Source of the DNA: Sagittula sp. P11
GTDB taxonomy: Bacteria; Pseudomonadota; Alphaproteobacteria; Rhodobacterales; Rhodobacteraceae
Assembly: GCF_002814095.1 (NCBI RefSeq)
Contig: NZ_CP021913.1
Coordinates: 248,001 to 312,000 of the forward strand
Direction: 5' to 3'
DNA length: 64,000 bases
Shown here: in pieces, positions 1-64,000 of the stretch
Position numbering within the stretch: the stretch's first letter is position 1
Layout of the letters: each line of letters starts with the position of its first letter
The notes under the pieces: generated by a model
Databases searched by the model: none
Told to the model about the DNA's origin: nothing
The model's input: the letters and a program-made list of their open reading frames with translations, nothing else
Made by a program: the position numbers and the translations under genes

Positions 1-1297
1 GCGCGACTACACGCTGACCTTCGCGCTGCGCTCCGTCTCGGACGAGGCCTACCTCAACGACTATTCGATCCAGAACAGCGACCGTCTGGCCAGCACCGTG
101 ACCCTGGCCCGGGTGCGCACCGACCGCCGCATCAGCTTCGGCCTGACCAGCTACCAGACCCTCCGCCAGTACGAGGCGAACGCCACACAGCCCGGGCTGA
201 CCGCCTCCATGCACACCGACCGGCGGTTCCTGTGGTCGCGCGTGCCGGGCGAATTCCGCCTGTCGCTCGAAGCCAGCGGCCTCTACCGCGAAAGCAAGCT
301 CGACGTCGACAGCGACGACGCCGACAACATCACCGACGGCCGCGACACCGCGCGGCTCAACATCGACGGCAGCTGGCGCGAGCGCTGGACCATGGGCCCC
401 GGCTTCCGGCTGGGTCTCGAAGGCCATCTCTGGGTCGACCACTACATCACCGACCAGGACGCCGCCGTGCCCGACCGGATCACCCGCGTCACCCCAGGCG
501 CCTCGGTGGAACTGCGCTGGCCGCTCCAGCGCAAGGGCATGAACGGCGGCCGCACCCTCCTCGAGCCTGTGGCGCAGATCGGCTGGGTCGGCGGATCGCG
601 CGCGAAGAACGCCAACGAGGAATCGACCCGCGTCGAGTTCGACGAGGCCAACCTGCTCTCGCTTTCCCGCTACCCCGCCGCCGACCGTCGCGAGCACGGC
701 ATGACCTTTGCCGCGGGCGTGCGCTGGCTGCACGAGGCGCCGGGCGGCTGGTCCGCCGCGCTGACCATGGGCCGCCTCTGGCGCGAGGACATCGACTCGG
801 AATTCACCCGGTCCTCCGGTCTCGACAGCCTCGAAAGCGACTGGCTCATCGCCGGGCGCTTCGCCAACCCGCTGGGCATCACGCTCACCGCGCGCGGCCT
901 GCTCGACGAGGACAACCGCTTCACCAAGGCCGAGGCGCGCGCCGGCTGGTCCAACACCCGCATGGACCTCGGCGCCTCCTACGTGCTGCTGGTCACCGAT
1001 CCCGACGAGCTTCGGGACAAGGCCGTTTCCGAATGGACCTTCGACGGGCGCTACCGTGTGACCCGCCACTGGGAGACCTCGACCGAGGTTCGGTACGATC
1101 TTGCCGACCGGCGCCTTGACCGCGTGGGCCTCGGCTTGCAATACCGCAATGAATGCATCCAGGTAGACGTCGGGGCGACACGCGAATTCGCCTCGGCCAC
1201 CAACCTGGAGCCGTCCACGGACATCCAACTGACCGTCGCGCTGCACGGCTTCGGCGCCGACGACAGTGCCAAGGAGTATCGCCGCATATGTCGCTGA
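1..1297 (+). CDS. lptD: LPS-assembly protein LptD, C-terminal part (5' end outside window)
   Basis: The reading frame is open from base 2 to the TGA at 1295-1297, giving about 431 C-terminal residues. The protein is rich in alternating beta-strand segments with aromatic and charged residues, as expected for the outer-membrane barrel of LptD, which inserts lipopolysaccharide into the outer leaflet. The strongest support is context: the gene is followed directly by surA, pdxA and rsmA, the classic lptD neighbourhood. Its last codons overlap the surA start (ATG 1288), so the two are probably translationally coupled; SurA is the periplasmic chaperone for LptD folding in well-studied bacteria. The N-terminal LptA-like domain and signal peptide lie upstream and cannot be assessed. 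Confidence 0.88.
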   Translation, partial: RDYTLTFALRSVSDEAYLNDYSIQNSDRLASTVTLARVRTDRRISFGLTSYQTLRQYEANATQPGLTASMHTDRRFLWSRVPGEFRLSLEASGLYRESKLDVDSDDADNITDGRDTARLNIDGSWRERWTMGPGFRLGLEGHLWVDHYITDQDAAVPDRITRVTPGASVELRWPLQRKGMNGGRTLLEPVAQIGWVGGSRAKNANEESTRVEFDEANLLSLSRYPAADRREHGMTFAAGVRWLHEAPGGWSAALTMGRLWREDIDSEFTRSSGLDSLESDWLIAGRFANPLGITLTARGLLDEDNRFTKAEARAGWSNTRMDLGASYVLLVTDPDELRDKAVSEWTFDGRYRVTRHWETSTEVRYDLADRRLDRVGLGLQYRNECIQVDVGATREFASATNLEPSTDIQLTVALHGFGADDSAKEYRRICR

Positions 1298-2523
1298 AAA
1301 CCTCTCTCACCGCCGCGTCGCTTGCGCTCGGCATCGCCATTGCCGCTGCGCAGGGCACCCCCGTTGCGGCACAGAGCCTCTTCTCGCCCGTCGTCATCGT
1401 GAACGAGCAGGTCATCACCGGCTACGAGCTGGAACAGCGCAAGCGGATGCTCCAGGTCATGCGGGCGCCCGGCGACCTGAACAAGGTGGCACGCGAACAG
1501 CTCATCGACGACCGCCTGCGCCTGCAGGCCGCCCGCGACGCCGGCATCCAGCCCTCCCCCGAGGAGATCCTCGACGGGATGGAGGAGTTCGCCAGCCGCG
1601 CCAGCCTGACCCGCGAACAGTTCACCCAGGCGCTGGCACAGGCCGGCGTCGACGAGGAAACCTTCCGCGACTTCGTGCGCGCGGGCGTCTCCTGGCGGAT
1701 GCTGGTGCAACAGCGTTTCGCCGGGCGCGCCAGCGTATCCGACGAAGAGGTCGACCGCGCCCTCGAGGGCCAGAACGGCACCTCCAACGTGCGCGTCCTG
1801 TTGTCCGAGATCATCATGCCGATGCCCCCGGGCCAGGAAGAGGTCGTCCGCGAACGGGCCGAGCGCATCGCGCAGCTCGACGACACCGGCGCCTTCTCGG
1901 CGCAGGCGCGGCGCTTCTCCGCCACCGCCTCGCGCGGGGCGGGCGGGCAACTGCCGTGGCGCTCGCTGTCGGAACTGCCGGGGCCGCTGCAACCCATCGT
2001 GCTTGGCCTTGCGCCCGGCCAGGTCTCCGACCCGATCCCGCTGCAGGGCGCCATGGCGCTCTTCCAGCTCCGCGCCATCGAAGAGGGCGAATACCAGTCG
2101 CCCCCGACCGCCGCCGTGGAATACGCCGCCTATTACATCCCCGGCGGACGCACGCCCGAGAACCTCGCCAAGGCGCAGGGCATCGCCGACCGAACCGACC
2201 GCTGCGACGACCTCTACGGCGTGGCCAAGGGCCAGCCGCCGGAAGTGCTCGACCGCGGCACGCTGCCGGTGAACGAGATCCCCACCGACATCGCCTACGA
2301 GCTGTCGAAACTCGACCCGGGCGAGGTGTCGACCGCGCTGACCCGCGCGGACGGCCAGACGCTGGTCCTCCTGATGCTCTGCGGCAGGACCGCCGGGATC
2401 GCCAAAGACGAAGGCCCCGACCGCGAACAGGTCTTCGGCTCCCTGCGCAACCAGCGCATCGGGCAGCTTGCCGAAGGTTACCTGTCGCAGCTCCGCTCCG
2501 ACGCCACGATCGTCAACCAATGA
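1288..2523 (+). CDS. surA: Periplasmic peptidyl-prolyl isomerase / chaperone SurA
   Basis: Encodes 411 residues. The N-terminus (about residues 1-30, a basic MSLK start, a hydrophobic core, then AxA-type cleavage near VAAQS) is a Sec signal peptide, placing the protein in the periplasm. A SurA N-terminal region follows (VVIVNEQVITGYELEQRKRM), then one parvulin/PPIC rotamase-like domain at about residues 160-270 containing the family-typical GGQLPW and GQVSDPI segments. It escorts outer-membrane proteins such as LptD. ATG 1288 overlaps the lptD stop by 10 bases, and the TGA overlaps the next ATG (2520), indicating a tightly coupled operon. E. coli SurA has two parvulin domains; only one is evident here, as is common in alphaproteobacteria. 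Confidence 0.93.
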   Translation: MSLKTSLTAASLALGIAIAAAQGTPVAAQSLFSPVVIVNEQVITGYELEQRKRMLQVMRAPGDLNKVAREQLIDDRLRLQAARDAGIQPSPEEILDGMEEFASRASLTREQFTQALAQAGVDEETFRDFVRAGVSWRMLVQQRFAGRASVSDEEVDRALEGQNGTSNVRVLLSEIIMPMPPGQEEVVRERAERIAQLDDTGAFSAQARRFSATASRGAGGQLPWRSLSELPGPLQPIVLGLAPGQVSDPIPLQGAMALFQLRAIEEGEYQSPPTAAVEYAAYYIPGGRTPENLAKAQGIADRTDRCDDLYGVAKGQPPEVLDRGTLPVNEIPTDIAYELSKLDPGEVSTALTRADGQTLVLLMLCGRTAGIAKDEGPDREQVFGSLRNQRIGQLAEGYLSQLRSDATIVNQ

Positions 2524-3662
2524 CGCGGCGCGGGACGGGGACCGGCAACGCCCTGGGCGAGACGGCGGAAAAGGTCGATCCCGTAACCTCCCCGGGCGCC
2601 AGCGAGGCGCCCGACGGCGGCGAGACGACCATGGTCCGGCAGGCGTCCTCCGACCCGGTCCCGGACCCGGAGTCCCGACAGACCGACAAGGCCAAGGCGC
2701 CCACCGCCCCCATCGCCATGAGCTGCGGCGAACCCGCGGGCATCGGCCCTGAGCTGGCCGAACGCGCCTGGGAGATCCTCGGCGACAGCCTGCCGTTCTT
2801 CTGGATCGGCGAGCCGTCGCACCTGCCCGGAACCGTCCCCCATGTCCTGCTGGGCGATCCCGGCGAGGCGGTGGAGGCCGCGTCGCGCGGACTGCCCGTG
2901 CTGCCGCTGCCCATGCCCGGCCCCCGCGTCCCGGGCGAGCCGCAGGCGGCCCATGCCCCCGGCGTGATCCAGTCCATCGAGGCGGGCGTGCGCCACGTGC
3001 TCGATGGCCAGGCCGCCGCGCTCTGCACCCTGCCGATCCACAAGCAGGCGCTGGCCGAGGGGGCGGACTTTGCCTATCCCGGCCACACCGAGTTCCTGGC
3101 CCACCTGGGCGGGGTCGACGAGGTGGTCATGATGCTGGCCTCCGACCGCCTGCGGGTGGTGCCGGTGACCATCCACATCGCGCTGGCCGACGTGCCCGCC
3201 GCCCTGACACCCGAACTGCTGGATCGCCGCATCCGCATCACCCACGACGCGCTGGTGCGCCAGTTCGGCGTCGACCAGCCGGTGCTGGCGGTGGCGGGGC
3301 TGAACCCCCACGCCGGCGAAGGCGGCCGCATGGGGCGCGAGGACATGGAGCTGATCGCGCCGGTGCTGGCAAAGCTGCGCGCCGAGGGCATGCTGCTGAA
3401 CGGCCCGCTGCCCGCCGACACGATGTTCCACGCCCGCGCGCGCGAGGACTACGACGCCGCGATCTGCATGTACCACGACCAGGCGCTGATCCCGATCAAG
3501 ACGCTGGACTTCGACGAAGGGGTGAACGTCACGCTGGGCCTGCCCTTCGTGCGGACCTCGCCGGACCACGGCACCGCCTTCGACATCGCGGGCACCGGCA
3601 TCGCCAACCCGACCTCGACCATCGCCGCGCTGCGCATGGCTTCCCGGCTGGCGCGCGGCTGA
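2520..3662 (+). CDS. pdxA: 4-hydroxythreonine-4-phosphate dehydrogenase PdxA
   Basis: Oxidises 4-phosphohydroxy-L-threonine in the DXP-dependent pyridoxal phosphate pathway (cytosolic, NAD and divalent metal dependent). Family signatures are clear: GEPAGIGPEL near the N-terminal core, YPGHTEFLA (about residue 186), LNPHAGEGG (about 261) and YHDQALIPIKTLDF (about 316), supplying metal and substrate ligands. From ATG 2520, which overlaps the surA stop as ATGA, the protein is 380 residues, about 50 longer than usual. The extra N-terminus (residues 1-65) is polar, Gly/Pro/Glu-rich and unlike PdxA. In-frame ATGs at 2631 and 2718 are alternatives; 2718 would start right at the conserved core. I list the coupled start but the true start is uncertain. 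Confidence 0.92.
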   Translation: MTRRGTGTGNALGETAEKVDPVTSPGASEAPDGGETTMVRQASSDPVPDPESRQTDKAKAPTAPIAMSCGEPAGIGPELAERAWEILGDSLPFFWIGEPSHLPGTVPHVLLGDPGEAVEAASRGLPVLPLPMPGPRVPGEPQAAHAPGVIQSIEAGVRHVLDGQAAALCTLPIHKQALAEGADFAYPGHTEFLAHLGGVDEVVMMLASDRLRVVPVTIHIALADVPAALTPELLDRRIRITHDALVRQFGVDQPVLAVAGLNPHAGEGGRMGREDMELIAPVLAKLRAEGMLLNGPLPADTMFHARAREDYDAAICMYHDQALIPIKTLDFDEGVNVTLGLPFVRTSPDHGTAFDIAGTGIANPTSTIAALRMASRLARG

Positions 3663-3726
3663 AGGCCCCGGCGGCAGGCCCCGGCTGTGGGGTGGTCTGC
3701 TTGCGCCGCGTTCCGCGTCGCCACGC

Positions 3727-3783
3727 GCAGGGGGGCGCCGCCCCCCTGCACCCCCCGAGGTATTTCCGCCAAGATGAAGGGGA
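3727..3783 (-). repeat. Dispersed intergenic repeat, family B copy 1 (CTTCATCTTGG box plus GC hairpin)
   Basis: On the minus strand a conserved 24-base box (3756-3779: CTTCATCTTGG, then CGG, then AAATACCTCG) is followed by a strong GC hairpin (arms GCAGGGGGG and CCCCCCTGC, 3727-3749). It lies between pdxA and rsmA. The same box with a different GC hairpin occurs at 50418-50481 and 60744-60798, so it is a multicopy intergenic element rather than a gene-specific signal. Confidence 0.85.
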
Positions 3784-3850
3784 CGGTCGGGGCGGGCGGA
3801 GCCGGTGTCGCGGCGCTTGACGCGCCTTTGCGGCTGGGCGATGGAACCGC

Positions 3851-4690
3851 ATGAGCCAGATCGACAACCTGCCCCCCCTGCGCGACGTGATCGCGACGCA
3901 CCAGCTTATCGCGAAGAAGGCACTGGGGCAGAACTTCCTCCTGGATCTGAACCTGACGGCGCGCATCGCGCGCATCCCCGGCGACCTGTCGAAGACGGAC
4001 GTGCTGGAGGTCGGGCCCGGCCCCGGCGGGCTGACGCGCGGCCTGCTGTCGGAAGGGGCGCGCCGGGTGCTGGCGATCGAGAAGGACGCGCGCTGCCTGC
4101 CGGCGCTTGCCGAGATCGCCGCCGCCTATCCCGGGCGGCTGGAGGTGATCGAGGGCGACGCGCTGGAGATCGATCCGCTGGCGCATCTGGAGCCGCCCAT
4201 CGCGATCTGCGCCAACCTGCCCTACAACGTCGGCACGGAGCTGCTGATCCGCTGGCTGACGCCGCCCGAATGGCCGCCGGTCTGGTCGTCGCTCACGCTG
4301 ATGTTCCAGAAGGAAGTGGCGGAGCGGATCGTGGCGCAGCCGGGCGGCAAGGCCTACGGGCGGCTTGCGATCCTGTCGCAGTGGCGCACCGATGCGCGCA
4401 TCGCCCTGACCCTGCCGCCGGGGGCCTTCACCCCGCCGCCGAAGGTCAGTTCCGCCGTGGTGCACCTGACCGCCCTGCCCGAACCGCGGTATCCGGCCAA
4501 CCCGAAGACGCTGGAACGGATCGTCGCCATGGCCTTCAACCAGCGGCGCAAGATGCTGCGTGCCGCGCTGAAGGGGGCCGCGCCCGACATCGAGGACCGG
4601 CTGCGGAGCGTCGGCATTCCGCCGACCGAACGGGCCGAGCAGGTTCCGCTCGAGGCGTTCTGCGCGCTGGCCCGCACCTTCGACCGCTGA
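3851..4690 (+). CDS. rsmA: 16S rRNA (A1518/A1519-N6,N6)-dimethyltransferase RsmA (KsgA)
   Basis: 279 residues, the usual length for KsgA. It dimethylates two adjacent adenosines in the helix 45 loop of 16S rRNA during late 30S assembly. Visible signatures are [11 protein letters not shown] at the N-terminus, the SAM-binding [16 protein letters not shown] (about residues 50-65), the acidic EKD motif after strand 2 and the catalytic [11 protein letters not shown] (about 122-132, the NLPY form of motif IV). The C-terminal segment has the conserved [12 protein letters not shown] 3851 has a GGA purine stretch upstream. It is last in the lptD-surA-pdxA-rsmA run, although a family B repeat separates it from pdxA, so it may also be transcribed separately. 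Confidence 0.95.
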
Positions 4691-4729
4691 AGGACGGCCT
4701 CCGGGCCGCGCGCCCATACCGGAAACGAA

Positions 4730-4753
4730 AAACCCCGCCATACGGCGGGGTTT
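4730..4753. terminator. Bidirectional rho-independent terminator between rsmA and DUF4167 gene
   Basis: Perfect 10-bp stem (AAACCCCGCC and GGCGGGGTTT) with a 4-base loop (ATAC), with A-rich and T-rich flanks, placed between convergent genes. Confidence 0.85.
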
Positions 4754-4778
4754 CATTTCAGCACTCTGAAAGCTGCGT

Positions 4779-5567
4779 TTATTCCGCGGCGTCCGGGGTG
4801 GAGTCACCTGCGGGCGCCTCTGCCGCTGCGGGGGCCTCCCCCTCTGCCGCATCCTTCTTGACCGGCTTCTTGCGGGTCGAGGGCTTGCGGGCGCGCGGCT
4901 TCTTCGGCTTTTCCTCTGCAGCGGGCGTGTCGGACGCGGGGGCCTCTGCCTTCACCGGCTCGGGCTGGGTCTCTGCCCGGCTTTCCGGCGTGTCCACGAG
5001 GCCCGGGCCGTCGTCGTCGCTGCCGAAGTCCACCACGTCGGAGGGGCGGTTGTCGGAGGTGTCGCGGCCGCGCGTCTCGTTCCGGGACGGGCCGCCGGAG
5101 TGGCCGCCGTTCTGGCCCCCGATCTGGCCGCTGTGCTGGCCGCCATTCTGACCGTTGTGCTGGCCGCCGTTGCCGCCCTGCTGGCCGCCGTTGCCGGAGC
5201 CGTTGCTGTCGTCGCGGTCGTTGCCCTGGTCGTCGCCGCGCTGCGAACGGTCACGGTCCCGCTGCGCCTGGCGCTCGCGGTTTTCCTTTTCCTGCTGCTC
5301 GCGGCGCTGGTCCTGCTCGCGCTGCGCCTCGCTCAGCATGCGCATGTAGTGCTCCGCGTGCTGCTGGAAGTTCTCCATGTTGACGCGGTCGTTGGCCAGC
5401 CCGGCGTCACGCGCCAGCTGGTTGTACTTGTCGATGATCTGCTGCGGCGTGCCGCGCACCTTGCCCTCCGGTCCGTTCGAATCGAACACCCGGTTGACGA
5501 TGTTGCCCAGCGAGCTGCTGCGGTTGCGGTTGTTCTTGTTCCGCGAACGGGATTTGGAAGAGCGCAT
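4779..5567 (-). CDS. DUF4167 domain-containing protein
   Basis: 262 residues from the ATG at 5567, chosen because the DUF4167 family begins with a basic Ser/Arg/Asn-rich segment (MRSSKSRSRNKNNRN). Residues 1-80 hold the conserved part, including GNIVNRVFDSNGPEGKVRGT and QIIDKYNQLARDA, then NFQQHAEHYMRML. The rest is low complexity: a Glu/Gln/Arg-rich likely helical stretch, a Gly/Gln/His/Asn run with repeated GGQ units, then an acidic and Pro/Ala/Lys-rich tail with PKKPRARKPS. The family is alphaproteobacterial, uncharacterised and commonly sits beside prfA-prmC, as here. The basic N-terminus suggests nucleic-acid or ribosome contact, but this is inference. Confidence 0.88.
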   Translation of the reverse strand: MRSSKSRSRNKNNRNRSSSLGNIVNRVFDSNGPEGKVRGTPQQIIDKYNQLARDAGLANDRVNMENFQQHAEHYMRMLSEAQREQDQRREQQEKENRERQAQRDRDRSQRGDDQGNDRDDSNGSGNGGQQGGNGGQHNGQNGGQHSGQIGGQNGGHSGGPSRNETRGRDTSDNRPSDVVDFGSDDDGPGLVDTPESRAETQPEPVKAEAPASDTPAAEEKPKKPRARKPSTRKKPVKKDAAEGEAPAAAEAPAGDSTPDAAE

Positions 5568-5776
5568 ACGTTTATCTGGTCCAGCCTGTTGATACGGCTT
5601 GGTGACATTCGGGCGCGTCCTGCGCCAATCTCTGTCTCTGTCACCTTCATGTTGGCTTGTCGTCAGCGGGAGCGGCGGATGCCGCTCAACAGCCAACTGA
5701 GCCTGAATAATCATATGGACCGGGGTTCGGCAAGCGCAAATGCCCCCAAAACGCCGAAATTTGCGTGGAAAACCCC

Positions 5777-6622
5777 TCAGAATGGCGAATTCACGCCCAC
5801 GATGACCCTGTCGCGCCCGTCAATGTCGGGAATGACCCGCACACCGCGCAGCCCGGCGCGGGCAAAAAGCTTGCTGACGGCCATCCCCTGGGAGGCGCCG
5901 ATCTCGGCCACCAGCCGTCCGCCGGGGGCCAGCCAGCGCGCGTGGCCGGCCAGGATCGCGTGATAGGCGGTGAGTCCGTCGGCCTCGTCGGTCAGGGCAA
6001 GGCGCGGTTCGTGGTCGCGCACCTCCGGCGACAGGAAGGGCATCTCGTTCACCGCGATGTAGGGCGGGTTCGACACGATCAGGTCGAAGCGTTCGTCCAT
6101 CTCCCCCAGCGCGCCGTACCAGCTGCCCTCGCAGAACTCCGCCCGGCCCTCCAGCTTCAGGGCGTTGCGGTTCCAGTGGGCGACGTTCAGCGCGGCGGGG
6201 CTGATGTCGGTGCCGTAGCCCACGGCGTCGTCCCGTTCCGCCAGAAGAGTCAGCAGGATGCAGCCCGACCCGGTGCCAAGGTCCAGCACCGTGCCGAAGG
6301 GTTCGGACAGCGCGACCTCGATCAGCGTCTCTGTCTCCGGGCGCGGGTCCAGCACCTCGGGCGTGACCAGGAAATCGCGCCCGTAGAACGCCCGCCGCCC
6401 CACGAGGTGGCTGACCGGCACCCGGTCGGCGCGCCGCTCGATCAGCGTCAGGTAGATGACCTCGAGGTCGGGATCGACCTCCTCGGGCAGGAACAGCGTC
6501 AGGCGGCCCGGCGGCACCTTCAGCACATGCGCCATCAGCCGCCGGGCATCGCGCCCGGGATCGGCCACTTCGGCGGCGGTCAGCCGCCGCGTGGCCTGGG
6601 ACAGGAGGTCAGCGGCGCGCAT
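5777..6622 (-). CDS. prmC: Peptide chain release factor N5-glutamine methyltransferase PrmC
   Basis: 281 residues. It methylates the glutamine of the GGQ motif of release factors RF1 and RF2, using SAM. The SAM-binding VLDLGTGSGCILL lies near residue 111 and the catalytic NPPY motif (VSNPPYIAVNEMPF) near 184-187, both diagnostic for PrmC. An N-terminal helical domain (residues 1-75) for release-factor recognition is present. A strong ribosome site (GGAGGG) precedes ATG 6622. The gene lies 39 bases downstream of prfA on the same strand, so enzyme and substrate are probably co-transcribed. Confidence 0.95.
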   Translation of the reverse strand: MRAADLLSQATRRLTAAEVADPGRDARRLMAHVLKVPPGRLTLFLPEEVDPDLEVIYLTLIERRADRVPVSHLVGRRAFYGRDFLVTPEVLDPRPETETLIEVALSEPFGTVLDLGTGSGCILLTLLAERDDAVGYGTDISPAALNVAHWNRNALKLEGRAEFCEGSWYGALGEMDERFDLIVSNPPYIAVNEMPFLSPEVRDHEPRLALTDEADGLTAYHAILAGHARWLAPGGRLVAEIGASQGMAVSKLFARAGLRGVRVIPDIDGRDRVIVGVNSPF

Positions 6623-6661
6623 GGCACCCTCCCTCTGTCCGGTATTGCGAAAGACCCGCCA

Positions 6662-7711
6662 TCACCCGTCCATTTCCGCCAGAAGCGCCGCCTGGTGTTC
6701 CGAGATCAGCGCGTCGATGATCTCGTCGAGGTCGCCGCCCATGATCGCATCCAGCTTGTAGAGCGTCAGGCCGATGCGGTGGTCCGTCATCCGCCCCTGC
6801 GGGAAGTTGTAGGTGCGGATGCGCTCGCTCCGGTCGCCCGAGCCCACCTGCGCCTTGCGGTCGGCCGACCGCGCGGCATCCGCCTTCGACCGCTCCAGAT
6901 CGAACAGCCGGGTGCGCAGGACCTGCATGGCGATCTCGCGGTTGCGGTGCTGCGACTTCTCGGACGAGGTCACGACGATGCCGGTCGGCAGGTGGGTGAT
7001 CCGCACCGCCGAATCCGTGGTGTTGACGTGCTGCCCGCCCGCACCGGAAGACCGCATGGTGTCGATCCGGATGTCCGACGCCGCGATGGCGATGTCGACC
7101 TCCTGCGCTTCCGGCAGCACCGCCACCGTCGCGGCAGAGGTGTGGATGCGCCCGCCCGATTCCGTCTCCGGCACGCGCTGCACGCGGTGCACCCCCGATT
7201 CGAACTTCAGCCGGGCAAAGACCCCCTCGCCCACGACCCGCACCACCAGCTCCTTCACGCCGCCCAGCTCGGACATCTGTTCCTCGATGACGTCCCAGCG
7301 CCAGCCGCGCGCCTCTGCATAACGCTGGTACATCCGCGCGAGGTCGCCCGCGAACAGCGCCGCCTCGTCGCCGCCCGTGCCGGGCCGGATCTCCAGCACC
7401 GCCGGGCGAGCATCCGCCGCGTCCTTCGGCAGAAGCGCAAGCTGCACCGCCTTCTCTGCCGCGGGCAGAGCCGCGCGCAGCTCCGGCAATTCCTCTTCGG
7501 CCAGCGCCCGCATCTCCGGGTCCGCCAGCATGGCTTCCGCCTCCTCGATGTCGGAGGTCAGCCGCTCCCACTCCGCGATCTTGCGCACAACGGGCGACAG
7601 CTCGGCGAACTCGCGGCCAAGCGCCACGATGTCCCCGCCGCCGGTGGCCATCTGCGCCTCGACATATTCGAGCCGCGCCTTGATCTGGTGCAAACGGTCA
7701 GAAGGGATCAT
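6662..7711 (-). CDS. prfA: Peptide chain release factor 1 (RF1)
   Basis: 349 residues. It recognises UAA and UAG stop codons and triggers peptide release. The catalytic GGQ is in [17 protein letters not shown] (about residues 221-237), within the conserved domain 3 motif. The codon-recognition region with a PxT-type tripeptide lies earlier (the [23 protein letters not shown] stretch is the conserved block near residues 185-207). It forms an operon with prmC. ATG 7711 has an AGGG ribosome site. Confidence 0.96.
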
Positions 7712-7759
7712 GGCGCCCTGCTTGCCCGCAAATCGCAGCCGCGGTCAAGACGGCGCGGA

Positions 7760-7789
7760 TTGACGCGCGCCAATCACGTTGATATCAAC
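7760..7789 (+). promoter_or_regulatory. Predicted sigma70 promoter overlapped by a perfect palindrome, upstream of GST gene
   Basis: TTGACG (7760-7765), a 17-base spacer, then TATCAA (7783-7788) fit a -35/-10 promoter pair for the gene at 7815. The -10 hexamer lies inside a perfect 12-bp palindrome, GTTGATATCAAC (7778-7789). A palindrome over the -10 is a typical repressor-operator arrangement. The binding protein is unknown, and no regulator gene is adjacent. Confidence 0.6.
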
Positions 7790-7814
7790 CCTAATGCAGC
7801 GAGAGGAGACGGAC

Positions 7815-8483
7815 ATGAAGAACATCACCATCACCGCCTACGACTGGGTGCCGGATTTTGCCCAGGGCCACGTCCGCGACCTGCGCGTCCGCTGGGCGCT
7901 GCGCGAAGCGGGGCTGCCTTACGACGTGGAACTGATCGAACAGGGCAAGCAGACAGAGCCGGGGCACCTCGCCCGCCAGCCCTTCGCCCAGGTGCCGACG
8001 CTCGACGCCGAGGGGGCCGCGCTCTTCGAAAGCGGCGCCATCGTCTGGCGCATCGCGGAACGCTCCCCGGCCCTGCTGCCCGGGGACACCGCCGACCGCG
8101 ACCGCACCCTCTCGTGGTGCTTCGCCGCTCTGAACTCGGTCGAGCCCTTCGTGGCGCAACTGGCCTTCCTGTCGATCTTCGCCAGGGAAAAGGAAGCCGC
8201 GGGCCGCATCGTGCCGCAGGTCACCGCGCTGGTCGAACGCAAGCTCTCGCGCCTGTCCGACGCGCTCGGCGACAGCGACTGGCTGGTCGCCAACCGCTTC
8301 ACCGCCGCCGATGTGCTGATGGTGACGGTCCTGCGCGACGTGCCCGAGGAGACACTCGCCGCCTACCCGACCCTCAGGGCCTACCGCGACCGGGGCACGG
8401 CCCGGCCCGCATTCGCGGCCGCCCTGGACGAACAGATGCAGCCCTTCGCGGAACACGCCCCGCGCTACGAGAAAGCCTCCTGA
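7815..8483 (+). CDS. Glutathione S-transferase family protein
   Basis: 222 residues from ATG 7815, which follows a GAGAGGAG ribosome site. The N-terminal half is thioredoxin-like: ITITAYDWVPDFAQGHVRDLRVRWALREAGLPYDVE, then the cis-proline segment QVPTLD and the glutathione-contacting ESGAIVWRIAE (Glu-Ser). The all-helical C-terminal domain contains FTAADVLMVTVLRD, the conserved N-capping/hydrophobic staple region of GSTs. It likely conjugates glutathione to electrophiles or reduces peroxides; the substrate cannot be read from sequence. The opening segment around residues 9-14 has no Ser/Cys of the typical catalytic position except the tyrosine/aspartate near it, so class is not assigned. It has its own promoter. 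Confidence 0.88.
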   Translation: MKNITITAYDWVPDFAQGHVRDLRVRWALREAGLPYDVELIEQGKQTEPGHLARQPFAQVPTLDAEGAALFESGAIVWRIAERSPALLPGDTADRDRTLSWCFAALNSVEPFVAQLAFLSIFAREKEAAGRIVPQVTALVERKLSRLSDALGDSDWLVANRFTAADVLMVTVLRDVPEETLAAYPTLRAYRDRGTARPAFAAALDEQMQPFAEHAPRYEKAS

Positions 8484-8504
8484 GGCACCGGAACCGGGCG
8501 CGGC

Positions 8505-8921
8505 CTAGTCGTCGCGCCCCGCGCCCAGCTGCGCCAGCCAGCCCTCGACGCGGTCGCGGTTCACGCCCATGTCGGCGCGGCCGAAACGCAGGCGCGCCCA
8601 CAGCTCCAGCACGCCGTCGCTCAGCTTGACCGTGGTGTAATCGGGAAAGCCCATCCACTGCGAGCGGGTGATATAGGTCACCTGCCCCTCCGACACGCTG
8701 CCGTCCAGCACCTCCGTCCGGGGCGTCGCAAGGATGATCGCGTTCAGCCGCTCGAAGACCGGCTCACCGCCCGGAATGCGCCGCCGCACGCCGTCGGCCA
8801 GGTCCTGGTCCGCCGTCACCTGCGGATCGACGTTCCAGTAGGCAGGATCGGACGGCGCAAACCGGATCCACGCCAAGCCGCCAATGACGCACAGCACCAC
8901 GAGATAGAAGAATAAGCGCAC
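8505..8921 (-). CDS. DUF1499 family protein
   Basis: 138 residues with an N-terminal membrane anchor or uncleaved signal (LFFYLVVLCVIGGLAWIRF). The body contains features of the DUF1499 family, including the segment TYITRSQWMGFPDYTTVKL and a C-terminal DRVEGWLAQL. The function of the family is unknown. The short distance to the GST stop (21 bases, convergent) leaves no clear terminator. It lies downstream of the ureohydrolase gene in the same direction with a 105-base gap. Confidence 0.75.
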   Translation of the reverse strand: MRLFFYLVVLCVIGGLAWIRFAPSDPAYWNVDPQVTADQDLADGVRRRIPGGEPVFERLNAIILATPRTEVLDGSVSEGQVTYITRSQWMGFPDYTTVKLSDGVLELWARLRFGRADMGVNRDRVEGWLAQLGAGRDD

Positions 8922-9026
8922 GTCTCCACGTCCTTCCGGGATAACAGGTTCCGCATCTGCACGGTTCGGCGCGATTCTGAAAGTGCGGGACGCGCCAGGT
9001 GGCGCGCCTTCGCCGATATCCGGGCG

Positions 9027-10001
9027 TCAGCCGGAAACCGCCTTGCGCCGCCGCCAGCCCCACAGGCACAGGATCTCCGTCGCCACATGCGCCGCGGCCA
9101 CGGCCGTCGCGCCGGTGGTGTCGAACGGCGGAGAGACCTCCACCACGTCGCCGCCCTTCAGGTCGAGCCCGGCCAGACGCCGCAGGATCACCGCCGCCTG
9201 GTGGCTGCTCAGCCCGCCCCAGACCGGCGTGCCGGTGCCGGGCGCAAAAGCCGGGTCCAGCGCGTCGATGTCGAAGGTCAGGTAGCAGGGCGCCTGCCCC
9301 ACGATCTCGTGCACCCGCTGCGCCACCTGCTCCGCGCCGATCTCGTGGACCTCCCGCGCATCGATGATGTTGAAACCCAGCGTGTCGGGGTTGTCCGTCC
9401 GGATGCCGATCTGCACCGACCGCTCCGGCACCACGATCCCCTCTTTCGCGGCCTTGTACATGAAGGTCCCGTGATCGACCCGGTTGAAGTCGTCGTCGGC
9501 CCAGGTGTCGGTGTGGGCGTCGAACTGGATCACGCTCAGCGGCCCGTGCTTCTTCGCATGGGCGCGCAGGCAGCCCCAGGTCACCGAGTGGTCGCCCCCC
9601 AGCGCCACGCAGGCCGCCCCCGCGTCGAGGATGCCGCTCACATGCGCCTCCACCCGCGCGGGCACCTCGGACGGCATGGCATAGTCCAGCGCCATGTCGC
9701 CGTAGTCCGCGATGGCGCATTCCGACAGCACGTCGAAATCCCAGCCGTAGGGCTTGTCCATCGTCTGCAGGAGCGAGGCCTCGCGGATCGCCCGCGGCCC
9801 CAGCCGCGCACCGGGCCGGTTGGTCACCGCCTGGTCGAAGGGCAGCCCCGTCACCGCCACGTCCACCCCGGTCAGGTCCTTGGTGTACTTCCGCCGCAGG
9901 AAGGACGGCGCCCCGGCAAACACGTTCTCGAACGAGGGGCCTTTCAGGTCCTCGCGGGTGAAGGCGTGATCGATCTGCGTCTTTGCCTCTTCCAGACTCA
10001 T
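9027..10001 (-). CDS. speB: Agmatinase / ureohydrolase family protein
   Basis: 324 residues. Ureohydrolases hydrolyse guanidino compounds to urea plus an amine using a binuclear manganese centre. The metal ligands are present: GGDHSVTWG (about residue 134), FDAHTDTW (about 160) and TFDIDALDPAFAPGTGTPVWGG (about 242-262). The C-terminal VVEVSPPFDTTGATAVAAA is also conserved. Agmatine is the most likely substrate (putrescine synthesis), but guanidinobutyrate or guanidinopropionate cannot be excluded from motifs alone. The region upstream (10002-10369) carries a family A repeat. Confidence 0.85.
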   Translation of the reverse strand: MSLEEAKTQIDHAFTREDLKGPSFENVFAGAPSFLRRKYTKDLTGVDVAVTGLPFDQAVTNRPGARLGPRAIREASLLQTMDKPYGWDFDVLSECAIADYGDMALDYAMPSEVPARVEAHVSGILDAGAACVALGGDHSVTWGCLRAHAKKHGPLSVIQFDAHTDTWADDDFNRVDHGTFMYKAAKEGIVVPERSVQIGIRTDNPDTLGFNIIDAREVHEIGAEQVAQRVHEIVGQAPCYLTFDIDALDPAFAPGTGTPVWGGLSSHQAAVILRRLAGLDLKGGDVVEVSPPFDTTGATAVAAAHVATEILCLWGWRRRKAVSG

Positions 10002-10369
10002 GGGTCGCTCCTGTTTCTTCCCGTTCCGAGGTCACATGGCGCGCACAGCGCAGTCAAGCGCAACGGCCCGCAGGCCGGGCTTTCAGGCCGGCACCGCGCC
10101 GGCGGGCGGCATTCGTTAACAAGGGTGACGCAACGTCACGTGTACCGCGGGGGACCGCCGGACCAAAGGTTAACAACCGGCCGGTTCGACCCCCTCAACC
10201 GGCCGGTTCACCCCTTATGGCGCGTCAGGAAAGGTTAATTTCCGTCAGGACTGGTGAACCCGCTTGCGGATGTGCCCGCACCGCGCCACCACATGCTGCG
10301 GCGCACGGCGGATTAACCCCGCCGCGCGCCCCCCGAACGATCCGTTCACCCGCCCCGCCGGGCCGCGCG
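10002..10369. other. Intergenic region with family A repeat and TTAAC-rich sequence
   Basis: No coding sequence seen. It contains scattered GTTAAC/TTAAT motifs, the family A palindrome pair (10164-10217), and modules such as CACCACATGC and GGCGCACGGCG that also occur beside the family A copy at 55 kb. It is the 5' region of the ureohydrolase gene, so promoter elements for that gene are expected here, though none is clear. Confidence 0.6.
10164..10217 (+). repeat. Dispersed palindrome-pair repeat, family A copy 1
   Basis: Two perfect 12-bp palindromes AACCGGCCGGTT at 10175-10186 and 10197-10208, with start-to-start spacing of 22 bp and the 10-bp spacer CGACCCCCTC. Left flank is AAGGTTAAC, right flank is CACCCCTTA. 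Related copies lie at 43044-43097 and 55227-55280 with the same 22-bp spacing. Confidence 0.9.
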
Positions 10370-11533
10370 TTAACCAATCGGCAGCGCGCGCTCCACCAGC
10401 CGGGCGAAAAAGCTCGCCCCGATCGGCGCGATGCGGTCGTTGAAATCGTACTTCGGGTGGTGGCAGATCGGCGTGTCGCCCTGCCCCAGGAACAGGTAGG
10501 CTCCGGGCCGCGCCTGCAGCATGTAGGAGAAATCCTCGCCCGGCATGATCGGCGGCGTGTCCTCGTCGACCATCTCGGCGCCCACGACCTCCCGCGCCAC
10601 CTCGGCGGCAAAGGCCGCCTGCTCGGGGTGGTTGATGGTCGGCGGATAGCCGTCCTCGTAGTCCAGTTCCGCGGTGCAGCCGAAGCTGCGCGCCTGGAAC
10701 TCCACGATCTCCGCCATGCGCGACTTCACCGTCGCCTGAGCATCGGTGTCGTAGTAGCGCACCGTCCCGTTCAGCATCGCGGTTTCCGGCACGATGTTCA
10801 TCGCCGACCCGGTGTGGATCTGCGTCACGCTGACCACCACGCGGTCCAGCGCGTTCACGTTCCGGCCAAGGATCGTCTGCATCGCCATCACCATGGAGGC
10901 CGCCGCGACGACCGGGTCCACGGTGTTCTGCGGCTGCGCACCGTGACCGCCTATCCCCTTGATATGGATGGTGAACTCGTCGACACCGGCCAGCAGCGCG
11001 CCGTGGTTGGTGTTCAGCGACCCTTCGGGCGCGCCCGGCGAATTGTGGATGCCAAAGACCTCTTCGATGCCGAAGCGGTCCATGATTCCCTCTTCGACCA
11101 TGATCCGGCCGCCGCCCTCGTTCTCCTCCGCCGGCTGGAAGATCAGCGCCACGCGTCCGGCAAAGTTACGGGTGTCGGAAAGGTACTTTGCAGCGCCCAG
11201 CAGCATCGTCGTATGACCGTCGTGCCCGCAGGTATGCGCCAGCCCCGGAACGGTCGAGGCGTAGTCCGTTCCCGACAGATCCTCCATCGGCAGCGCGTCC
11301 ATGTCGGCCCTGAGCCCGATGGTCCGCCCCGGCGCGCGCCCTTCGATGATTGCCACCACGCCAGACCGCGCGATTCCCTCGTGAATTTCGGTGATCCCGA
11401 ATTCCTTCAGTTTATCAACGACAAAGGATGCGGTCTTGAAGCAGTCGAGCCCCAGTTCCGGGTTCTGGTGCAGGTGTCTGCGCCACCCCGTCATTTCCTC
11501 TTCCAGCGCCGCGATGGAATTCACGATGACCAT
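10370..11533 (-). CDS. M20 family metallo-amidohydrolase (hippurate hydrolase-like)
   Basis: 387 residues. M20D-type amidohydrolases cleave N-acyl amino acids with a two-metal centre. Visible motifs: LRADMDALPM (first metal site), HTCGHDGHTTMLLGAAKYL (metal ligands Cys/His), FQPAEENEGGG (catalytic/ligand Glu), a lid/dimerisation domain with GIGGHGAQPQNTVDP, and MPGEDFSYMLQARPGAYLFLG. No signal peptide, so it is cytosolic. A paralogue lies immediately upstream (11676-12821), suggesting tandem duplication. Substrate unknown. Confidence 0.9.
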   Translation of the reverse strand: MVIVNSIAALEEEMTGWRRHLHQNPELGLDCFKTASFVVDKLKEFGITEIHEGIARSGVVAIIEGRAPGRTIGLRADMDALPMEDLSGTDYASTVPGLAHTCGHDGHTTMLLGAAKYLSDTRNFAGRVALIFQPAEENEGGGRIMVEEGIMDRFGIEEVFGIHNSPGAPEGSLNTNHGALLAGVDEFTIHIKGIGGHGAQPQNTVDPVVAAASMVMAMQTILGRNVNALDRVVVSVTQIHTGSAMNIVPETAMLNGTVRYYDTDAQATVKSRMAEIVEFQARSFGCTAELDYEDGYPPTINHPEQAAFAAEVAREVVGAEMVDEDTPPIMPGEDFSYMLQARPGAYLFLGQGDTPICHHPKYDFNDRIAPIGASFFARLVERALPIG

Positions 11534-11628
11534 ATGCGGGTCTCCCTAGCGTGTCCTTATTGTCGCGCGCACACTGCTCCGGTTCCCGGGAAAACGGAAC
11601 CCTCGGACTGACGTTAATCGGTCGTTCA

Positions 11629-11643
11629 TTGACCTTTCGTCAA
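11629..11643. promoter_or_regulatory. Inverted repeat between the two M20 genes
   Basis: TTGAC-CTTTC-GTCAA, perfect 5-bp arms with a 5-base centre, in the 142-base gap upstream of the M20 gene that ends at 10370. It may be an operator. The short arms make chance occurrence possible. Confidence 0.25.
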
Positions 11644-11675
11644 CCTATGCCGGAATCTTGGCGGAAAAATGATCA

Positions 11676-12821
11676 CTATGCGTGTCTCCGTTCCACCAGA
11701 CGTGCAAAGAAACTTGCCCCTATGACCGCCGCATCGTCGTTGAAATCGAACTCCGGGTGATGGACCGAGGGGCCAAGCCCCTGCCCCAGAAAGAGAAAAC
11801 TGCCGGGCCGCGCCTCCAGCATGTAGGAAAAGTCCTCCGCGCCCATCTCCGGCGGCATGTCGTCCACGACCTTTCCGGACACCTCGCGCGCCACCTCGAC
11901 GGCGAATCCGGTCTGTTCGGGGTGATTCACCGTCGGCGGATAGTTTCGGCGATAGTCCAGCTCCGCCTCCACCCCGTGCATCGCCGCCGCGCCCGCCACG
12001 ATCTTTGCGATCCGCTGCTCCACCCGGTCGCGCACTGCGGGCGTCAGGCTGCGCACCGTGCCCCCCAGAGTCACCGCGTCCGGTATGACGTTCGGCGCCG
12101 TCCCGCCATGGAACTGCGTAAGCGCCACCACAAGGCTGTCGAGCGGATCGACGGACCGCGGCAGCGCCTGCAACGCCTGCGCGATGGCCACCGCGCAGGG
12201 CATCGGGTCACGGCATTCGTGCGGATAGGCCGCGTGTCCGCCCTTGCCCCGCACCGTCAGCGCATAGTCGTCCACCGCCGCCATCAGCGACCCCGGGTTG
12301 GTCCGGAAGACGCCAAGCTCCGCAAAGGGATCGGTGTGCAGGGCAAAGACCTCCTCGACCCCGTGCCGGTCGAAGATGCCGTCCTCCACCATCAGGCGTC
12401 CACCGCCGATCGTCTCTTCGGCCGGCTGGAAGACAAGGATCACCTTCCCCCGAAAAGCCCTTGTTTCGCATAGGTATTTCGCCGCGCCCAGCAGCATCGC
12501 GGTGTGCCCGTCGTGGCCGCAGGCGTGCATCTGCCCGTCTACTCGCGATGCCCATTCGGCGCCGGTCGCCTCCCGGATCGGCAGCGCGTCCATGTCGGCC
12601 CTGAGCGCGGTCACCGGCCCCGGCCCGCAGTCGATGACCGCGACGACACCGCTTTCCGCGATGCCGGTCTCGATCCGGTCGACGCCGAATGCCTTCAGCC
12701 GTTCGACCACGAAGGCCGCCGTCTTGTGACAGTCGAGGCTCAGCTCCGGGTGCATGTGGATGTGGCGCCGCCATCCGGCCATCTCCTCCGCAAACCCGGC
12801 AATCCGGTTCACAACCACCAT
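11676..12821 (-). CDS. M20 family metallo-amidohydrolase, paralogue of the neighbour
   Basis: 381 residues from the ATG at 12821, selected because the opening MVVVNRIAGFAEEMAGWRRH matches the start of the paralogue at 11533 (MVIVNSIAALEEEMTGWRRH). The metal-site motifs are the same: LRADMDALPIREATG, HACGHDGHTAMLLGAAKYL, FQPAEETIGGG, GKGGHAAYPHECRDP and GAEDFSYMLEARPGSFLFLGQG. Probably hydrolyses N-acyl amino acids. Divergent from mazG with a 64-base shared upstream region. Differences in the lid region (HECRDPMPCAV versus QNTVDPVVAAA) suggest different substrate preference. Confidence 0.9.
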   Translation of the reverse strand: MVVVNRIAGFAEEMAGWRRHIHMHPELSLDCHKTAAFVVERLKAFGVDRIETGIAESGVVAVIDCGPGPVTALRADMDALPIREATGAEWASRVDGQMHACGHDGHTAMLLGAAKYLCETRAFRGKVILVFQPAEETIGGGRLMVEDGIFDRHGVEEVFALHTDPFAELGVFRTNPGSLMAAVDDYALTVRGKGGHAAYPHECRDPMPCAVAIAQALQALPRSVDPLDSLVVALTQFHGGTAPNVIPDAVTLGGTVRSLTPAVRDRVEQRIAKIVAGAAAMHGVEAELDYRRNYPPTVNHPEQTGFAVEVAREVSGKVVDDMPPEMGAEDFSYMLEARPGSFLFLGQGLGPSVHHPEFDFNDDAAVIGASFFARLVERRHA

Positions 12822-12885
12822 CGTCTGGACTCCTTCCGCCCGATCCCGCACACCGAAGCGAAACCCCAGCCGAGGGAGAAAGGCA

Positions 12886-13686
12886 ATGACAGACCTGATC
12901 CACGACCCCAAGGGCGGCATGCCGCGCCTGCTTGAGATCATGCGCCGCCTCCGCGATCCCGAGACCGGCTGTCCCTGGGACCTGGAGCAGGACTTCGCCA
13001 CCATCGCGCCCTACACCATCGAAGAGGCCTACGAGGTCGCCGACGCCATCGACCGCGAAGCCTGGGACGAGCTGAAGGGCGAGCTGGGCGATCTGCTCTT
13101 CCAGTCGGTCTTTCACGCGCAAATAGCGGAGGAAAAAGGGCTTTTCTCCTTCGACGAGGTGGCTGACACGATGTCCGACAAGATGGTCGCGCGGCATCCG
13201 CACGTCTTCGGTGACGAAAGCCGCGACAAGTCGGCCGACCAGCAGACCCTCGACTGGGAAAAGATCAAGGCCGCCGAACGCGCGGCCAAGGCGCAGAAAG
13301 GCACGCTCGACGGTGTGGCCCTCGGCCTGCCCGCACTGATGCGCGCGGTGAAGCTGCAGAAGCGCGCCGCCCGCGTGGGCTTCGACTGGCCCCACGCAGG
13401 CCACGTCATGGACAAGCTGGTGGAAGAGCTGGAAGAAATCCGTCAGGCGGAGGACAAGGACCAGCAGTTCGAGGAATTCGGCGACATGCTTTTCGTGGTG
13501 GCCAACCTCGCCCGCCATCTCGACATCGACCCGGAGGCGGCGCTGCGGGCGGCCAACGCCAAGTTCACCCGCCGTTTCAAATACATAGAGAACCGTCTTG
13601 CAGAGGACGGCCGCCGGCCCGAGGACAGCGACCTCGAAGAGATGGACGCCCTCTGGGATTCGGCAAAGTTGCGCGAAAAAGCCTGA
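12886..13686 (+). CDS. mazG: Nucleoside triphosphate pyrophosphohydrolase MazG
   Basis: 266 residues from ATG 12886, which is preceded by GAGGGAGAAAGG. It hydrolyses (d)NTPs to NMP and pyrophosphate, cleaning non-canonical nucleotides and, in E. coli, lowering ppGpp under stress. Two MazG-type helical domains are visible. The first has CPWDLEQDFATIAPYTIEEAYEVADAI and ELGDLLFQSVFHA, supplying the ExxE and ExxD magnesium ligands. The second, C-terminal, has EELEEIRQAEDK and EFGDMLFVVANLARHL. The length is normal for the two-domain form. Confidence 0.95.
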   Translation: MTDLIHDPKGGMPRLLEIMRRLRDPETGCPWDLEQDFATIAPYTIEEAYEVADAIDREAWDELKGELGDLLFQSVFHAQIAEEKGLFSFDEVADTMSDKMVARHPHVFGDESRDKSADQQTLDWEKIKAAERAAKAQKGTLDGVALGLPALMRAVKLQKRAARVGFDWPHAGHVMDKLVEELEEIRQAEDKDQQFEEFGDMLFVVANLARHLDIDPEAALRAANAKFTRRFKYIENRLAEDGRRPEDSDLEEMDALWDSAKLREKA

Positions 13687-13702
13687 GCGTTCCCGTCGGG
13701 TA

Positions 13703-13731
13703 TTGACTGATCTTTTTTGTCGGGTTCTAAC
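13703..13731 (+). promoter_or_regulatory. Predicted sigma70 promoter for the iron-binding protein gene
   Basis: TTGACT (13703-13708), a 17-base spacer and TCTAAC (13726-13731), 34 bases before the ATG at 13766. It suggests the gene is transcribed separately from mazG. No Fur- or Irr-type box was recognised with confidence. Confidence 0.55.
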
Positions 13732-13765
13732 GCCCCCATCTGACAATGCTCCGAAAGGATCTTCA

Positions 13766-14773
13766 ATGTTCGTTCGTGCCACAACCGCACTGACCTGTCT
13801 TGCCCTGGCCGCGCCCGCGCTGGCCCAGGAAGAAGTCAACGTCTACAGCTACCGCCAGCCGGAACTGCTGGCCCCGCTGACCGACGCCTTCACCGAAGAG
13901 ACCGGCATCAAGGTCAACGTCGCCTTCCTCGAACAGGGGATGGTGGAGCGCCTGCAGGCCGAGGGCCAGCGCTCTCCGGCGGACGTCGTGCTGACGGTCG
14001 ACATCTCGCGCCTGAACGCCGTCGTGCAGGCCGGTGTCACCCAGCCCGTCGAAAGCGAGACGCTGATGGCGAACGTGCCGGCGATCTACCATGACCCGGA
14101 CAAGCAGTGGTGGGGCCTGACCACCCGCGCCCGCGTCGTCTACGCCTCCAAGGAGCGCGTGGCAGACGGCGAAGTGACCACCTACGAGGATCTCGCCGAT
14201 CCGAAGTGGAAGGGCCGCATCTGCACCCGCTCCGGCACCCACGCCTACAACGTGGCGCTCGTCAGCGCGATGCTGGTCCACCACGGCGAAGAGTACACCC
14301 GCGAGTGGCTCGAAGGCGTGAAGGCCAACCTCGCCCGCAAGCCGCAGGGCAACGACCGCGCGCAGGTCAAGGCGATCTGGGCGGGCGAGTGCGACATCAG
14401 CCTCGGCAACACCTACTACATGGGCCAGATGCTGAACGACCCCGAACAGAAGGAATGGGCGGATTCGGTCGACATCGTGTTCCCGACCTTCGAGGATTCC
14501 GGCACGCATGTGAACATCTCCGGCGTGGCGATGACCGCCGCCGCTCCGAACAAGGAGAACGCGCTGAAACTCATGGAATTCCTGACCTCGCCGAAGGCGC
14601 AGGAGATCTATGCCGAGGCGAACTACGAGTACCCGATCGCACCGGGCGCAGAGCCGGCCGAACTGGTCGAGGGCTGGGGCACATTCACTCCGGACGAGAC
14701 CAACCTGATGACCATCGCGGGCGAACGCGCGGCCGCGCTGAAGCTGATCGAGGAAGTCGACTTCGACGGCTGA
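13766..14773 (+). CDS. Iron(III) ABC transporter periplasmic substrate-binding protein
   Basis: 335 residues from ATG 13766 with a ribosome site (AAAGGA). Residues 1-20 form a signal peptide ending ALAQ. The mature protein starts EEVNVYSYRQPELLAPLTDAF, typical of FbpA/FutA binding proteins (the VYSYRQ tyrosine region). The adjacent tyrosines in SLGNTYYMGQM (about residues 216-217) match the paired iron-ligand tyrosines of the family. No permease or ATPase gene lies next to it, so the partner transporter must be encoded elsewhere. A single-gene unit with its own promoter and a strong terminator. Confidence 0.9.
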   Translation: MFVRATTALTCLALAAPALAQEEVNVYSYRQPELLAPLTDAFTEETGIKVNVAFLEQGMVERLQAEGQRSPADVVLTVDISRLNAVVQAGVTQPVESETLMANVPAIYHDPDKQWWGLTTRARVVYASKERVADGEVTTYEDLADPKWKGRICTRSGTHAYNVALVSAMLVHHGEEYTREWLEGVKANLARKPQGNDRAQVKAIWAGECDISLGNTYYMGQMLNDPEQKEWADSVDIVFPTFEDSGTHVNISGVAMTAAAPNKENALKLMEFLTSPKAQEIYAEANYEYPIAPGAEPAELVEGWGTFTPDETNLMTIAGERAAALKLIEEVDFDG

Positions 14774-14843
14774 TGGCCGGAGCCTGAAGACAGCGGTCCG
14801 GCCCTGCGCTGACGGGGTCGGACACGAGTCATTCTGGAAAAGC

Positions 14844-14878
14844 AAAGGGGCGCCACCCATCGGGTCGGCGCCCCTTTT
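14844..14878 (+). terminator. Rho-independent terminator after the iron-binding protein gene
   Basis: Stem AAAGGGGCGCC with GGCGCCCCTTT, extended by ACCC/GGGT in the loop region, followed by TTTTCG. Confidence 0.85.
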
Positions 14879-14979
14879 CGTGTCCGCCGCAGCGCAAGCC
14901 CGGGTGGCTGCGCCATGCGGCCGGGGACGGTGGGCGGGGCGATGCCGGAGGCGAGCGCCGTAACCCGTCCGGAACGACA

Positions 14980-15005
14980 AACGGCGCCCCCGAGGGAGCG
15001 CCGCT
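14980..15005 (-). terminator. Hairpin downstream of acpP
   Basis: On the minus strand, arms CGGCGC-T-CCC and GGG-G-GCGCCG followed by TTTGTCGTT, 22 bases after the acpP stop. The stem has one mismatch and the T-tract is weak, but the position fits. Confidence 0.6.
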
Positions 15006-15026
15006 AAAGCCGTCAGACGGTAACGC

Positions 15027-15260
15027 TTACTGCGCTTCGGTGATGAACTTCACCGCGTCGCCGAAGGTCTGGATGGTCTCGGCCGCGTCGTCCGGGATCT
15101 CGATGCCGAACTCTTCTTCGAACGCCATCACCAGCTCGACGGTGTCGAGGCTGTCCGCGCCGAGGTCGTCGATGAACGAGGCCGATTCGACGACCTTGTC
15201 TTCGTCAACGCTCAGGTGCTCGACCACAATTTTCTTCACGCGATCTGCGATGTCGCTCAT
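15027..15260 (-). CDS. acpP: Acyl carrier protein
   Basis: 77 residues, strongly acidic. The phosphopantetheine attachment site is Ser37 in the invariant [18 protein letters not shown]. It carries growing acyl chains during fatty-acid, lipid A and lipoate synthesis. It lies downstream of fabG in the same direction, separated by 222 bases, so it probably also has its own promoter, as is usual for this abundant protein. Confidence 0.98.
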
Positions 15261-15482
15261 GTTCTTTCCTCACAAGTCTGTGGGCCACTCAGAGCCCAGT
15301 TTGCCCGACCCCGCGGCGGACGTTCGTTGCCCGATTGGCGGGCGGCTCGATCTTCCGGGCTTACCCCGGGTTCCAGTGCGCAAGGCTGCGCACCGGCCTG
15401 TAAATCAGTGCGGCCTATAGCACAGGCGGAGGGGATGGCAAATGCTTTCCCGTGCTGCCGCGCAGAAGGCCGCCTCGCGGCA

Positions 15483-16220
15483 TCAAAGCATTGCCATCCC
15501 GCCGTTCACGTGCAGCGTGGCGCCTGTAACGTAGGCGGCTTCGGGGCTGGCGAGGTACAGGACCGCCGCCGCGATTTCCTCCGACGTGCCCATGCGGCCA
15601 GCCGGGATCTGGTTGAGGATCGCGGCCTTCTGGTCGTCGTTCAGCTTGTCGGTCATCGCCGTCTCGATGAAGCCCGGCGCCACCGCGTTCACGGTGATCC
15701 CGCGGCTCGCCACCTCGTAGGCCAGCGACTTCGACATGCCCACGAGACCCGCCTTGGCGGCGGCATAGTTGCCCTGCCCCGGGTTGCCGGTCGAGCCGAC
15801 AATGGACGAGATGTTCACGATCCGGCCCCAGCGCGCCTTCATCATACCGCGCAGCACGCCCTTGCACAGGCGGAAGGTGGAGGTGAGGTTCACTTCCAGC
15901 ACCTGCGCCCACTCCTCCTCGGACATACGCATGAACAGGTTGTCCCGGGTGATGCCCGCGTTGTTCACAAGGATGTCGAGGCTGCCCATCGCCTCGACCG
16001 CCTGCTTGGGCAGTGCGTTCACCGCGTCGGCGTCAGACAGGTTGCAGGGCAGCACATGCGCGCGCGCGCCCAGTTCCGCGGCCAGCGCCTCAAGCGGTTC
16101 GGTGCGGGTGCCCGAAAGCCCCACCGTTGCCCCTGCGCCATGCAGCGCCTTCGCGACCGCGCCGCCGATACCCCCCGATGCGCCGGTCACCAGCGCCGTC
16201 TTGCCTGTCAGATCGAACAT
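15483..16220 (-). CDS. fabG: 3-oxoacyl-[acyl-carrier-protein] reductase FabG
   Basis: 245 residues, a short-chain dehydrogenase. It reduces 3-oxoacyl-ACP with NADPH in fatty-acid elongation. Motifs: TGASGGIGGAVAKAL (cofactor binding, near residue 13), NNAGITRDNLFMRM, the catalytic triad Ser in NISSIVGSTGNPGQ and Tyr-xxx-Lys in NYAAAKAGLVG, and the C-terminal YVTGATLHVNGGMAML. Location with acpP and fabD supports FabG over other SDRs. Confidence 0.96.
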   Translation of the reverse strand: MFDLTGKTALVTGASGGIGGAVAKALHGAGATVGLSGTRTEPLEALAAELGARAHVLPCNLSDADAVNALPKQAVEAMGSLDILVNNAGITRDNLFMRMSEEEWAQVLEVNLTSTFRLCKGVLRGMMKARWGRIVNISSIVGSTGNPGQGNYAAAKAGLVGMSKSLAYEVASRGITVNAVAPGFIETAMTDKLNDDQKAAILNQIPAGRMGTSEEIAAAVLYLASPEAAYVTGATLHVNGGMAML

Positions 16221-16384
16221 GACCCTCGTCTCCTTCGGACTTCCTTTGCTTCCGGTTACCAGCCGGACGCGGCCTCCGCCAGTGCCGCATGCCCCCGCGA
16301 CCGAGGGAAACCTTTTCCAAGCCGGCGATTCTTCCCATGATGGCCGGGACAGGCGCCTCCGCCGCGCCGGGAAAGGAAAGCACC

Positions 16385-17311
16385 GTGCCCTATCGCATCC
16401 GCAAGAAGGACAGCGGCCCGCAGGACGCCCTGCGCCGCATCGCCTGCGAACAGATCGACCGCGCGCTGGCCGAGCTTGACGACCCTGTCCTCGACACCGC
16501 CGCCCGCGTCCATCAGGTCCGCAAGCGCTGCAAGAAGACGCGCGGGCTCCTGCGGCTCGTGCGTCCGGCCTTTGCGGACTACGCCGCCGAAAATGCGGCT
16601 CTGCGCGACATCGGCCGCGGTCTCTCCGGCCTGCGCGACGCCGGCACGCTGGTGGAGACCTGCGACAGGGTCGCGGCGGAGCTCGACCCGGCCTCGGTCG
16701 CGGCCTATGCCCCGATCCGGGCGCGGCTGGTGCTGGACGCCAAGCGCGTGGCCTGGGACGACCAAACCGCGGACCGGCTGCAATCCGCGCGCGCGGCCCT
16801 GACCTTCCTGCGCGGACGTGCGGCGGGCTGGACGCTGGACGACGACGGCTTCGGGCCGCTGCGCAAGGGAATGGCGCGGACCTACGACCGCGCCCGCCGC
16901 ACGATGGATACCGCCTGGCGCACCCCGACCGAGGAGACGCTGCACGACTGGCGCAAGTGGGTGAAGTACCACCGGTCCCATTGCCGCCTGCTTGCGCCGA
17001 CGCATCCAGAGATGATGTCCCCGCGCCTCGACGCGCTCGACCGGCTGTCGGACCTGCTGGGAAGCCACCACGACGCCTGTGTGCTGGAAGAGCGGCTCGA
17101 ACAGGCCTACGACTTCGGGTCCGATACGGACGTTGCCGGATTCGCCGCGCTGGTGCGGGCGCACAGTATGACGCTGGAAGAAGAGGCCTTTGCCCTCGGG
17201 CGCCTCATCCTGGCGGAGGAAACGAAGCCGCTGGCAAAGCGGCTCCGTCGCTATTGGAAGGCGTGGCGCAAGGGCCGGTCAAACGACGCAGGGCTCCTGC
17301 CCGGCGCCTGA
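16385..17311 (+). CDS. CHAD domain-containing protein
   Basis: 308 residues from GTG 16385, which has a good ribosome site (GGAAAGGAAAG); an upstream ATG is possible. The CHAD domain is a helical bundle with conserved histidines and basic residues: VHQVRKRCKKTRGLLRLVRP (about residues 45-65), LHDWRKWVKYHRSHCRLL (about 192-209) and LGSHHDACVLEERL. CHAD domains bind inorganic polyphosphate and localise to polyphosphate granules in studied cases. The gene is inserted in opposite orientation between fabD and fabG, ending 5 bases from the fabD stop. No CYTH domain is present. Confidence 0.88.
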   Translation: MPYRIRKKDSGPQDALRRIACEQIDRALAELDDPVLDTAARVHQVRKRCKKTRGLLRLVRPAFADYAAENAALRDIGRGLSGLRDAGTLVETCDRVAAELDPASVAAYAPIRARLVLDAKRVAWDDQTADRLQSARAALTFLRGRAAGWTLDDDGFGPLRKGMARTYDRARRTMDTAWRTPTEETLHDWRKWVKYHRSHCRLLAPTHPEMMSPRLDALDRLSDLLGSHHDACVLEERLEQAYDFGSDTDVAGFAALVRAHSMTLEEEAFALGRLILAEETKPLAKRLRRYWKAWRKGRSNDAGLLPGA

Positions 17312-17316
17312 CGCGG

Positions 17317-18258
17317 TCAGCCCTTGAGGCTCTCGGCGGCGGCGACCACCTCCGCCGCGGTGCCGATGTTGCGCACGGCGGCAGAGCGGTCGATGCGGCG
17401 CACCATGCCGGACAGGGCCTTGCCCGCGCCGATCTCCCAGAACTCGGTCACGCCCTTGGCGACCATGTATTCCACCGACTCGCGCCAGCGCACGGCGCCG
17501 CAGACCTGCTCGACCAGCAGGTTGCGGATCAGGGTCACGTCCGTCACGGCACTGGCGCGCACGTTGGCCACCAGCGGCACCTTGGGTTCGGCGATATTCA
17601 CGTCGTCCAGCGCCTCGGCCATAACGTCGGCGGCCGGGTCCATCAGGTCGCAGTGGAACGGTGCGCTGACCGGCAGAAGGACGGCACGCTTCGCCCCCTT
17701 CTCCTTCGCGACCTCCACGGCGCGTTCGACCGCCGCCTTGGCACCGGAAATCACCACCTGTGCCGGGTCGTTATCGTTGGCCGCGGCCAGGACCTCGCCC
17801 TTCGCCGTCTGCGCCACGACAGCGCGCACCGCAGCAAGGTCCAGCCCGAGGATCGCCGCCATGGCGCCTTCGCCCACCGGTACCGCCGCCTGCATCGCCT
17901 TGCCGCGCGCGCGCAGCAGACGGGCCGCGTCGGTCACCGTCAGGGCGCCCGCCGCGGTCAGCGCAGTGTATTCGCCCAGCGAGTGGCCCGCCACGTAGGA
18001 CGCGGCCCCTATGCCCACCCCTTCGGCCTCCAGCGCACGCAGCGCCGCGATGGATGTCGCCATCAGCGCAGGCTGCGCGTTCTCGGTCAGGGTCAGCGTG
18101 TCCTGGTCGCCCTCCCAGATCAGCGCCGACAGCTTTTCGCCCAGTGCGGCGTCGACCTCGTCAAAGACGGCGCGGGCTGCCGGGTAGGCTTCGGCAAGAT
18201 CGCGCCCCATGCCGATGGTCTGGGCACCCTGCCCGGGAAAAATGAAAGCGCGGGTCAT
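17317..18258 (-). CDS. fabD: Malonyl-CoA:ACP S-malonyltransferase FabD
   Basis: 313 residues from the ATG at 18258. It transfers malonyl from CoA to ACP, supplying two-carbon units. Signatures: the N-terminal FIFPGQGAQTIGMGRDL, the nucleophile elbow VAGHSLGEYTALTAAG (Ser near residue 92), an Arg in RLLRARGKAMQ and the catalytic His in LPVSAPFHCDLM. It sits with fabG and acpP in the usual fab locus order, but an inverted CHAD gene separates it from fabG. fabG therefore needs its own promoter or long antisense-overlapping transcription. Confidence 0.96.
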   Translation of the reverse strand: MTRAFIFPGQGAQTIGMGRDLAEAYPAARAVFDEVDAALGEKLSALIWEGDQDTLTLTENAQPALMATSIAALRALEAEGVGIGAASYVAGHSLGEYTALTAAGALTVTDAARLLRARGKAMQAAVPVGEGAMAAILGLDLAAVRAVVAQTAKGEVLAAANDNDPAQVVISGAKAAVERAVEVAKEKGAKRAVLLPVSAPFHCDLMDPAADVMAEALDDVNIAEPKVPLVANVRASAVTDVTLIRNLLVEQVCGAVRWRESVEYMVAKGVTEFWEIGAGKALSGMVRRIDRSAAVRNIGTAAEVVAAAESLKG

Positions 18259-18421
18259 GGCCCTCTCCTCAGCGTCTGATCCTTGGCCTTCAGCCAATAC
18301 CGCCCCCGGGACAGCCATGCAACGCCTGCCGCACGATGTCTGTGCACGTGCAGAGATTGCGCTGCACCGCGGCAGGACCACATGTTGGCGAAATCCGCGC
18401 CATCCCGCACAGGAGCAAACG

Positions 18422-19642
18422 ATGTCCCTGACCAACACCGCCACCCGCTACGGCACCGTCGCCAAGACCCTGCACTGGGCCGTGGCCCTCGGCATCCTCG
18501 CCATGTTCCCGCTGGGGTTTCTGGCATCGAACGCGGCCTATGACACGGCCGAGCAGCTGGCCACCAAGGCCACGCTCTTTTCCATCCACAAGACGCTGGG
18601 CGTGACGATCCTCGTGCTTGCCGTCATCCGCATCGCCTGGGCGGTGACCCAGCCAAAGCCGGTGGCGCTGCACCCCGAACGGCGGGCCGAGACCTTCATG
18701 GCCGAACTGGTGCACTGGCTGCTGTACGGCAGCCTCGTCCTCGTGCCGCTGTCCGGCTGGATCGAGCACGCGGCAACCGAAGGGTTCGCGCCGATCTTGT
18801 GGCCCTTCGGACAGAGCCTGCCCTTCGTGCCGAAAAGCCCGGAGCTGGCCGAGGTCTTCGCCACCATCCATTACGTGTTGCAATGGGTGATGCTGGGCTC
18901 GGTCGGACTGCACGTCGCGGGCGCGGTGAAACACGCGGTGATCGACCGCGACGCCACCCTGCGGCGGATGTGGTTCGGGCGGACGGACGCCGGTGCACAT
19001 CCCGCCAGGCGTCACGGCATCGCGGCCCCCACCGGCGCGCTGGCCACCTGGGCGCTGGCCTTCGGCGTGGCCGCCGCCTCCGGTCTCTTCAGCCACGACA
19101 CGAGCGCCGCCCCCGGACCGACCCCGCTGCGCCCCGCGCTGGCAGAGGTCGAAAGCGACTGGCAGGTGACGGAAGGCACGCTGGGGATTTCCGTCCAGCA
19201 GTTCGGCAAGACCGTCGAGGGCAGCTTTGCCGACTGGACCGCCGACATCGCCTTCGACGACAGCGAAGGCACGGGCCAGAAGGGGGAGGTCACCGTGACC
19301 ATCTCCATCCCGTCCCTGTCGCTGGGCAGCGTGACGAAGCAGGCGCTCGGCCCCGAGTATTTCGATGCGGAGCAGTTCACCACCGCGACCTTCACCGCGC
19401 CGATCGCCCGGACCGAGGACGGCTATGTTGCCGACGGGGTGCTGACGCTGCGCGGGACGGAGGTGCCGGTCACCCTGCCCTTCACGCTCGACCTCGCGGA
19501 CGGCACCGCGCAGATGGAAGGCACCACAACGCTCGACCGCCGCGCCTTTGGCATGGGCGAAACGATGACCGACCCTGCGCAGCTTGGCTTCGACGTGCAG
19601 GTCAGCGTCAACCTTACCGCCGCGCGCGCCGGCGGATCCTGA
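18422..19642 (+). CDS. Cytochrome b561 / YceI domain fusion protein
   Basis: 406 residues from ATG 18422 (ribosome site AGGAG). Residues 1-185 are a four-helix cytochrome b561: candidate haem-ligand histidines occur in TLHWAVALG, FSIHKTLGV, LVHWLLYGS and VGLHVAGAVKH. A further hydrophobic segment (about residues 205-225) connects to a C-terminal YceI domain (about 238-400; VESDWQVTEGTLGISVQQFG to AQLGFDVQVSVNLTA), a lipocalin-like fold known to bind polyisoprenoids or quinones. The architecture suggests a membrane di-haem electron carrier with a periplasmic isoprenoid-binding domain, possibly acting on ubiquinone. A separate YceI gene is 1 kb away. The physiological role is inferred only. Confidence 0.88.
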   Translation: MSLTNTATRYGTVAKTLHWAVALGILAMFPLGFLASNAAYDTAEQLATKATLFSIHKTLGVTILVLAVIRIAWAVTQPKPVALHPERRAETFMAELVHWLLYGSLVLVPLSGWIEHAATEGFAPILWPFGQSLPFVPKSPELAEVFATIHYVLQWVMLGSVGLHVAGAVKHAVIDRDATLRRMWFGRTDAGAHPARRHGIAAPTGALATWALAFGVAAASGLFSHDTSAAPGPTPLRPALAEVESDWQVTEGTLGISVQQFGKTVEGSFADWTADIAFDDSEGTGQKGEVTVTISIPSLSLGSVTKQALGPEYFDAEQFTTATFTAPIARTEDGYVADGVLTLRGTEVPVTLPFTLDLADGTAQMEGTTTLDRRAFGMGETMTDPAQLGFDVQVSVNLTAARAGGS

Positions 19643-19654
19643 TCACTCGCGGAA

Positions 19655-19694
19655 GACGCCGCCCGGTCCCGCACCGTCGGGGTCGGGCGGCGTC
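19655..19694. terminator. Terminator-like hairpin between the b561-YceI gene and a convergent gene
   Basis: Perfect 11-bp arms GACGCCGCCCG and CGGGCGGCGTC, an 18-base GC-rich loop, and ACTTTT after the right arm. Confidence 0.6.
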
Positions 19695-19713
19695 ACTTTT
19701 CCTGCGGTCCGGT

Positions 19714-20379
19714 TTAGCCGCGCAGGGTGCGCCAGCCTTCCTTCCACCGGATGATCCGCGTGCCCAAGGGCTTGCGCAGCAGCGGCAGCATGCTGTCGTC
19801 GATGTTCAGCACCAGCCCGATGGGCACATAATCCATTGCATGATCGGCAAGGCGCGGCCCCCCCTCGGGATAGAAGACCCACCCTGTCTCGCCGTAGATG
19901 CGGGCGTAGGGGCTGGTCTGCCCGGTCCAGGGCATCGGGTGCCGCCGTTCGAGCGCACCGACCTCGGCCCCGCCCGACAGGATGCGCCCGTCGACAAGCG
20001 CGCAGGCGAGGAAGCGGGACTCCTCCTCATGTGCGCCCTCGTCGGCGCGCGCTTCCGGCACGGCCACGATGTGCCAAGGCCGGAACTCCACGAGGCTGCC
20101 CGCCTCCAGCCCCGCCAGGTCGCGCGGCGCGCTCATCAGCATGCCGAACCAGTGATCCCCCGCCTGCGTGTCCAGCCGCACCGGCAGCCGCTGGCCGGGG
20201 TGGTCCCCGCGCGCGGGCGCCATGAATTCCAGCATGACGACGTCGCCCGGTTCCAGCCGGGCAAGTTCACGCGGGCTAGGGATGAAATAGGTATAGGGCG
20301 CCTCCGCCTTCAGCGGGCGCGGGTCGAGCAGGCGCCACGCCGCGCCGCCCCAGTCGCCATCGGGCATCACATCGAACAT
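19714..20379 (-). CDS. Hypothetical protein (possible DUF2185/DUF2314-like domain)
   Basis: 221 residues, soluble, no signal peptide. I do not recognise it with confidence. The middle (about residues 62-105) reads RLPVRLDTQAGDHWFGMLMSAPRDLAGLEAGSLVEFRPWHIVAV, a pattern of aromatic-Gly-x-Leu then a Gly-Asp-like turn and a hydrophobic strand. This recalls the DUF2185/DUF2314 group, some of which act as immunity proteins. The C-terminal half has PEGGPRLADHAMDYVPIGLVLNIDDSMLPLL. It stands alone between the b561-YceI gene and yceI. No toxin gene is nearby, so an immunity role is not supported. Confidence 0.55.
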   Translation of the reverse strand: MFDVMPDGDWGGAAWRLLDPRPLKAEAPYTYFIPSPRELARLEPGDVVMLEFMAPARGDHPGQRLPVRLDTQAGDHWFGMLMSAPRDLAGLEAGSLVEFRPWHIVAVPEARADEGAHEEESRFLACALVDGRILSGGAEVGALERRHPMPWTGQTSPYARIYGETGWVFYPEGGPRLADHAMDYVPIGLVLNIDDSMLPLLRKPLGTRIIRWKEGWRTLRG

Positions 20380-20546
20380 GCGGGAATACCTCCGTTCCGG
20401 GCCCCGTTTTCGATGACGTTTGTGGCGCGATTGCGGACGCGCGCCGATCCGAGTGCTTCAAACGAAGCTCGAATTGGCGGGGCCCGGGGGCAGCACTGAC
20501 GCAGCCAAAGCCCAGCGGACACCACCTGACAGCCCCTGAAACAGAA

Positions 20547-20582
20547 ACGCCCGGCCTGCGCGGAAACGCGGGCCGGGCGCTG
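20547..20582 (-). terminator. Hairpin downstream of the YceI gene
   Basis: Arms CGCCCGGCC and GGCCGGGCG with an inner GCG/CGC pairing, 53 bases after the stop of the minus-strand YceI gene. On the minus strand the hairpin is followed by TTTCTGTTTC, a weak T-tract. Confidence 0.6.
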
Positions 20583-20635
20583 TCAGAACCTATGGCAACA
20601 GGCCGCTCCCCGGCGGCCCGTCACCGTGAGACGGA

Positions 20636-21205
20636 TCAGTCCGCCTTCATCGCCTCGATGGAGATCGACACCTCGACCTCGTCGCTGACGTAGGGCGCGA
20701 AGGCGCCGACGTTGTAGTCGGAGCGCACCAGCGTCGTGGTGGCGTCGAAACCGGCCCAGGGCTTGCCTTCCATCGGGTGGTCCATCTGCTGGTTCAGCTT
20801 GGCATCCAGCACGACTTCCTTGGTCACGCCGTTCAGCGTCAGGTCGCCGGTGATCAGCGCAGTGTCTTCGCCGGTCACTTCGATGGAGGTCGACTCGAAG
20901 GTCACCATCTCGTCTTCGCTGGCGTCGAAGAAGTCGGGGGACATGAAGTGCTCGAACCGGGCTTCCCAGCCGGTCAGCATCGACATCACCGGGAAGGAGA
21001 CGGACACGGACGAGGCCGCCGGATCTTCGGCGTCCCAGTCGATGGTGCCTTCGAAACCGGAGAACATGCCGGTGCCGGTGGAATAGCCGAGGTGGTTGTA
21101 GGTAAAGACGATCTGGCTGTGGCTCGGGTCGAGCGTCCATGCCTCTCCTGCGAAGGCAGAGAGCGGCAGCAGCGAGACGACGGTGGCGAGAAGTGCGGAT
21201 TTCAT
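20636..21205 (-). CDS. YceI family periplasmic protein
   Basis: 189 residues from the ATG at 21205. Residues 1-19 form a signal peptide ending AFA-GEAW. The mature part is a complete YceI lipocalin-like domain: WTLDPSHSQIVFTYNHLGYSTGTGMFSGFEGTIDW at the start, the central FFDASEDEMVTFES and LTLNGVTKEVVLDAKLN, and a C-terminal VGAFAPYVSDEVEVSISIEAMKAD. It probably binds an isoprenoid or other amphiphile in the periplasm. A second YceI domain is fused to cytochrome b561 1 kb away in the opposite orientation, and the pair may share a ligand. Confidence 0.92.
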   Translation of the reverse strand: MKSALLATVVSLLPLSAFAGEAWTLDPSHSQIVFTYNHLGYSTGTGMFSGFEGTIDWDAEDPAASSVSVSFPVMSMLTGWEARFEHFMSPDFFDASEDEMVTFESTSIEVTGEDTALITGDLTLNGVTKEVVLDAKLNQQMDHPMEGKPWAGFDATTTLVRSDYNVGAFAPYVSDEVEVSISIEAMKAD

Positions 21206-21306
21206 GGTGTCACCTTTGTGGACTGTAAGATGACCCACATGTCGCCGCATTGCAGCATCCGCACAACTCGCGCTGTCTCAACATGTTGTGTTGAATTTCG
21301 AACAGG

Positions 21307-21564
21307 TCAGGCCCTTGTCTGCGACTTCGACATGACAATCATCGACATGCCGACGATCAGCATGAAGAGCGATACGCCCAGTTTCATCAGCATCAGCACC
21401 GGCGAACCGATGCCTCCGCCGACGAGCCAGATGCCGAAGGCCGACATCGCCAGCCCCGCCCCCGCACACAGCAGGACAAGTCGCAGGACGAGGTGACGGA
21501 CCGGCCACAGGTCCATGACGTCCGAGGCCCCGCGGCCCTCCGTTGCCTGTGCCATCGCCTTCAT
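21307..21564 (-). CDS. Small membrane protein, function unknown
   Basis: 85 residues with two hydrophobic helices (about residues 25-47, LVLRLVLLCAGAGLAMSAFGIWL, and 55-78, VLMLMKLGVSLFMLIVGMSMIV) and a short cytoplasmic N-terminus. Its ATG overlaps the stop of the upstream hydrolase-like gene (ATGA, 21561-21564), and a CAGGAG ribosome site lies within that gene, so the two are translationally coupled. I do not recognise the family. Confidence 0.75.
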   Translation of the reverse strand: MKAMAQATEGRGASDVMDLWPVRHLVLRLVLLCAGAGLAMSAFGIWLVGGGIGSPVLMLMKLGVSLFMLIVGMSMIVMSKSQTRA

Positions 21565-22493
21565 CTCGCGTCTCCTGTCGCTGTCTGGCCCTTGCGGACC
21601 GTTAACCTTGATCCGAGCGTGACCGGCAAACCCGACGGGATTGCGGCGGCTTCCGGGAAACTCCGGGGCGGCGGCATGGTGGCCTGGAAGTGATGCCAGA
21701 TGTCTGCCGACACTTGCGGACCCAGCGTGTAGTACCAGTGCGTGTGGTCGGGGATCACGGTCAGCGCCACGTCATGGCCCGCCTGTTGCAGGGCCTTCAG
21801 CGCATCCCGGTGGACGTCGAGCGGAAAGAGGTGATCGCCCTCGCCGAGGTAGGCGAAGACCGGCATCCGGCGCCCGTCCGGCGCAACCGGATCGCTGCCG
21901 TGTCCGCCATGCGTCGCCACCGCCCGCCAAGTGGGATCGCCGCGCCGCGCGAGGTTGTCTGCCATGACCGCCCCCGTGCCATGCCCCATCAAGAAGACCC
22001 GGTCGGTGTCGATCGGATGGACCTCGCCTGCCGCCTCCAGCAGCCGCCGCAGGAAGGCCGGGCCGCTGTCCTCCATCGCCCAGCCCTTCGGGTCGGAGGA
22101 GTCCGGGGCGATCAGGATAAGCCCCTCGCGGCGGGCCACCTCGTCCCACATGTCGATCATCGCGTGACCGTCGCGCCCGGCATCGTGCAGCAGGACAACG
22201 GTCGGGCGCGGCGCGCCGTTCACCGGACCGAAACCGATCCAGCGGCGCGGCCCCTGCCCCGACCAGAACCGGCCCGGCATCACATGCGACTTGCCGATGT
22301 CGGTGGGCGGTGCGTATTCGTAGCTGTAGACTGGGCCACCGTGCAGCTCGGGCACCATCCGCTCGACGTAGTGCCCCGTCACGGGCGCCACCACAGGCTG
22401 CGCGGCCCGCATACCCGGCGCCCAGACCAGCGCAAGCGCTACGACCACCGCCACGGCAGATCCCGACACCACTGCATATCGCAGCCAACCCAT
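21561..22493 (-). CDS. PHB depolymerase/esterase-like alpha/beta hydrolase lacking the nucleophile serine
   Basis: 310 residues from ATG 22493, which has GAGG six bases upstream; a GTG at 22505 is possible. A hydrophobic N-terminal segment (about residues 4-26) is a signal peptide or anchor. The fold resembles the PHB depolymerase/feruloyl esterase group: RPTVVLLHDAGRDGHAMIDMWDEVARREGLILIAPDSS, then DTDRVFLMGHGTGAVMADNLARR, YLGEGDHLFPLD and VIPDHTHWYYTLG. The nucleophile elbow, normally GxSxG, reads GHGTG, so the catalytic serine is replaced by glycine. The Asp (GEGDH) and His (DHTHWY) positions appear kept. It is coupled to a small membrane protein, so a binding or scaffold role is possible. 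Confidence 0.78.
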   Translation of the reverse strand: MGWLRYAVVSGSAVAVVVALALVWAPGMRAAQPVVAPVTGHYVERMVPELHGGPVYSYEYAPPTDIGKSHVMPGRFWSGQGPRRWIGFGPVNGAPRPTVVLLHDAGRDGHAMIDMWDEVARREGLILIAPDSSDPKGWAMEDSGPAFLRRLLEAAGEVHPIDTDRVFLMGHGTGAVMADNLARRGDPTWRAVATHGGHGSDPVAPDGRRMPVFAYLGEGDHLFPLDVHRDALKALQQAGHDVALTVIPDHTHWYYTLGPQVSADIWHHFQATMPPPRSFPEAAAIPSGLPVTLGSRLTVRKGQTATGDAR

Positions 22494-22609
22494 ACCTGAC
22501 CTCACGCACGGGGCCCTTCACGACCCCTTTCACCTTGCGCTACACGTGACGGGCGATCCCGGCGCCATGATGACCGCCCGGGGGCAATTCCGGGTCCCCG
22601 CACCGCGTC

Positions 22610-22637
22610 TTGCAATGGCCGGCAAAGCGTGTATACG
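22610..22637 (+). promoter_or_regulatory. Predicted sigma70 promoter of the rpsF operon
   Basis: TTGCAA (22610-22615), a 16-base spacer, and TATACG (22632-22637). It lies 107 bases before the rpsF ATG, leaving a leader of about 100 bases in which autoregulation by S6:S18, known in other bacteria, could act. No conserved leader structure was checked. Confidence 0.5.
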
Positions 22638-22743
22638 GGCGCTTCCTTCCGCATGAACGGTTGAACCGCGCGGTCTCTCGTGGGTCGGGCGCGGAAGGCA
22701 AAGCCCGCCCTTTGAAACGCGCCTTGATAGAAATGGAGTGCAC

Positions 22744-23106
22744 ATGCCGCTTTACGAGCATGTCTTTATCTCGCGCCAGGACCTGTCCAACGCGCAGGCC
22801 GAAGGTCTTGTCGAACACTTCTCCACCGTGCTGAAGGACAATGGCGGCAACGTCGTCGAGTCCGAGTACTGGGGCGTGAAGACCATGGCCTACAAGATCA
22901 ACAAGAACCGCAAGGGCCACTACGCCTTCCTGCGCACCGACGCACCGTCGTCCGCCGTGCAGGAAATGGAACGCCTGATGCGCCTGCACGACGACGTGAT
23001 GCGCGTCCTGACCATCAAGGTCGACGAGCACGAGGAAGGCCCCTCCGTCCAGATGCAGAAGAAAGACGACCGTGGCGACCGCCGCGAGCGTCGTCCCCGC
23101 GACTGA
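22744..23106 (+). CDS. rpsF: 30S ribosomal protein S6
   Basis: 120 residues from ATG 22744, preceded by GGAG. MPLYEHVFISRQDLSNAQAEGLVEHF and the RNA-binding YWGVKTMAYKINKNRKGHYAFLRTD are typical of S6. S6 binds the central domain of 16S rRNA together with S18, which is encoded next. The C-terminal tail is charged (KKDDRGDRRERRPRD). First gene of the rpsF-rpsR-rplI operon. Confidence 0.98.
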   Translation: MPLYEHVFISRQDLSNAQAEGLVEHFSTVLKDNGGNVVESEYWGVKTMAYKINKNRKGHYAFLRTDAPSSAVQEMERLMRLHDDVMRVLTIKVDEHEEGPSVQMQKKDDRGDRRERRPRD

Positions 23107-23132
23107 TCCCCAGAGAACAAGGAGCATAAACC

Positions 23133-23360
23133 ATGGCTGCAAAACCGTTTTTCCGCCGCCGGAAGGTCTGCCCGTTCTCCGGTGAGAACGCGCCCAAGAT
23201 CGACTACAAGGACACCCGCCTCCTGCAGCGCTACATCTCCGAGCGCGGCAAGATCGTTCCGTCCCGCATCACCGCCGTCTCGGCAAAGAAGCAGCGTGAA
23301 CTGGCCCGTGCGATCAAGCGCGCCCGTTTCCTCGCCCTGCTTCCCTACGCCGTGAAGTAA
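23133..23360 (+). CDS. rpsR: 30S ribosomal protein S18
   Basis: 75 residues. [38 protein letters not shown] and the basic C-terminus [21 protein letters not shown] are diagnostic of S18. It forms a heterodimer with S6. Ribosome site AAGGAG upstream of ATG 23133. Confidence 0.98.
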
Positions 23361-23370
23361 GGAGGCCAAC

Positions 23371-23988
23371 ATGCAAGTCATTCTTCTCGAACGCGTGGCC
23401 AAGCTCGGCCAGATGGGCGACGTCGTCGACGTCAAGCCCGGTTTCGCGCGCAACTACCTGCTGCTGCAGGGCAAGGCCCTGACCGCCTCCAAGGAGAACA
23501 TCGCCTCCTTCGAAGCGCAGAAGGCACAGCTCGAAGCACGCAACCTGGAATCCAAGAAAGAGGCCGAAGCACTGGCCGACCGTCTTGGCGGCCAGCAGTT
23601 CGTCGTGATTCGTCAGGCCTCCGACGGCGGCAACCTCTACGGCTCCGTCACCACCCGTGACGCGGCCGACGTGGCCACCGCCGAGGGCTTCTCGATCGAC
23701 CGCAAGCAGATCCTGATCCGGACCCCGATCAAGGAACTTGGCCTGCACGACATCGAGGTGCACCTGCACCCCGAGGTCATGGTCACCGTGACCCTCAACG
23801 TCGCACGCTCCCCCGAAGAGGCAGAGCTTCAGGAATCCGGCAAGTCCATCCAGGAACTGGCCGCCGAGGAAGAAGCACAGGCCGAATTCGAAGTGTCGCA
23901 ACTGTTCGACGACCTCGGCTCTGCCGCGTCGGACGACGACGACGCAGCGCCTGCTCCGGCTCCGGCCGCCGAGGGCGAAGACGACTGA
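23371..23988 (+). CDS. rplI: 50S ribosomal protein L9
   Basis: 205 residues. The N-terminal domain has [31 protein letters not shown], followed by the long connecting helix ([28 protein letters not shown]) and the C-terminal domain with [11 protein letters not shown]. It is about 55 residues longer than E. coli L9: after residue 150 an acidic, Ala/Pro-rich tail ([20 protein letters not shown]) is added, a form seen in related alphaproteobacteria. It binds 23S rRNA near L1. Ribosome site GGAGG, 10 bases after the rpsR stop. Confidence 0.97.
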
Positions 23989-24013
23989 CAGGCCTTGCGC
24001 CTCTGACATGCGA

Positions 24014-24046
24014 AAGCCGCGCGGTCCCGGACCGCGCGGCTTTTTT
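24014..24046 (+). terminator. Rho-independent terminator of the rpsF-rpsR-rplI operon
   Basis: Perfect 12-bp stem (AAGCCGCGCGGT and ACCGCGCGGCTT), 5-base loop, followed by TTTTCTT. Confidence 0.92.
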
Positions 24047-24173
24047 CTTGGCAAACCGGCCCGCAGGCAGCGCCAGAATTTGAGATAAAATTGCGGACAC
24101 CGAAATTTGGTCAGAATTTTTAAAGGATGCGCCCTTAGGGATGTTCGGAACATCATGCTTCCAGAGGTGTCCC

Positions 24174-25520
24174 ATGTGGCCTTTCAAGACAAATGCTCCC
24201 CAGACCACATCTCCCGACTCGGAGGAGATCGATCTCGTCAACATGGTGATCGCGACACATGCCGTCATCAGGTTCAAACCCGACGGAGAGATCGAATGGG
24301 CGAACGCCGCCTTCCTCGAAGTGCTGGGCTACACGCTGGACGAGATCCGCGGACAGAACCACTCCCTCTTCGTGGACAAGACCTACCGCGAAGGCGCCGA
24401 ATACGCCTCGTTCTGGGACCGGCTCCGGAAAGGTGAAACCTTCACCAGCCAGTTTCCCCGCGTCACGAAGTCCGGGGAAACGGTATTCATTCAGGCCTGC
24501 TACTCGCCGGTCATCGGTGACGACGGCAAGGTTCGTGCGGTCATCAAGGTCGCCTCGGACATCACCGATCGCCAGCTTGCGATCACTGACATCAAGAAAT
24601 CGCTGGAGGCGCTGTCGACCGGGGACCTGACACGCCAGGTCGCGCCCTGCAACGCGCCGGACCTCAATGCGCTCGGCGAAACCTACAACGCCTGCATGAC
24701 CCAGCTGGCGGAGCTGATCAAGAACGTCAAGAACGTCTCGACCGACGTGAGCCGCACCGCTGACGAGATGATGGAAACGACGGACGACCTCTCCCGCCGG
24801 ACCGAAACGCAGGCGGCCACGCTGGAACAGACTGCCGCCGCCGTGGACCAGCTGACCTCCACCGCGCGCTCTGCCGCGTCAAACGCGAACGAGGTGCGCA
24901 ACGTCGCCAACCAGACCCGCACCGCAGCCGAGGGCGGGCGCACCCTCGTGGCCAACCTGACTGCCGCCATGGACAAGATCGAGGGATCGTCCAGCCAGAT
25001 CAGCCAGATCATCGCCGTGATCGAGGGCATCGCCTTCCAGACCAACCTGCTGGCCCTGAACGCCGGGGTAGAAGCCGCGCGCGCCGGCGATTCCGGTCGC
25101 GGCTTCGCTGTCGTGGCGTCCGAAGTCCGGGGGCTTGCGCAGCGCAGCTCCGAATCCGCGAACGAGATCAAGGCGCTGATCCAGTCCAGCTCGGAACACG
25201 TCGGGGAGGGCTCCGACCTCGTGAACCGCGCCACGACAGAGTTCGAGACGATCTTCCAGGGCGTGAACGGCATCTCCGAACGCGTGAAGGAAATTGCGCA
25301 CGGCATGGAAGAGCAAAGCCAGACACTGGCGGAAATCAATGCCTCCGTTTCGCAGCTCGACCAGGTGACGCAGCAGAACGCCGCGATGGTCCAGGAGTCC
25401 CGCGATTCCGGCACCCGCCTGCAGGGCGGCGCCCGCGACCTGCTGACCGAAATCGACTTCTTCACCGTGGGCGAGGCCCGGAGTTCCGGCAGCTTCCAGC
25501 CGTACCAGGCCGCCGTCTGA
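24174..25520 (+). CDS. Soluble PAS-domain methyl-accepting chemotaxis protein
   Basis: 448 residues from ATG 24174 (AGAGG upstream). No membrane segment or signal peptide, so it is cytosolic. An N-terminal PAS domain (about residues 20-130; [34 protein letters not shown] to [15 protein letters not shown]) probably binds a small ligand or cofactor. A short HAMP-like linker follows, and then the MCP signalling domain with the hairpin tip [51 protein letters not shown] (about 283-333). The C-terminus lacks a CheR-binding pentapeptide. It may signal redox or metabolic state to CheA. No other chemotaxis genes are nearby. Confidence 0.93.
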
Positions 25521-25556
25521 CAACGCCGCCCGCCCGCAGATCCGCCAAAAAGAAAA

Positions 25557-25580
25557 AGCCGCCCTCAAGAGGGCGGCCTT
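25557..25580. terminator. Bidirectional terminator between the chemoreceptor gene and tig
   Basis: GCCGCCCTC and GAGGGCGGC arms with a 2-base centre, an A-run on the left (AAAAAG) and CTTCAAG on the right. Placed between convergent genes. Confidence 0.75.
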
Positions 25581-25633
25581 CAAGTTTCTCACTGTCCCCG
25601 ACCGGCGGTTTGTGACCCGCCAGCCGCGCCGGG

Positions 25634-26962
25634 TCACTCTTCCTCGAGTGCCTCGACTGCTTTCTCAAGCTCGTCCTTGGAGATTTCCTTCTCCGTGACC
25701 TGCGCCTGGTCGGCGATGTGATCGATGACCTTGTCCTCGAAGATCGGCGCGCGCAGCTGCTGCTGCATCTGTGCGTTCTGGCGGACGAAGTCGAAGAAGG
25801 CACGCTCCTGACCCGGGTACTGGCGGGCCTGGTTCATGATCGCCTGCGTCATCTCGGCATCGGTCACCTCGACCTCTGCCTTCTGACCCAGCTCTGCCAG
25901 CAGCAGACCGAGGCGCACGCGGCGCTCGGCCAGCTTCATGTGCTCTTCGGTCGGCTCGATGGTGTCGTGGTTGTGGTCGTGCACGTCCGGGTTTTCTTCG
26001 TGCCACAGCTGGTGCGCGATCTGCTTGGCCTCTGCATCCAGCAGGGTCGGCGGCAGGTCGAAGGACACCATGCCGTCAAGCTGGTCCAGCAGGCCGCGCT
26101 TCATCACCTGGCGCGCCGCACCGGCGTACTCAGCCTCCAGGCGCTCGCGGATCTGGTTCTTCAGGCTCTCGAGGTCCTCGGAGCCGAACTTCTTGGCCAG
26201 CTCGTCGTCGATCTCGGCGGCCTTGGCAGCCTTCACTTCCTTGATCTTGCACTCGAAGGTCGCGTCCTTGCCGGCGAGGTTCTCCGCGCCGTACTCTTCC
26301 GGGAACTTCACCTCGACGGTCTTCTCGTCACCGGCGGACACGCCCACCAGCTGCTCTTCGAAGCCCGGGATGAAGGAGCCGGAGCCAAGCACCAGCGGGT
26401 AATCCTCTGCCGCGCCGCCCTCGAAGGCTTCGCCGTCGACCTTGCCGAGGAAGTCGAAGACCACCTGGTCGCCGTCCTCTGCCGCACCTTCCTTGGTCTC
26501 GAAGTCCTTGGCGGTGGCGGCGAGGTTGTTGAGCGCGTCGTTCACCGACTCCTCGTCGGCCTTCACCACCAGCTTCTCGACGGTGATGGTGGACAGGTCG
26601 ATCTCGGGGACTTCCGGCAGCGCCTCGTAGGACATCTCGACGCGCACGTCGTCGCCTTCCTTCCACTGCTCGCCGTCCATCATCTTGACTTCCGGCTGCA
26701 GCGCCGGGCGGTCGCCGGACGTCTCGAAGTGCTCGTTCATGGCACCGTCGATGACTTCCTGCATGGTTTCGCCCAGCACGCGCGGGCCGAACTGCTTCTT
26801 CAGCAGCGCAAGAGGCACCTTGCCCTTGCGGAAGCCCTTCATCTCGATGTCCGGCTGCGCCTCTTTCAGCTTGGCAGTAACCTTCTCGTCCAGCTCGGCC
26901 GCCGTCACGGTGATGGCATAGCCGCGCTTGAGGCCTTCGTTCAGCGTCTCGGTGACCTGCAT
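25634..26962 (-). CDS. tig: Trigger factor (ribosome-associated chaperone)
   Basis: 442 residues from the ATG at 26962. Trigger factor binds the ribosome exit site and folds nascent chains. The ribosome-docking signature is [19 protein letters not shown] (GFRxGKxP, about residues 42-60). A central FKBP-type PPIase-like domain follows (about 155-245; [46 protein letters not shown]). The C-terminal helical arms hold a His-rich insert ([13 protein letters not shown]). In E. coli it precedes clpP-clpX-lon; here the neighbour downstream is a chemoreceptor gene, and the clp genes are not in the window. Confidence 0.97.
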
Positions 26963-27296
26963 CGTCTCTTCCCTCGAATGAAGACGCGCCCCACGATGGG
27001 GGCGCAATTGAATTTGGCACCTTCTATTGACCTGCGCACAACAGTGCAAGCGGGTTTGGCCGCCGCAGCGTGCCCCTGGCAGGCCTCCGGGCCTCCCCTT
27101 GCCGCTTCCGGTCCTCGAAGCCGGTACAGCCCGACCAGCGGGCCTCCATCCGATCTGCCGGCAACCCGTCTTCGGCAGCGATTCGTGGCCCCGGGTGACC
27201 GCAACGGAACCGAGGGCCGGCAATGCCCGCAGCCGCCCCCCGGACCCCGGCGGGCGGCCTCGCCCGGCCTCCCGACGCGAACCGGCCCGGGCGCGC
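26963..27296. other. Intergenic region, no gene seen
   Basis: 334 GC-rich bases between tig and the AI-2E permease gene, both on the minus strand. It should contain the tig promoter. I see no convincing promoter, terminator, RNA or conserved reading frame. Confidence 0.5.
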
Positions 27297-28391
27297 TCAC
27301 TCCGGCTGCGTGTGCCCCAGGTCGTCGTCGCCACGTCCCGAAAGGAACACACCCAGCCCGTGCAGGCTGTCGACCCGTTCGGACATCGCGCGTACGATGA
27401 TCAGCACCGGCACCGCCACGAACATGCCCACCACCGACCAGGCCCAGCCCCAGAAGGCCACCGCCACGAACACCGCCACCGGGTTCAGGTTCAGGCTGCG
27501 TCCCACGGCATAGGGCGTCACGAGCTGCCCCTCGATGCTGGTGAGCACGAAGTATGTGGCCGCGGCCAGCCCCGCCGCACCCACGGTGTCGAACGACACG
27601 ATGCCGATTGCAAAGGTCAGCGCCACTCCGGCCAGCGCCCCGATGAAGGGGATGAAGTTCAGCGCGAACGCCAGCACACCGAACAGCACCGGGTTCGGCA
27701 TCCCCAGCGCCCAGAGGGCAAGGCCGACAGCAGCCCCCAGCCCCGCATTGATCACGGTGATGGTCAGGAAATAGCGGCTGATCTTGCGCTCTATATCATA
27801 GACGATGCGGATGGCGCGGCGCTTGTCCTTGAAGGTTGGACTGACGGCCACGAGCTTTTCGTAGAACATGTCGCCCGACGCGATGAGGAAGAAGAGCATC
27901 ACCAGCGTCAGTACAGCCTGGGCCATGACATAAGGCACGCTCATGACCGCCTGAGTAAAGAGGCCCGGCCCCGTGTCGACGGCAACCTTCGGCCCCTCGG
28001 CGTCGGTATCGGTCAGCTCGTCGACCTTCTCGGTCGCGTCCGAGACCTTGGCCACGAGGTCGCTGATGCCGCGCAGCTTGATCTCCACGTCGCGCATGAT
28101 GCTCGGGCCGTTGTCGATGTAGCTTTGCACCGGCCCGGCCAACCCGCCGGCGGCCACCGCGCAAAGCGAGACCAGCGACAGCACGATGATACCCGCCGAG
28201 ATGGCGTCGGGCAGGCCCGTCCGCTTGAAGAAGCGCCTCACCGGAGAGAATGTCAGCGAAAGCAGGAAGGCGAGGATCAGCGGCATCAGGAAGGTCCGCG
28301 CAAGCAGCAGCACCCCGCCCGCCGCGATCAGGAAGAGTCCGATCACCGCCCAGTGGGAGCGTGATCGGAGGGTGTCTGGCGTGTCGGTCAT
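27297..28391 (-). CDS. AI-2E family transporter (TqsA/PerM-like permease)
   Basis: 364 residues from the ATG at 28391 (GGAGG upstream). About eight hydrophobic segments: two at the N-terminus ([19 protein letters not shown] and [18 protein letters not shown]), then a soluble-looking stretch (about residues 95-140, with a charged [17 protein letters not shown]), then a cluster ending at [17 protein letters not shown]. The segment [24 protein letters not shown] and [43 protein letters not shown] are characteristic of the family. Members export or take up autoinducer-2 or drive sodium/proton antiport, but most are untested; the substrate is unknown. Confidence 0.9.
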
Positions 28392-28769
28392 CGAAGTCCT
28401 CCGGCTTCGGCGGTCGGGATCGAGATCGACCGCTGCTGTCAACCGCATCTAACGCGACCGGACTGGAAATCACCGGTCTGTGATATCGTTCGTGACGTTT
28501 TTCAGAAGATTTTCTCCGGCGCGTGGACGGCATAGGGAGAAGCCCGCCGAAAACCGGCTTCGACCATGCGTGTCATGTGTAAAGCAGCCAGACCATCGGC
28601 AGAATGCCCCAGGCGGCGCACAGCCTGCGCCCGATCGAATGGATCACACGACCCATGATGCGCTGCTCTATGGTACGGAAAAACTCGGATTTTCCCTTGT
28701 CACAGCGAGGCCCCAGCCGGGCAACTCTTGCGAGGAACATGGGCAGCCTGTCGAACGTGCCGTGAACGG
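28392..28769. other. Intergenic region, no gene seen
   Basis: 378 bases between the permease start and tRNA-Leu. A T-rich stretch (GACGTTTTTCAGAAGATTTTC) lies at its left part and may include the permease promoter. A 27-codon frame on the minus strand at 28573-28656 (with one hydrophobic stretch) was considered and is not supported. Nothing else seen. Confidence 0.45.
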
Positions 28770-28854
28770 TGGTGCGGGTGGAGGGACTTGAACCCCCACG
28801 CCTTGCGGCGCCAGAACCTAAATCTGGTGCGTCTACCAATTTCGCCACACCCGC
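28770..28854 (-). tRNA. tRNA-Leu (anticodon UAG)
   Basis: On the minus strand a full cloverleaf with a long class II variable arm: acceptor GCGGGTG pairs with CACCCGC, the D-arm has AATTGGTAGACGC, and the anticodon stem CCAGA/TCTGG encloses TTTAGGT (anticodon TAG). The T-loop is TTCAAGT and discriminator A is followed by an encoded CCA (28770-28772). It reads CUA/CUG leucine codons. Confidence 0.96.
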
Positions 28855-28999
28855 TCCGTGGCGCGCTCCATAGCAAAGGCCCCGCGCGCTTGCGAGGGAA
28901 AAAAGCAATGCCGCCCCGGTCAGAAAATCCGTGACTTTGGCCGCATGTTACGGGACACTCCTGCAAAAACCAGAGGCAACCAGAGCAGGACGCCCAGAA

Positions 29000-29485
29000 A
29001 TGACGAACCGACCGAACGCGCAGTTGCGCGCGCGGCATGTCGTGTCACGCGAGCCGTTGAATGCGGTCTGCGCGGGCACGCTTGTGCTGACTCTCGACGG
29101 CGAACTGCCGGTCGAACACCTGACACCCGGCGACCGGATCATCACCCGCACCTCGGGCACCGCCCGCCTGTTCAGGCTGCGCCACCGCCGTCTCACGGTC
29201 GAGGCGGTCAGCATCGCGCATGGCACGCTGGGCAACGCGCGGCCCGACCGGGACGTGGTCCTTCCCGCCCGTCAGGAGATCCTGGTTCGCGACTGGCGCG
29301 CCAGTGCTTTGTTCGGGGCCAGCCAGGCGCTGGTTCCGGCCTGCAGGCTGATCGACGGCACCTATATCCGCAGCCTCGGCCGACAAAAGCTGGACCTGTT
29401 CGAGCTGCACTTCGAGACGCCGCAGATCCTCTATGCCGACGGGCTGGAACTGGCTGCGGTGCAATGCGTGACCGCCCCCGCCTGA
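29000..29485 (+). CDS. Hint-domain (Hedgehog/intein-type) protein, short form
   Basis: 161 residues from ATG 29000. After a short basic N-terminus, VCAGTLVLTLDGELPVEHLTPGDRIITRTSG matches the start of a Hint domain (cysteine, then Thr-x-Asp-Gly and GD). RDVVLPARQEILVRD and ALFGASQALVPACRLIDGTYI match the central block, and LDLFELHFETPQILYADGLELAAV the end. It is almost only the Hint module, with no secreted or repeat-containing N-terminal region. A longer Hint protein occurs at 51838-52962. Such proteins are common in roseobacters and their function is unknown; autoprocessing is a possibility. It is convergent with nnrD, 7 bases apart. Confidence 0.85.
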   Translation: MTNRPNAQLRARHVVSREPLNAVCAGTLVLTLDGELPVEHLTPGDRIITRTSGTARLFRLRHRRLTVEAVSIAHGTLGNARPDRDVVLPARQEILVRDWRASALFGASQALVPACRLIDGTYIRSLGRQKLDLFELHFETPQILYADGLELAAVQCVTAPA

Positions 29486-29492
29486 GACCGCG

Positions 29493-30350
29493 CTAGAGCC
29501 CGAGGTCGCGGAACACCCGCGGCAGCATCTCCGGCAGGTCCTCCGCGATGAGGCCGGGGCCGAAGGCGCGCGCCGCCTCCACATGCAGCCATGCGCCGGC
29601 CTTCGCGGCGTCATAGGCCGGCAGGCGCCGCGCCATCAGCCCGCAGACGATCCCGGCCAGCACGTCGCCCGCGCCGGCCGTCGCCAGCCACGGCGCGGCG
29701 CGCTCTTCTACCGCCGCGTTCACCGCCACCCGCCCGTCCGGCGCGGCGATGACCGTCTCCGCCCCCTTGATCAGCACCACCGCCCCGGCGCGCATCGCCG
29801 CCTCGCGCGCGGCATCGATCCTTGAGAACGCGTCGTCGTTTTCCATCCGCCCGGCGAGATCGGGGAACAGCCGCCGGAATTCGCCGCCGTGGGGTGTCAG
29901 GACGCAATTGTCGTGAAGCATGTCGAACAGCGCCTGCGGCTCGCGCTGGAAACGAGAGAGGGCGTCGGCGTCCAGCACCGTGCCCCGCCGCGCCTTCAGC
30001 GCACCGCGCACCAGTTCGCCGGTGGCAGGCCCCAGCCCAAGCCCCGGCCCGAGGCAGAGAGCGTTGTATCGCTCGTCCTCCAGCATCTCGGCCAGCCCCG
30101 CCGTTCCGTCGAGCCCGCGGATCATGATCGCCGTCAGTTGCACCGCGTTTTCCGTCACCGCGCGCAGCGGACAGCCGAGCGTCACAAGACCCGCCCCGAC
30201 CCGCAGCGCCGCCCGTGCGGCCAAGCGGGCCGCCCCGCCCTGCCCCGGCGGCCCCGAGAGGACAACGGCGTGGCCGTGGTCGTACTTGTGCTGATCGACC
30301 CGCTTCGCAAGATCCGGCAGCGTGTCGCGCGTGATGGTTTCCGACTGCAT
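29493..30350 (-). CDS. nnrD: ADP-dependent NAD(P)H-hydrate dehydratase NnrD (separate from NnrE)
   Basis: 285 residues from the ATG at 30350, chosen because GGAGGT lies just upstream; an ATG at 30365 is the other option. A ribokinase-like fold that converts hydrated NAD(P)H back using ADP. Signatures: HKYDHGHAVVLSGPPGQGGAARLAARAALRVGAGLVTL, LGPGLGLG, NCVLTPHGGEFRRLFPDL and the catalytic ATAGAGDVLAGIVCGLMARRL near the C-terminus. In most bacteria this is the C-terminal half of a bifunctional Nnr protein. Here it is in the same reading frame as nnrE but separated by one TAA. Confidence 0.92.
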   Translation of the reverse strand: MQSETITRDTLPDLAKRVDQHKYDHGHAVVLSGPPGQGGAARLAARAALRVGAGLVTLGCPLRAVTENAVQLTAIMIRGLDGTAGLAEMLEDERYNALCLGPGLGLGPATGELVRGALKARRGTVLDADALSRFQREPQALFDMLHDNCVLTPHGGEFRRLFPDLAGRMENDDAFSRIDAAREAAMRAGAVVLIKGAETVIAAPDGRVAVNAAVEERAAPWLATAGAGDVLAGIVCGLMARRLPAYDAAKAGAWLHVEAARAFGPGLIAEDLPEMLPRVFRDLGL

Positions 30351-30374
30351 GGCACCTCCGGGCATGTGGCTGTG

Positions 30375-31049
30375 TTAAAGCCCAATATCCTTGACGATCA
30401 GTTTCCCGCAATGCTCCGGGCCCTCTCCGCGAAGATGGCCGGGCTTGGCGCGATGGAAGGTCACGGTCAGCGCGCAGAACGGACACGGCGGCGCCCATTC
30501 CCCTGCGCCCTTTCCGGGGATCTCTCCGGTGTCCGCGTCGAGACCGGAGGGCACGTCCACCGCCACCAGCTTCGGCTGCAGGGTCATCCGGTCGCCGCCG
30601 TGGCCTGCCAGATGGCACAACACGCGTTCGAGCTCTCCGGTGGGGCGCCGCGACAGGCCGATGCCGAAGATCGCGTCGACCCACACATCGGGTTCGCCGG
30701 CCTGCTTCACGGCGCCGAGCGTCAGCGGCCCGACCGCACCCGTCGCGGCCCAGCGGTCGTGGTTCGTGCGCGCGTCCGGCGGCAGCCGGTCGGCCGCGCC
30801 ATGGAAAAGCACCTCGACCTCCCAGCCGCTGTCCGCCAGGAGGCGCGCCACCACGAATCCGTCGCCGCCATTGTTGCCGGGGCCGCAGAGGACCACGGCC
30901 CGCCGCGCATCGGGCCAATGCGCCTTTATCGCCTCGGCCACCCCCTGCCCGGCCCGCTCCATCAGCTCCAGACCGGTGACCGAACCGCTGTCCATCGCCG
31001 CCCGTTCGAGCGCCCGCATCTGCTCTGCCGTCACCGTTTCCGTCATCAT
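30375..31049 (-). CDS. nnrE: NAD(P)H-hydrate epimerase NnrE (YjeF N-terminal domain)
   Basis: 224 residues from the ATG at 31049 (a GCAGGG stretch precedes it); an ATG 18 bases upstream (31067) has no visible ribosome site. A Rossmann-like YjeF_N domain: LMERAGQGVAEAIK, the phosphate/nucleotide loop VVLCGPGNNGGDGFVVARLLADSG, VDAIFGIGLSRRPTGEL and VAVDVPSGLDADTGEIPG, with CALTVTFHRAKPGHL following. It interconverts R- and S-NAD(P)HX so the dehydratase can repair both. It ends in KLIVKDIGL then TAA; three codons further the same frame enters nnrD. Confidence 0.93.
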   Translation of the reverse strand: MMTETVTAEQMRALERAAMDSGSVTGLELMERAGQGVAEAIKAHWPDARRAVVLCGPGNNGGDGFVVARLLADSGWEVEVLFHGAADRLPPDARTNHDRWAATGAVGPLTLGAVKQAGEPDVWVDAIFGIGLSRRPTGELERVLCHLAGHGGDRMTLQPKLVAVDVPSGLDADTGEIPGKGAGEWAPPCPFCALTVTFHRAKPGHLRGEGPEHCGKLIVKDIGL

Positions 31050-31155
31050 CTGACCCTGCGTTTCCATTTTGTCGCTTTTTTAATCATATCGCTTAAAAAA
31101 CGATCTCGGCCTCAAGTTCGGATGGCCATTGCCCCCCAACTGACACTCTATGTGA

Positions 31156-31560
<405 letters not shown>

Positions 31561-31644
31561 CCACTGGTTGACCTCACGGGGTCGCGCCCGCGCGCGGAGC
31601 CCCTGCAAACAAAATCCAATTCTGACAGAGAAGGACACTACAGA

Positions 31645-33051
<1,407 letters not shown>

Positions 33052-33079
33052 TCCAGCCGGACGGCACGCATTTTCCTGG

Positions 33080-33110
33080 ACGGGCTCCGCGTTTTCGCGG
33101 GGCCCGTTTC
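33080..33110 (+). terminator. Rho-independent terminator of the glnB-glnA operon
   Basis: 12-bp stem (ACGGGCTCCGCG with CGCGGGGCCCGT, one G-U pair), TTTT loop, then TTTCC. Confidence 0.9.
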
Positions 33111-33374
33111 CGTTGACGCAAAGTCACGTCAAGACAGGTTTTTCAGGACGCACGGAAACAAACCGTTTCCAAAGCTCGGTTTTCATGTCGGAATTATGGC
33201 ATTTGCCGGAGTTTAGGGCGGTATCGCCACATTTGAACGTGAATAAGACCACATTTGCACAACTATGACGGACTGTGGCGGTTTCGCCCAAATACCCCAA
33301 GATAAGGTCCAGATTCTTCCAAAGACCGCGGCAAGACTGCCCCTACAAACAAAGAAAAACCGGGGAAAATCACC
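33111..33374 (+). promoter_or_regulatory. AT-richer intergenic region with direct repeats, upstream of an unknown gene
   Basis: A region less GC-rich than its surroundings. It contains GGAAAC-AAACC-GTTTCC (33154-33170), a direct repeat CCACATTTG (A/C)AC at 33227-33238 and 33249-33260 exactly 22 bp apart, and GGCGGTATCGCC / GGCGGTTTCGCC copies at 33217 and 33275 that flank them. Such paired sites two helical turns apart suggest protein binding. No gene is seen. Confidence 0.4.
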
Positions 33375-34031
33375 ATGACCGCAATCGCCACGTTCGTCTT
33401 CGAAGGCCGCCCGTCCGTCGCCCTGCCGCGGATGGCAGACGTGCTGAAACCGCACCTGCGCGCCGAAGGTCTGCGGATCGATGACGTTTCCCTTAACGGC
33501 CTGCGCATGGTCGCACCGGGCCTCGCGCTGTCGCTCTCCATGGCGCACAGGGCCGAAGAGACGGTCGTCACCCTCGCGCTCGATCTCGGCGAGGCAGACG
33601 CCTCCGCCCGCATGGCCGAACTCGCCTACCGCTTCGCCCGCGCGTTCGAGGTCACCTCCGTCATCTGGCAGAACACGAAGACGGCCATCCCGCGCGCCGC
33701 CTTCCTCGCAGGTCTCGATACCGCCTTCGCCCCGGTGCCCGTTGCCCCCCGCCGGATCGTGGCCCGCCGCGCCGTCACGATGCGCCCCACTCAGGCCCGC
33801 GACAGCGACCGCCGCTACGACGCCCATGTCGCCGCGTTCGAGGCCCACATGCGCGACGCCTTCCTCCGCGGCGCCACGCCGGGCGAAATCGCGGGCGAGC
33901 GTAGCCGCATGCATGGGCAGGTCTCCGCCGCCGCCGGCACCGTCATGGAAAACCCCGCCCTGCGTGTCGCTTCCCTCATCGTCACCGTGACCACGCTTGT
34001 GGTCTCCGGTGGCTTCTCCGGCATGATCTGA
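33375..34031 (+). CDS. Hypothetical protein with C-terminal hydrophobic segment
   Basis: 218 residues, ATG 33375 (a GGGGA stretch lies 9 bases upstream). I do not recognise the family. The N-terminal 110 residues look like a compact alpha/beta domain (TFVFEGRPSVALPRMADVLKPHLRAEGLRIDDV). The middle (about 125-180) is basic and helical with many Arg residues (APRRIVARRAVTMRPTQARDSDRRYDAHVAAFEAHMRDAF). The C-terminus (about 195-215) is a hydrophobic segment (VASLIVTVTTLVVSGGFSGMI), consistent with a tail anchor. No link to its neighbours is apparent beyond the shared direction. Confidence 0.7.
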   Translation: MTAIATFVFEGRPSVALPRMADVLKPHLRAEGLRIDDVSLNGLRMVAPGLALSLSMAHRAEETVVTLALDLGEADASARMAELAYRFARAFEVTSVIWQNTKTAIPRAAFLAGLDTAFAPVPVAPRRIVARRAVTMRPTQARDSDRRYDAHVAAFEAHMRDAFLRGATPGEIAGERSRMHGQVSAAAGTVMENPALRVASLIVTVTTLVVSGGFSGMI

Positions 34032-34099
34032 CGAACGACCCTTGGCGCGCGGAATTCGAATGCTAGTCTCCGTCTAACTGTACTTATCCGGAGAAACCG

Positions 34100-34915
34100 A
34101 TGCGCCGTATCGTCCACGCAGCCCTGCTGTCCCTTCTCGCAGCCTCGCCCGCCTTCGCGGCGACCTGCATCACCGACCAGGGCTCCTTCGGCGCCTACAA
34201 GGCCGCTTTCGCCCAGCAGGCCGCATCCCGCGGCGTGGGCCAGCGCGGCCTTCAGGCACTGCAGGGCGCAAAACTGTCCTCGATCACCTGGAAGTTCGAA
34301 TCGCGTCCCTCCAGCCAGACGGGCGTTTCCTACTCCGACCCTGCGACCTTCCTCGCCAAGCGCACCGGCGGCTCCGCGCAGAGCTTCGTCAACGCTGCGC
34401 GCTCGCGGATGAACAAGAACGCCAACCTGTTCAACGCCGTCGAGCGCCAGTACGGCGTGCCCGGCAGCGTGCTTGCGGTGATCTGGGGGCTGGAGACATC
34501 GTGGGGCGGCTACCTTGGCAAGACCTCGATCGTCGACGGCGCCGTGACGCTGTCCTCCTATTGCCGCCGCCACCCGCGATTCGAGCCCCACGCCGAAGCG
34601 GCGCTGATGATGGTCGACCGCGGCATGATCTCTGCAAACACGCAGGGCGGCCCCTCGGGTGAACTCGGCCACATGCAGTTCCTCGCCGGCAACTGGATGC
34701 GCTATGGCGTCGATGCCAATGGCGACGGCCGGGCCGATCCCTACAATGCCGCCGACGCCCTTGCCTCCGCTGCCAACCTGCTGCGGCAGAACGGCTGGAA
34801 GGCGGGCCAGCCGTTCGGCGAAGGCACCGCGAACTTCCGCGCGCTTTCCGCGTGGAACGACAGCGGCAACTACCAGCGCGCCATTGCCTACGCCGCTCAG
34901 GCCGTCGGCAACTGA
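34100..34915 (+). CDS. Lytic murein transglycosylase (MltB/SLT_2 type)
   Basis: 271 residues with a signal peptide (residues 1-20, ending AFAATC), so periplasmic. The catalytic region contains LAVIWGLETSWGGYLGKTSIVDGAVTLSSYCRRHPRFE, whose glutamate in GLETSWG is the single catalytic acid of this class, and GELGHMQFLAGNWMRYGVDANGDGRADPYNAADALASAANLLRQNGW, typical of MltB. It cleaves the MurNAc-GlcNAc bond forming 1,6-anhydro products. No peptidoglycan-binding domain and no lipobox cysteine at the cleavage site. Confidence 0.92.
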   Translation: MRRIVHAALLSLLAASPAFAATCITDQGSFGAYKAAFAQQAASRGVGQRGLQALQGAKLSSITWKFESRPSSQTGVSYSDPATFLAKRTGGSAQSFVNAARSRMNKNANLFNAVERQYGVPGSVLAVIWGLETSWGGYLGKTSIVDGAVTLSSYCRRHPRFEPHAEAALMMVDRGMISANTQGGPSGELGHMQFLAGNWMRYGVDANGDGRADPYNAADALASAANLLRQNGWKAGQPFGEGTANFRALSAWNDSGNYQRAIAYAAQAVGN

Positions 34916-35088
34916 CTGCGTTCGGCCCCGGGCGAATCTGTAAACTTAAGGTTGATATGACACTCAATTTTCTCGTCTAAATTGACAAGAAAGTTGCTTC
35001 ATTTCGCCCAAATCGGACCACGATCTGCAGGCACACATTGGTTAACGCGGCGCGCCGAAGCGCCGCGAATAAACCTAAGGAGCCCGCC

Positions 35089-35871
35089 ATGAGCAGTGCC
35101 GAGTATCCGTACGCAGGTCTGATTCTTCCTGATGCCGCCGATCTCGATCCGGCGCCCTACGTCGAAAGCGCAGCCCGCGTGCTGGCCCGCCTCGACCCGG
35201 CGCCGGGCGCAAAACTCCACCGTTCCGCCCATGCCAACAAGGTCTTCGGACGCCGCTACGGCATTAACGTCATCGCCGAAGAACAAAGCGATTACGGCCC
35301 GCGCGTCGTGCTCGAGGTCATCACCGCCGACGGCGAGCCGCTCGACGACGAGAAGGCCGCGCGCATCCTGTCGGACACGGTGCTGACCGCGCTCGATCAT
35401 TCCTCCGCCGATATCCTCGAATGGTATTCGCCGGATGTGCTGCTGGACCGCGACGACTTCATCCGCCTGCGGTCCTACGTGTCGCCCCGCCGGATGCCGG
35501 AAGTCGACGCCGAGATGGAGAACGAGCTCTTCGAGCACGAGAACCTGAACAGCCGCATCAGCAAGAGCCCGTACGCCACGTCCAAGCCCGAACCGGTCGA
35601 AATGCGTCCGAGCACGGCAGAGCGCCTCGCGCCTTACAAGGTGAAGCTGGAGGCGCAGGAACCCGCCAAACGCCGGCTGTCCGTCGCGGGTTACCTGATG
35701 ACCGGCGTCCTGGGCATCGTCTACTTCCCGGCGGCGGTCTTCGTCTACATCGTCAGCCTGCGGGGCATGGACTTCCGCCTTGCGTCACAGACGCTTGCGG
35801 TGACATGCCTTTTCGCCGTCCTTCACAACACGAACCGGCTGGACGGTGTGATGGGCGCCCTGGTGAATTGA
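35089..35871 (+). CDS. Hypothetical membrane protein
   Basis: 260 residues from ATG 35089, preceded by AAGGAG. Residues 1-190 are soluble: a possibly folded domain (VLARLDPAPGAKLHRSAHANKVFGRRYGINVIAEEQSDYGPRVVLEVITADGE) followed by a charged linker with EMENELFEHENLNSRIS. Two hydrophobic segments follow, at about 202-222 (GYLMTGVLGIVYFPAAVFVYIVSL) and 230-245 (ASQTLAVTCLFAVLHN). I do not recognise the family. The upstream 170 bases contain TTAAGGTTGATATG and TTAACGCGGCG, but no clear promoter. Confidence 0.7.
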   Translation: MSSAEYPYAGLILPDAADLDPAPYVESAARVLARLDPAPGAKLHRSAHANKVFGRRYGINVIAEEQSDYGPRVVLEVITADGEPLDDEKAARILSDTVLTALDHSSADILEWYSPDVLLDRDDFIRLRSYVSPRRMPEVDAEMENELFEHENLNSRISKSPYATSKPEPVEMRPSTAERLAPYKVKLEAQEPAKRRLSVAGYLMTGVLGIVYFPAAVFVYIVSLRGMDFRLASQTLAVTCLFAVLHNTNRLDGVMGALVN

Positions 35872-35946
35872 CGGGGTGCCGGTAGCGGCGACGCTCCGGC
35901 ATGCACCTGATTGCCTGCTTGCAGCAGGCGCCGCTTTTCATGCCTC

Positions 35947-35973
35947 AAACGCCCGGCTTCGCGCCGGGCGTTT
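35947..35973. terminator. Bidirectional terminator between convergent genes
   Basis: Perfect 11-bp stem AAACGCCCGGC / GCCGGGCGTTT with loop TTCGC. Confidence 0.88.
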
Positions 35974-36128
35974 CACGTTCCGGAGCGGGTATGCCCGGAA
36001 ACGCCGTTTTCCGTGCACCAATCGCCCAATCTCTCCGAAGATCCAGCATCCTTTGGGCGCCAATACTGCGCGATCCGCCCGAAACCTTGCACGAAACGCC
36101 GTCGCCTGTGCCTCACCGGCCAGACCGC

Positions 36129-36872
36129 TCAGTCCTCCGGCACGGCCCCGCCAGCCCGCCGAGCCACGACATAGGTATGGATGGAGAACACCACCGCGCC
36201 AGTCTTTGGCAGGCGCACGAGGCATTGCCGTTCACTGCGGGTGAAGGGGGCCGTCTCCTGGTCGACGTGCGGACGCCGCGCCTGTTCCGAGCGCGGCTGG
36301 AACAGCGTCGGGTCGTCGTAATGCAGCAGGTTGTAGCGCCAAAGCGGCCGACCCGCCTGCACCCCGTCGAACAACCGCTGCACCCGGGCGGCCAGCCCGT
36401 CGTCATAGGCCTCGACCGGCGCATGTATCCCCACCAGCGGCCTGAGGAATTTCTCTGCCAGAAGCCAGCTTGCCGGGAAACACAGCACCGCGCCGGTCAA
36501 CACATGCACGCCGTCGCGAGGCTCCATGAGGCACAGATCTTCCTGCACGATATGCCCCAGAGTGCCCAGCGGATCGGCCCTGTCGATCACCACCACGCGC
36601 CCGTCCGGACAGGCGACGCGCGGACCTACAGACACGAACCCCTCCGGCAGATGCGCAAGCACCATGTCCAGCAGCTCCTCCGCCGCCGCATGAGCGTCCG
36701 GGTCCAGCCTCAGCACCTCGCTCCGCCGCTCTGACAAAAGCTGCACCCGTTCCGCCATCTGTCCGGCATAGGCCTCGTCCACGTGCAGCCAGTCGGCCAT
36801 CTCGAACGGGGCGACGCCCGGCAGGCGGCGCGGTGTCAGGACATCGTAGGGAATGCGGGTCTGCAGGATCAT
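36129..36872 (-). CDS. Heme-dependent oxidative N-demethylase-like protein (DUF3445)
   Basis: 247 residues from the ATG at 36872. The family pattern is visible: RLPGVAPFEMADWLHVDEAYAGQMAERVQLL (the start used by the family after a short lead), ASWLLAEKFLRPLVGIHAPVEAYDDGLAARVQRLF with the likely haem-region histidine, RPLWRYNLLHYDDPTLF and FSIHTYV near the end. DUF3445 members include the catalytic subunit of haem-dependent oxidative N-demethylase acting on dimethylamine-type substrates. No partner subunits lie beside it, so it is either an orphan or acts on a different amine. Confidence 0.75.
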   Translation of the reverse strand: MILQTRIPYDVLTPRRLPGVAPFEMADWLHVDEAYAGQMAERVQLLSERRSEVLRLDPDAHAAAEELLDMVLAHLPEGFVSVGPRVACPDGRVVVIDRADPLGTLGHIVQEDLCLMEPRDGVHVLTGAVLCFPASWLLAEKFLRPLVGIHAPVEAYDDGLAARVQRLFDGVQAGRPLWRYNLLHYDDPTLFQPRSEQARRPHVDQETAPFTRSERQCLVRLPKTGAVVFSIHTYVVARRAGGAVPED

Positions 36873-37044
36873 GCCGGCATTTAAGGTCAGCCCCGCTGAC
36901 CAGTCCACCCCGAACACAGCTGAACAGAGAAAACGGACGCCCCTTCGGCGCGCCCCCGATCCCGCGGACCCGCACGGCCCGAACGCTTGCGATCCGCATG
37001 CTATGCCGCGCCAGAACCCGCCCTGATGTGGTTGGGGCGGCAAC

Positions 37045-37076
37045 AAAAAAACGCCCCCTGAGCGGGAGCGTTTTTT
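37045..37076 (-). terminator. Terminator after tRNA-Leu(GAG)
   Basis: On the minus strand, AAAAAACGC-T-CCC pairs with GGG-GGCGTTTTTTT, giving a stem with a T-run, directly downstream of the tRNA. Confidence 0.8.
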
Positions 37077-37079
37077 GAA

Positions 37080-37166
37080 TGGTGCGGTCGAGAAGACTCG
37101 AACTTCCACGGGAGTTACCCCACAGCGACCTCAACGCTGCGCGTCTACCAATTCCGCCACGACCGC
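37080..37166 (-). tRNA. tRNA-Leu (anticodon GAG)
   Basis: Minus-strand cloverleaf with long variable arm (TGGGGTAACTCCCGT): acceptor GCGGTCG/CGACCGC, D-arm GCGGAATTGGTAGACGC, anticodon stem CAGCG/CGCTG with loop TTGAGGT (anticodon GAG), T-loop TTCGAGT, and an encoded CCA (37080-37082). It reads CUC/CUU codons. Confidence 0.96.
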
Positions 37167-37452
37167 ACTGTCTAGGCTTGGTGACGCGCCTCTTAGCGAA
37201 GCCCGCCGGCAATGTGAAGAGGAAAATTGCATTGCCGTGCCGACAGTTTGCGGGAGGGTCGGGAACGCCCCGGGCCATGTGGCACCGGGCGGCCTTGCCC
37301 GCCTGGCCGAAAGCCGATCAAGGCACCACCGAAGCCCCCGCGTTGCGCTTTGCTCCCATTCGCATTACCTCCGGTGGCGCAGGCAGGCGGCACGGTCCGC
37401 CGCTTCGGCGATGCACATCAGGGAGGCGGGGCTCGGACGTCCCGGCGGGCGC

Positions 37453-38124
37453 ATGGTGGAATGGAAGATCAGTGACGGCCTGACATCCTACGAGGAGGCG
37501 CTAGCCTTCATGGAAGCCCGCGCCGATGCAATCGCCCGCGGCGAGGCCGGTGAATGCGTCTGGCTGCTGGAACATCCGCCGCTCTACACCGCCGGCACAT
37601 CGGCGAAACGCGAAGACCTGAAGGACCCCGACCGCTTCCCCGTCCACGACACGCGGCGCGGCGGGCAGTACACCTATCACGGCCCCGGCCAGCGGGTGGT
37701 CTACGTGATGCTCGACGTGGGCAAGCGCGGCAAGGACGTACGCCGCTTCGTGCAGGATCTGGAGAACTGGGTGATCGCCACGCTCGACACCTTCAACCTG
37801 CGCGGCCATATCCGCGACGGCCGTGTCGGCGTCTGGATCGAGCGGCCCGACCGCCCCGCCCTGCCCGACGGGCGCATGGCCGAGGACAAGGTCGCGGCCA
37901 TCGGCATCCGCCTGCGCAAATGGGTGAGCTTTCACGGCATCTCGATCAACGTCGAGCCGGACCTGGGCCATTTCGACGGCATCACGCCCTGCGGAATCAC
38001 CGACTACGGGGTGACGAGCCTGGTCGATCTGGGCCTGCCGGTGACGATGGACGACCTCGACGTGGCGCTGAGGGAGACCTTCGAGCAGGTCTTCGGCCCG
38101 CTGCCTGCGCAGGTCACCGCCTGA
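37453..38124 (+). CDS. lipB: Octanoyl-[acyl-carrier-protein]-protein N-octanoyltransferase LipB
   Basis: 223 residues from ATG 37453. It moves the octanoyl group from ACP to lipoyl domains of E2 and GcvH, the first step of lipoate synthesis. Conserved regions: [41 protein letters not shown], the catalytic lysine in [19 protein letters not shown] and the catalytic cysteine in [18 protein letters not shown] (about residue 179). No strong ribosome site, so an upstream start cannot be excluded. lipA is not adjacent. Confidence 0.94.
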
Positions 38125-38141
38125 CGTCCCCCGGGGACGCC

Positions 38142-38357
38142 TCAGATAACCGCGCGGCCGCGGAAGACGTGGGGCACGATCTCGTCCCGCGTCAGGCCCA
38201 TCGCCGCAAGATCCGCGTCGGACTTGGCGCGCAGGGCCGCGATGGTCGCGGTGCGCTGGCGGTAGCGCCGGTCGAACGGCGTTTCGAACATCCGGGCGAG
38301 GCGCTGGCGCAGCGTGCTGCCGGTGGTGTGAACGGACATCATATCGATAGCAGTCAT
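38142..38357 (-). CDS. DUF1127 domain-containing small protein
   Basis: 71 residues. The C-terminal half RYRQRTATIAALRAKSDADLAAMGLTRDEIVPHVF is the Arg-rich DUF1127 (YjiS-like) motif, in which residues of this type bind RNA in several alphaproteobacteria. Convergent with lipB, 17 bases apart. The predicted start has GAGGAGG upstream. Confidence 0.85.
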   Translation of the reverse strand: MTAIDMMSVHTTGSTLRQRLARMFETPFDRRYRQRTATIAALRAKSDADLAAMGLTRDEIVPHVFRGRAVI

Positions 38358-38975
38358 GGTAGCCTCCTCCTCACAAACGGTGCACGGGCAATTTTGTTGC
38401 GTGGCCGTAGTACAAAAATAGGCACTTCCGCCCAGACCGACAGTCAGGAATGCCTGACCCGGCCCGGTTTCACGTCAGCAAACGCCGCCCCGCAGGGTGT
38501 CGCACAGGCCCCTAACAGGGTCTTAACGCGGCAGCGGGCGGAGCATGTTTTCCCCGCGCCGTCGCCGGTGCGCATCCGAACGACGCCCGGCCGCTCCGGA
38601 CACGACAGCAACCGAGACCCGCGGAAATAGAAAACAACACCAATGACTTGCGCGGCGCATTTCGCGCAGCCCCAAGGCATCCCGGCAGCCAGGAAGACAC
38701 CCGCCGCCCCGTCGCGCACGATTCGCCTGTTGCCGCCAGACCACAGCAGACGCCCTATCCGCAACGCCCGGTCTTCAAGCGTCCGTGACAATCACCGTCA
38801 AGCACCGCCCCCGCTTCAACAAGGTGCGACAAAAAGTTTGATCGAGATCAAATCGCCGCATGGACGCAGTCGCGGACACATTCTAAAAAACGGGACAGAA
38901 CACCGGACGCACGGAAAGATTCTTGCCAGGAGTCTTTTCGGGCGTCCCTGCATGGAAACGCTAGGGAGGCAGACA
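38358..38975 (+). promoter_or_regulatory. Regulatory region upstream of ctaD
   Basis: 618 bases with no convincing gene, between the divergent DUF1127 gene and ctaD. The left part has the TACAAAAATAGGCAC stretch and should hold the DUF1127 promoter. An FNR box (38838-38851) lies in the right part, followed by an AT-rich stretch (CATTCTAAAAAACGGG) that could be the ctaD promoter core. A long leader of up to about 100 bases is possible. No riboswitch recognised. Confidence 0.5.
38838..38851 (+). promoter_or_regulatory. FNR/FnrL-type binding site upstream of ctaD
   Basis: TTGATCGAGATCAA matches the FNR consensus TTGAT-N4-ATCAA exactly, a perfect inverted repeat, 124 bases before the ctaD ATG. 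In related bacteria FnrL, an oxygen-sensing iron-sulphur regulator, controls terminal oxidase genes, so oxygen-dependent control of ctaD is likely. Confidence 0.8.
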
Positions 38976-40649
38976 ATGGCAGACGCCGCCATTCATGGCC
39001 ACGAGCATGAAGACAACCGGGGGTTCTTCACCCGTTGGTTCATGTCGACCAACCACAAGGACATCGGGATCCTTTACCTGATCGTGTCGGCCTTCGCCGG
39101 CCTGATCTCCGTCATCTTCACCGTCTACATGCGCATGGAGCTCATGGAGCCGGGCGTTCAGTTCATGTGCATGGAAGGCGCACGCCTGTTCCCGACCGCG
39201 ATCGAGAACTGCACGCCGAACGGGCACCTCTGGAACGTGATGATCACCGCCCACGGCATCCTGATGATGTTCTTCGTCGTCATCCCGGCGCTGTTCGGCG
39301 GTTTCGGCAACTACTTCATGCCGCTGCAGATCGGCGCGCCGGACATGGCGTTCCCGCGGATGAACAACCTGTCGTTCTGGCTCTATGTCGCGGGCACCAC
39401 GCTTGCGGTCTGCTCGGTCTTCTCGCCGGGCGGCAACGGCCAACTCGGTTCGGGCATCGGCTGGGTCCTCTACCCGCCGCTCTCGACGACCGAAGGGGGC
39501 TTCTCCACCGACCTCGCGATCTTCGCGGTGCACGTCTCCGGTGCGTCCTCGATCCTCGGTGCGATCAACATGATCACCACCTTCCTGAACATGCGCGCCC
39601 CGGGCATGACGCTCTTCAAGGTGCCGCTGTTCTCCTGGTCGATCTTCGTCACCTCCTGGCTGATCCTGCTGTCCCTGCCCGTCCTGGCCGGCGCGATCAC
39701 CATGCTGCTGACCGACCGGAACTTCGGGACGACCTTCTTCGACCCGGCCGGCGGCGGTGACCCGATCCTCTACCAGCACATCCTGTGGTTCTTCGGCCAC
39801 CCGGAAGTGTACATCGTGATCCTGCCGGGCTTCGGCATCATCTCCCACGTGATCGCGACTTTCTCGCGCAAGCCGGTCTTCGGTTACCTGCCGATGGTCT
39901 GGGCGATCATCGCCATCGGCGCGCTCGGCTTCGTCGTGTGGGCGCACCACATGTACACCGTCGGCATGTCGCTGTCGCAGCAGTCCTACTTCATGCTGGC
40001 AACGATGGTCATCGCGGTTCCGACAGGGGTGAAGGTCTTCTCGTGGATCGCCACCATGTGGGGCGGCTCGCTCGACATGAAGGCTCCGATGCTCTGGGCC
40101 TTCGGCTTCCTGTTCCTCTTCACCGTCGGCGGCGTGACCGGCGTGGTGCTGAGCCAGGCAGGCGTCGACCGCGCCTACCACGACACCTATTACGTTGTGG
40201 CACACTTCCACTACGTGATGTCGCTGGGTGCCGTCTTCGCGATCTTCGCGGGCATGTACTTCTACCTGCCGAAGATGTCGGGCCGGATGTACTCCGAACC
40301 GATGGCCAAGCTGCACTTCTGGATGATGTTCATCGGTGCGAACCTGACCTTCTTCCCGCAGCACTTCCTTGGCCGTCAGGGCATGCCGCGCCGCTACATC
40401 GACTACCCGGAGGCCTTCGCCACCTGGAACATGGTCTCGTCGATCGGTGCGTTCATCTCCTTCGCCTCGTTCCTGCTGTTCTTCTTCATCATCTTCCACG
40501 CGCTCACCCGTGGCGCGCGGGTGACGCAGAACAACCCGTGGAACGAATGGGCCGACACGCTGGAGTGGACCCTGCCCTCCCCGCCGCCGGAGCACACTTT
40601 CGAGCAGCTCCCGAAGCAGGAAGACTGGGACAAGGGCCACGCGCACTGA
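38976..40649 (+). CDS. ctaD: Cytochrome c oxidase subunit I, aa3-type (CtaD)
   Basis: 557 residues, twelve membrane helices, from ATG 38976 (GGGAGG upstream). It carries low-spin haem a and the haem a3-CuB centre of aa3 oxidase, reducing oxygen to water and pumping protons. Visible ligands: the His in [14 protein letters not shown] (haem a), the cross-linked His-Tyr and CuB motif [17 protein letters not shown] (about residue 274), [12 protein letters not shown] (CuB histidines, about 322) and [22 protein letters not shown] (haem ligands, about 407-428). Subunits II and III and the assembly genes ctaB and ctaG are not adjacent; a terminator follows. An FNR box lies upstream. Confidence 0.98.
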
Positions 40650-40672
40650 GCGCCGCTCTGAAAGACAACCGG

Positions 40673-40704
40673 AAGGCCCCGCGACACGCTCGCGGGGCCT
40701 TTTG
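40673..40704 (+). terminator. Rho-independent terminator of ctaD
   Basis: Perfect 12-bp stem AAGGCCCCGCGA / TCGCGGGGCCTT with a 5-base loop, then TTG. Confidence 0.92.
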
Positions 40705-40871
40705 ATTTCCGCCCTCCCTATGGTGCCCGGCCTAACCGGCCAGCGCACTCTCCGCCCGGCGGCCACTGGCACGAAGGCCACACCCCGACCGGCGCATGTG
40801 CTCCGGGCCTTTCTCCGGTCGGGGCGCCCGCTATCTTCCTGTCTCTCCCCCCGCCGCAGCCGGAGCCCCCG

Positions 40872-41390
40872 TTGTCCTACATCGTCCTCCTGATCGTCAC
40901 GGCCCTGCCGTTTGCCGCCTTCCTCAGGCGCCCGGGCTGGCCGCCGATCCTTTTGCTGTGCATCCCGTTCTCTTGGGCGCTCTATGCCGGATGGCTGCAC
41001 GCGATGACCGAGGTCCCGGCGCTGCGCGACACCTCCCTGCACGACACCTTCTCCACCATCCCGCTGCCCCGGCTCTTCGCCCGCGTGGCGCTGACCTTCG
41101 CGATCTTCCCGGCGGTCTACTTCGTGATCGACTTCCTTCGCGCGCTGCGCTTCGGACGCAACATGGCGCTCTGCGTGCTGACCCAGCACGGCATCCTCTC
41201 GGCGGTGGAGTTCGGGGCGCTGCACGTCCGCGGCGTGATGCCCGACGCCGAAGAGCTGCCGGCCATGTTCTGGACGCTCGAGGTGCAGCAGGCGCTGACC
41301 GCAATCGCCGGTCTGGCGCTCCTGGTCTTCGCCGTGCTGACGCTGGGGCAGATCGTCCTCCGGATCGTGCGCGGGCCCGCCCGGGCATGA
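40872..41390 (+). CDS. Predicted four-helix membrane protein, function unknown
   Basis: 172 residues from TTG 40872; GGAG lies 7 bases before it and no nearby ATG fits, so TTG is preferred. Four hydrophobic segments: about residues 1-18 (SYIVLLIVTALPFAAFL), 24-44 (PPILLLCIPFSWALYAGWLH), 68-92 (LFARVALTFAIFPAVYFVIDFL) and 138-165 (ALTAIAGLALLVFAVLTLGQIV). I do not recognise the family. It lies between the ctaD terminator and a DUF2244 gene. Confidence 0.7.
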   Translation: MSYIVLLIVTALPFAAFLRRPGWPPILLLCIPFSWALYAGWLHAMTEVPALRDTSLHDTFSTIPLPRLFARVALTFAIFPAVYFVIDFLRALRFGRNMALCVLTQHGILSAVEFGALHVRGVMPDAEELPAMFWTLEVQQALTAIAGLALLVFAVLTLGQIVLRIVRGPARA

Positions 41391-41494
41391 CCGCACCGCC
41401 CGCTGCCCTGCATCTGCGCGAAACGGTCGCAACCTCCCGGAAACACGACAGCTTCCCGCTTTGCGGACGCCATGTGGCACGTTATAGGACTGAC

Positions 41495-41989
41495 ATGCCG
41501 TACCACTGGACGACCCCCCCGCGCGCGCACGTACAGGAGATGCAGCTCTGGCCGCACAACTCCCTGTCGCCCAGGGGCTTCGCCGCCATGGTGCTGGGCT
41601 TCTTCCTCGCCGCCTCGATCCCGCTTTACGGCGTCCTCGGGACGCTGGTACTTTGGGGGCTCCTGCCGTTCATGCTGGCCGCCACGGCCGCGCTCTACTA
41701 CGCGCTGCGCCGCAACCTCCGCGACCGCCGCATCCTCGAGGTGCTCACCCTCTCCCACGACACCACCAGCCTCGTGCGCACCGATCCGCGCGGCAACTCC
41801 CTGTCGTGGGATGCCAACACCTTCTGGGTCACCGTCTCCCTGCACGAGACCGGCGGCCCGGTTCCCAACTACGTCACCCTCAAGGGCAGCGGGCGCGAGG
41901 TCGAGATCGGCGCCTTCCTGTCCGAGGACGAACGCAAGGCGCTCTACACCGACCTGCTGACCGCCGTCCGCCGCGCGAAGGAGAGCTGA
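41495..41989 (+). CDS. DUF2244 domain-containing membrane protein
   Basis: 164 residues from ATG 41495. Two adjacent membrane helices (about residues 30-70; GFAAMVLGFFLAASIPLYGVLGTLVLWGLLPFMLAATAAL), then a soluble C-terminal region. The PHNSLSPRGFAAMVLGFFL opening and FWVTVSLHETGGPVPNYVTLKGSGREVEIGAFLSEDER are characteristic of DUF2244, which is often found near cytochrome oxidase genes in alphaproteobacteria; here ctaD is 850 bases upstream. The next gene begins 1 base after its stop. Confidence 0.85.
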   Translation: MPYHWTTPPRAHVQEMQLWPHNSLSPRGFAAMVLGFFLAASIPLYGVLGTLVLWGLLPFMLAATAALYYALRRNLRDRRILEVLTLSHDTTSLVRTDPRGNSLSWDANTFWVTVSLHETGGPVPNYVTLKGSGREVEIGAFLSEDERKALYTDLLTAVRRAKES

Positions 41990-41990
41990 G

Positions 41991-42977
41991 ATGGCCCAGG
42001 CCCCCGCAACACCCAAATGGCACCGCGCCGCCCTCTCGCTGGCCGCCCGCGCCGGGCGCGACGACATCGCCGACCGGCTGACCCCCGTCCCGTCGGAGGC
42101 CGCGGCCCTCGCCCTGCGCCACGCGCTCAGGACCCGGGTGCCCGCCATGCGCCGGCAGGTGATCTTCCTCATTCCGCTGGTCGGGCCGGAGCAGGTCGGC
42201 GACTGGCGCGCGGTGAACATCCGCCTGCGGGCGACGCTGCAATGCATGATCGCGCAGGACGATCCGCACTGGCAGGCGATTGTCTGCTGCCAGGAACGGC
42301 CGCTCCTGCCCGACGACCGCCGCATCCACTTCCTGCCGTTCGACGACCCGACTCCCGGCAATGACAAGTGGCGCAAGCTGGCCGCCCTTTACGGTCAGCT
42401 CGACCGGCTGGACACCGGCCCCTCCTACGTCATGAGCTTCGACGCCGACGACCTGATGCGGCAGGGCATGGTGCGCGAGATGCTGCGCCGGCAGGCCCCG
42501 GGCGGCTACCTCGTGCAGCAGGGGCTGGTGATGGACGATGCCACCGGGGTGATCGCCCTCGCCGATGCGCCGACCCTGCGCGAACCGATGCGCAAACCCT
42601 TCTGGAAACTCTGCGGCAGCTGCGCGGCGGTGGCCCACGATCCGGACCTGCCGCAGTCGGCGGGCTTCCTGCAGGCGATGACCCAGCATGAACACCGCAT
42701 GTTCCCCTATCTCGCCGCACTGGCGGGGCACCGGCTGGCACCGCTGTCCTTCCCGGCGGTGCTCTACGTCCTGAACCACGGCGAGAACTTCGGCGCCCGG
42801 CGCGGCCGTGTCAGCTTCAAGACGAAGTTCGTCGAACGCTTCCGCATCGACGACCCGGAGGAGCTGGCCCGCATCGCGCAGGGCTTCCCCCTGCCCGAGG
42901 ATCTGCCGGAAGAGCTGGCCACAATGGCGCCGCCACCGGAACAGGCGGGAACGGACCCGGACGCGCAACCGGTGTAG
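41991..42977 (+). CDS. Putative glycosyltransferase-like protein
   Basis: 328 residues from ATG 41991, one base after the DUF2244 stop, so co-transcribed. The central region (about residues 55-160) resembles a GT-A fold: RQVIFLIPLVGPEQVGDW as a first strand and SYVMSFDADDLMRQGMV with a DxD-like motif (SFDADD). The C-terminal part (MRKPFWKLCGSCAAVAHDPDLP and YVLNHGENFGARRGRVSFKTKFVERFRID) is unassigned. No membrane segment or signal peptide. It resembles putative rhamnosyltransferase-type proteins, but this is weak. Its stop codon lies in a family C repeat. Confidence 0.6.
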   Translation: MAQAPATPKWHRAALSLAARAGRDDIADRLTPVPSEAAALALRHALRTRVPAMRRQVIFLIPLVGPEQVGDWRAVNIRLRATLQCMIAQDDPHWQAIVCCQERPLLPDDRRIHFLPFDDPTPGNDKWRKLAALYGQLDRLDTGPSYVMSFDADDLMRQGMVREMLRRQAPGGYLVQQGLVMDDATGVIALADAPTLREPMRKPFWKLCGSCAAVAHDPDLPQSAGFLQAMTQHEHRMFPYLAALAGHRLAPLSFPAVLYVLNHGENFGARRGRVSFKTKFVERFRIDDPEELARIAQGFPLPEDLPEELATMAPPPEQAGTDPDAQPV

Positions 42978-42996
42978 GGCGGGGCTTCGCGCCGCC
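42974..42996 (+). repeat. Short dispersed repeat, family C copy 1
   Basis: GTAGGGCGGGGCTT then CGCGCCGCC. The TAG in its first four bases is the stop codon of the glycosyltransferase-like gene. It differs by one base from 57062-57084. The sequence can form a GC hairpin (GGCGGGGC...GCGCCGCC). Confidence 0.75.
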
Positions 42997-43378
42997 TTCC
43001 CCTGTTAACCGTTTGCGACGCAGCGTCATTCGGCGCGCGGGCGCAAAGGTTAAGAACCGGCCGTTTCGACCCCCCGTACCGGCCGGAAGTGTCCCGCTTT
43101 CCGAACGAATTCCCGGCCCCGGGAACGGCTAGGTCCCGCGCCTTGCGCAAGGCCCGGCTTGCGCCACAAGCCCTGCCCACCGAACGGCCCGGTACCCCGG
43201 CGCGCGTTGCGTGAACGGCAGCTTTTCGGGCGGGTGCGACTCGCATGCAGGTCATCCCAAGGGCCGAACCCAAGCGAAGGACCGACCTCGCCGCACGACC
43301 GCAGGGACCGCATATATCAACCGATTTTCAGGGAAGATGACCGCGGCGTTTACCCGTGTAACCTGCCGCGCGCCACTG
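42978..43378. other. Intergenic region with families A and C repeats
   Basis: 401 bases between convergent genes, with no supported gene and no clear terminator. It holds the rest of the family C repeat, the family A palindrome pair, a GTTAAC motif before it (43014) as in family A copy 1, and a GC-rich right part. Confidence 0.55.
43044..43097 (+). repeat. Dispersed palindrome-pair repeat, family A copy 2
   Basis: AACCGGCCGTTT (43055-43066) and TACCGGCCGGAA (43077-43088), again exactly 22 bp start to start, with spacer CGACCCCCCG. The left flank AAGGTTAAG matches copy 1; the right flank has diverged. Confidence 0.85.
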
Positions 43379-43840
43379 TCAGGACGCCAGCCGCGCCTTC
43401 ACCAGCGGGCCTGCCGCCGCAAAATCCATCTGGCCGGTGTACTTCGACTTAAGCACGCCCATCACCCGGCCCATGTCGCGGATGGATTCGGCGCCGACTT
43501 CCGCCACCGCCGCATCGACCGCCGCCGAGACCTCCGCGTCGCTCAGCGCGCGCGGCAGGAATTCCTCGATCACCTCGATCTCGGCCATCTCGCGTTCGGC
43601 CAGGTCCAGCCGTCCGCCTTCCTCGTAGGTCTTGGCGCTCTCGCGGCGCTGCTTGACCATCTTGCCGAGGATCGCCAGCACTTCGGAGTCGTCCACGCCG
43701 TTTTCCTGCCCGTCTGCACGGGCCGCGATGTCGCGATCCTTGATCGCGGCATTGATCAGGCGCAGGGTGGACAGCCGCGCGGCGTCCTTCTCCCGCATCG
43801 CCTGTTTGACGGCCACGTTGACTCTTTCGCGCAATTCCAT
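43379..43840 (-). CDS. GatB/YqeY domain-containing protein
   Basis: 153 residues from the ATG at 43840, where MELRERVNVAVKQAMREKDAARLSTLRLINAAIKDRDI matches the family start. The YqeY domain occurs at the C-terminus of the aminoacyl-tRNA amidotransferase GatB and as free proteins; it is a helical, tRNA-binding-type module of unknown free role. VIEEFLPRALSDAEVSAAVDAAVAEVGAESIRDMGRVMGVLKSKYTGQMDFA is the conserved end. Divergent from carA, an arrangement common in alphaproteobacteria. Confidence 0.9.
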   Translation of the reverse strand: MELRERVNVAVKQAMREKDAARLSTLRLINAAIKDRDIAARADGQENGVDDSEVLAILGKMVKQRRESAKTYEEGGRLDLAEREMAEIEVIEEFLPRALSDAEVSAAVDAAVAEVGAESIRDMGRVMGVLKSKYTGQMDFAAAGPLVKARLAS

Positions 43841-44027
43841 GCCGCAATCCCCGCGGTTATCCACATTCAAGACCCGACCCTATCCCAACCGCCGCGTCGG
43901 CGCAACTCCGCCAGATTTGTCCAAGACCCTGAAATAAAAGGGATTTACATTTTCAGAACGGGCTCTTGACCGCCTCCCGGTGCGGGCTTAGGTTCCGCAC
44001 GATTTGCCCACAGTCCGGAGTCGCCCC

Positions 44028-45179
44028 ATGCCGAGCCAAAAGCCCGCGCCCACCGCATGCCTCGCCCTAGCCGACGGTACACTTTTTTACGGGCAGGGCT
44101 TCGGCGCCACCGGCCAGGTCACCGCCGAGCTGTGCTTCAACACCGCCATGACCGGCTACCAGGAAATCATGACCGATCCGTCCTACGCCGGTCAGGTCGT
44201 CACCTTCACCTTCCCGCACGTGGGCAACGTCGGCGTGAACCCCGAGGATGACGAAACCGGCGATCCGGTGGCGGCAGGCATGGTCGTCAAGTGGATGCCC
44301 ACCGCGCCGTCGAACTGGCGTGCCGCGCAGGGCCTGTCGGAATGGCTCTCGGCCCGCGGTCGCATCGCCATCGGCGGCGTCGACACCCGCCGCCTGACCC
44401 GTGCGATCCGCCAGTCCGGCGCGCCGCATGTGGCACTTGCGCACGATCCCGACGGCAACTTCGACATCGCGGCACTGGTTGCGGCGGCCCGCAGCTTCTC
44501 CGGGCTCGAGGGGCTCGACCTCGCCAAGGACGTCACCTGCGCGCAATCCTACCGCTGGGACGAAATGCGGTGGGCCTGGCCCGACGGCTACGTCCGCCAG
44601 ACAGAAGCCCGCCACAAGGTCGTCGCCGTCGATTACGGCGCCAAGCGCAACATCCTGCGCTGCCTCGCCTCTGCCGGTTGTGAAGTGACCGTCCTGCCCG
44701 CCACGGCCACCTATGAGGACGTGATGGCGCATTCGCCCGACGGCGTGTTCCTGTCGAACGGCCCCGGCGACCCGGCGGCGACCGGCACCTATGCCGTGCC
44801 GATGATCCAGGACCTGCTGAACAAGACCGAATTGCCGGTGTTCGGCATCTGCCTCGGCCACCAGATGCTGGCGCTGGCGCTGGGGGCACGGACGATCAAG
44901 ATGAACCACGGCCACCACGGCGCGAACCATCCCGTCAAGGACATGGAGACCGGCAAGGTGGAGATCACCTCCATGAACCACGGCTTTGCGGTGGACAGCC
45001 AGACCCTGCCCTCCGGCGTGCTGGAGACGCATGTGTCGCTGTTCGACGGCTCCAACTGCGGCATCCGCGTGGCCGACCGCCCGGTGTTCTCCGTCCAGCA
45101 CCACCCGGAGGCCAGCCCCGGCCCGCAGGACAGCTTCTACCTGTTCGAACGCTTCGCCGCCTCCATGGCGCGCGCCTGA
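44028..45179 (+). CDS. carA: Carbamoyl phosphate synthase small subunit (glutaminase)
   Basis: 383 residues from ATG 44028. It hydrolyses glutamine and passes ammonia to CarB for arginine and pyrimidine synthesis. The N-terminal domain has CFNTAMTGYQEIMTDPSYAGQVVTFTFPHVGNVG. The C-terminal class I amidotransferase domain has FLSNGPGDP, the nucleophile Cys in VFGICLGHQMLALALG (about residue 274) and the His-Glu pair in SVQHHPEASPGPQDS (about 358-360). carB is not adjacent; a terminator follows. Confidence 0.97.
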   Translation: MPSQKPAPTACLALADGTLFYGQGFGATGQVTAELCFNTAMTGYQEIMTDPSYAGQVVTFTFPHVGNVGVNPEDDETGDPVAAGMVVKWMPTAPSNWRAAQGLSEWLSARGRIAIGGVDTRRLTRAIRQSGAPHVALAHDPDGNFDIAALVAAARSFSGLEGLDLAKDVTCAQSYRWDEMRWAWPDGYVRQTEARHKVVAVDYGAKRNILRCLASAGCEVTVLPATATYEDVMAHSPDGVFLSNGPGDPAATGTYAVPMIQDLLNKTELPVFGICLGHQMLALALGARTIKMNHGHHGANHPVKDMETGKVEITSMNHGFAVDSQTLPSGVLETHVSLFDGSNCGIRVADRPVFSVQHHPEASPGPQDSFYLFERFAASMARA

Positions 45180-45216
45180 GGCGTTTCCGGCGGTCCTCGC
45201 CGACCGCCTTCCTGAC

Positions 45217-45252
45217 AAAAGGCCCCGACGCCCCCGAGCGCCGAGGCCTTTT
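45217..45252 (+). terminator. Rho-independent terminator of carA
   Basis: AAAAGGCC pairs with GGCCTTTT, with interrupted inner pairs (CG, CGC/GCG), ending in TTTTCC. Confidence 0.75.
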
Positions 45253-45524
45253 CCGTTCGTGTCCGGCGCAATACCGTCGCCGCAGCGCAAACCGGCATCA
45301 ATCGCCCGGACGGGGCCCCACGCCCTGCGAGGCTCGGGTTGCCTGAGCCTCCAGGCCAAGCCGGCCGATATTCCGCCCAACCCGTTTGCGACTTGTTAAC
45401 CAACCTTAAGAAAATCCATTAACGCCTTGCACTAAATAAAAAAATATACGCGTCAGCCCGGCCGTCATTAACCGCTCCTTAAACCCCATGCACGACACTC
45501 CCGGCAGGCAAAGCCGGACCCCCC
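45253..45524 (+). promoter_or_regulatory. TTAA-rich intergenic region with CtrA-like site, upstream of the MshEN-glycosyltransferase gene
   Basis: Its right part is unusually AT-rich. TTAA-CCGCTCC-TTAA (45468-45482) fits the CtrA consensus TTAA-N7-TTAA; a second pair TTAA-CCAACC-TTAA lies near 45397 with one base less. TTGCAC (45427) and an A/T-rich stretch ending TATACG (45450) may be promoter elements. The site is 43 bases before the ATG at 45525. Confidence 0.5.
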
Positions 45525-47417
45525 ATGACCCAGACCCGCCTATTGTTGACGGACGTCACCCTCGCGCAGGCTCGCGGGCCAAGGGGCCAGCCTGTCAGTC
45601 ACATCCTCATGGAGGCCGGGACCGTCGCGCCGCGCACCATGCTTGTGGCACTGGCAGAGGCGGCCCGGCTGGATCAGCCCGTGTCCACCGTCGTCATGGC
45701 GGAGGCGCTTGCCACCCGGAAGGACGTCCTTCAGGCGCAGGCGCAGCACTACGGCGCCATGGCCCTGGATCGCGCGACTTCCCCGCCCGATCCGGCACTG
45801 GCGCAGCTCCTGCCCACCGACTTCTGCCTCAGACATGGCGTGCTGCCCTGGATCAAGGTCGGCGACACGCTCCTTCTCGCCACAGCGCGCCCCGAACGGT
45901 ATGACGAACTGCTGCCGCTCCTGCCGCCGGACATCGGGCCGGTGGTCATGGCCCTCGCGACAGAGGCCGACATCCACGACGACATCGCCCAGCGCCACGG
46001 CGATGATCTGGCCATCGCCGCCGAGAACTGGGTCAGGCCGGAGGACAGTTGCCGCGATCTTAACACCTCCAGTCCGGCGACGACCGCGCTGGCGATCCTT
46101 GTCAGCCTCGTTTGCCTCGCCATGCTCGCCACCGCTCCGGCGCTGCTGTTTGCCATAGGCCTCGTGCTCGCCCTTGGATCGTTGATGGTGTCGCAGGGGA
46201 TGAAGCTCGCCGCGCTCATCGCCGTGCCCCGTCGCCTGGCGCCGCCACGTCACGCCCTGCCCGCCGATCCGCCGGTGGTTTCGATCCTTGTGCCGCTGTT
46301 TCATGAACAGGAGATTGCCAGAACGCTCGTCAAACGGCTGTCACGGCTGACCTATCCGAAATCGCTGCTGGACGTGGTGCTCGTGCTGGAGGCGGAGGAT
46401 ACCGTCACCCGCGCGACCATCGAACGCACGGCCCTGCCGCCATGGATCAGGACCATCGTCGTGCCGCCGGGCCGCATCCGGACGAAGCCGCGCGCCCTGA
46501 ATTACGCATTTCATTTCACCCGTGGCGCCATTGTCGGCATCTACGACGCCGAAGACGCGCCCGCCCCCGACCAGATCGACCATGTGGTCAGCGCCTTCGA
46601 GACCGCCGCGCCGGAGGTCGGCTGCCTGCAGGGCATTCTCGACTTCTACAACCCGCGCGCCAACTGGCTGTCGCGCTGTTTCGCCGTCGAATACGCAAGC
46701 TGGTTCCGCATCCTGCTGCCCGGGTTCGCCCGCATGGGATTCGCCGTTCCGCTGGGCGGCACAACCGTCTTCTTCCGGCGCGAGGCGCTGGAGGAGGTGC
46801 GGGGCTGGGACGCCCACAACGTGACGGAAGACGCGGATCTCGGCATCCGGCTGGCGCGCTACGGCTGGCGGACGGAGATGATCCGCTCCGTCACCCGGGA
46901 AGAGGCCAACAACCGCTTCTGGCCGTGGATCAAGCAGCGGTCCCGCTGGCTGAAGGGCTACGTCATCACGTGGTGGGTCCATTCACGCCGCCCGCGCCGA
47001 CTGTGGCGTGACCTCGGGCCCAAGCGGTTCTTCGGGATGCAGGCGCTGTTCCTCGGGACGATCCTGCAGTTCGCCTTTGCGCCGGTGCTCTGGTCGTTCT
47101 GGCTGATCCTCGCCGGGCTGCCGCACCCGCTGGACCCGTGGATCGGGCGCGGCGGGATCCTGGCGCTGACGGCGGTGTTCCTGACAGCAGAGGGAATGAC
47201 CCTGCTGGTCGGCATGGCGGCCCTGGCGCGCAGCCCGCACCGGTCGCTGTTCCCATGGGTTCCGACGCTGTTCGCCTATTTCCCGCTTGGCACCGTCGCG
47301 ATCTACAAGTCCCTGTGGGAGACTCTGCGCAATCCGTTCTTCTGGGACAAGACCCAGCACGGCCATTCCTCGCCCGATGCGCCGGGGGCGGACATCCCGC
47401 CCGACACGAAGCTCTAG
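45525..47417 (+). CDS. MshEN domain-glycosyltransferase family 2 fusion membrane protein
   Basis: 630 residues. Residues 1-155 form a MshEN/T2SE_N-like domain (HILMEAGTVAPRTMLVALAEAARLDQPVSTVVMAEALATRKDVLQAQAQHYG), a module that binds cyclic di-GMP in MshE-type ATPases. Two membrane helices follow (about 183-225), then a GT2 domain: VSILVPLFHEQEIARTLVKRLSRLTYPKS, the metal-binding VGIYDAEDAPAP (DAED), TEDADLGIRLARYGW and the QxxRW motif QRSRWLKGY (about 471-479), typical of processive synthases such as cellulose synthase. Further membrane segments end the protein. It likely makes or exports a polysaccharide, possibly cyclic di-GMP-controlled. No BcsA PilZ domain is present. A CtrA-like site lies upstream. 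Confidence 0.87.
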   Translation: MTQTRLLLTDVTLAQARGPRGQPVSHILMEAGTVAPRTMLVALAEAARLDQPVSTVVMAEALATRKDVLQAQAQHYGAMALDRATSPPDPALAQLLPTDFCLRHGVLPWIKVGDTLLLATARPERYDELLPLLPPDIGPVVMALATEADIHDDIAQRHGDDLAIAAENWVRPEDSCRDLNTSSPATTALAILVSLVCLAMLATAPALLFAIGLVLALGSLMVSQGMKLAALIAVPRRLAPPRHALPADPPVVSILVPLFHEQEIARTLVKRLSRLTYPKSLLDVVLVLEAEDTVTRATIERTALPPWIRTIVVPPGRIRTKPRALNYAFHFTRGAIVGIYDAEDAPAPDQIDHVVSAFETAAPEVGCLQGILDFYNPRANWLSRCFAVEYASWFRILLPGFARMGFAVPLGGTTVFFRREALEEVRGWDAHNVTEDADLGIRLARYGWRTEMIRSVTREEANNRFWPWIKQRSRWLKGYVITWWVHSRRPRRLWRDLGPKRFFGMQALFLGTILQFAFAPVLWSFWLILAGLPHPLDPWIGRGGILALTAVFLTAEGMTLLVGMAALARSPHRSLFPWVPTLFAYFPLGTVAIYKSLWETLRNPFFWDKTQHGHSSPDAPGADIPPDTKL

Positions 47418-47422
47418 CGCCC

Positions 47423-48073
47423 TCAGGCGCCGAGCGCCTCCTGCGTGTCGAGCTTCAGCCGCGTCACGAACGCCACTGAGATATGGTCGCGCAGCGCCTG
47501 GTAGGCCGCATCCTCGTCCCGCCGGGAAATCGCGTCGACGATGGCCTGATGCTCTGCCATGGCAATCTCGCCCCTTCCCTGCGCCGCCAGCGAGGTGGTG
47601 GCCATCAGCGCCATCGACCGGTGCACGAGGTCGAGCTGCTGAACGAGGTAGCGGTTGTGCGAGGCGAGGTGGATCATCTTGTGAAACCGCCGGTTCGCCC
47701 GGCTCAGCGCGTTGGGATCGTTCATCAGCGCGCGGTCTTCCTCGACCATCTCAGTGAGGACCTGGATCTCCTCCTCCGTGGCGTGCCGGGCGGCCAGCCG
47801 TGCCGCCAGCCCCTCCAGCTCCGTCCGCACGGCGTAAAGCTCTGCCATCTGGTTGTGGTCGAGCGAGGCCACGATCAGCGACCGCCCGTCCCGCGCCAGC
47901 AGGCTTTGCGTTTCAAGCCGTTGCAGGGCCTCGCGAATCGGCGTACGCGACACGCCGAAGCGATCCGCCAGTTCGCTCTCCACGAGACGGTCCCCGGGCC
48001 GGTAGACCCCGGAATCGATGGCATCGAGGATCAGCGAATACGCGTCCTTCTGGGCGGTCTTGGGTTGGGCCAT
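47423..48073 (-). CDS. GntR family (FCD-type) transcriptional regulator
   Basis: 216 residues from the ATG at 48073. The N-terminal winged helix contains DSGVYRPGDRLVESELADRFGVSRTPIREALQRLETQSLLA (about residues 20-60), typical of GntR. The C-terminal FCD domain is all helical, with LEGLAARLAARHATEEEIQVL, RFHKMIHLASHNRYLVQQLDLVHRS and EHQAIVDAISRRDEDAAYQALRDHI, containing the likely metal-binding histidines. The effector is probably a small carboxylate. It is convergent with the glycosyltransferase gene (5 bases) and divergent from a HAD nucleotidase gene; a candidate operator lies between (48127-48139). Confidence 0.92.
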   Translation of the reverse strand: MAQPKTAQKDAYSLILDAIDSGVYRPGDRLVESELADRFGVSRTPIREALQRLETQSLLARDGRSLIVASLDHNQMAELYAVRTELEGLAARLAARHATEEEIQVLTEMVEEDRALMNDPNALSRANRRFHKMIHLASHNRYLVQQLDLVHRSMALMATTSLAAQGRGEIAMAEHQAIVDAISRRDEDAAYQALRDHISVAFVTRLKLDTQEALGA

Positions 48074-48126
48074 GGGGCTTCCTTGAAATCTTCCCGGCAA
48101 AATAGACCTTTGGGGCGCTAACGTAC

Positions 48127-48139
48127 AAGCAACTTGCTT
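48127..48139. promoter_or_regulatory. Candidate operator in the GntR/HAD divergent region
   Basis: AAGCAA-C-TTGCTT, a perfect palindrome with one central base, in the 100-base gap between the divergent GntR and HAD genes. The position fits autoregulation by the GntR protein; direct proof is lacking. Confidence 0.4.
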
Positions 48140-48173
48140 TGCCTCATTGCCGCAGCAGGGGTAAACTGCCGCA

Positions 48174-48827
48174 ATGGACCGTTTTTCCCGACTGCGCACC
48201 TGGGTCTTCGACCTCGACAACACGCTCTACCCGCCCGCGATGCGGCTCTTCGACCAGATCGAGGCGAAGATGACCGCCTTCGTGATGGAGGCCCTGTCGG
48301 TCTCTCACAAGGCCGCCGACGAATTGCGCCACCGCTACTGGATGGACCACGGCACGACGCTGGCCGGGCTGATGACCCACCACGGCGTCGATCCGGAGCG
48401 GTACCTGACGGAGGTGCACGACATCTCCTTCGACGCGCTGACCCCCGATCCGCACCTCGCCGAGCTGATCGGCCAGTTGCCGGGACGGCGGGTGGTCTAC
48501 ACCAACGGCAGCGCCCCCTACGCCGCGCAGGTGCTGAAGGCGCGCGGACTGGAACATGCCTTCGACGCGATCTACGGCGTGGAGGATGCCGACTACCTGC
48601 CGAAGCCGCACGCCGATGCCTTTGCGAAGATCTTCGCCAAGGAAGAATTCGATCCGGCCGAGGCTGTGATGTTCGAGGACGACCCGAGGAACCTCGCCGT
48701 GCCGCACGGTCTCGGCATGGTGACGGTGCACGTCGCCCCCGAGGCTGCGCCAGCGGACCACATCCATCATCACACCGACGATCTGACCGGGTTTCTCGAC
48801 CGCGTGAAGAAGCACACGCGGCGGTGA
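48174..48827 (+). CDS. HAD-family pyrimidine 5'-nucleotidase
   Basis: 217 residues. The HAD nucleophile motif is WVFDLDNTLYPP (about residues 10-20), motif II is VVYTNGSAPYA (about 105-115) and motifs III/IV are KPHADAFAKIF and MFEDDPRNLAVPHGLGM (about 143-180). The combination with FDQIEAKMTAFV and HRYWMDHGTTLAGLM matches the pyrimidine 5'-nucleotidase (SDT1-type) subgroup, which dephosphorylates UMP/CMP-like substrates. Divergent from the GntR gene. Confidence 0.9.
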   Translation: MDRFSRLRTWVFDLDNTLYPPAMRLFDQIEAKMTAFVMEALSVSHKAADELRHRYWMDHGTTLAGLMTHHGVDPERYLTEVHDISFDALTPDPHLAELIGQLPGRRVVYTNGSAPYAAQVLKARGLEHAFDAIYGVEDADYLPKPHADAFAKIFAKEEFDPAEAVMFEDDPRNLAVPHGLGMVTVHVAPEAAPADHIHHHTDDLTGFLDRVKKHTRR

Positions 48828-48943
48828 TCCCGCTGCGGGCCGTGGCGCCCGCAGCCGCGCGATCCGTCACATGCGGCATTTCGCACGTATGCCTTGCCCG
48901 TCAAACGTATATGTCACGCAGGACAATTGCAGGAGACCCGCCC

Positions 48944-49150
48944 ATGACCACCCAAAACGCCGCCCTGTCCCACGACGCCGCCAGGACCCCTGCCCGCGTC
49001 GAGACACTGATCCTGATGTGCGTGGCGCTTTTCGTGGCGCTTACCGCGCTTGCCACCTGGACCTGGGGCCTTCCGGCGCTGGCCATGATCGCGCTGGCGC
49101 TGGTGCCGGTGATGTACGTCGTGCTGATCCTGATCTCGGTCGGCAGATAA
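48944..49150 (+). CDS. Small two-helix membrane protein
   Basis: 68 residues from ATG 48944, which has an AGGAG ribosome site. Two hydrophobic helices (about residues 22-40, VETLILMCVALFVALTALA, and 47-65, LPALAMIALALVPVMYVVLILISV) with a polar N-terminus. I do not recognise the family. It lies 63 bases upstream of the UbiH-like gene in the same direction. Confidence 0.7.
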   Translation: MTTQNAALSHDAARTPARVETLILMCVALFVALTALATWTWGLPALAMIALALVPVMYVVLILISVGR

Positions 49151-49213
49151 CCCATCACGTCGCATGGCGATCTGCCCTTGCGCGCCCTAGGTTTCGGCGC
49201 AAGGAGAGTGTCC

Positions 49214-50407
49214 ATGGATTACGACATCACGATCTCGGGCGGCGGCATCGCGGGACTGACCGCGGCCGCCGCATTTGCACAAGCCGGTTTCTCGACGCTG
49301 GTGGTCGACCCGGCCCCCCCGGTGACAGAGCGCGAGGCCGAAGGCTCCGACCTGCGCACCACCGCCTTCCTGCAGCCGGCACAGAGCTTCCTCGATGAGG
49401 TCGGCCTCTGGCAGCGGCTCGCCGGTCACGCCATGCCGCTGCAGACAATGCGCATCGTCGACGCAGGGGGCGCGGCGCCGGAGCCGCGCGTGGTCAAGGA
49501 CTTCGACGCCGGCGACATCTCCGACAAGCCCTTCGGATGGAACCTGCCCAACTGGCTGCTACGGCGTGAAATGGCGGCGCGGCTCGGTGAACTGGCGCAG
49601 GTCGACTTCCGTCCCGGCACCGCCACGACCGGCCTCTTCACCCGCGAGGGCGAGGCGCGCGTCTCGCTCTCCGACGGCAGCCGCATCCGCACGCGGCTGG
49701 TGATCGCCGCCGACGGGCGCAATTCGCCGATGCGTCAGGCGGCGGGGATCGGCGTTCACACCACGCGCTTCGGGCAGAAGGCGCTGGCCTACGCCGTGAC
49801 CCACCCGATCCCGCACGGCAACGTCTCGACCGAAGTGCATCGCACCGGCGGGCCCTTCACGCTGGTGCCGCTGCCGGATTTCGAAGGCCGCCCCTCCTCC
49901 GCCATTGTCTGGATGGATGACGGCCCGAAGTCCGAAAAGCGCATGACGCTCGACAAGGCGGCGTTCGAAGCGGAGATGTCGGAACGGTCCTGCCACCTGT
50001 TCGGGCCGCTGGAGCTGGCCTCGCGCCGCAGCATCTGGCCGATCATCGCGCAGGAGGCCGAACACCTCACTGGCCAGCGCCTCGCGCTTGTCGCTGAAGC
50101 CGCGCATGTGGTGCCGCCCATCGGCGCACAGGGGCTGAACATGAGCCTGCGCGATCTGGTTACGCTGCGCGACCTTGCCGTGGCACATCCCGACCGGCTG
50201 GGAGATGCGGAGATGCTCGATACCTACCACCGCCGCCGGATCACCGATATCCGGGCGCGGGTCGCAGGGATCACCGCTCTGAACCGGATCTCGCAGATGT
50301 CGTCGCAACCGCTGCGCGACCTGCGGGCCAGGGGGCTCGACGCGCTCTACGGCCTGAAACCGGTGCGCACATCGCTGATGAAGATGGGGCTCGGCGCGGG
50401 CGGCTGA
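49214..50407 (+). CDS. FAD-dependent monooxygenase, UbiH/UbiF-like
   Basis: 397 residues from ATG 49214 (AAGGAG upstream). It has the FAD-binding start DYDITISGGGIAGLTAAAAFAQAG (GxGxxG-like), the DG motif region VIAADGRNSPMRQAAGIG and the GD-like LALVAEAAHVVPPIGAQGLNMSLRDL. This is the pattern of ubiquinone-biosynthesis hydroxylases, so a role in ubiquinone ring hydroxylation is likely, although the exact position is not determined. The third FAD motif, usually GDAAH, reads AEAAH here. Confidence 0.88.
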   Translation: MDYDITISGGGIAGLTAAAAFAQAGFSTLVVDPAPPVTEREAEGSDLRTTAFLQPAQSFLDEVGLWQRLAGHAMPLQTMRIVDAGGAAPEPRVVKDFDAGDISDKPFGWNLPNWLLRREMAARLGELAQVDFRPGTATTGLFTREGEARVSLSDGSRIRTRLVIAADGRNSPMRQAAGIGVHTTRFGQKALAYAVTHPIPHGNVSTEVHRTGGPFTLVPLPDFEGRPSSAIVWMDDGPKSEKRMTLDKAAFEAEMSERSCHLFGPLELASRRSIWPIIAQEAEHLTGQRLALVAEAAHVVPPIGAQGLNMSLRDLVTLRDLAVAHPDRLGDAEMLDTYHRRRITDIRARVAGITALNRISQMSSQPLRDLRARGLDALYGLKPVRTSLMKMGLGAGG

Positions 50408-50417
50408 CGCGCCCCCC

Positions 50418-50481
50418 CTTCATCTTGGTGAAAAATACCTCGGGGGAGCCGCTCCGCAGGAGCGGCGGGGGCAGCGCCCCC
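50418..50481 (+). repeat. Dispersed intergenic repeat, family B copy 2
   Basis: CTTCATCTTGG then TGA then AAAATACCTCG (50418-50442), followed by a hairpin GCCGCTCC-GCA-GGAGCGGC and GGGGGCAGCGCCCCC. It lies between two convergent genes. Confidence 0.85.
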
Positions 50482-50504
50482 ACCCTCCTCGAACGGAAAA
50501 CCGC

Positions 50505-51632
50505 TCAGAACACCGCGTCGACGACGCGCTTCAGCCGCGCCACCGTGCCATCCACGTCATAGAGCTTGTCGAGGCCGAACAGCCCGATCCGGAAGGTCGA
50601 GAACTCCGGACCCTCGTCCACGGCCAGAGGCACGCCCGCGGCGATCTGCATGCCTTGCGCGGCAAAGGCCTTGCCCGACTTCACATCCGGGTCGGAGGTG
50701 TAGAACACCGCGACACCCGGCGCGGCAAACCCTACTGCCGCGACCGATTTCACACCCTTCTCGGCGAAAAGGTCCCGCACCGCGTTCCCCAGCGCCCATT
50801 GCGCCTCCTTCAGGCGGGTGAAGCCGTAGGCCTTGGTCTCTGCCATGGCGTCGCGGAAGGCGCGCAGGCCGTCGGTCGGCATGGTGGCATGGTAAGCGTG
50901 GCCGCCGTCCTCGTAGGCCATCATGATCTGGCGCCACTTCTTCAGGTCCACGGCGAAACTGTCGGAGGTCGTCTCCTCCAGCCGGGCCACCGCGCGTTCG
51001 GACATCATGACAAGGCCCGCGCAGGGCGTCGCCGACCAGCCCTTCTGCGGGGCCGAGACCAGCACGTCCACGCCGCAATCCTTCATGTCGACCCAGACGC
51101 AGCCCGAGGCGATGCAGTCCAGCACCATCAGCGCGCCCACGTCATGCGCCGCCGCCGCCATACGCCGGATGTAGTCATCGGGCAGGATCATTCCGGCCGA
51201 GGTCTCCACGTGAGGGGCGAAGACGATGCCGGGTTTCGCTTCGGCGATCCTGGCTTCCACTTCCTCGATCGGCGCGGGCGAGAACGGGGCGTCGGTGGCG
51301 TTGCCGGGGCGGCGGGCCTTCAGCACCGTCGTCTCGCCGCCGAACTTGCCGGCCTCCAAGATCTGCGACCAGCGGTAGGAGAACCAGCCGTTGCGCACCA
51401 CCAGAACGTCGGTGCCCTGGCCGAACTGGCGGGCCACCGCCTCCATCCCATAGGTGCCGCCGCCGGGGACAAGCGCCACCGCATCGGCGTTGTAGACTTC
51501 GCGCAGCATGCCCGAGATGTCGCGCATCACCTGCTGGAATGCCGCCGACATGTGGTTCAGCGAACGGTCGGTGAAGACCACCGAAAACTCCTCGAGCCCC
51601 TCCGGGTCGATGTTGTCGAGCAAAGCAGCCAT
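50505..51632 (-). CDS. Class V aminotransferase family PLP enzyme
   Basis: 375 residues from the ATG at 51632 (GGAGG upstream). The PLP lysine is in SAPQKGWSATPCAGLVMMS (about residue 195). Supporting motifs: ALVPGGGTYGMEAVARQFG (PLP phosphate loop), VVRNGWFSYRWSQILEAG, FAPHVETSAGMILPDDYIRRMAAAAHDVGALMVLDCIASGCVWVDMKDCGVDVLVS with the ring-stacking region and the Asp that binds PLP nitrogen. It resembles serine/alanine-glyoxylate or 2-aminoethylphosphonate-type aminotransferases; substrate not determined. Confidence 0.9.
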   Translation of the reverse strand: MAALLDNIDPEGLEEFSVVFTDRSLNHMSAAFQQVMRDISGMLREVYNADAVALVPGGGTYGMEAVARQFGQGTDVLVVRNGWFSYRWSQILEAGKFGGETTVLKARRPGNATDAPFSPAPIEEVEARIAEAKPGIVFAPHVETSAGMILPDDYIRRMAAAAHDVGALMVLDCIASGCVWVDMKDCGVDVLVSAPQKGWSATPCAGLVMMSERAVARLEETTSDSFAVDLKKWRQIMMAYEDGGHAYHATMPTDGLRAFRDAMAETKAYGFTRLKEAQWALGNAVRDLFAEKGVKSVAAVGFAAPGVAVFYTSDPDVKSGKAFAAQGMQIAAGVPLAVDEGPEFSTFRIGLFGLDKLYDVDGTVARLKRVVDAVF

Positions 51633-51837
51633 ATATCCCTCCAAAGGTCGTTGCCCCGGACCTACCGCAGCGCGCGCCGCTTGGCAAAACAACCTTTGGT
51701 CCCGGTGGTCGTGTCGCAGATGCCTCAGTGTCATTGCTGCGTCAACAAAGGGATTCACGAACCCTGAGAACCTGTTAAACTCCGCAACAATCAGAGAGCA
51801 GCCGGGCACTAAAGACCCGGCGCCGGGGCAGAGCAGA

Positions 51838-52962
51838 ATGGCGGACACAACGATCCTCCTCAATGCGTACAGCATTGTGGGCGGCCCGAAGCTTTCGGTC
51901 GTCAACCACGGGGGCAATTTCGACGAGGGCGGCATGCTCCTCAGGGACGCCGAGTTCCTGTGGGAACACGACGACATTATCCTCATCGAGGTGACGGACG
52001 CCACCGAGGACGGCGGCGTCAGCCATGCGTCGGAAATCACCCGGATCACCGTCTACGACAACGCCGCGGACTACTTCGCCGGGACGACGAAATACGTCTA
52101 CGAGGGCGACAACGGGCAGAACGGCACGATCCGCGGAAACACCGCGGGCGTCGGCGACAACTACCTGCGGTTGAACGCGAACGTCCTGACATCTGACGAT
52201 CCGGACGCGCCCGACCTCAACCAGCTTTTCCTCGTCGCCGGGACCGACCTGTCGGACGTGGTCTACAACGGCGTGCCGCTGTTCATCGACCAGTACAGGG
52301 ACAACGACTACAACGCCAACGACACCATCGACGGCGGCAGCAGCGAGCAGGCCGACGGGATCTTTCACGGCGGCGCGGGCGGCAATGACATCTACGTGGT
52401 GCTCTGCTTTGCGCGCGGCACGCTGATCGAGACGCCGGACGGCCCGCGTTATGTCGAGACGCTGAAGGAAGGCGACCTGGTGGTCACGCAGGACGACGGA
52501 CCGCAGCCGGTGATGTGGGCCGGGTCCGACCGGCAGCCGGGGATCGGGCCGAACGCGCCGGTCCGCATCCGCGCAGGCGCCCTGGGCAACCTGCGCGACC
52601 TTGTCGTGTCACAGAACCACCGCATGCTGTTCAGCGGGCCGCGGGCGGAGCTGATGTTCGGCCAGACGGAGGTGCTGGTCGCGGCCAAGCACCTTGTCGA
52701 CGGGCGGGACATCCTGATCGAGGAATGCCCGGTCGTACACTACTATCACCTGCTGTTCGAACGTCACCAAATCATCTTCGCCGAAGGGTGTCCGGCGGAG
52801 TCGCTGCATCTGGGCAGCCAGGCGCTGAAGACGGTGGGCCCCCAGGAACGCGACGAGATCATCGCCCGCTTCCCGGACCTGTCGCAGCGGCCGGACACGG
52901 GCCCCCTCTCCCGCTACGAACTGAAGCGCTACGAGGCGCTGGCGCTCAGGCGGTCGGCCTGA
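51838..52962 (+). CDS. Hint-domain (Hedgehog/intein-type) protein, long form
   Basis: 374 residues from ATG 51838. No signal peptide is seen. Residues 1-185 form an acidic, Asp/Gly/Asn-rich beta-type region (EVTDATEDGG, NAADYFAGTTKYVYEG, DQYRDNDYNANDTIDGGSSEQADGIFHGGAGGNDIY), resembling calcium-binding surface proteins. Residues 190-340 form the Hint domain: CFARGTLIETPDGPRYVETLKEGDLVVTQDDG, RIRAGALGNLRDLVVSQNHRMLF and VHYYHLLFERHQIIFAEGCPAESLH. This domain type autoprocesses in Hedgehog and inteins, but activity here is unproven. The adjacent acidic region and lack of signal suggest non-classical (type I) secretion, which is inference. Confidence 0.88.
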   Translation: MADTTILLNAYSIVGGPKLSVVNHGGNFDEGGMLLRDAEFLWEHDDIILIEVTDATEDGGVSHASEITRITVYDNAADYFAGTTKYVYEGDNGQNGTIRGNTAGVGDNYLRLNANVLTSDDPDAPDLNQLFLVAGTDLSDVVYNGVPLFIDQYRDNDYNANDTIDGGSSEQADGIFHGGAGGNDIYVVLCFARGTLIETPDGPRYVETLKEGDLVVTQDDGPQPVMWAGSDRQPGIGPNAPVRIRAGALGNLRDLVVSQNHRMLFSGPRAELMFGQTEVLVAAKHLVDGRDILIEECPVVHYYHLLFERHQIIFAEGCPAESLHLGSQALKTVGPQERDEIIARFPDLSQRPDTGPLSRYELKRYEALALRRSA

Positions 52963-52977
52963 GCGGGCCCGATCCGG

Positions 52978-53438
52978 TCAGATCGCGAACAGCGGCCCCG
53001 GCCTGCGTTCCTCGGACAGCATCACGTTGGCATCGAGGTTGCCGACCCCCGGCAGCGTCATGATCCGGCGCCGCAGGACACGCTCGAAGTCCGCGATGTC
53101 GCGCGCCACCACGCGCAGCCGGTAATCGTAGGCGCCGAGGACGTGTTCCACGGTCTGCACCTCCGGGATGGCGGACACCGCGCGTTCGAAGTCCTGCAGG
53201 CTGACGCGGCCCTTGGTCGCCAGCTTCACCCCGAGGAAGACCGTCACACCGAACCCCAGCGCCTGCGCGTCGAGGTCGAGCCGCGTGTTGCGGAAAAGGC
53301 CCGCCTCGCGCAGCCGTTTGATCCGCCGCCAGCAGGCCGGTTGCGACAGGCCGAGTTCGCGCCCCAGTGCGCCCGCGCTTGCGGTGGCGTCCTCCGCCAG
53401 TGCCCTGAGCAGCGCGCGGTCGATGTCGTCGAGGTCGA

Positions 53439-53442
<4 letters not shown>
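52978..53442 (-). CDS. Lrp/AsnC family transcriptional regulator (second of pair)
   Basis: 154 residues. The N-terminal helix-turn-helix (DDIDRALLRALAEDATASAGALGRELGLSQPACWRRIKRLREAGLF) and a C-terminal RAM domain (VFLGVKLATKGRVSLQDFERAVSAIPEVQTVEHVLGAYDYRLRVVARDIADFERVL) are visible. Its start overlaps the stop of the other Lrp gene by 4 bases, so they are an operon. Lies divergent from ilvC. Confidence 0.93.
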
Positions 53443-55041
<1,599 letters not shown>

Positions 55042-55064
55042 GGTCTTTTGCAGACCTCTATGCG

Positions 55065-55088
55065 GGGCGGCCTTCGGGCCGCCCTTTT
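55065..55088 (+). terminator. Rho-independent terminator of ilvC
   Basis: 8-bp perfect stem GGGCGGCC/GGCCGCCC with a TTCG loop, followed by TTTTGCG. A smaller hairpin AGGTC-TTTTGCA-GACCT lies just upstream (55041-55057). Confidence 0.9.
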
Positions 55089-55430
55089 GCGTATCGCCGT
55101 TAACCGTGACGGCAGCGCGCGGTGACATTAACGCGGCGCACGGCGCAGGCGCGGCACCACATGCGGTGTGTCCACCCGGATGTTCCACCACGGCGGCAGA
55201 AAGCGTTCAGCGACCTTAACCGCCTGTAAGGGGTGAACCGGCCGATTGGACCCCGATTCCCGGCCGGTTGTTAATCTTTGCCCCCGAGTCGGTCTGAACC
55301 CCCCGTTGCGCGCGATTTTTTCGCGTTAACCCTTCGTCCGGGGCGGATGCGAAATCGGTGCGCTCCGGTCATAGCTTCTGTGCGCGGGCACGAAGTTGTT
55401 ACACCATAACACCCCTACCATCTTCCGGTC
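55089..55430. other. Intergenic region with TTAAC motifs and family A repeat
   Basis: 342 bases between ilvC and the hemerythrin gene with no supported gene. It holds GTTAACC-GTGACG and GTGACATTAACG, the modules GGCGCACGGCG and CACCACATGC also present at 10.3 kb, and the inverted family A copy 3. TTGTTACACCATAACACC (55398) near the end resembles a promoter region, not analysed further. Confidence 0.55.
55227..55280 (-). repeat. Dispersed palindrome-pair repeat, family A copy 3 (inverted flanks)
   Basis: AACCGGCCGATT (55236-55247) and TCCCGGCCGGTT (55258-55269), again 22 bp apart. On the reverse strand the flanks (AAGATTAAC on one side, CACCCCTTA on the other) match copy 1, but the 10-bp spacer GGACCCCGAT is in the same plus-strand orientation as in copies 1 and 2. 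Confidence 0.88.
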
Positions 55431-55994
55431 ATGACTTACGACATCAACACGCGCGAGGGGCTTCCGCCCGAAATGCGGACCCTCTATCGGGACCTGCCAC
55501 GCGACGGCTGGCTGGATCACCCGGGCCTGAAACAAGCGACCCGCAACTGGATGGGCGCACACCTGGGCTTTCGCCACACCGGCGCGCTCCTGAAGGCCGA
55601 GACGGAGCGGTTCCTCGACAAGGAGACGCCCGCCGACCTCTACGCGGAGCGGCTGGGGTACTTCGGGCACCGGCTGGTGGTGAGCCTGCACGGGCATCAC
55701 ACCTGGGAGGACCGCAGCTTCTTCCCGGAACTCGAAGAGGCCGATCCCCGGTTCGCCCGCGGGCTGGAGATGCTGGAGAGCGACCACGCCACGCTGGACG
55801 AGACGCTGGACCGGCTGACCCGGCAGGCCAACCGGGTGATCGCGCTGGAAACGCTCGACCCCGCGCAGATGACCGAAGAGGCCGGGCCGCTGCACGACAC
55901 GGTGACCTCGCTGACGAGCTTCCTCGAACGGCACCTGACCGACGAGGAGGACCTTGTGGTGCCGATCATCCTGCACCACCGGCTGCGCGGCTGA
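55431..55994 (+). CDS. Hemerythrin domain-containing protein
   Basis: 187 residues. A four-helix HHE bundle with iron-ligand candidates: FRHTGALLKAETERF, the His in HGHHTWEDRSFFPELEEAD, ESDHATLDETLDRL and SFLERHLTDEEDLVVPIILHH. Such domains bind a di-iron site and sense oxygen or nitric oxide, or carry oxygen. No other domain is fused. It follows ilvC but has its own upstream region with the family A repeat. Confidence 0.88.
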   Translation: MTYDINTREGLPPEMRTLYRDLPRDGWLDHPGLKQATRNWMGAHLGFRHTGALLKAETERFLDKETPADLYAERLGYFGHRLVVSLHGHHTWEDRSFFPELEEADPRFARGLEMLESDHATLDETLDRLTRQANRVIALETLDPAQMTEEAGPLHDTVTSLTSFLERHLTDEEDLVVPIILHHRLRG

Positions 55995-56084
55995 CATGAC
56001 CCGAGGGGGGCGGAGCACCTCCGCCCCTTCTTGCCGCCCGTGCGGGGCCTTGGCGCGGCATGACCCGCCCGCTATAGCGCCCCA

Positions 56085-56990
56085 ATGACACCAGAGATCA
56101 CGCCCCGCAGCTGGGCCATGGTCGGGAGCCTCGGCCTTGTCTGGGGTGCGACCTTCCTCTTCATCGAGATTGCCCTGCAGGGCATCACGCCGTTCTGGCT
56201 GGCCGCCTACCGCATCGGCTTTGCGGCGCTGCTGACGCTCGCCGTCTGGGCGCTGCGCGGCGGGGCGCTGTGGCTGACGGTCAAGCGCAACTGGCCGTCG
56301 CTGATCCTGATCGGGGTGCTGTCCTCGGGCCTGCCCTTCATGCTGCTGGGCTGGGGCCAGCAATACGCGACCTCGGGCTTTGCAGGCGTCAGCATGGCGG
56401 CGGTGGCGCTGATGGTGCTGCCGCTGGCGCATGTCCTCGTGCCGGGCGAGCGGATGACGGCGCGCCGGGCGCTGGGATTCGCGGTGGGCTTTGCCGGGGT
56501 CGTGGTGCTGATCGGACCGGAGGCGCTGCAGGCCAGCGGCGACGCGATGGAGCCGTGGGGGAGGCTCGCCTGCCTCGGCGCGGCCTGCTGCTATGCGATA
56601 AGCTCGGTCGCGATGCGCCGGCTGCCGCCGATCGACGCCATCGGGCTGGCGGCGGTGCCGCTGGTGATCGGCGCGCTTTTCGTGCTGCCGCTGGCCTGGG
56701 TGCAGGAAGGCCCGCCGCCGCTGCCGCAGGGCCAGACGCTCGTGGTACTGGCGGTGCTGGGGCTGGTGCCGACGGCGGGGGCGAACCTCCTGCGCGTTCT
56801 GGTGATCCGCTCTGCCGGGCCGGTCTTCATGAGCCTGACGAACTACCAGGTGCCGCTGTGGTCCGTCGCTCTGGGGGTGATCGTGCTGGGAGAGCCGCTG
56901 CGCGCCTCGCTTCTGGTGGCGCTGGTGCTGATCCTCGCGGGGGTGTTCCTGAGCCAGTGGGGCGCGCTCAGGCGGCTGTTCCTGCGCTGA
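56085..56990 (+). CDS. EamA/DMT superfamily permease
   Basis: 301 residues with ten hydrophobic helices in two EamA repeats: the first begins MVGSLGLVWGATFLFIEIALQGITPFWLAAYRIGFAALLTL, the second near GRLACLGAACCYAISSVAMRRLPPIDAIGLAAVPLVIGALFVLPL, and the end SLTNYQVPLWSVALGVIVLGEPLRASLLVALVLILAGVFLSQWG. The family exports metabolites or amino acids. Substrate unknown. Confidence 0.9.
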   Translation: MTPEITPRSWAMVGSLGLVWGATFLFIEIALQGITPFWLAAYRIGFAALLTLAVWALRGGALWLTVKRNWPSLILIGVLSSGLPFMLLGWGQQYATSGFAGVSMAAVALMVLPLAHVLVPGERMTARRALGFAVGFAGVVVLIGPEALQASGDAMEPWGRLACLGAACCYAISSVAMRRLPPIDAIGLAAVPLVIGALFVLPLAWVQEGPPPLPQGQTLVVLAVLGLVPTAGANLLRVLVIRSAGPVFMSLTNYQVPLWSVALGVIVLGEPLRASLLVALVLILAGVFLSQWGALRRLFLR

Positions 56991-57005
56991 CGCCTGTCAT
57001 GCAGA

Positions 57006-57036
57006 AAGGCCCCCGCCCGGTCGGGACGGAGGCCTT
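57006..57036. terminator. Terminator-like hairpin between EamA gene and convergent gene
   Basis: AAGGCC...GGCCTT arms with imperfect inner GC pairing (CCCGCCCGG/TCGGGACGGA), no strong T-tract. Located in the gap between convergent genes. Confidence 0.5.
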
Positions 57037-57061
57037 CGATCTGTCTTCGGTGCCACGGGAC

Positions 57062-57084
57062 GTAGGGCGGGGCTTTGCGCCGCC
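57062..57084 (+). repeat. Short dispersed repeat, family C copy 2
   Basis: GTAGGGCGGGGCTT then TGCGCCGCC, one base different from copy 1 (42974-42996), in the intergenic gap between convergent genes. Confidence 0.75.
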
Positions 57085-57104
57085 CTGCCCCGGGTCGGTG
57101 CGCC

Positions 57105-59015
57105 TTACCAGCAGGACACCAGCACGGTCATGTCGGTCGCCAGCGCGGTCAGGTCCTCGGGCTCCATGATGCCGCCGGACACCTGGCTGCCCGCGGTCAC
57201 GCCGTTGGCGCGCAGGAAGTCGAGGATCATCTCGCCCTTGGCGGCAAAGTTCACCTGGTCGGGCAGTTGCCGTCCGCCTTCCGTCTCGCGCGGCAGCAGC
57301 ATTCCCATGACGGAGCCGCCTGCGTCGAAGACCGGGCCGCCCGCATCGCCCGGCATCGCCGAGAGCGCAAGGCGCTTGACCTGCGGTTCGCCCGACAGGC
57401 CGCGGGTGTCCTCGAGCGTGCCGAAGGTCAGGGTCGGCGCGGTCAGCACGCCGCCGAAGGAGAAGCCCGCCACCGCGACCTCGGACTGGAGCCGCTGCGT
57501 GCCGGTGGCGAACTGCGCCACGCGGCGGGGGGCCAGGGTTTCCTCGGGCCGCAGCAGCGCCACGCCCAGCGACGCATCGCGCGCCACCACCTGCGCGGTG
57601 TAGCTGCCGTTGATCGTCACGCGCTCGCACTGGGCCACGGCGTCGGCAGAGGTCAGCACGGCACCGCCCGGCGCGACGAAGAAGCCCGAGCCGTTGCCCT
57701 TGGGCGTGCGTACCTTCAGGCCCGACACGAGGTCGACCGACTGGCCGTCGTCCGACACCGTCGCCGGGTCGAGCACGCCGGGAATGCGCTGGTAGCTGTC
57801 TTGCATCAGCGCCAGCACGCGCGAGCGGCGCTCCTCGTCGTTGGCGGGCCAGACAAGGGTGAAGCCCTTGATCTCGCCGTCGCGCAGCCCGACCTCGGTG
57901 TGGCTGACGATGCGGGAGTTCGCCCCGGTCAGCAGGAAGCCCGCGTTGTCGCGGCGGCGCTCGCCCTCGACGGGGACGATTTCCAGCGTCTGCATGATCT
58001 CGTAAAGCCCGTTCAGCGTGTCGCGGTCGCCCGGCTGGGAGATCAGCAGCACCTGCGCCGGCAGGTCGGTCTTCGAGCCGTAGATCGCGAAGGGCGCCTC
58101 GTAACGGTCGAACTCCACAACGCCAAGCGGCATCTGCATGACGATGCCGGCGCGCTGGTCGACGCGGTCGGCCATGCCCATGCCGTCGAGCACGGCGTTG
58201 TACTGGCCCAGAAGCGCGGCGCGCTGGCGCGAGGTCAGGACGCCCGTGGGCTCGTAGCCGTTGGCTTCCTGCCATCCGGCCATCGAACGCCGGGTGCCGG
58301 GGCCGAAGGCGCCGTCGATGCGGCCCTCGTAGAAACCCGCCCACTGGAGCGCGATCTGCAGCATGTCGCGCGCCTCGCGGTCGAGCTCCGCCTCGGAGGC
58401 GCGGGCCTCGCGCGGGGTTTCCTCGGGGATCGCGGGGGCGGCCGGTTCGGGCGCGGCCTGCGGTTCCGGTGCGGGCGCGGGCTGCTGCTGCTCCGCCGGT
58501 GCGGGCTGCTCCTCTTCGGCAAGCGCGGCGGCGAGGTCGTCGGCGGTCAGCGGCTGTTCCTCGGTCGCGGGCGCCTGGGCCGTGTCGGTCGGCGCGGCGT
58601 CGTCCTGCGACGGCTGGACCTCGGGCTGGGGCGCCCCGGCGGTCGTGTCCTGCGCATCCTGCGGCGCGTCCAGATCGACCTGCGCCCCCACCGGCCAGAA
58701 CTGGCGGCCATAGACACGCGAGGTCTCGACATAGCTGTCGGGCGGGATCGCGCCGGAGCGCATCAGCTCGCCCAGGAAGGCCTCTGCCTCGTTGCGGTCG
58801 GCATAGGGGCCCACGGCCACGCCATACCAGCCGCCGCCAAGCGAGAACCCGTTCACATTGTTCAACCGCTGGGAAAACTGGCGGACACTCGACTGCGCCC
58901 CGGCCAGCGACGTGCGCGCCTCGACCTGGATGAAGAACCGTTCTTCCTGTTGCGCGTGAACGCCCTGCCCCAAAAGAACCAGCGCAAAAACAAGGGAAAT
59001 CAGATGTCTTGGCAT
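57105..59015 (-). CDS. SPOR-peptidoglycan-binding-pseudo-trypsin protein
   Basis: 636 residues from the ATG at 59015, with a signal peptide (residues 1-22, PRHLISLVFALVLLGQGVHAQ). Order: a SPOR-like domain (about 26-95; RFFIQVEARTSLAGAQSSVRQFSQRL...GGGWYGVAVGPYADRNEAEAFLGELMRSGAIP), a Pro/Ala/Glu/Gln-rich linker (about 105-200), a peptidoglycan-binding type 1 domain (about 212-262; LQIALQWAGFYEGRIDGAFGPGTRRSMAGWQ), an intervening region, and a trypsin-like domain (about 440-615). In the last, the His position of the usual TNAHVV reads TSADAV, the Asp region reads ASLGVALLR, and GDSGGP reads GDAGGP. All three triad residues look lost, so the domain is probably not a protease. It lies in the periplasm, and may bind peptidoglycan or another protein. 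Confidence 0.88.
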   Translation of the reverse strand: MPRHLISLVFALVLLGQGVHAQQEERFFIQVEARTSLAGAQSSVRQFSQRLNNVNGFSLGGGWYGVAVGPYADRNEAEAFLGELMRSGAIPPDSYVETSRVYGRQFWPVGAQVDLDAPQDAQDTTAGAPQPEVQPSQDDAAPTDTAQAPATEEQPLTADDLAAALAEEEQPAPAEQQQPAPAPEPQAAPEPAAPAIPEETPREARASEAELDREARDMLQIALQWAGFYEGRIDGAFGPGTRRSMAGWQEANGYEPTGVLTSRQRAALLGQYNAVLDGMGMADRVDQRAGIVMQMPLGVVEFDRYEAPFAIYGSKTDLPAQVLLISQPGDRDTLNGLYEIMQTLEIVPVEGERRRDNAGFLLTGANSRIVSHTEVGLRDGEIKGFTLVWPANDEERRSRVLALMQDSYQRIPGVLDPATVSDDGQSVDLVSGLKVRTPKGNGSGFFVAPGGAVLTSADAVAQCERVTINGSYTAQVVARDASLGVALLRPEETLAPRRVAQFATGTQRLQSEVAVAGFSFGGVLTAPTLTFGTLEDTRGLSGEPQVKRLALSAMPGDAGGPVFDAGGSVMGMLLPRETEGGRQLPDQVNFAAKGEMILDFLRANGVTAGSQVSGGIMEPEDLTALATDMTVLVSCW

Positions 59016-59164
59016 CGGTGTCGTCGGCCTTCTCGTGCTGCCCAAATTTCGCCACCCTTACCAGATCGCGCGTTGTGTGCACGTGAAAATGACGTGAGGC
59101 GGCGCATTGACCCCACGCCTGTTGCCGCCTAATCAGACGCCCAAGCGCCGCGAGGAAGCCAGCC

Positions 59165-60118
59165 ATGTCCGAGACCCAGCAAAAGAGCCTGCACAAACCC
59201 GCCTCCTTCCAGGAGATCATCCTGCGACTCCAGACCTACTGGGCGTCGAAAGGATGTGCGATTCTGCAGCCTTACGACATGGAAGTCGGGGCCGGCACCT
59301 TCCACCCGGCAACCACGCTGCGGGCCCTTGGCAACCGCCCCTGGACCGCCGCCTACGTGCAGCCCTCGCGCCGCCCGACCGACGGGCGCTACGGCGAGAA
59401 CCCCAACCGGCTGCAGCATTATTACCAGTACCAGGTCATCATCAAGCCGTCCCCGCCGGACCTTCAGGCGCTCTACCTCGGCAGCCTCGAAGCGATCGGC
59501 ATCGACATGGCGCTGCACGACATCCGCTTCGTGGAAGACGACTGGGAAAGCCCGACGCTGGGCGCCTGGGGGCTGGGCTGGGAGGTCTGGTGCGACGGCA
59601 TGGAAGTCAGCCAGTTCACCTACTTCCAGCAGGTCGGCGGCCACGACTGCCACCCCGTCTCCGGCGAGCTGACCTACGGGCTGGAACGGCTGGCGATGTA
59701 CGTCCTCGGCGTCGACCACGTGATGGAGATGCCGTTCAACGACCCGCAGTCGCCCATCGCGCTGACCTACGGCGACGTCTTCCGCCAGACCGAAGAGGAA
59801 TACTCGCGCTTCAACTTCGACACCGCCGACACGGCGCTCCTGCTGCGCCACTTCGAAGAGGCGGAGGCCGAATGCGCCGCCATCCTCGCGCGCGGCGCAG
59901 AGGACCCGAAGACCGGCAAGCGCATCGTCATGGCGCATCCCGCCTACGACCAGTGCATCAAGGCCAGCCACATCTTCAACCTGCTCGACGCCCGCGGCGT
60001 GATCTCCGTCACCGAGCGGCAGGCCTACATCGGCCGCGTCCGCGCGCTGGCCAGGATGTGCGCCGATGCCTTCGTCACCACCACCGCGGGCGGCTACGAC
60101 AGCGGCGCGGCGGCATGA
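59165..60118 (+). CDS. glyQ: Glycyl-tRNA synthetase alpha subunit
   Basis: 317 residues. Motifs: [71 protein letters not shown] and [15 protein letters not shown], the bacterial alpha2-beta2 enzyme. It charges tRNA-Gly together with GlyS, encoded 1.8 kb downstream. Divergent from the pseudo-trypsin gene. Confidence 0.98.
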
Positions 60119-60633
60119 GCGGCAAGGTCATCGGGATCGGTATCGTGCTCGTCTCCCTGATCTTCGGCGCGGTCGTCTATTACACGCAGGTCTACTATTA
60201 CTACGAGCCGGTGCAGGCGACGGGCCGCGACGACGTGCTGCTGACCAACATGGTCACCGACGCGCCCGAAGCGATCCTCTACGACAACTTCGAGGCCATC
60301 GACGCCGACAGCTCGCCGATCCGCTACCGCGCCTGCTTTACCACGACCCTGTCGCTGGCGATGCTGACCGAGACCTACGAACCCTACGAAGGCGCCGTGC
60401 CGCGCAACGCGCCTGCATGGTTCACCTGCTTCGACGCGGAGGCCATCGCCGAAGACATCGGGGCCGGCCGCGCCCTGGTCTTCGCCGGTCAGCGCAACAT
60501 CGAATACGGCATCGACCGCGTCGTCGCGATCACCGAGGACGGCCACGGCTACGTCTGGGAAGAGGTCAACGAGTGCGGCGACAAGGCCTACGACGGCACG
60601 CCGCTGGGCGAGGACTGCCCCGTCCGCGACTGA
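60115..60633 (+). CDS. Conserved small protein between glyQ and glyS (DUF6446-like)
   Basis: 172 residues from ATG 60115, which overlaps the glyQ stop (ATGA), so translationally coupled. An N-terminal membrane anchor (about residues 4-24; [26 protein letters not shown]) is followed by a soluble domain ([55 protein letters not shown]) with several Cys and an acidic, Tyr-rich start. Two cysteine pairs may form disulphides, as expected on the periplasmic side. The family name DUF6446 is my best match but not certain. Confidence 0.75.
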
Positions 60634-60743
60634 CACCCCGTCCGCGACTGATCCTGGCACCGTGACTGGCACCCGGCCCGCCACCACCCGGCAGCCCCAC
60701 CGCGCCCGCCGGAACAAAGCCGCGCCACCGCATCCCCCTGCCC

Positions 60744-60798
60744 CTTCATCTTGGCAGAAATACCTCGGAGGGGGTCCGGGGGAGGCAGCGCCTCCCCC
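60744..60798 (+). repeat. Dispersed intergenic repeat, family B copy 3
   Basis: CTTCATCTTGG then CAG then AAATACCTCG (60744-60767), then a strong hairpin GGGGGAGGC-AG-CGCCTCCCCC. In the gap between the DUF6446-like and DUF1206 genes. Confidence 0.88.
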
Positions 60799-60904
60799 GC
60801 GGATCGCCGCGCGGAAAGCGCGGCGAAACCCGGGCCTGCCACAACTTCCACGGAACTTTATCGCCCCGCCAAGCGCTCTCCCTGCAACAAAGGAGAGATC
60901 GACC

Positions 60905-61765
60905 ATGTCCGAAAAAGCCCCCGCCTGGGTTCCGCCCGTCATGCGCACCGGATATTTCGCGCGCGCCGCCGTCTACGTGGTCGTGGGCGGTCTGGCCCTC
61001 ATGGCCGCGGTGAAGGGGGGCGAGGCGCAGGGCACCACCGACGCGCTCGCCGACCTGCGCGGACAGGCCTGGGGCGTGGCCGCGCTCTGGGCGATCGCCG
61101 TGGGTCTCTGGGCCTATCTGGCATGGCGGCTGGTCGACGCCTGGATGGATCTGGAGGATTACGGCACCGACGCGAAGGGCATGATCGCCCGCGCCGGTCT
61201 GGTCGTCACCGGCCTGATCCACGGCGCCATCGGCGTCTCGGTCGCGGCGACCGCCATGGGCGGCAGCGGCGGCGGCGAAGGCGGCACGCAGTCGATGACC
61301 CAGAAGCTGATGACCATGCCGTTCGGACCGTGGCTCGTGGGGGCCGTCGGCCTCGCCACGCTGGGCGCAGGCATCTACTACATGCACAAGGGCTGGGCCG
61401 AGAAGTACAAGGAGCACATCCGCGTCACGCCGACCGCCCGCAAGCTCGACCCGGTCTGCAAGTTCGGCTGCATCGCGCAGGGCGTGGTGATCTCGCTCAT
61501 CGGCATCTCGATCATCGTGGCGGCGATGACCACCAATCCGAGCGAGGCCGGCGGCGTGGGCGACGCCCTGCACCAGCTTCGTTCCATGGCCTACGGGCGC
61601 ATCCTTCTGGGCATCGTGGCGCTTGGCCTCCTGGCCTTCGCCGTCGAGAACGCCGTGGAAGGCTGGTACCGCGTGCTGCCGCGCTACGAGGGCAAGGACG
61701 TCATGACCCTCGCCCGCCGCGCCAAGCTGAAAGCCGAGGGCAAGCTCAACGAAGCCACAGCCTGA
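60905..61765 (+). CDS. DUF1206 domain-containing membrane protein
   Basis: 286 residues from ATG 60905 (AAGGAGAG upstream). Around six hydrophobic helices arranged as three similar pairs: VMRTGYFARAAVYVVVGGLALMAAV, ARAGLVVTGLIHGAIGVSVAATAMG and CIAQGVVISLIGISIIVAAM each begin with a polar stretch then a helix, typical of the internal threefold repeat of DUF1206. The family is of unknown function. It lies between glyQ and glyS, which are separated here by this and the previous gene. Confidence 0.9.
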   Translation: MSEKAPAWVPPVMRTGYFARAAVYVVVGGLALMAAVKGGEAQGTTDALADLRGQAWGVAALWAIAVGLWAYLAWRLVDAWMDLEDYGTDAKGMIARAGLVVTGLIHGAIGVSVAATAMGGSGGGEGGTQSMTQKLMTMPFGPWLVGAVGLATLGAGIYYMHKGWAEKYKEHIRVTPTARKLDPVCKFGCIAQGVVISLIGISIIVAAMTTNPSEAGGVGDALHQLRSMAYGRILLGIVALGLLAFAVENAVEGWYRVLPRYEGKDVMTLARRAKLKAEGKLNEATA

Positions 61766-61884
61766 CCCCGCCCCGGTCGCAGGCGGCACCGTCTCCGCTT
61801 GCGACCCCCTGCTTGGCCCGCTAGACACCGCTGCAACGACGAAGCCCGTGCCGCCAAGGCGCGGGCCAAAGCTGTGGTGAGACG

Positions 61885-64000
61885 ATGCCCGACCTTCTGA
61901 TCGAACTCTTTTCCGAGGAAATCCCGGCGCGCATGCAGGCGCGGGCGGCCGAAGACCTGAAGAAGATGATGACTGACGGTCTGGTCGAGGCCGGGCTGAC
62001 CTATGCCTCCGCCGCGGCCTTCCACACGCCGCGCCGCCTCTGCCTGACGGTCGAAGGGCTGACCGCCGAAAGCCCCACCCTGAAGGAAGAGCGCCGCGGC
62101 CCGAAGGTCGGCGCGCCGGACAAGGCGCTCGAAGGCTTCATGCGCGGCGCGGGCGTCACCCGCGACCAGCTCGAGGAGCGCGAGGACAAGAAGGGCGCCT
62201 TCTATTACGCCACCGTCACCACCCCGGGCCGCAAGGCCGAGGCCATCGTGGCCGAGCAGCTCGAGAAGACCGTGCGCGGCTTTCCCTGGCCCAAGTCGAT
62301 GCGCTGGGGCGCGGGCAGCCTGCGCTGGGTCCGCCCCCTGCACCGCATCCTCTGCGTGATGCGCGACGAGGGCGGCGAACACGTGGTCGACCTGGAGATC
62401 GACGGCATCCGCGCCGGCCGCACCACCGAGGGCCATCGCTTCATGGGCGGCGCGCCGTTCGAGGTCACCTCCTTCGACGATTACGCCGCGAAACTGAAGC
62501 GCGCGCATGTGATCCTTTCGGCCGGGGAACGCGCCGAGCACATCTGGAACGACGCCACCAACATGGCCTTTGCCCAGGGGCTCGAAGTGGTCGAGGACAA
62601 GGGCCTTCTGGCGGAGGTTGCGGGTCTCGTGGAATGGCCGGTCGTGCTGATGGGCGACATCGCCGACACCTTCCTCGGGCTGCCGCCGGAGGTGCTGCAG
62701 ACCTCCATGAAGGAACACCAGAAGTTCTTTTCCGTGAAGAACCCCGCCACCGGCCGGATCGAGAAGTTCGTCACCGTCGCCAACATCGAGACGGCGGACA
62801 ACGGCGCCACCATCCTCGCGGGCAACCAGAAGGTGCTGGCCGCCCGCCTGTCGGATGCGAAGTTCTTCTGGGAGAACGACCTGCGCGTGGCGAAGGACGA
62901 GGGCCTGACCGCCTGGACCAACCGGCTGGAGAACGTGACCTTCCACAACAAGCTGGGCAGCCAGAAGGCCCGGATCGAACGGATCGCCGCGCTGGCCCGT
63001 GCCCTCGCCCCGAAGGTGAATGCAGAAGCCGACCAGGCCCAGCTTGCCGCGGAGGTTGCCAAGGCCGACCTGTCGTCCGAGATGGTCTACGAGTTCCCCG
63101 AGCTTCAGGGCCTGATGGGCCGTTACTACGCGGAGGCAGCCGGCCTGCCCGCCGATGTCGCCGCCGCCTGCCAGGAACATTACTCGCCGCTGGGTCCGTC
63201 CGACGACGTGCCCACCGCCCCCACCTCCGTCGCCGTGGCGCTGGCCGACAAGCTGGACACGCTGACCGGCTTCTGGGCCATCGACGAGAAGCCGACCGGC
63301 TCCAAGGACCCCTACGCCCTGCGCCGCGCCGCGCTGGGGGTGATCCGGCTGGTGCTGGTGAACGGGTTGCGGCTGCACCTCGACCGGTTCATCGACGCGC
63401 AACTGCTGCGCCACAAGATTGCGCCGTCGAACACGCACGAAAGCGAACTCAGCGACACGCTCCTTTCGGAGATCGCGTTGCACGGCGTCTTCGGTTCGGC
63501 GGTGCGCACGTTGCTCGAGTCCCGCAAGGAAGAGGCGCCGGAGTGGGTCGAAGCCATCGAGAACCACAAACCTGATGTGTCCGACGACCTCCTCTCCTTC
63601 ATCCACGACCGCCTGAAGGTCCACCTGCGCGGCGAGGGCATTCCGCATGACGTCATCGACGCCTGCCTCGCCATGCCGAACAGCGACGACCTCACCCTGC
63701 TGGTGAAGCGGGCCGAGGCGCTGGCCGCGGTCATGCAGACCGAGGACGGCAGGAACCTCGTGCAGGGCTTCAAGCGGGCCAACAACATCCTCACGCAGGC
63801 CGAGGAAAAGGACGGCGTCGAATATTCCTTCGGCGCGGACGTGAAGTTCGCCGAGACCGACGAGGAACGCGCGCTGTTCGAGGCGCTCGATGCCGCCGAC
63901 AAGAAGATCGCCCCGGCGATGCAGGCGGAGGATTTCACCGCCGCGATGGAGGCCATGGCCACGCTGCGGGCGCCCATCGACGCCTTCTTTGACGCGGTGC
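61885..64000 (+). CDS. glyS: Glycyl-tRNA synthetase beta subunit (3' end outside window)
   Basis: Open from ATG 61885 to the end of the window, 705 codons; the protein is probably nearly complete, since GlyS is about 690-710 residues. Motifs: MPDLLIELFSEEIPARMQ, PKSMRWGAGSLRWVRPLHRILCV, HRFMGGAPFEV, LADKLDTLTGFWAIDEKPTGSKDPYALRRAALGVIRL and the C-terminal anticodon-binding-like region NRGFKRANNILTQAEEKDGV-type stretch. It works with GlyQ (59165-60118). Position 64000 is in the conserved end, so the stop codon lies just beyond. Confidence 0.97.
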   Translation, partial: MPDLLIELFSEEIPARMQARAAEDLKKMMTDGLVEAGLTYASAAAFHTPRRLCLTVEGLTAESPTLKEERRGPKVGAPDKALEGFMRGAGVTRDQLEEREDKKGAFYYATVTTPGRKAEAIVAEQLEKTVRGFPWPKSMRWGAGSLRWVRPLHRILCVMRDEGGEHVVDLEIDGIRAGRTTEGHRFMGGAPFEVTSFDDYAAKLKRAHVILSAGERAEHIWNDATNMAFAQGLEVVEDKGLLAEVAGLVEWPVVLMGDIADTFLGLPPEVLQTSMKEHQKFFSVKNPATGRIEKFVTVANIETADNGATILAGNQKVLAARLSDAKFFWENDLRVAKDEGLTAWTNRLENVTFHNKLGSQKARIERIAALARALAPKVNAEADQAQLAAEVAKADLSSEMVYEFPELQGLMGRYYAEAAGLPADVAAACQEHYSPLGPSDDVPTAPTSVAVALADKLDTLTGFWAIDEKPTGSKDPYALRRAALGVIRLVLVNGLRLHLDRFIDAQLLRHKIAPSNTHESELSDTLLSEIALHGVFGSAVRTLLESRKEEAPEWVEAIENHKPDVSDDLLSFIHDRLKVHLRGEGIPHDVIDACLAMPNSDDLTLLVKRAEALAAVMQTEDGRNLVQGFKRANNILTQAEEKDGVEYSFGADVKFAETDEERALFEALDAADKKIAPAMQAEDFTAAMEAMATLRAPIDAFFDAV

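Follow-up and report, generated by a model that had tools for sequence, protein, structure and literature searches.

A trypsin-fold domain without a catalytic triad in a cell-wall-type protein family encoded beside glyQ in Rhodobacteraceae

Gene and domain organization

The window, i.e. the whole stretch of 64,000 nucleotides analyzed here, contains on its minus strand an open reading frame that runs from an ATG at 59015 to a stop codon finishing at 57105. The encoded protein is predicted to be secreted and comprises SPOR, PG_binding_1, middle and trypsin-fold domains; its gene is divergently oriented with respect to a glyQ-like gene. The features delimited at this locus, in window positions, were as follows:

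57105..59015, minus strand: whole gene, encoding a secreted protein of 636 amino acids with SPOR, PG_binding_1, middle and dead trypsin-fold domains (open reading frame and Pfam)
58953..59015, minus strand: Sec-type signal peptide, residues 1–21 (MPRHLISLVFALVLLGQGVHA), without a lipobox (read from the translation)
58761..58943, minus strand: SPOR domain, residues 25–85, with Q30 and W63 kept and no arginine at the two aligned patch positions (G65, A67) (Pfam and alignment)
58422..58682, minus strand: Ala/Pro/Gln/Glu low-complexity linker, residues 112–198, with model pLDDT mostly below 50; the fastest-evolving part
58212..58376, minus strand: PG_binding_1 domain, residues 214–268 (Pfam)
57741..58205, minus strand: middle alpha/beta domain, residues 271–425, conserved in the family (alignment and model)
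57108..57707, minus strand: trypsin/HtrA-fold domain without catalytic triad, residues 437–636 (Pfam and structure matches)
57642..57644, minus strand: D458 (GAC) in the position of the catalytic His (codon read on the DNA, and alignment)
57627..57629, minus strand: C463, invariant, candidate disulfide partner of C635 by inferred pairing (alignment)
57564..57566, minus strand: G484 (GGC) in the position of the catalytic Asp (codon read on the DNA, and alignment)
57342..57344, minus strand: A558 (GCG) in the position of the nucleophile Ser, within GDAGGP (codon read on the DNA, and alignment)
57111..57113, minus strand: C635, invariant, one residue before the C-terminus (alignment)
59165..60118, plus strand: glyQ-like gene (glycyl-tRNA synthetase alpha subunit), conserved divergent neighbour, named from sequence

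Three of the domains were assigned from Pfam matches exceeding the respective gathering scores: 33.8 bits for SPOR (gathering score 21), 45 bits for PG_binding_1 (gathering score 23) and, for Trypsin_2, a match covering residues 442–572 with an E value of 8.6e-15. The middle domain, of 155 residues, had no match in Pfam and no sequence match in PDB, and may constitute a new domain family.

An AlphaFold model of residues 271–636 was obtained with a mean pLDDT of 80.9. The earlier note on this DNA, made from the letters alone, had proposed a structure comparison as a check on its reading of a trypsin-like region without a triad, and the model did match HtrA-type folds, namely DegS (Z 17.4, rmsd 3.4, 161 residues), MucD (Z 17.2, rmsd 1.8, 145 residues) and HtrA1; Foldseek agreed, and the trypsin domain took up the lists of structure matches. 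The modelled fold is the one found in the HtrA/DegP/DegS/MucD proteases (S1C). Unlike these enzymes, the window protein has no catalytic triad, and the Pfam scan found in it no PDZ domain, one or more of which are usual in HtrA. In an AlphaFold model of the full-length protein, the cleft loops 536–556 and 577–590 had pLDDT values below 50, and the modelled shape of the cleft is therefore uncertain. The best sequence-profile match in PDB was to MarP (Rv3671c), with an E value of 2.4e-11 to 3lt3, an entry corresponding to the Ser343Ala inactive mutant. However, the score against the NCBIfam model NF033740 was 38.4 versus a cut-off of 250 bits, and the window protein differs from MarP in the absence of the triad and in the presence of SPOR and PG_binding modules in front of the trypsin-fold domain.

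The catalytic triad is absent throughout the family

The earlier note had reported an Asp (GAC) replacing the catalytic His, a Gly in the region of the catalytic Asp and an Ala (GCG) replacing the nucleophile Ser, and all three substitutions were confirmed by reading the codons on the DNA. Loss of the triad proved to be general: among 116 distinct orthologues, 109 had no triad residue, seven had one, and none had two or three, i.e. no orthologue with an intact triad was found. The His position was mostly occupied by Glu (57 sequences), Ala (19) or Asp (17), and the Asp position by Gly in 106 of the 116. In the Ser position, Ala (71), Val (13) and Thr (12) predominated, the whole range comprising A, V, T, I, W, E, F, R, M, Y and S. 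A single triad residue, one His and four Ser in total, was kept or regained in the isolated orthologues L039, L054, L119, L190 and L195.

The family was compared with 39 outgroup homologues bearing the same pair of cysteines, of which 38 had the full triad and one had Thr in place of Ser. A Cys right after the His position was common to the dead and active groups, as was a Cys at the extreme C-terminus wherever the C-terminus was covered, and the pair was retained in 76 of 76 and 49 of 49 sequences in two partly overlapping sets. Because both cysteines are shared by the dead and active groups, the alignment frame is secure. The existence of a triad at shifted positions was ruled out by the alignment against the 39 triad-bearing homologues.

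Two observations could suggest that the trypsin-fold domain is still a hydrolase, with other residues replacing the triad: 74 of the 116 orthologues have Asp or Glu in place of the catalytic His, and the oxyanion-loop glycines are retained. However, the family has no conserved candidate nucleophile, the occupant of the Ser position varies widely, and the invariant C463 and C635 are also present in the triad-bearing relatives. Since the substitutes at the triad positions vary, the family does not share one new chemistry at the active site, and we regard continued hydrolysis by this domain as extremely improbable.

Distribution of the family and linkage to glyQ

The protein was searched for in 395 Rhodobacteraceae genomes with a threshold of E ≤ 1e-30, and an orthologue was present in about 338 of them, as counted by hand from the listed table. 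When 289 genomes sampled from the whole class were searched, full-length matches were confined to Rhodobacteraceae, and matches outside this family covered only the trypsin part, of roughly 200 residues.

The glyQ gene divergently adjoins 72 of 75 orthologue loci, a count that leaves out the window itself. The three loci with no glyQ in the flank were L108, L114 and L117, of which at least L114 and L117 start at a contig end. In 26 further genomes with glyQ and without a convincing orthologue, no family gene was found in the fetched glyQ flank; G023 has a variant, described below. None of the 39 active homologues had glyQ as a neighbour. Among the loci compared, adjacency to glyQ is restricted to the dead group, and the dead protein can thus be recognised by where its gene lies as well as by its sequence.

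Selection on the trypsin-fold domain and its loss in some lineages

Pairwise dN/dS ratios of the trypsin domain ranged from 0.03 to 0.31, similar to those of the other folded domains and, in most pairs, lower than those of the linker, the values being rough because of partial saturation of synonymous changes. Conservation in the family was 92–100% at both cysteines, at the core glycines and in the GDxGGP loop. Judged from these comparisons, purifying selection acts on the dead domain. Sequencing error and decay in a single strain were ruled out by the 116 orthologues and the low dN/dS.

Two glyQ-linked loci encode variant orthologues. At L120:1498-2661 (G290:C1) the protein ends directly after the middle domain, with no downstream trace of a trypsin domain; at L201:1246-2886 (G023:C12) an Ala-rich tail replaces the trypsin domain and an apparent second SPOR-like repeat is present. 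Both proteins keep the SPOR, PG_binding and middle domains, and no trypsin domain was found in any frame nearby. In some distant orthologues (L122, L124) the trypsin domain was very degraded. Its absence in G290 and G023 indicates that the domain is useful in most lineages and dispensable in some.

The truncated and tailed variants, together with the degraded domains of L122 and L124, would fit a protein whose working core is formed by the SPOR, PG_binding and middle domains, the dead trypsin domain being a slowly eroding structural cap. Such erosion is at odds with dN/dS ratios about as low as those of the other folded domains and with the conservation of the core glycines, the GDxGGP loop and the cysteine pair, and we consider it an unlikely description of the family.

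Relationship to active proteases

A tree of 91 rows of trypsin domains, rooted at the midpoint and with a bootstrap not fully settled, placed the dead domains on one side of a branch of length 0.89 with 100/100 support. Adjoining this branch were the active Rhodobacteraceae sequences L045, L002 with L046, and L123, i.e. the nearest active relatives in the tree belong to the same bacterial family. One of them, L123 (G162:C166), combines SPOR, PG_binding and a recognisable middle domain (E 1.4e-8) with an intact triad. It shares the four-domain order and the cysteine pair with the window protein, from which it differs in its intact His, Asp and Ser and in that no glyQ neighbour was seen at its locus. 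On sequence grounds, L123 is likely a living example of the ancestral state. Trypsin-fold enzymes carry the triad ancestrally, so the direction of change is from active to dead, and the simplest reading of the alignments and tree is that an active protease with this four-domain arrangement lost catalysis once, within Rhodobacteraceae. Given the triad-bearing four-domain relative in G162, the family seems to have once been a protease of the cell wall.

The genome that contains the window also encodes a triad-intact paralogue (G000:C1:1021370-1022800, labels L002 and L044) with a diverged N-terminal part. MamO, an alphaproteobacterial protein with a dead HtrA fold, promotes MamE proteolysis (PMC4794232), and the presence of an active paralogue in the same genome raises the idea that the window protein works partly in this manner, activating or steering an active HtrA-type periplasmic protease. 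However, close active paralogues were found only in a minority of 100 Rhodobacteraceae genomes searched, whereas the dead protein is present nearly everywhere, and the membrane domain through which MamO acts on MamE is absent from the window protein; a role of this type thus appears quite improbable. The data do not support a dead protein that is obligately paired with a closely related active paralogue, such paralogues being uncommon.

The SPOR domain and peptidoglycan binding

In RlpA, residues Q270 and R302/R309/R311 touch the glycan or build its basic patch, and septal localization of FtsN needs residues including Q251, W283 and R285 (PMC6895207). In the family studied here, Q30, equivalent to RlpA Q270, was kept in 76 of 78 orthologues, and W63, equivalent to FtsN W283, in 72 of 78. 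The positions of RlpA R309 and R311 are taken by G65 and A67 in the window protein and are small or non-basic in the family, with Arg or Lys in 0 of 78 orthologues. The position of FtsN R285 likewise has Gly/Ala in the window protein and neither Arg nor Lys in the 78 orthologues (GWNRVVIGP versus GWyavalGP, a weak match that gives the register only). The claim of the earlier note that the SPOR and peptidoglycan-binding modules are intact holds in that both give Pfam matches, but the SPOR domain has no arginine at the aligned positions of RlpA R309/R311 and FtsN R285; the support for peptidoglycan binding, which had also been put forward, consists of these two domain matches (SPOR and PG_binding_1). 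The basic patch of SPOR domains can be made from different residues (PMC6895207), and glycan binding by the SPOR domain of this family could therefore still take place.

Targeting to the division site through recognition of denuded glycan by SPOR, a suggestion that overlaps with the best explanation given in the Discussion, draws on the SPOR match above the cut-off and on the conserved Q30 and W63. The Gly and Ala residues at the RlpA arginine positions, the non-basic residue at that of FtsN R285 and a glyQ neighbourhood that offers no link to division argue against it, and we hold this targeting to be doubtful. A SPOR protein from outer-membrane vesicles has been reported in D. shibae (Dshi_0924; PMC7901474); it was not placed in the glyQ-linked family.

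DISCUSSION

As the alignments, the tree and the structure model show, the family has a domain of predicted trypsin fold that lacks the catalytic triad, is conserved, belongs to one clade and is encoded at a fixed locus. From these sequences we infer that the domain of the window protein has lost protease activity. The term pseudoprotease, used in the earlier note, is strongly supported by the family-wide loss of the triad, its single origin, purifying selection and the HtrA-like model.

The gene product is probably a secreted, periplasmic pseudoprotease that serves as a peptidoglycan-anchored scaffold or ligand sensor. The SPOR and PG_binding_1 domains would hold the protein on the sacculus, and the long flexible linker would supply reach. 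The dead domain, still given its shape by the GDxGGP loop, the core glycines and the cysteine pair, would bind but not cleave its ligand, either a peptide or a protein. A more specific version can be put forward tentatively, as possible though somewhat short of probable: the protein would represent an undescribed, Rhodobacteraceae-wide cell-wall pseudoprotease, descended from a catalytically active protease of the cell wall with this domain arrangement, in which the dead HtrA cleft and the new middle domain sense or hold at the sacculus a peptide ligand, either stem peptides or an envelope protein.

By analogy, MamO of Magnetospirillum is the closest studied precedent. It is an alphaproteobacterial protein whose HtrA-like domain is no longer catalytic but has retained another role, one that in the window protein is predicted, and it shows that a pseudoprotease of HtrA fold can be retained for non-catalytic work (PMC4794232). 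MamO has a TauE transporter domain, which the Pfam scan did not find in the window protein. MamO also binds metal, with a surface di-histidine site, has a role in the magnetosome, and has its nucleophile Ser replaced by Thr. The window protein has lost every residue of the triad, and its accompanying domains are of peptidoglycan-binding types.

No description of the glyQ-linked family was found in the open-access literature. To our knowledge, bacterial pseudoproteases conserved across a whole family have rarely been documented, MamO being the best-studied example that we found. Annotation from the domain match alone would label the genes described here as serine proteases. The family combines deep sampling, one inferred loss of catalysis, a relative of the same architecture with an intact triad, fixed synteny and natural domain-deletion variants; in genetically tractable Rhodobacteraceae, these features allow a direct test of why a dead protease is retained.
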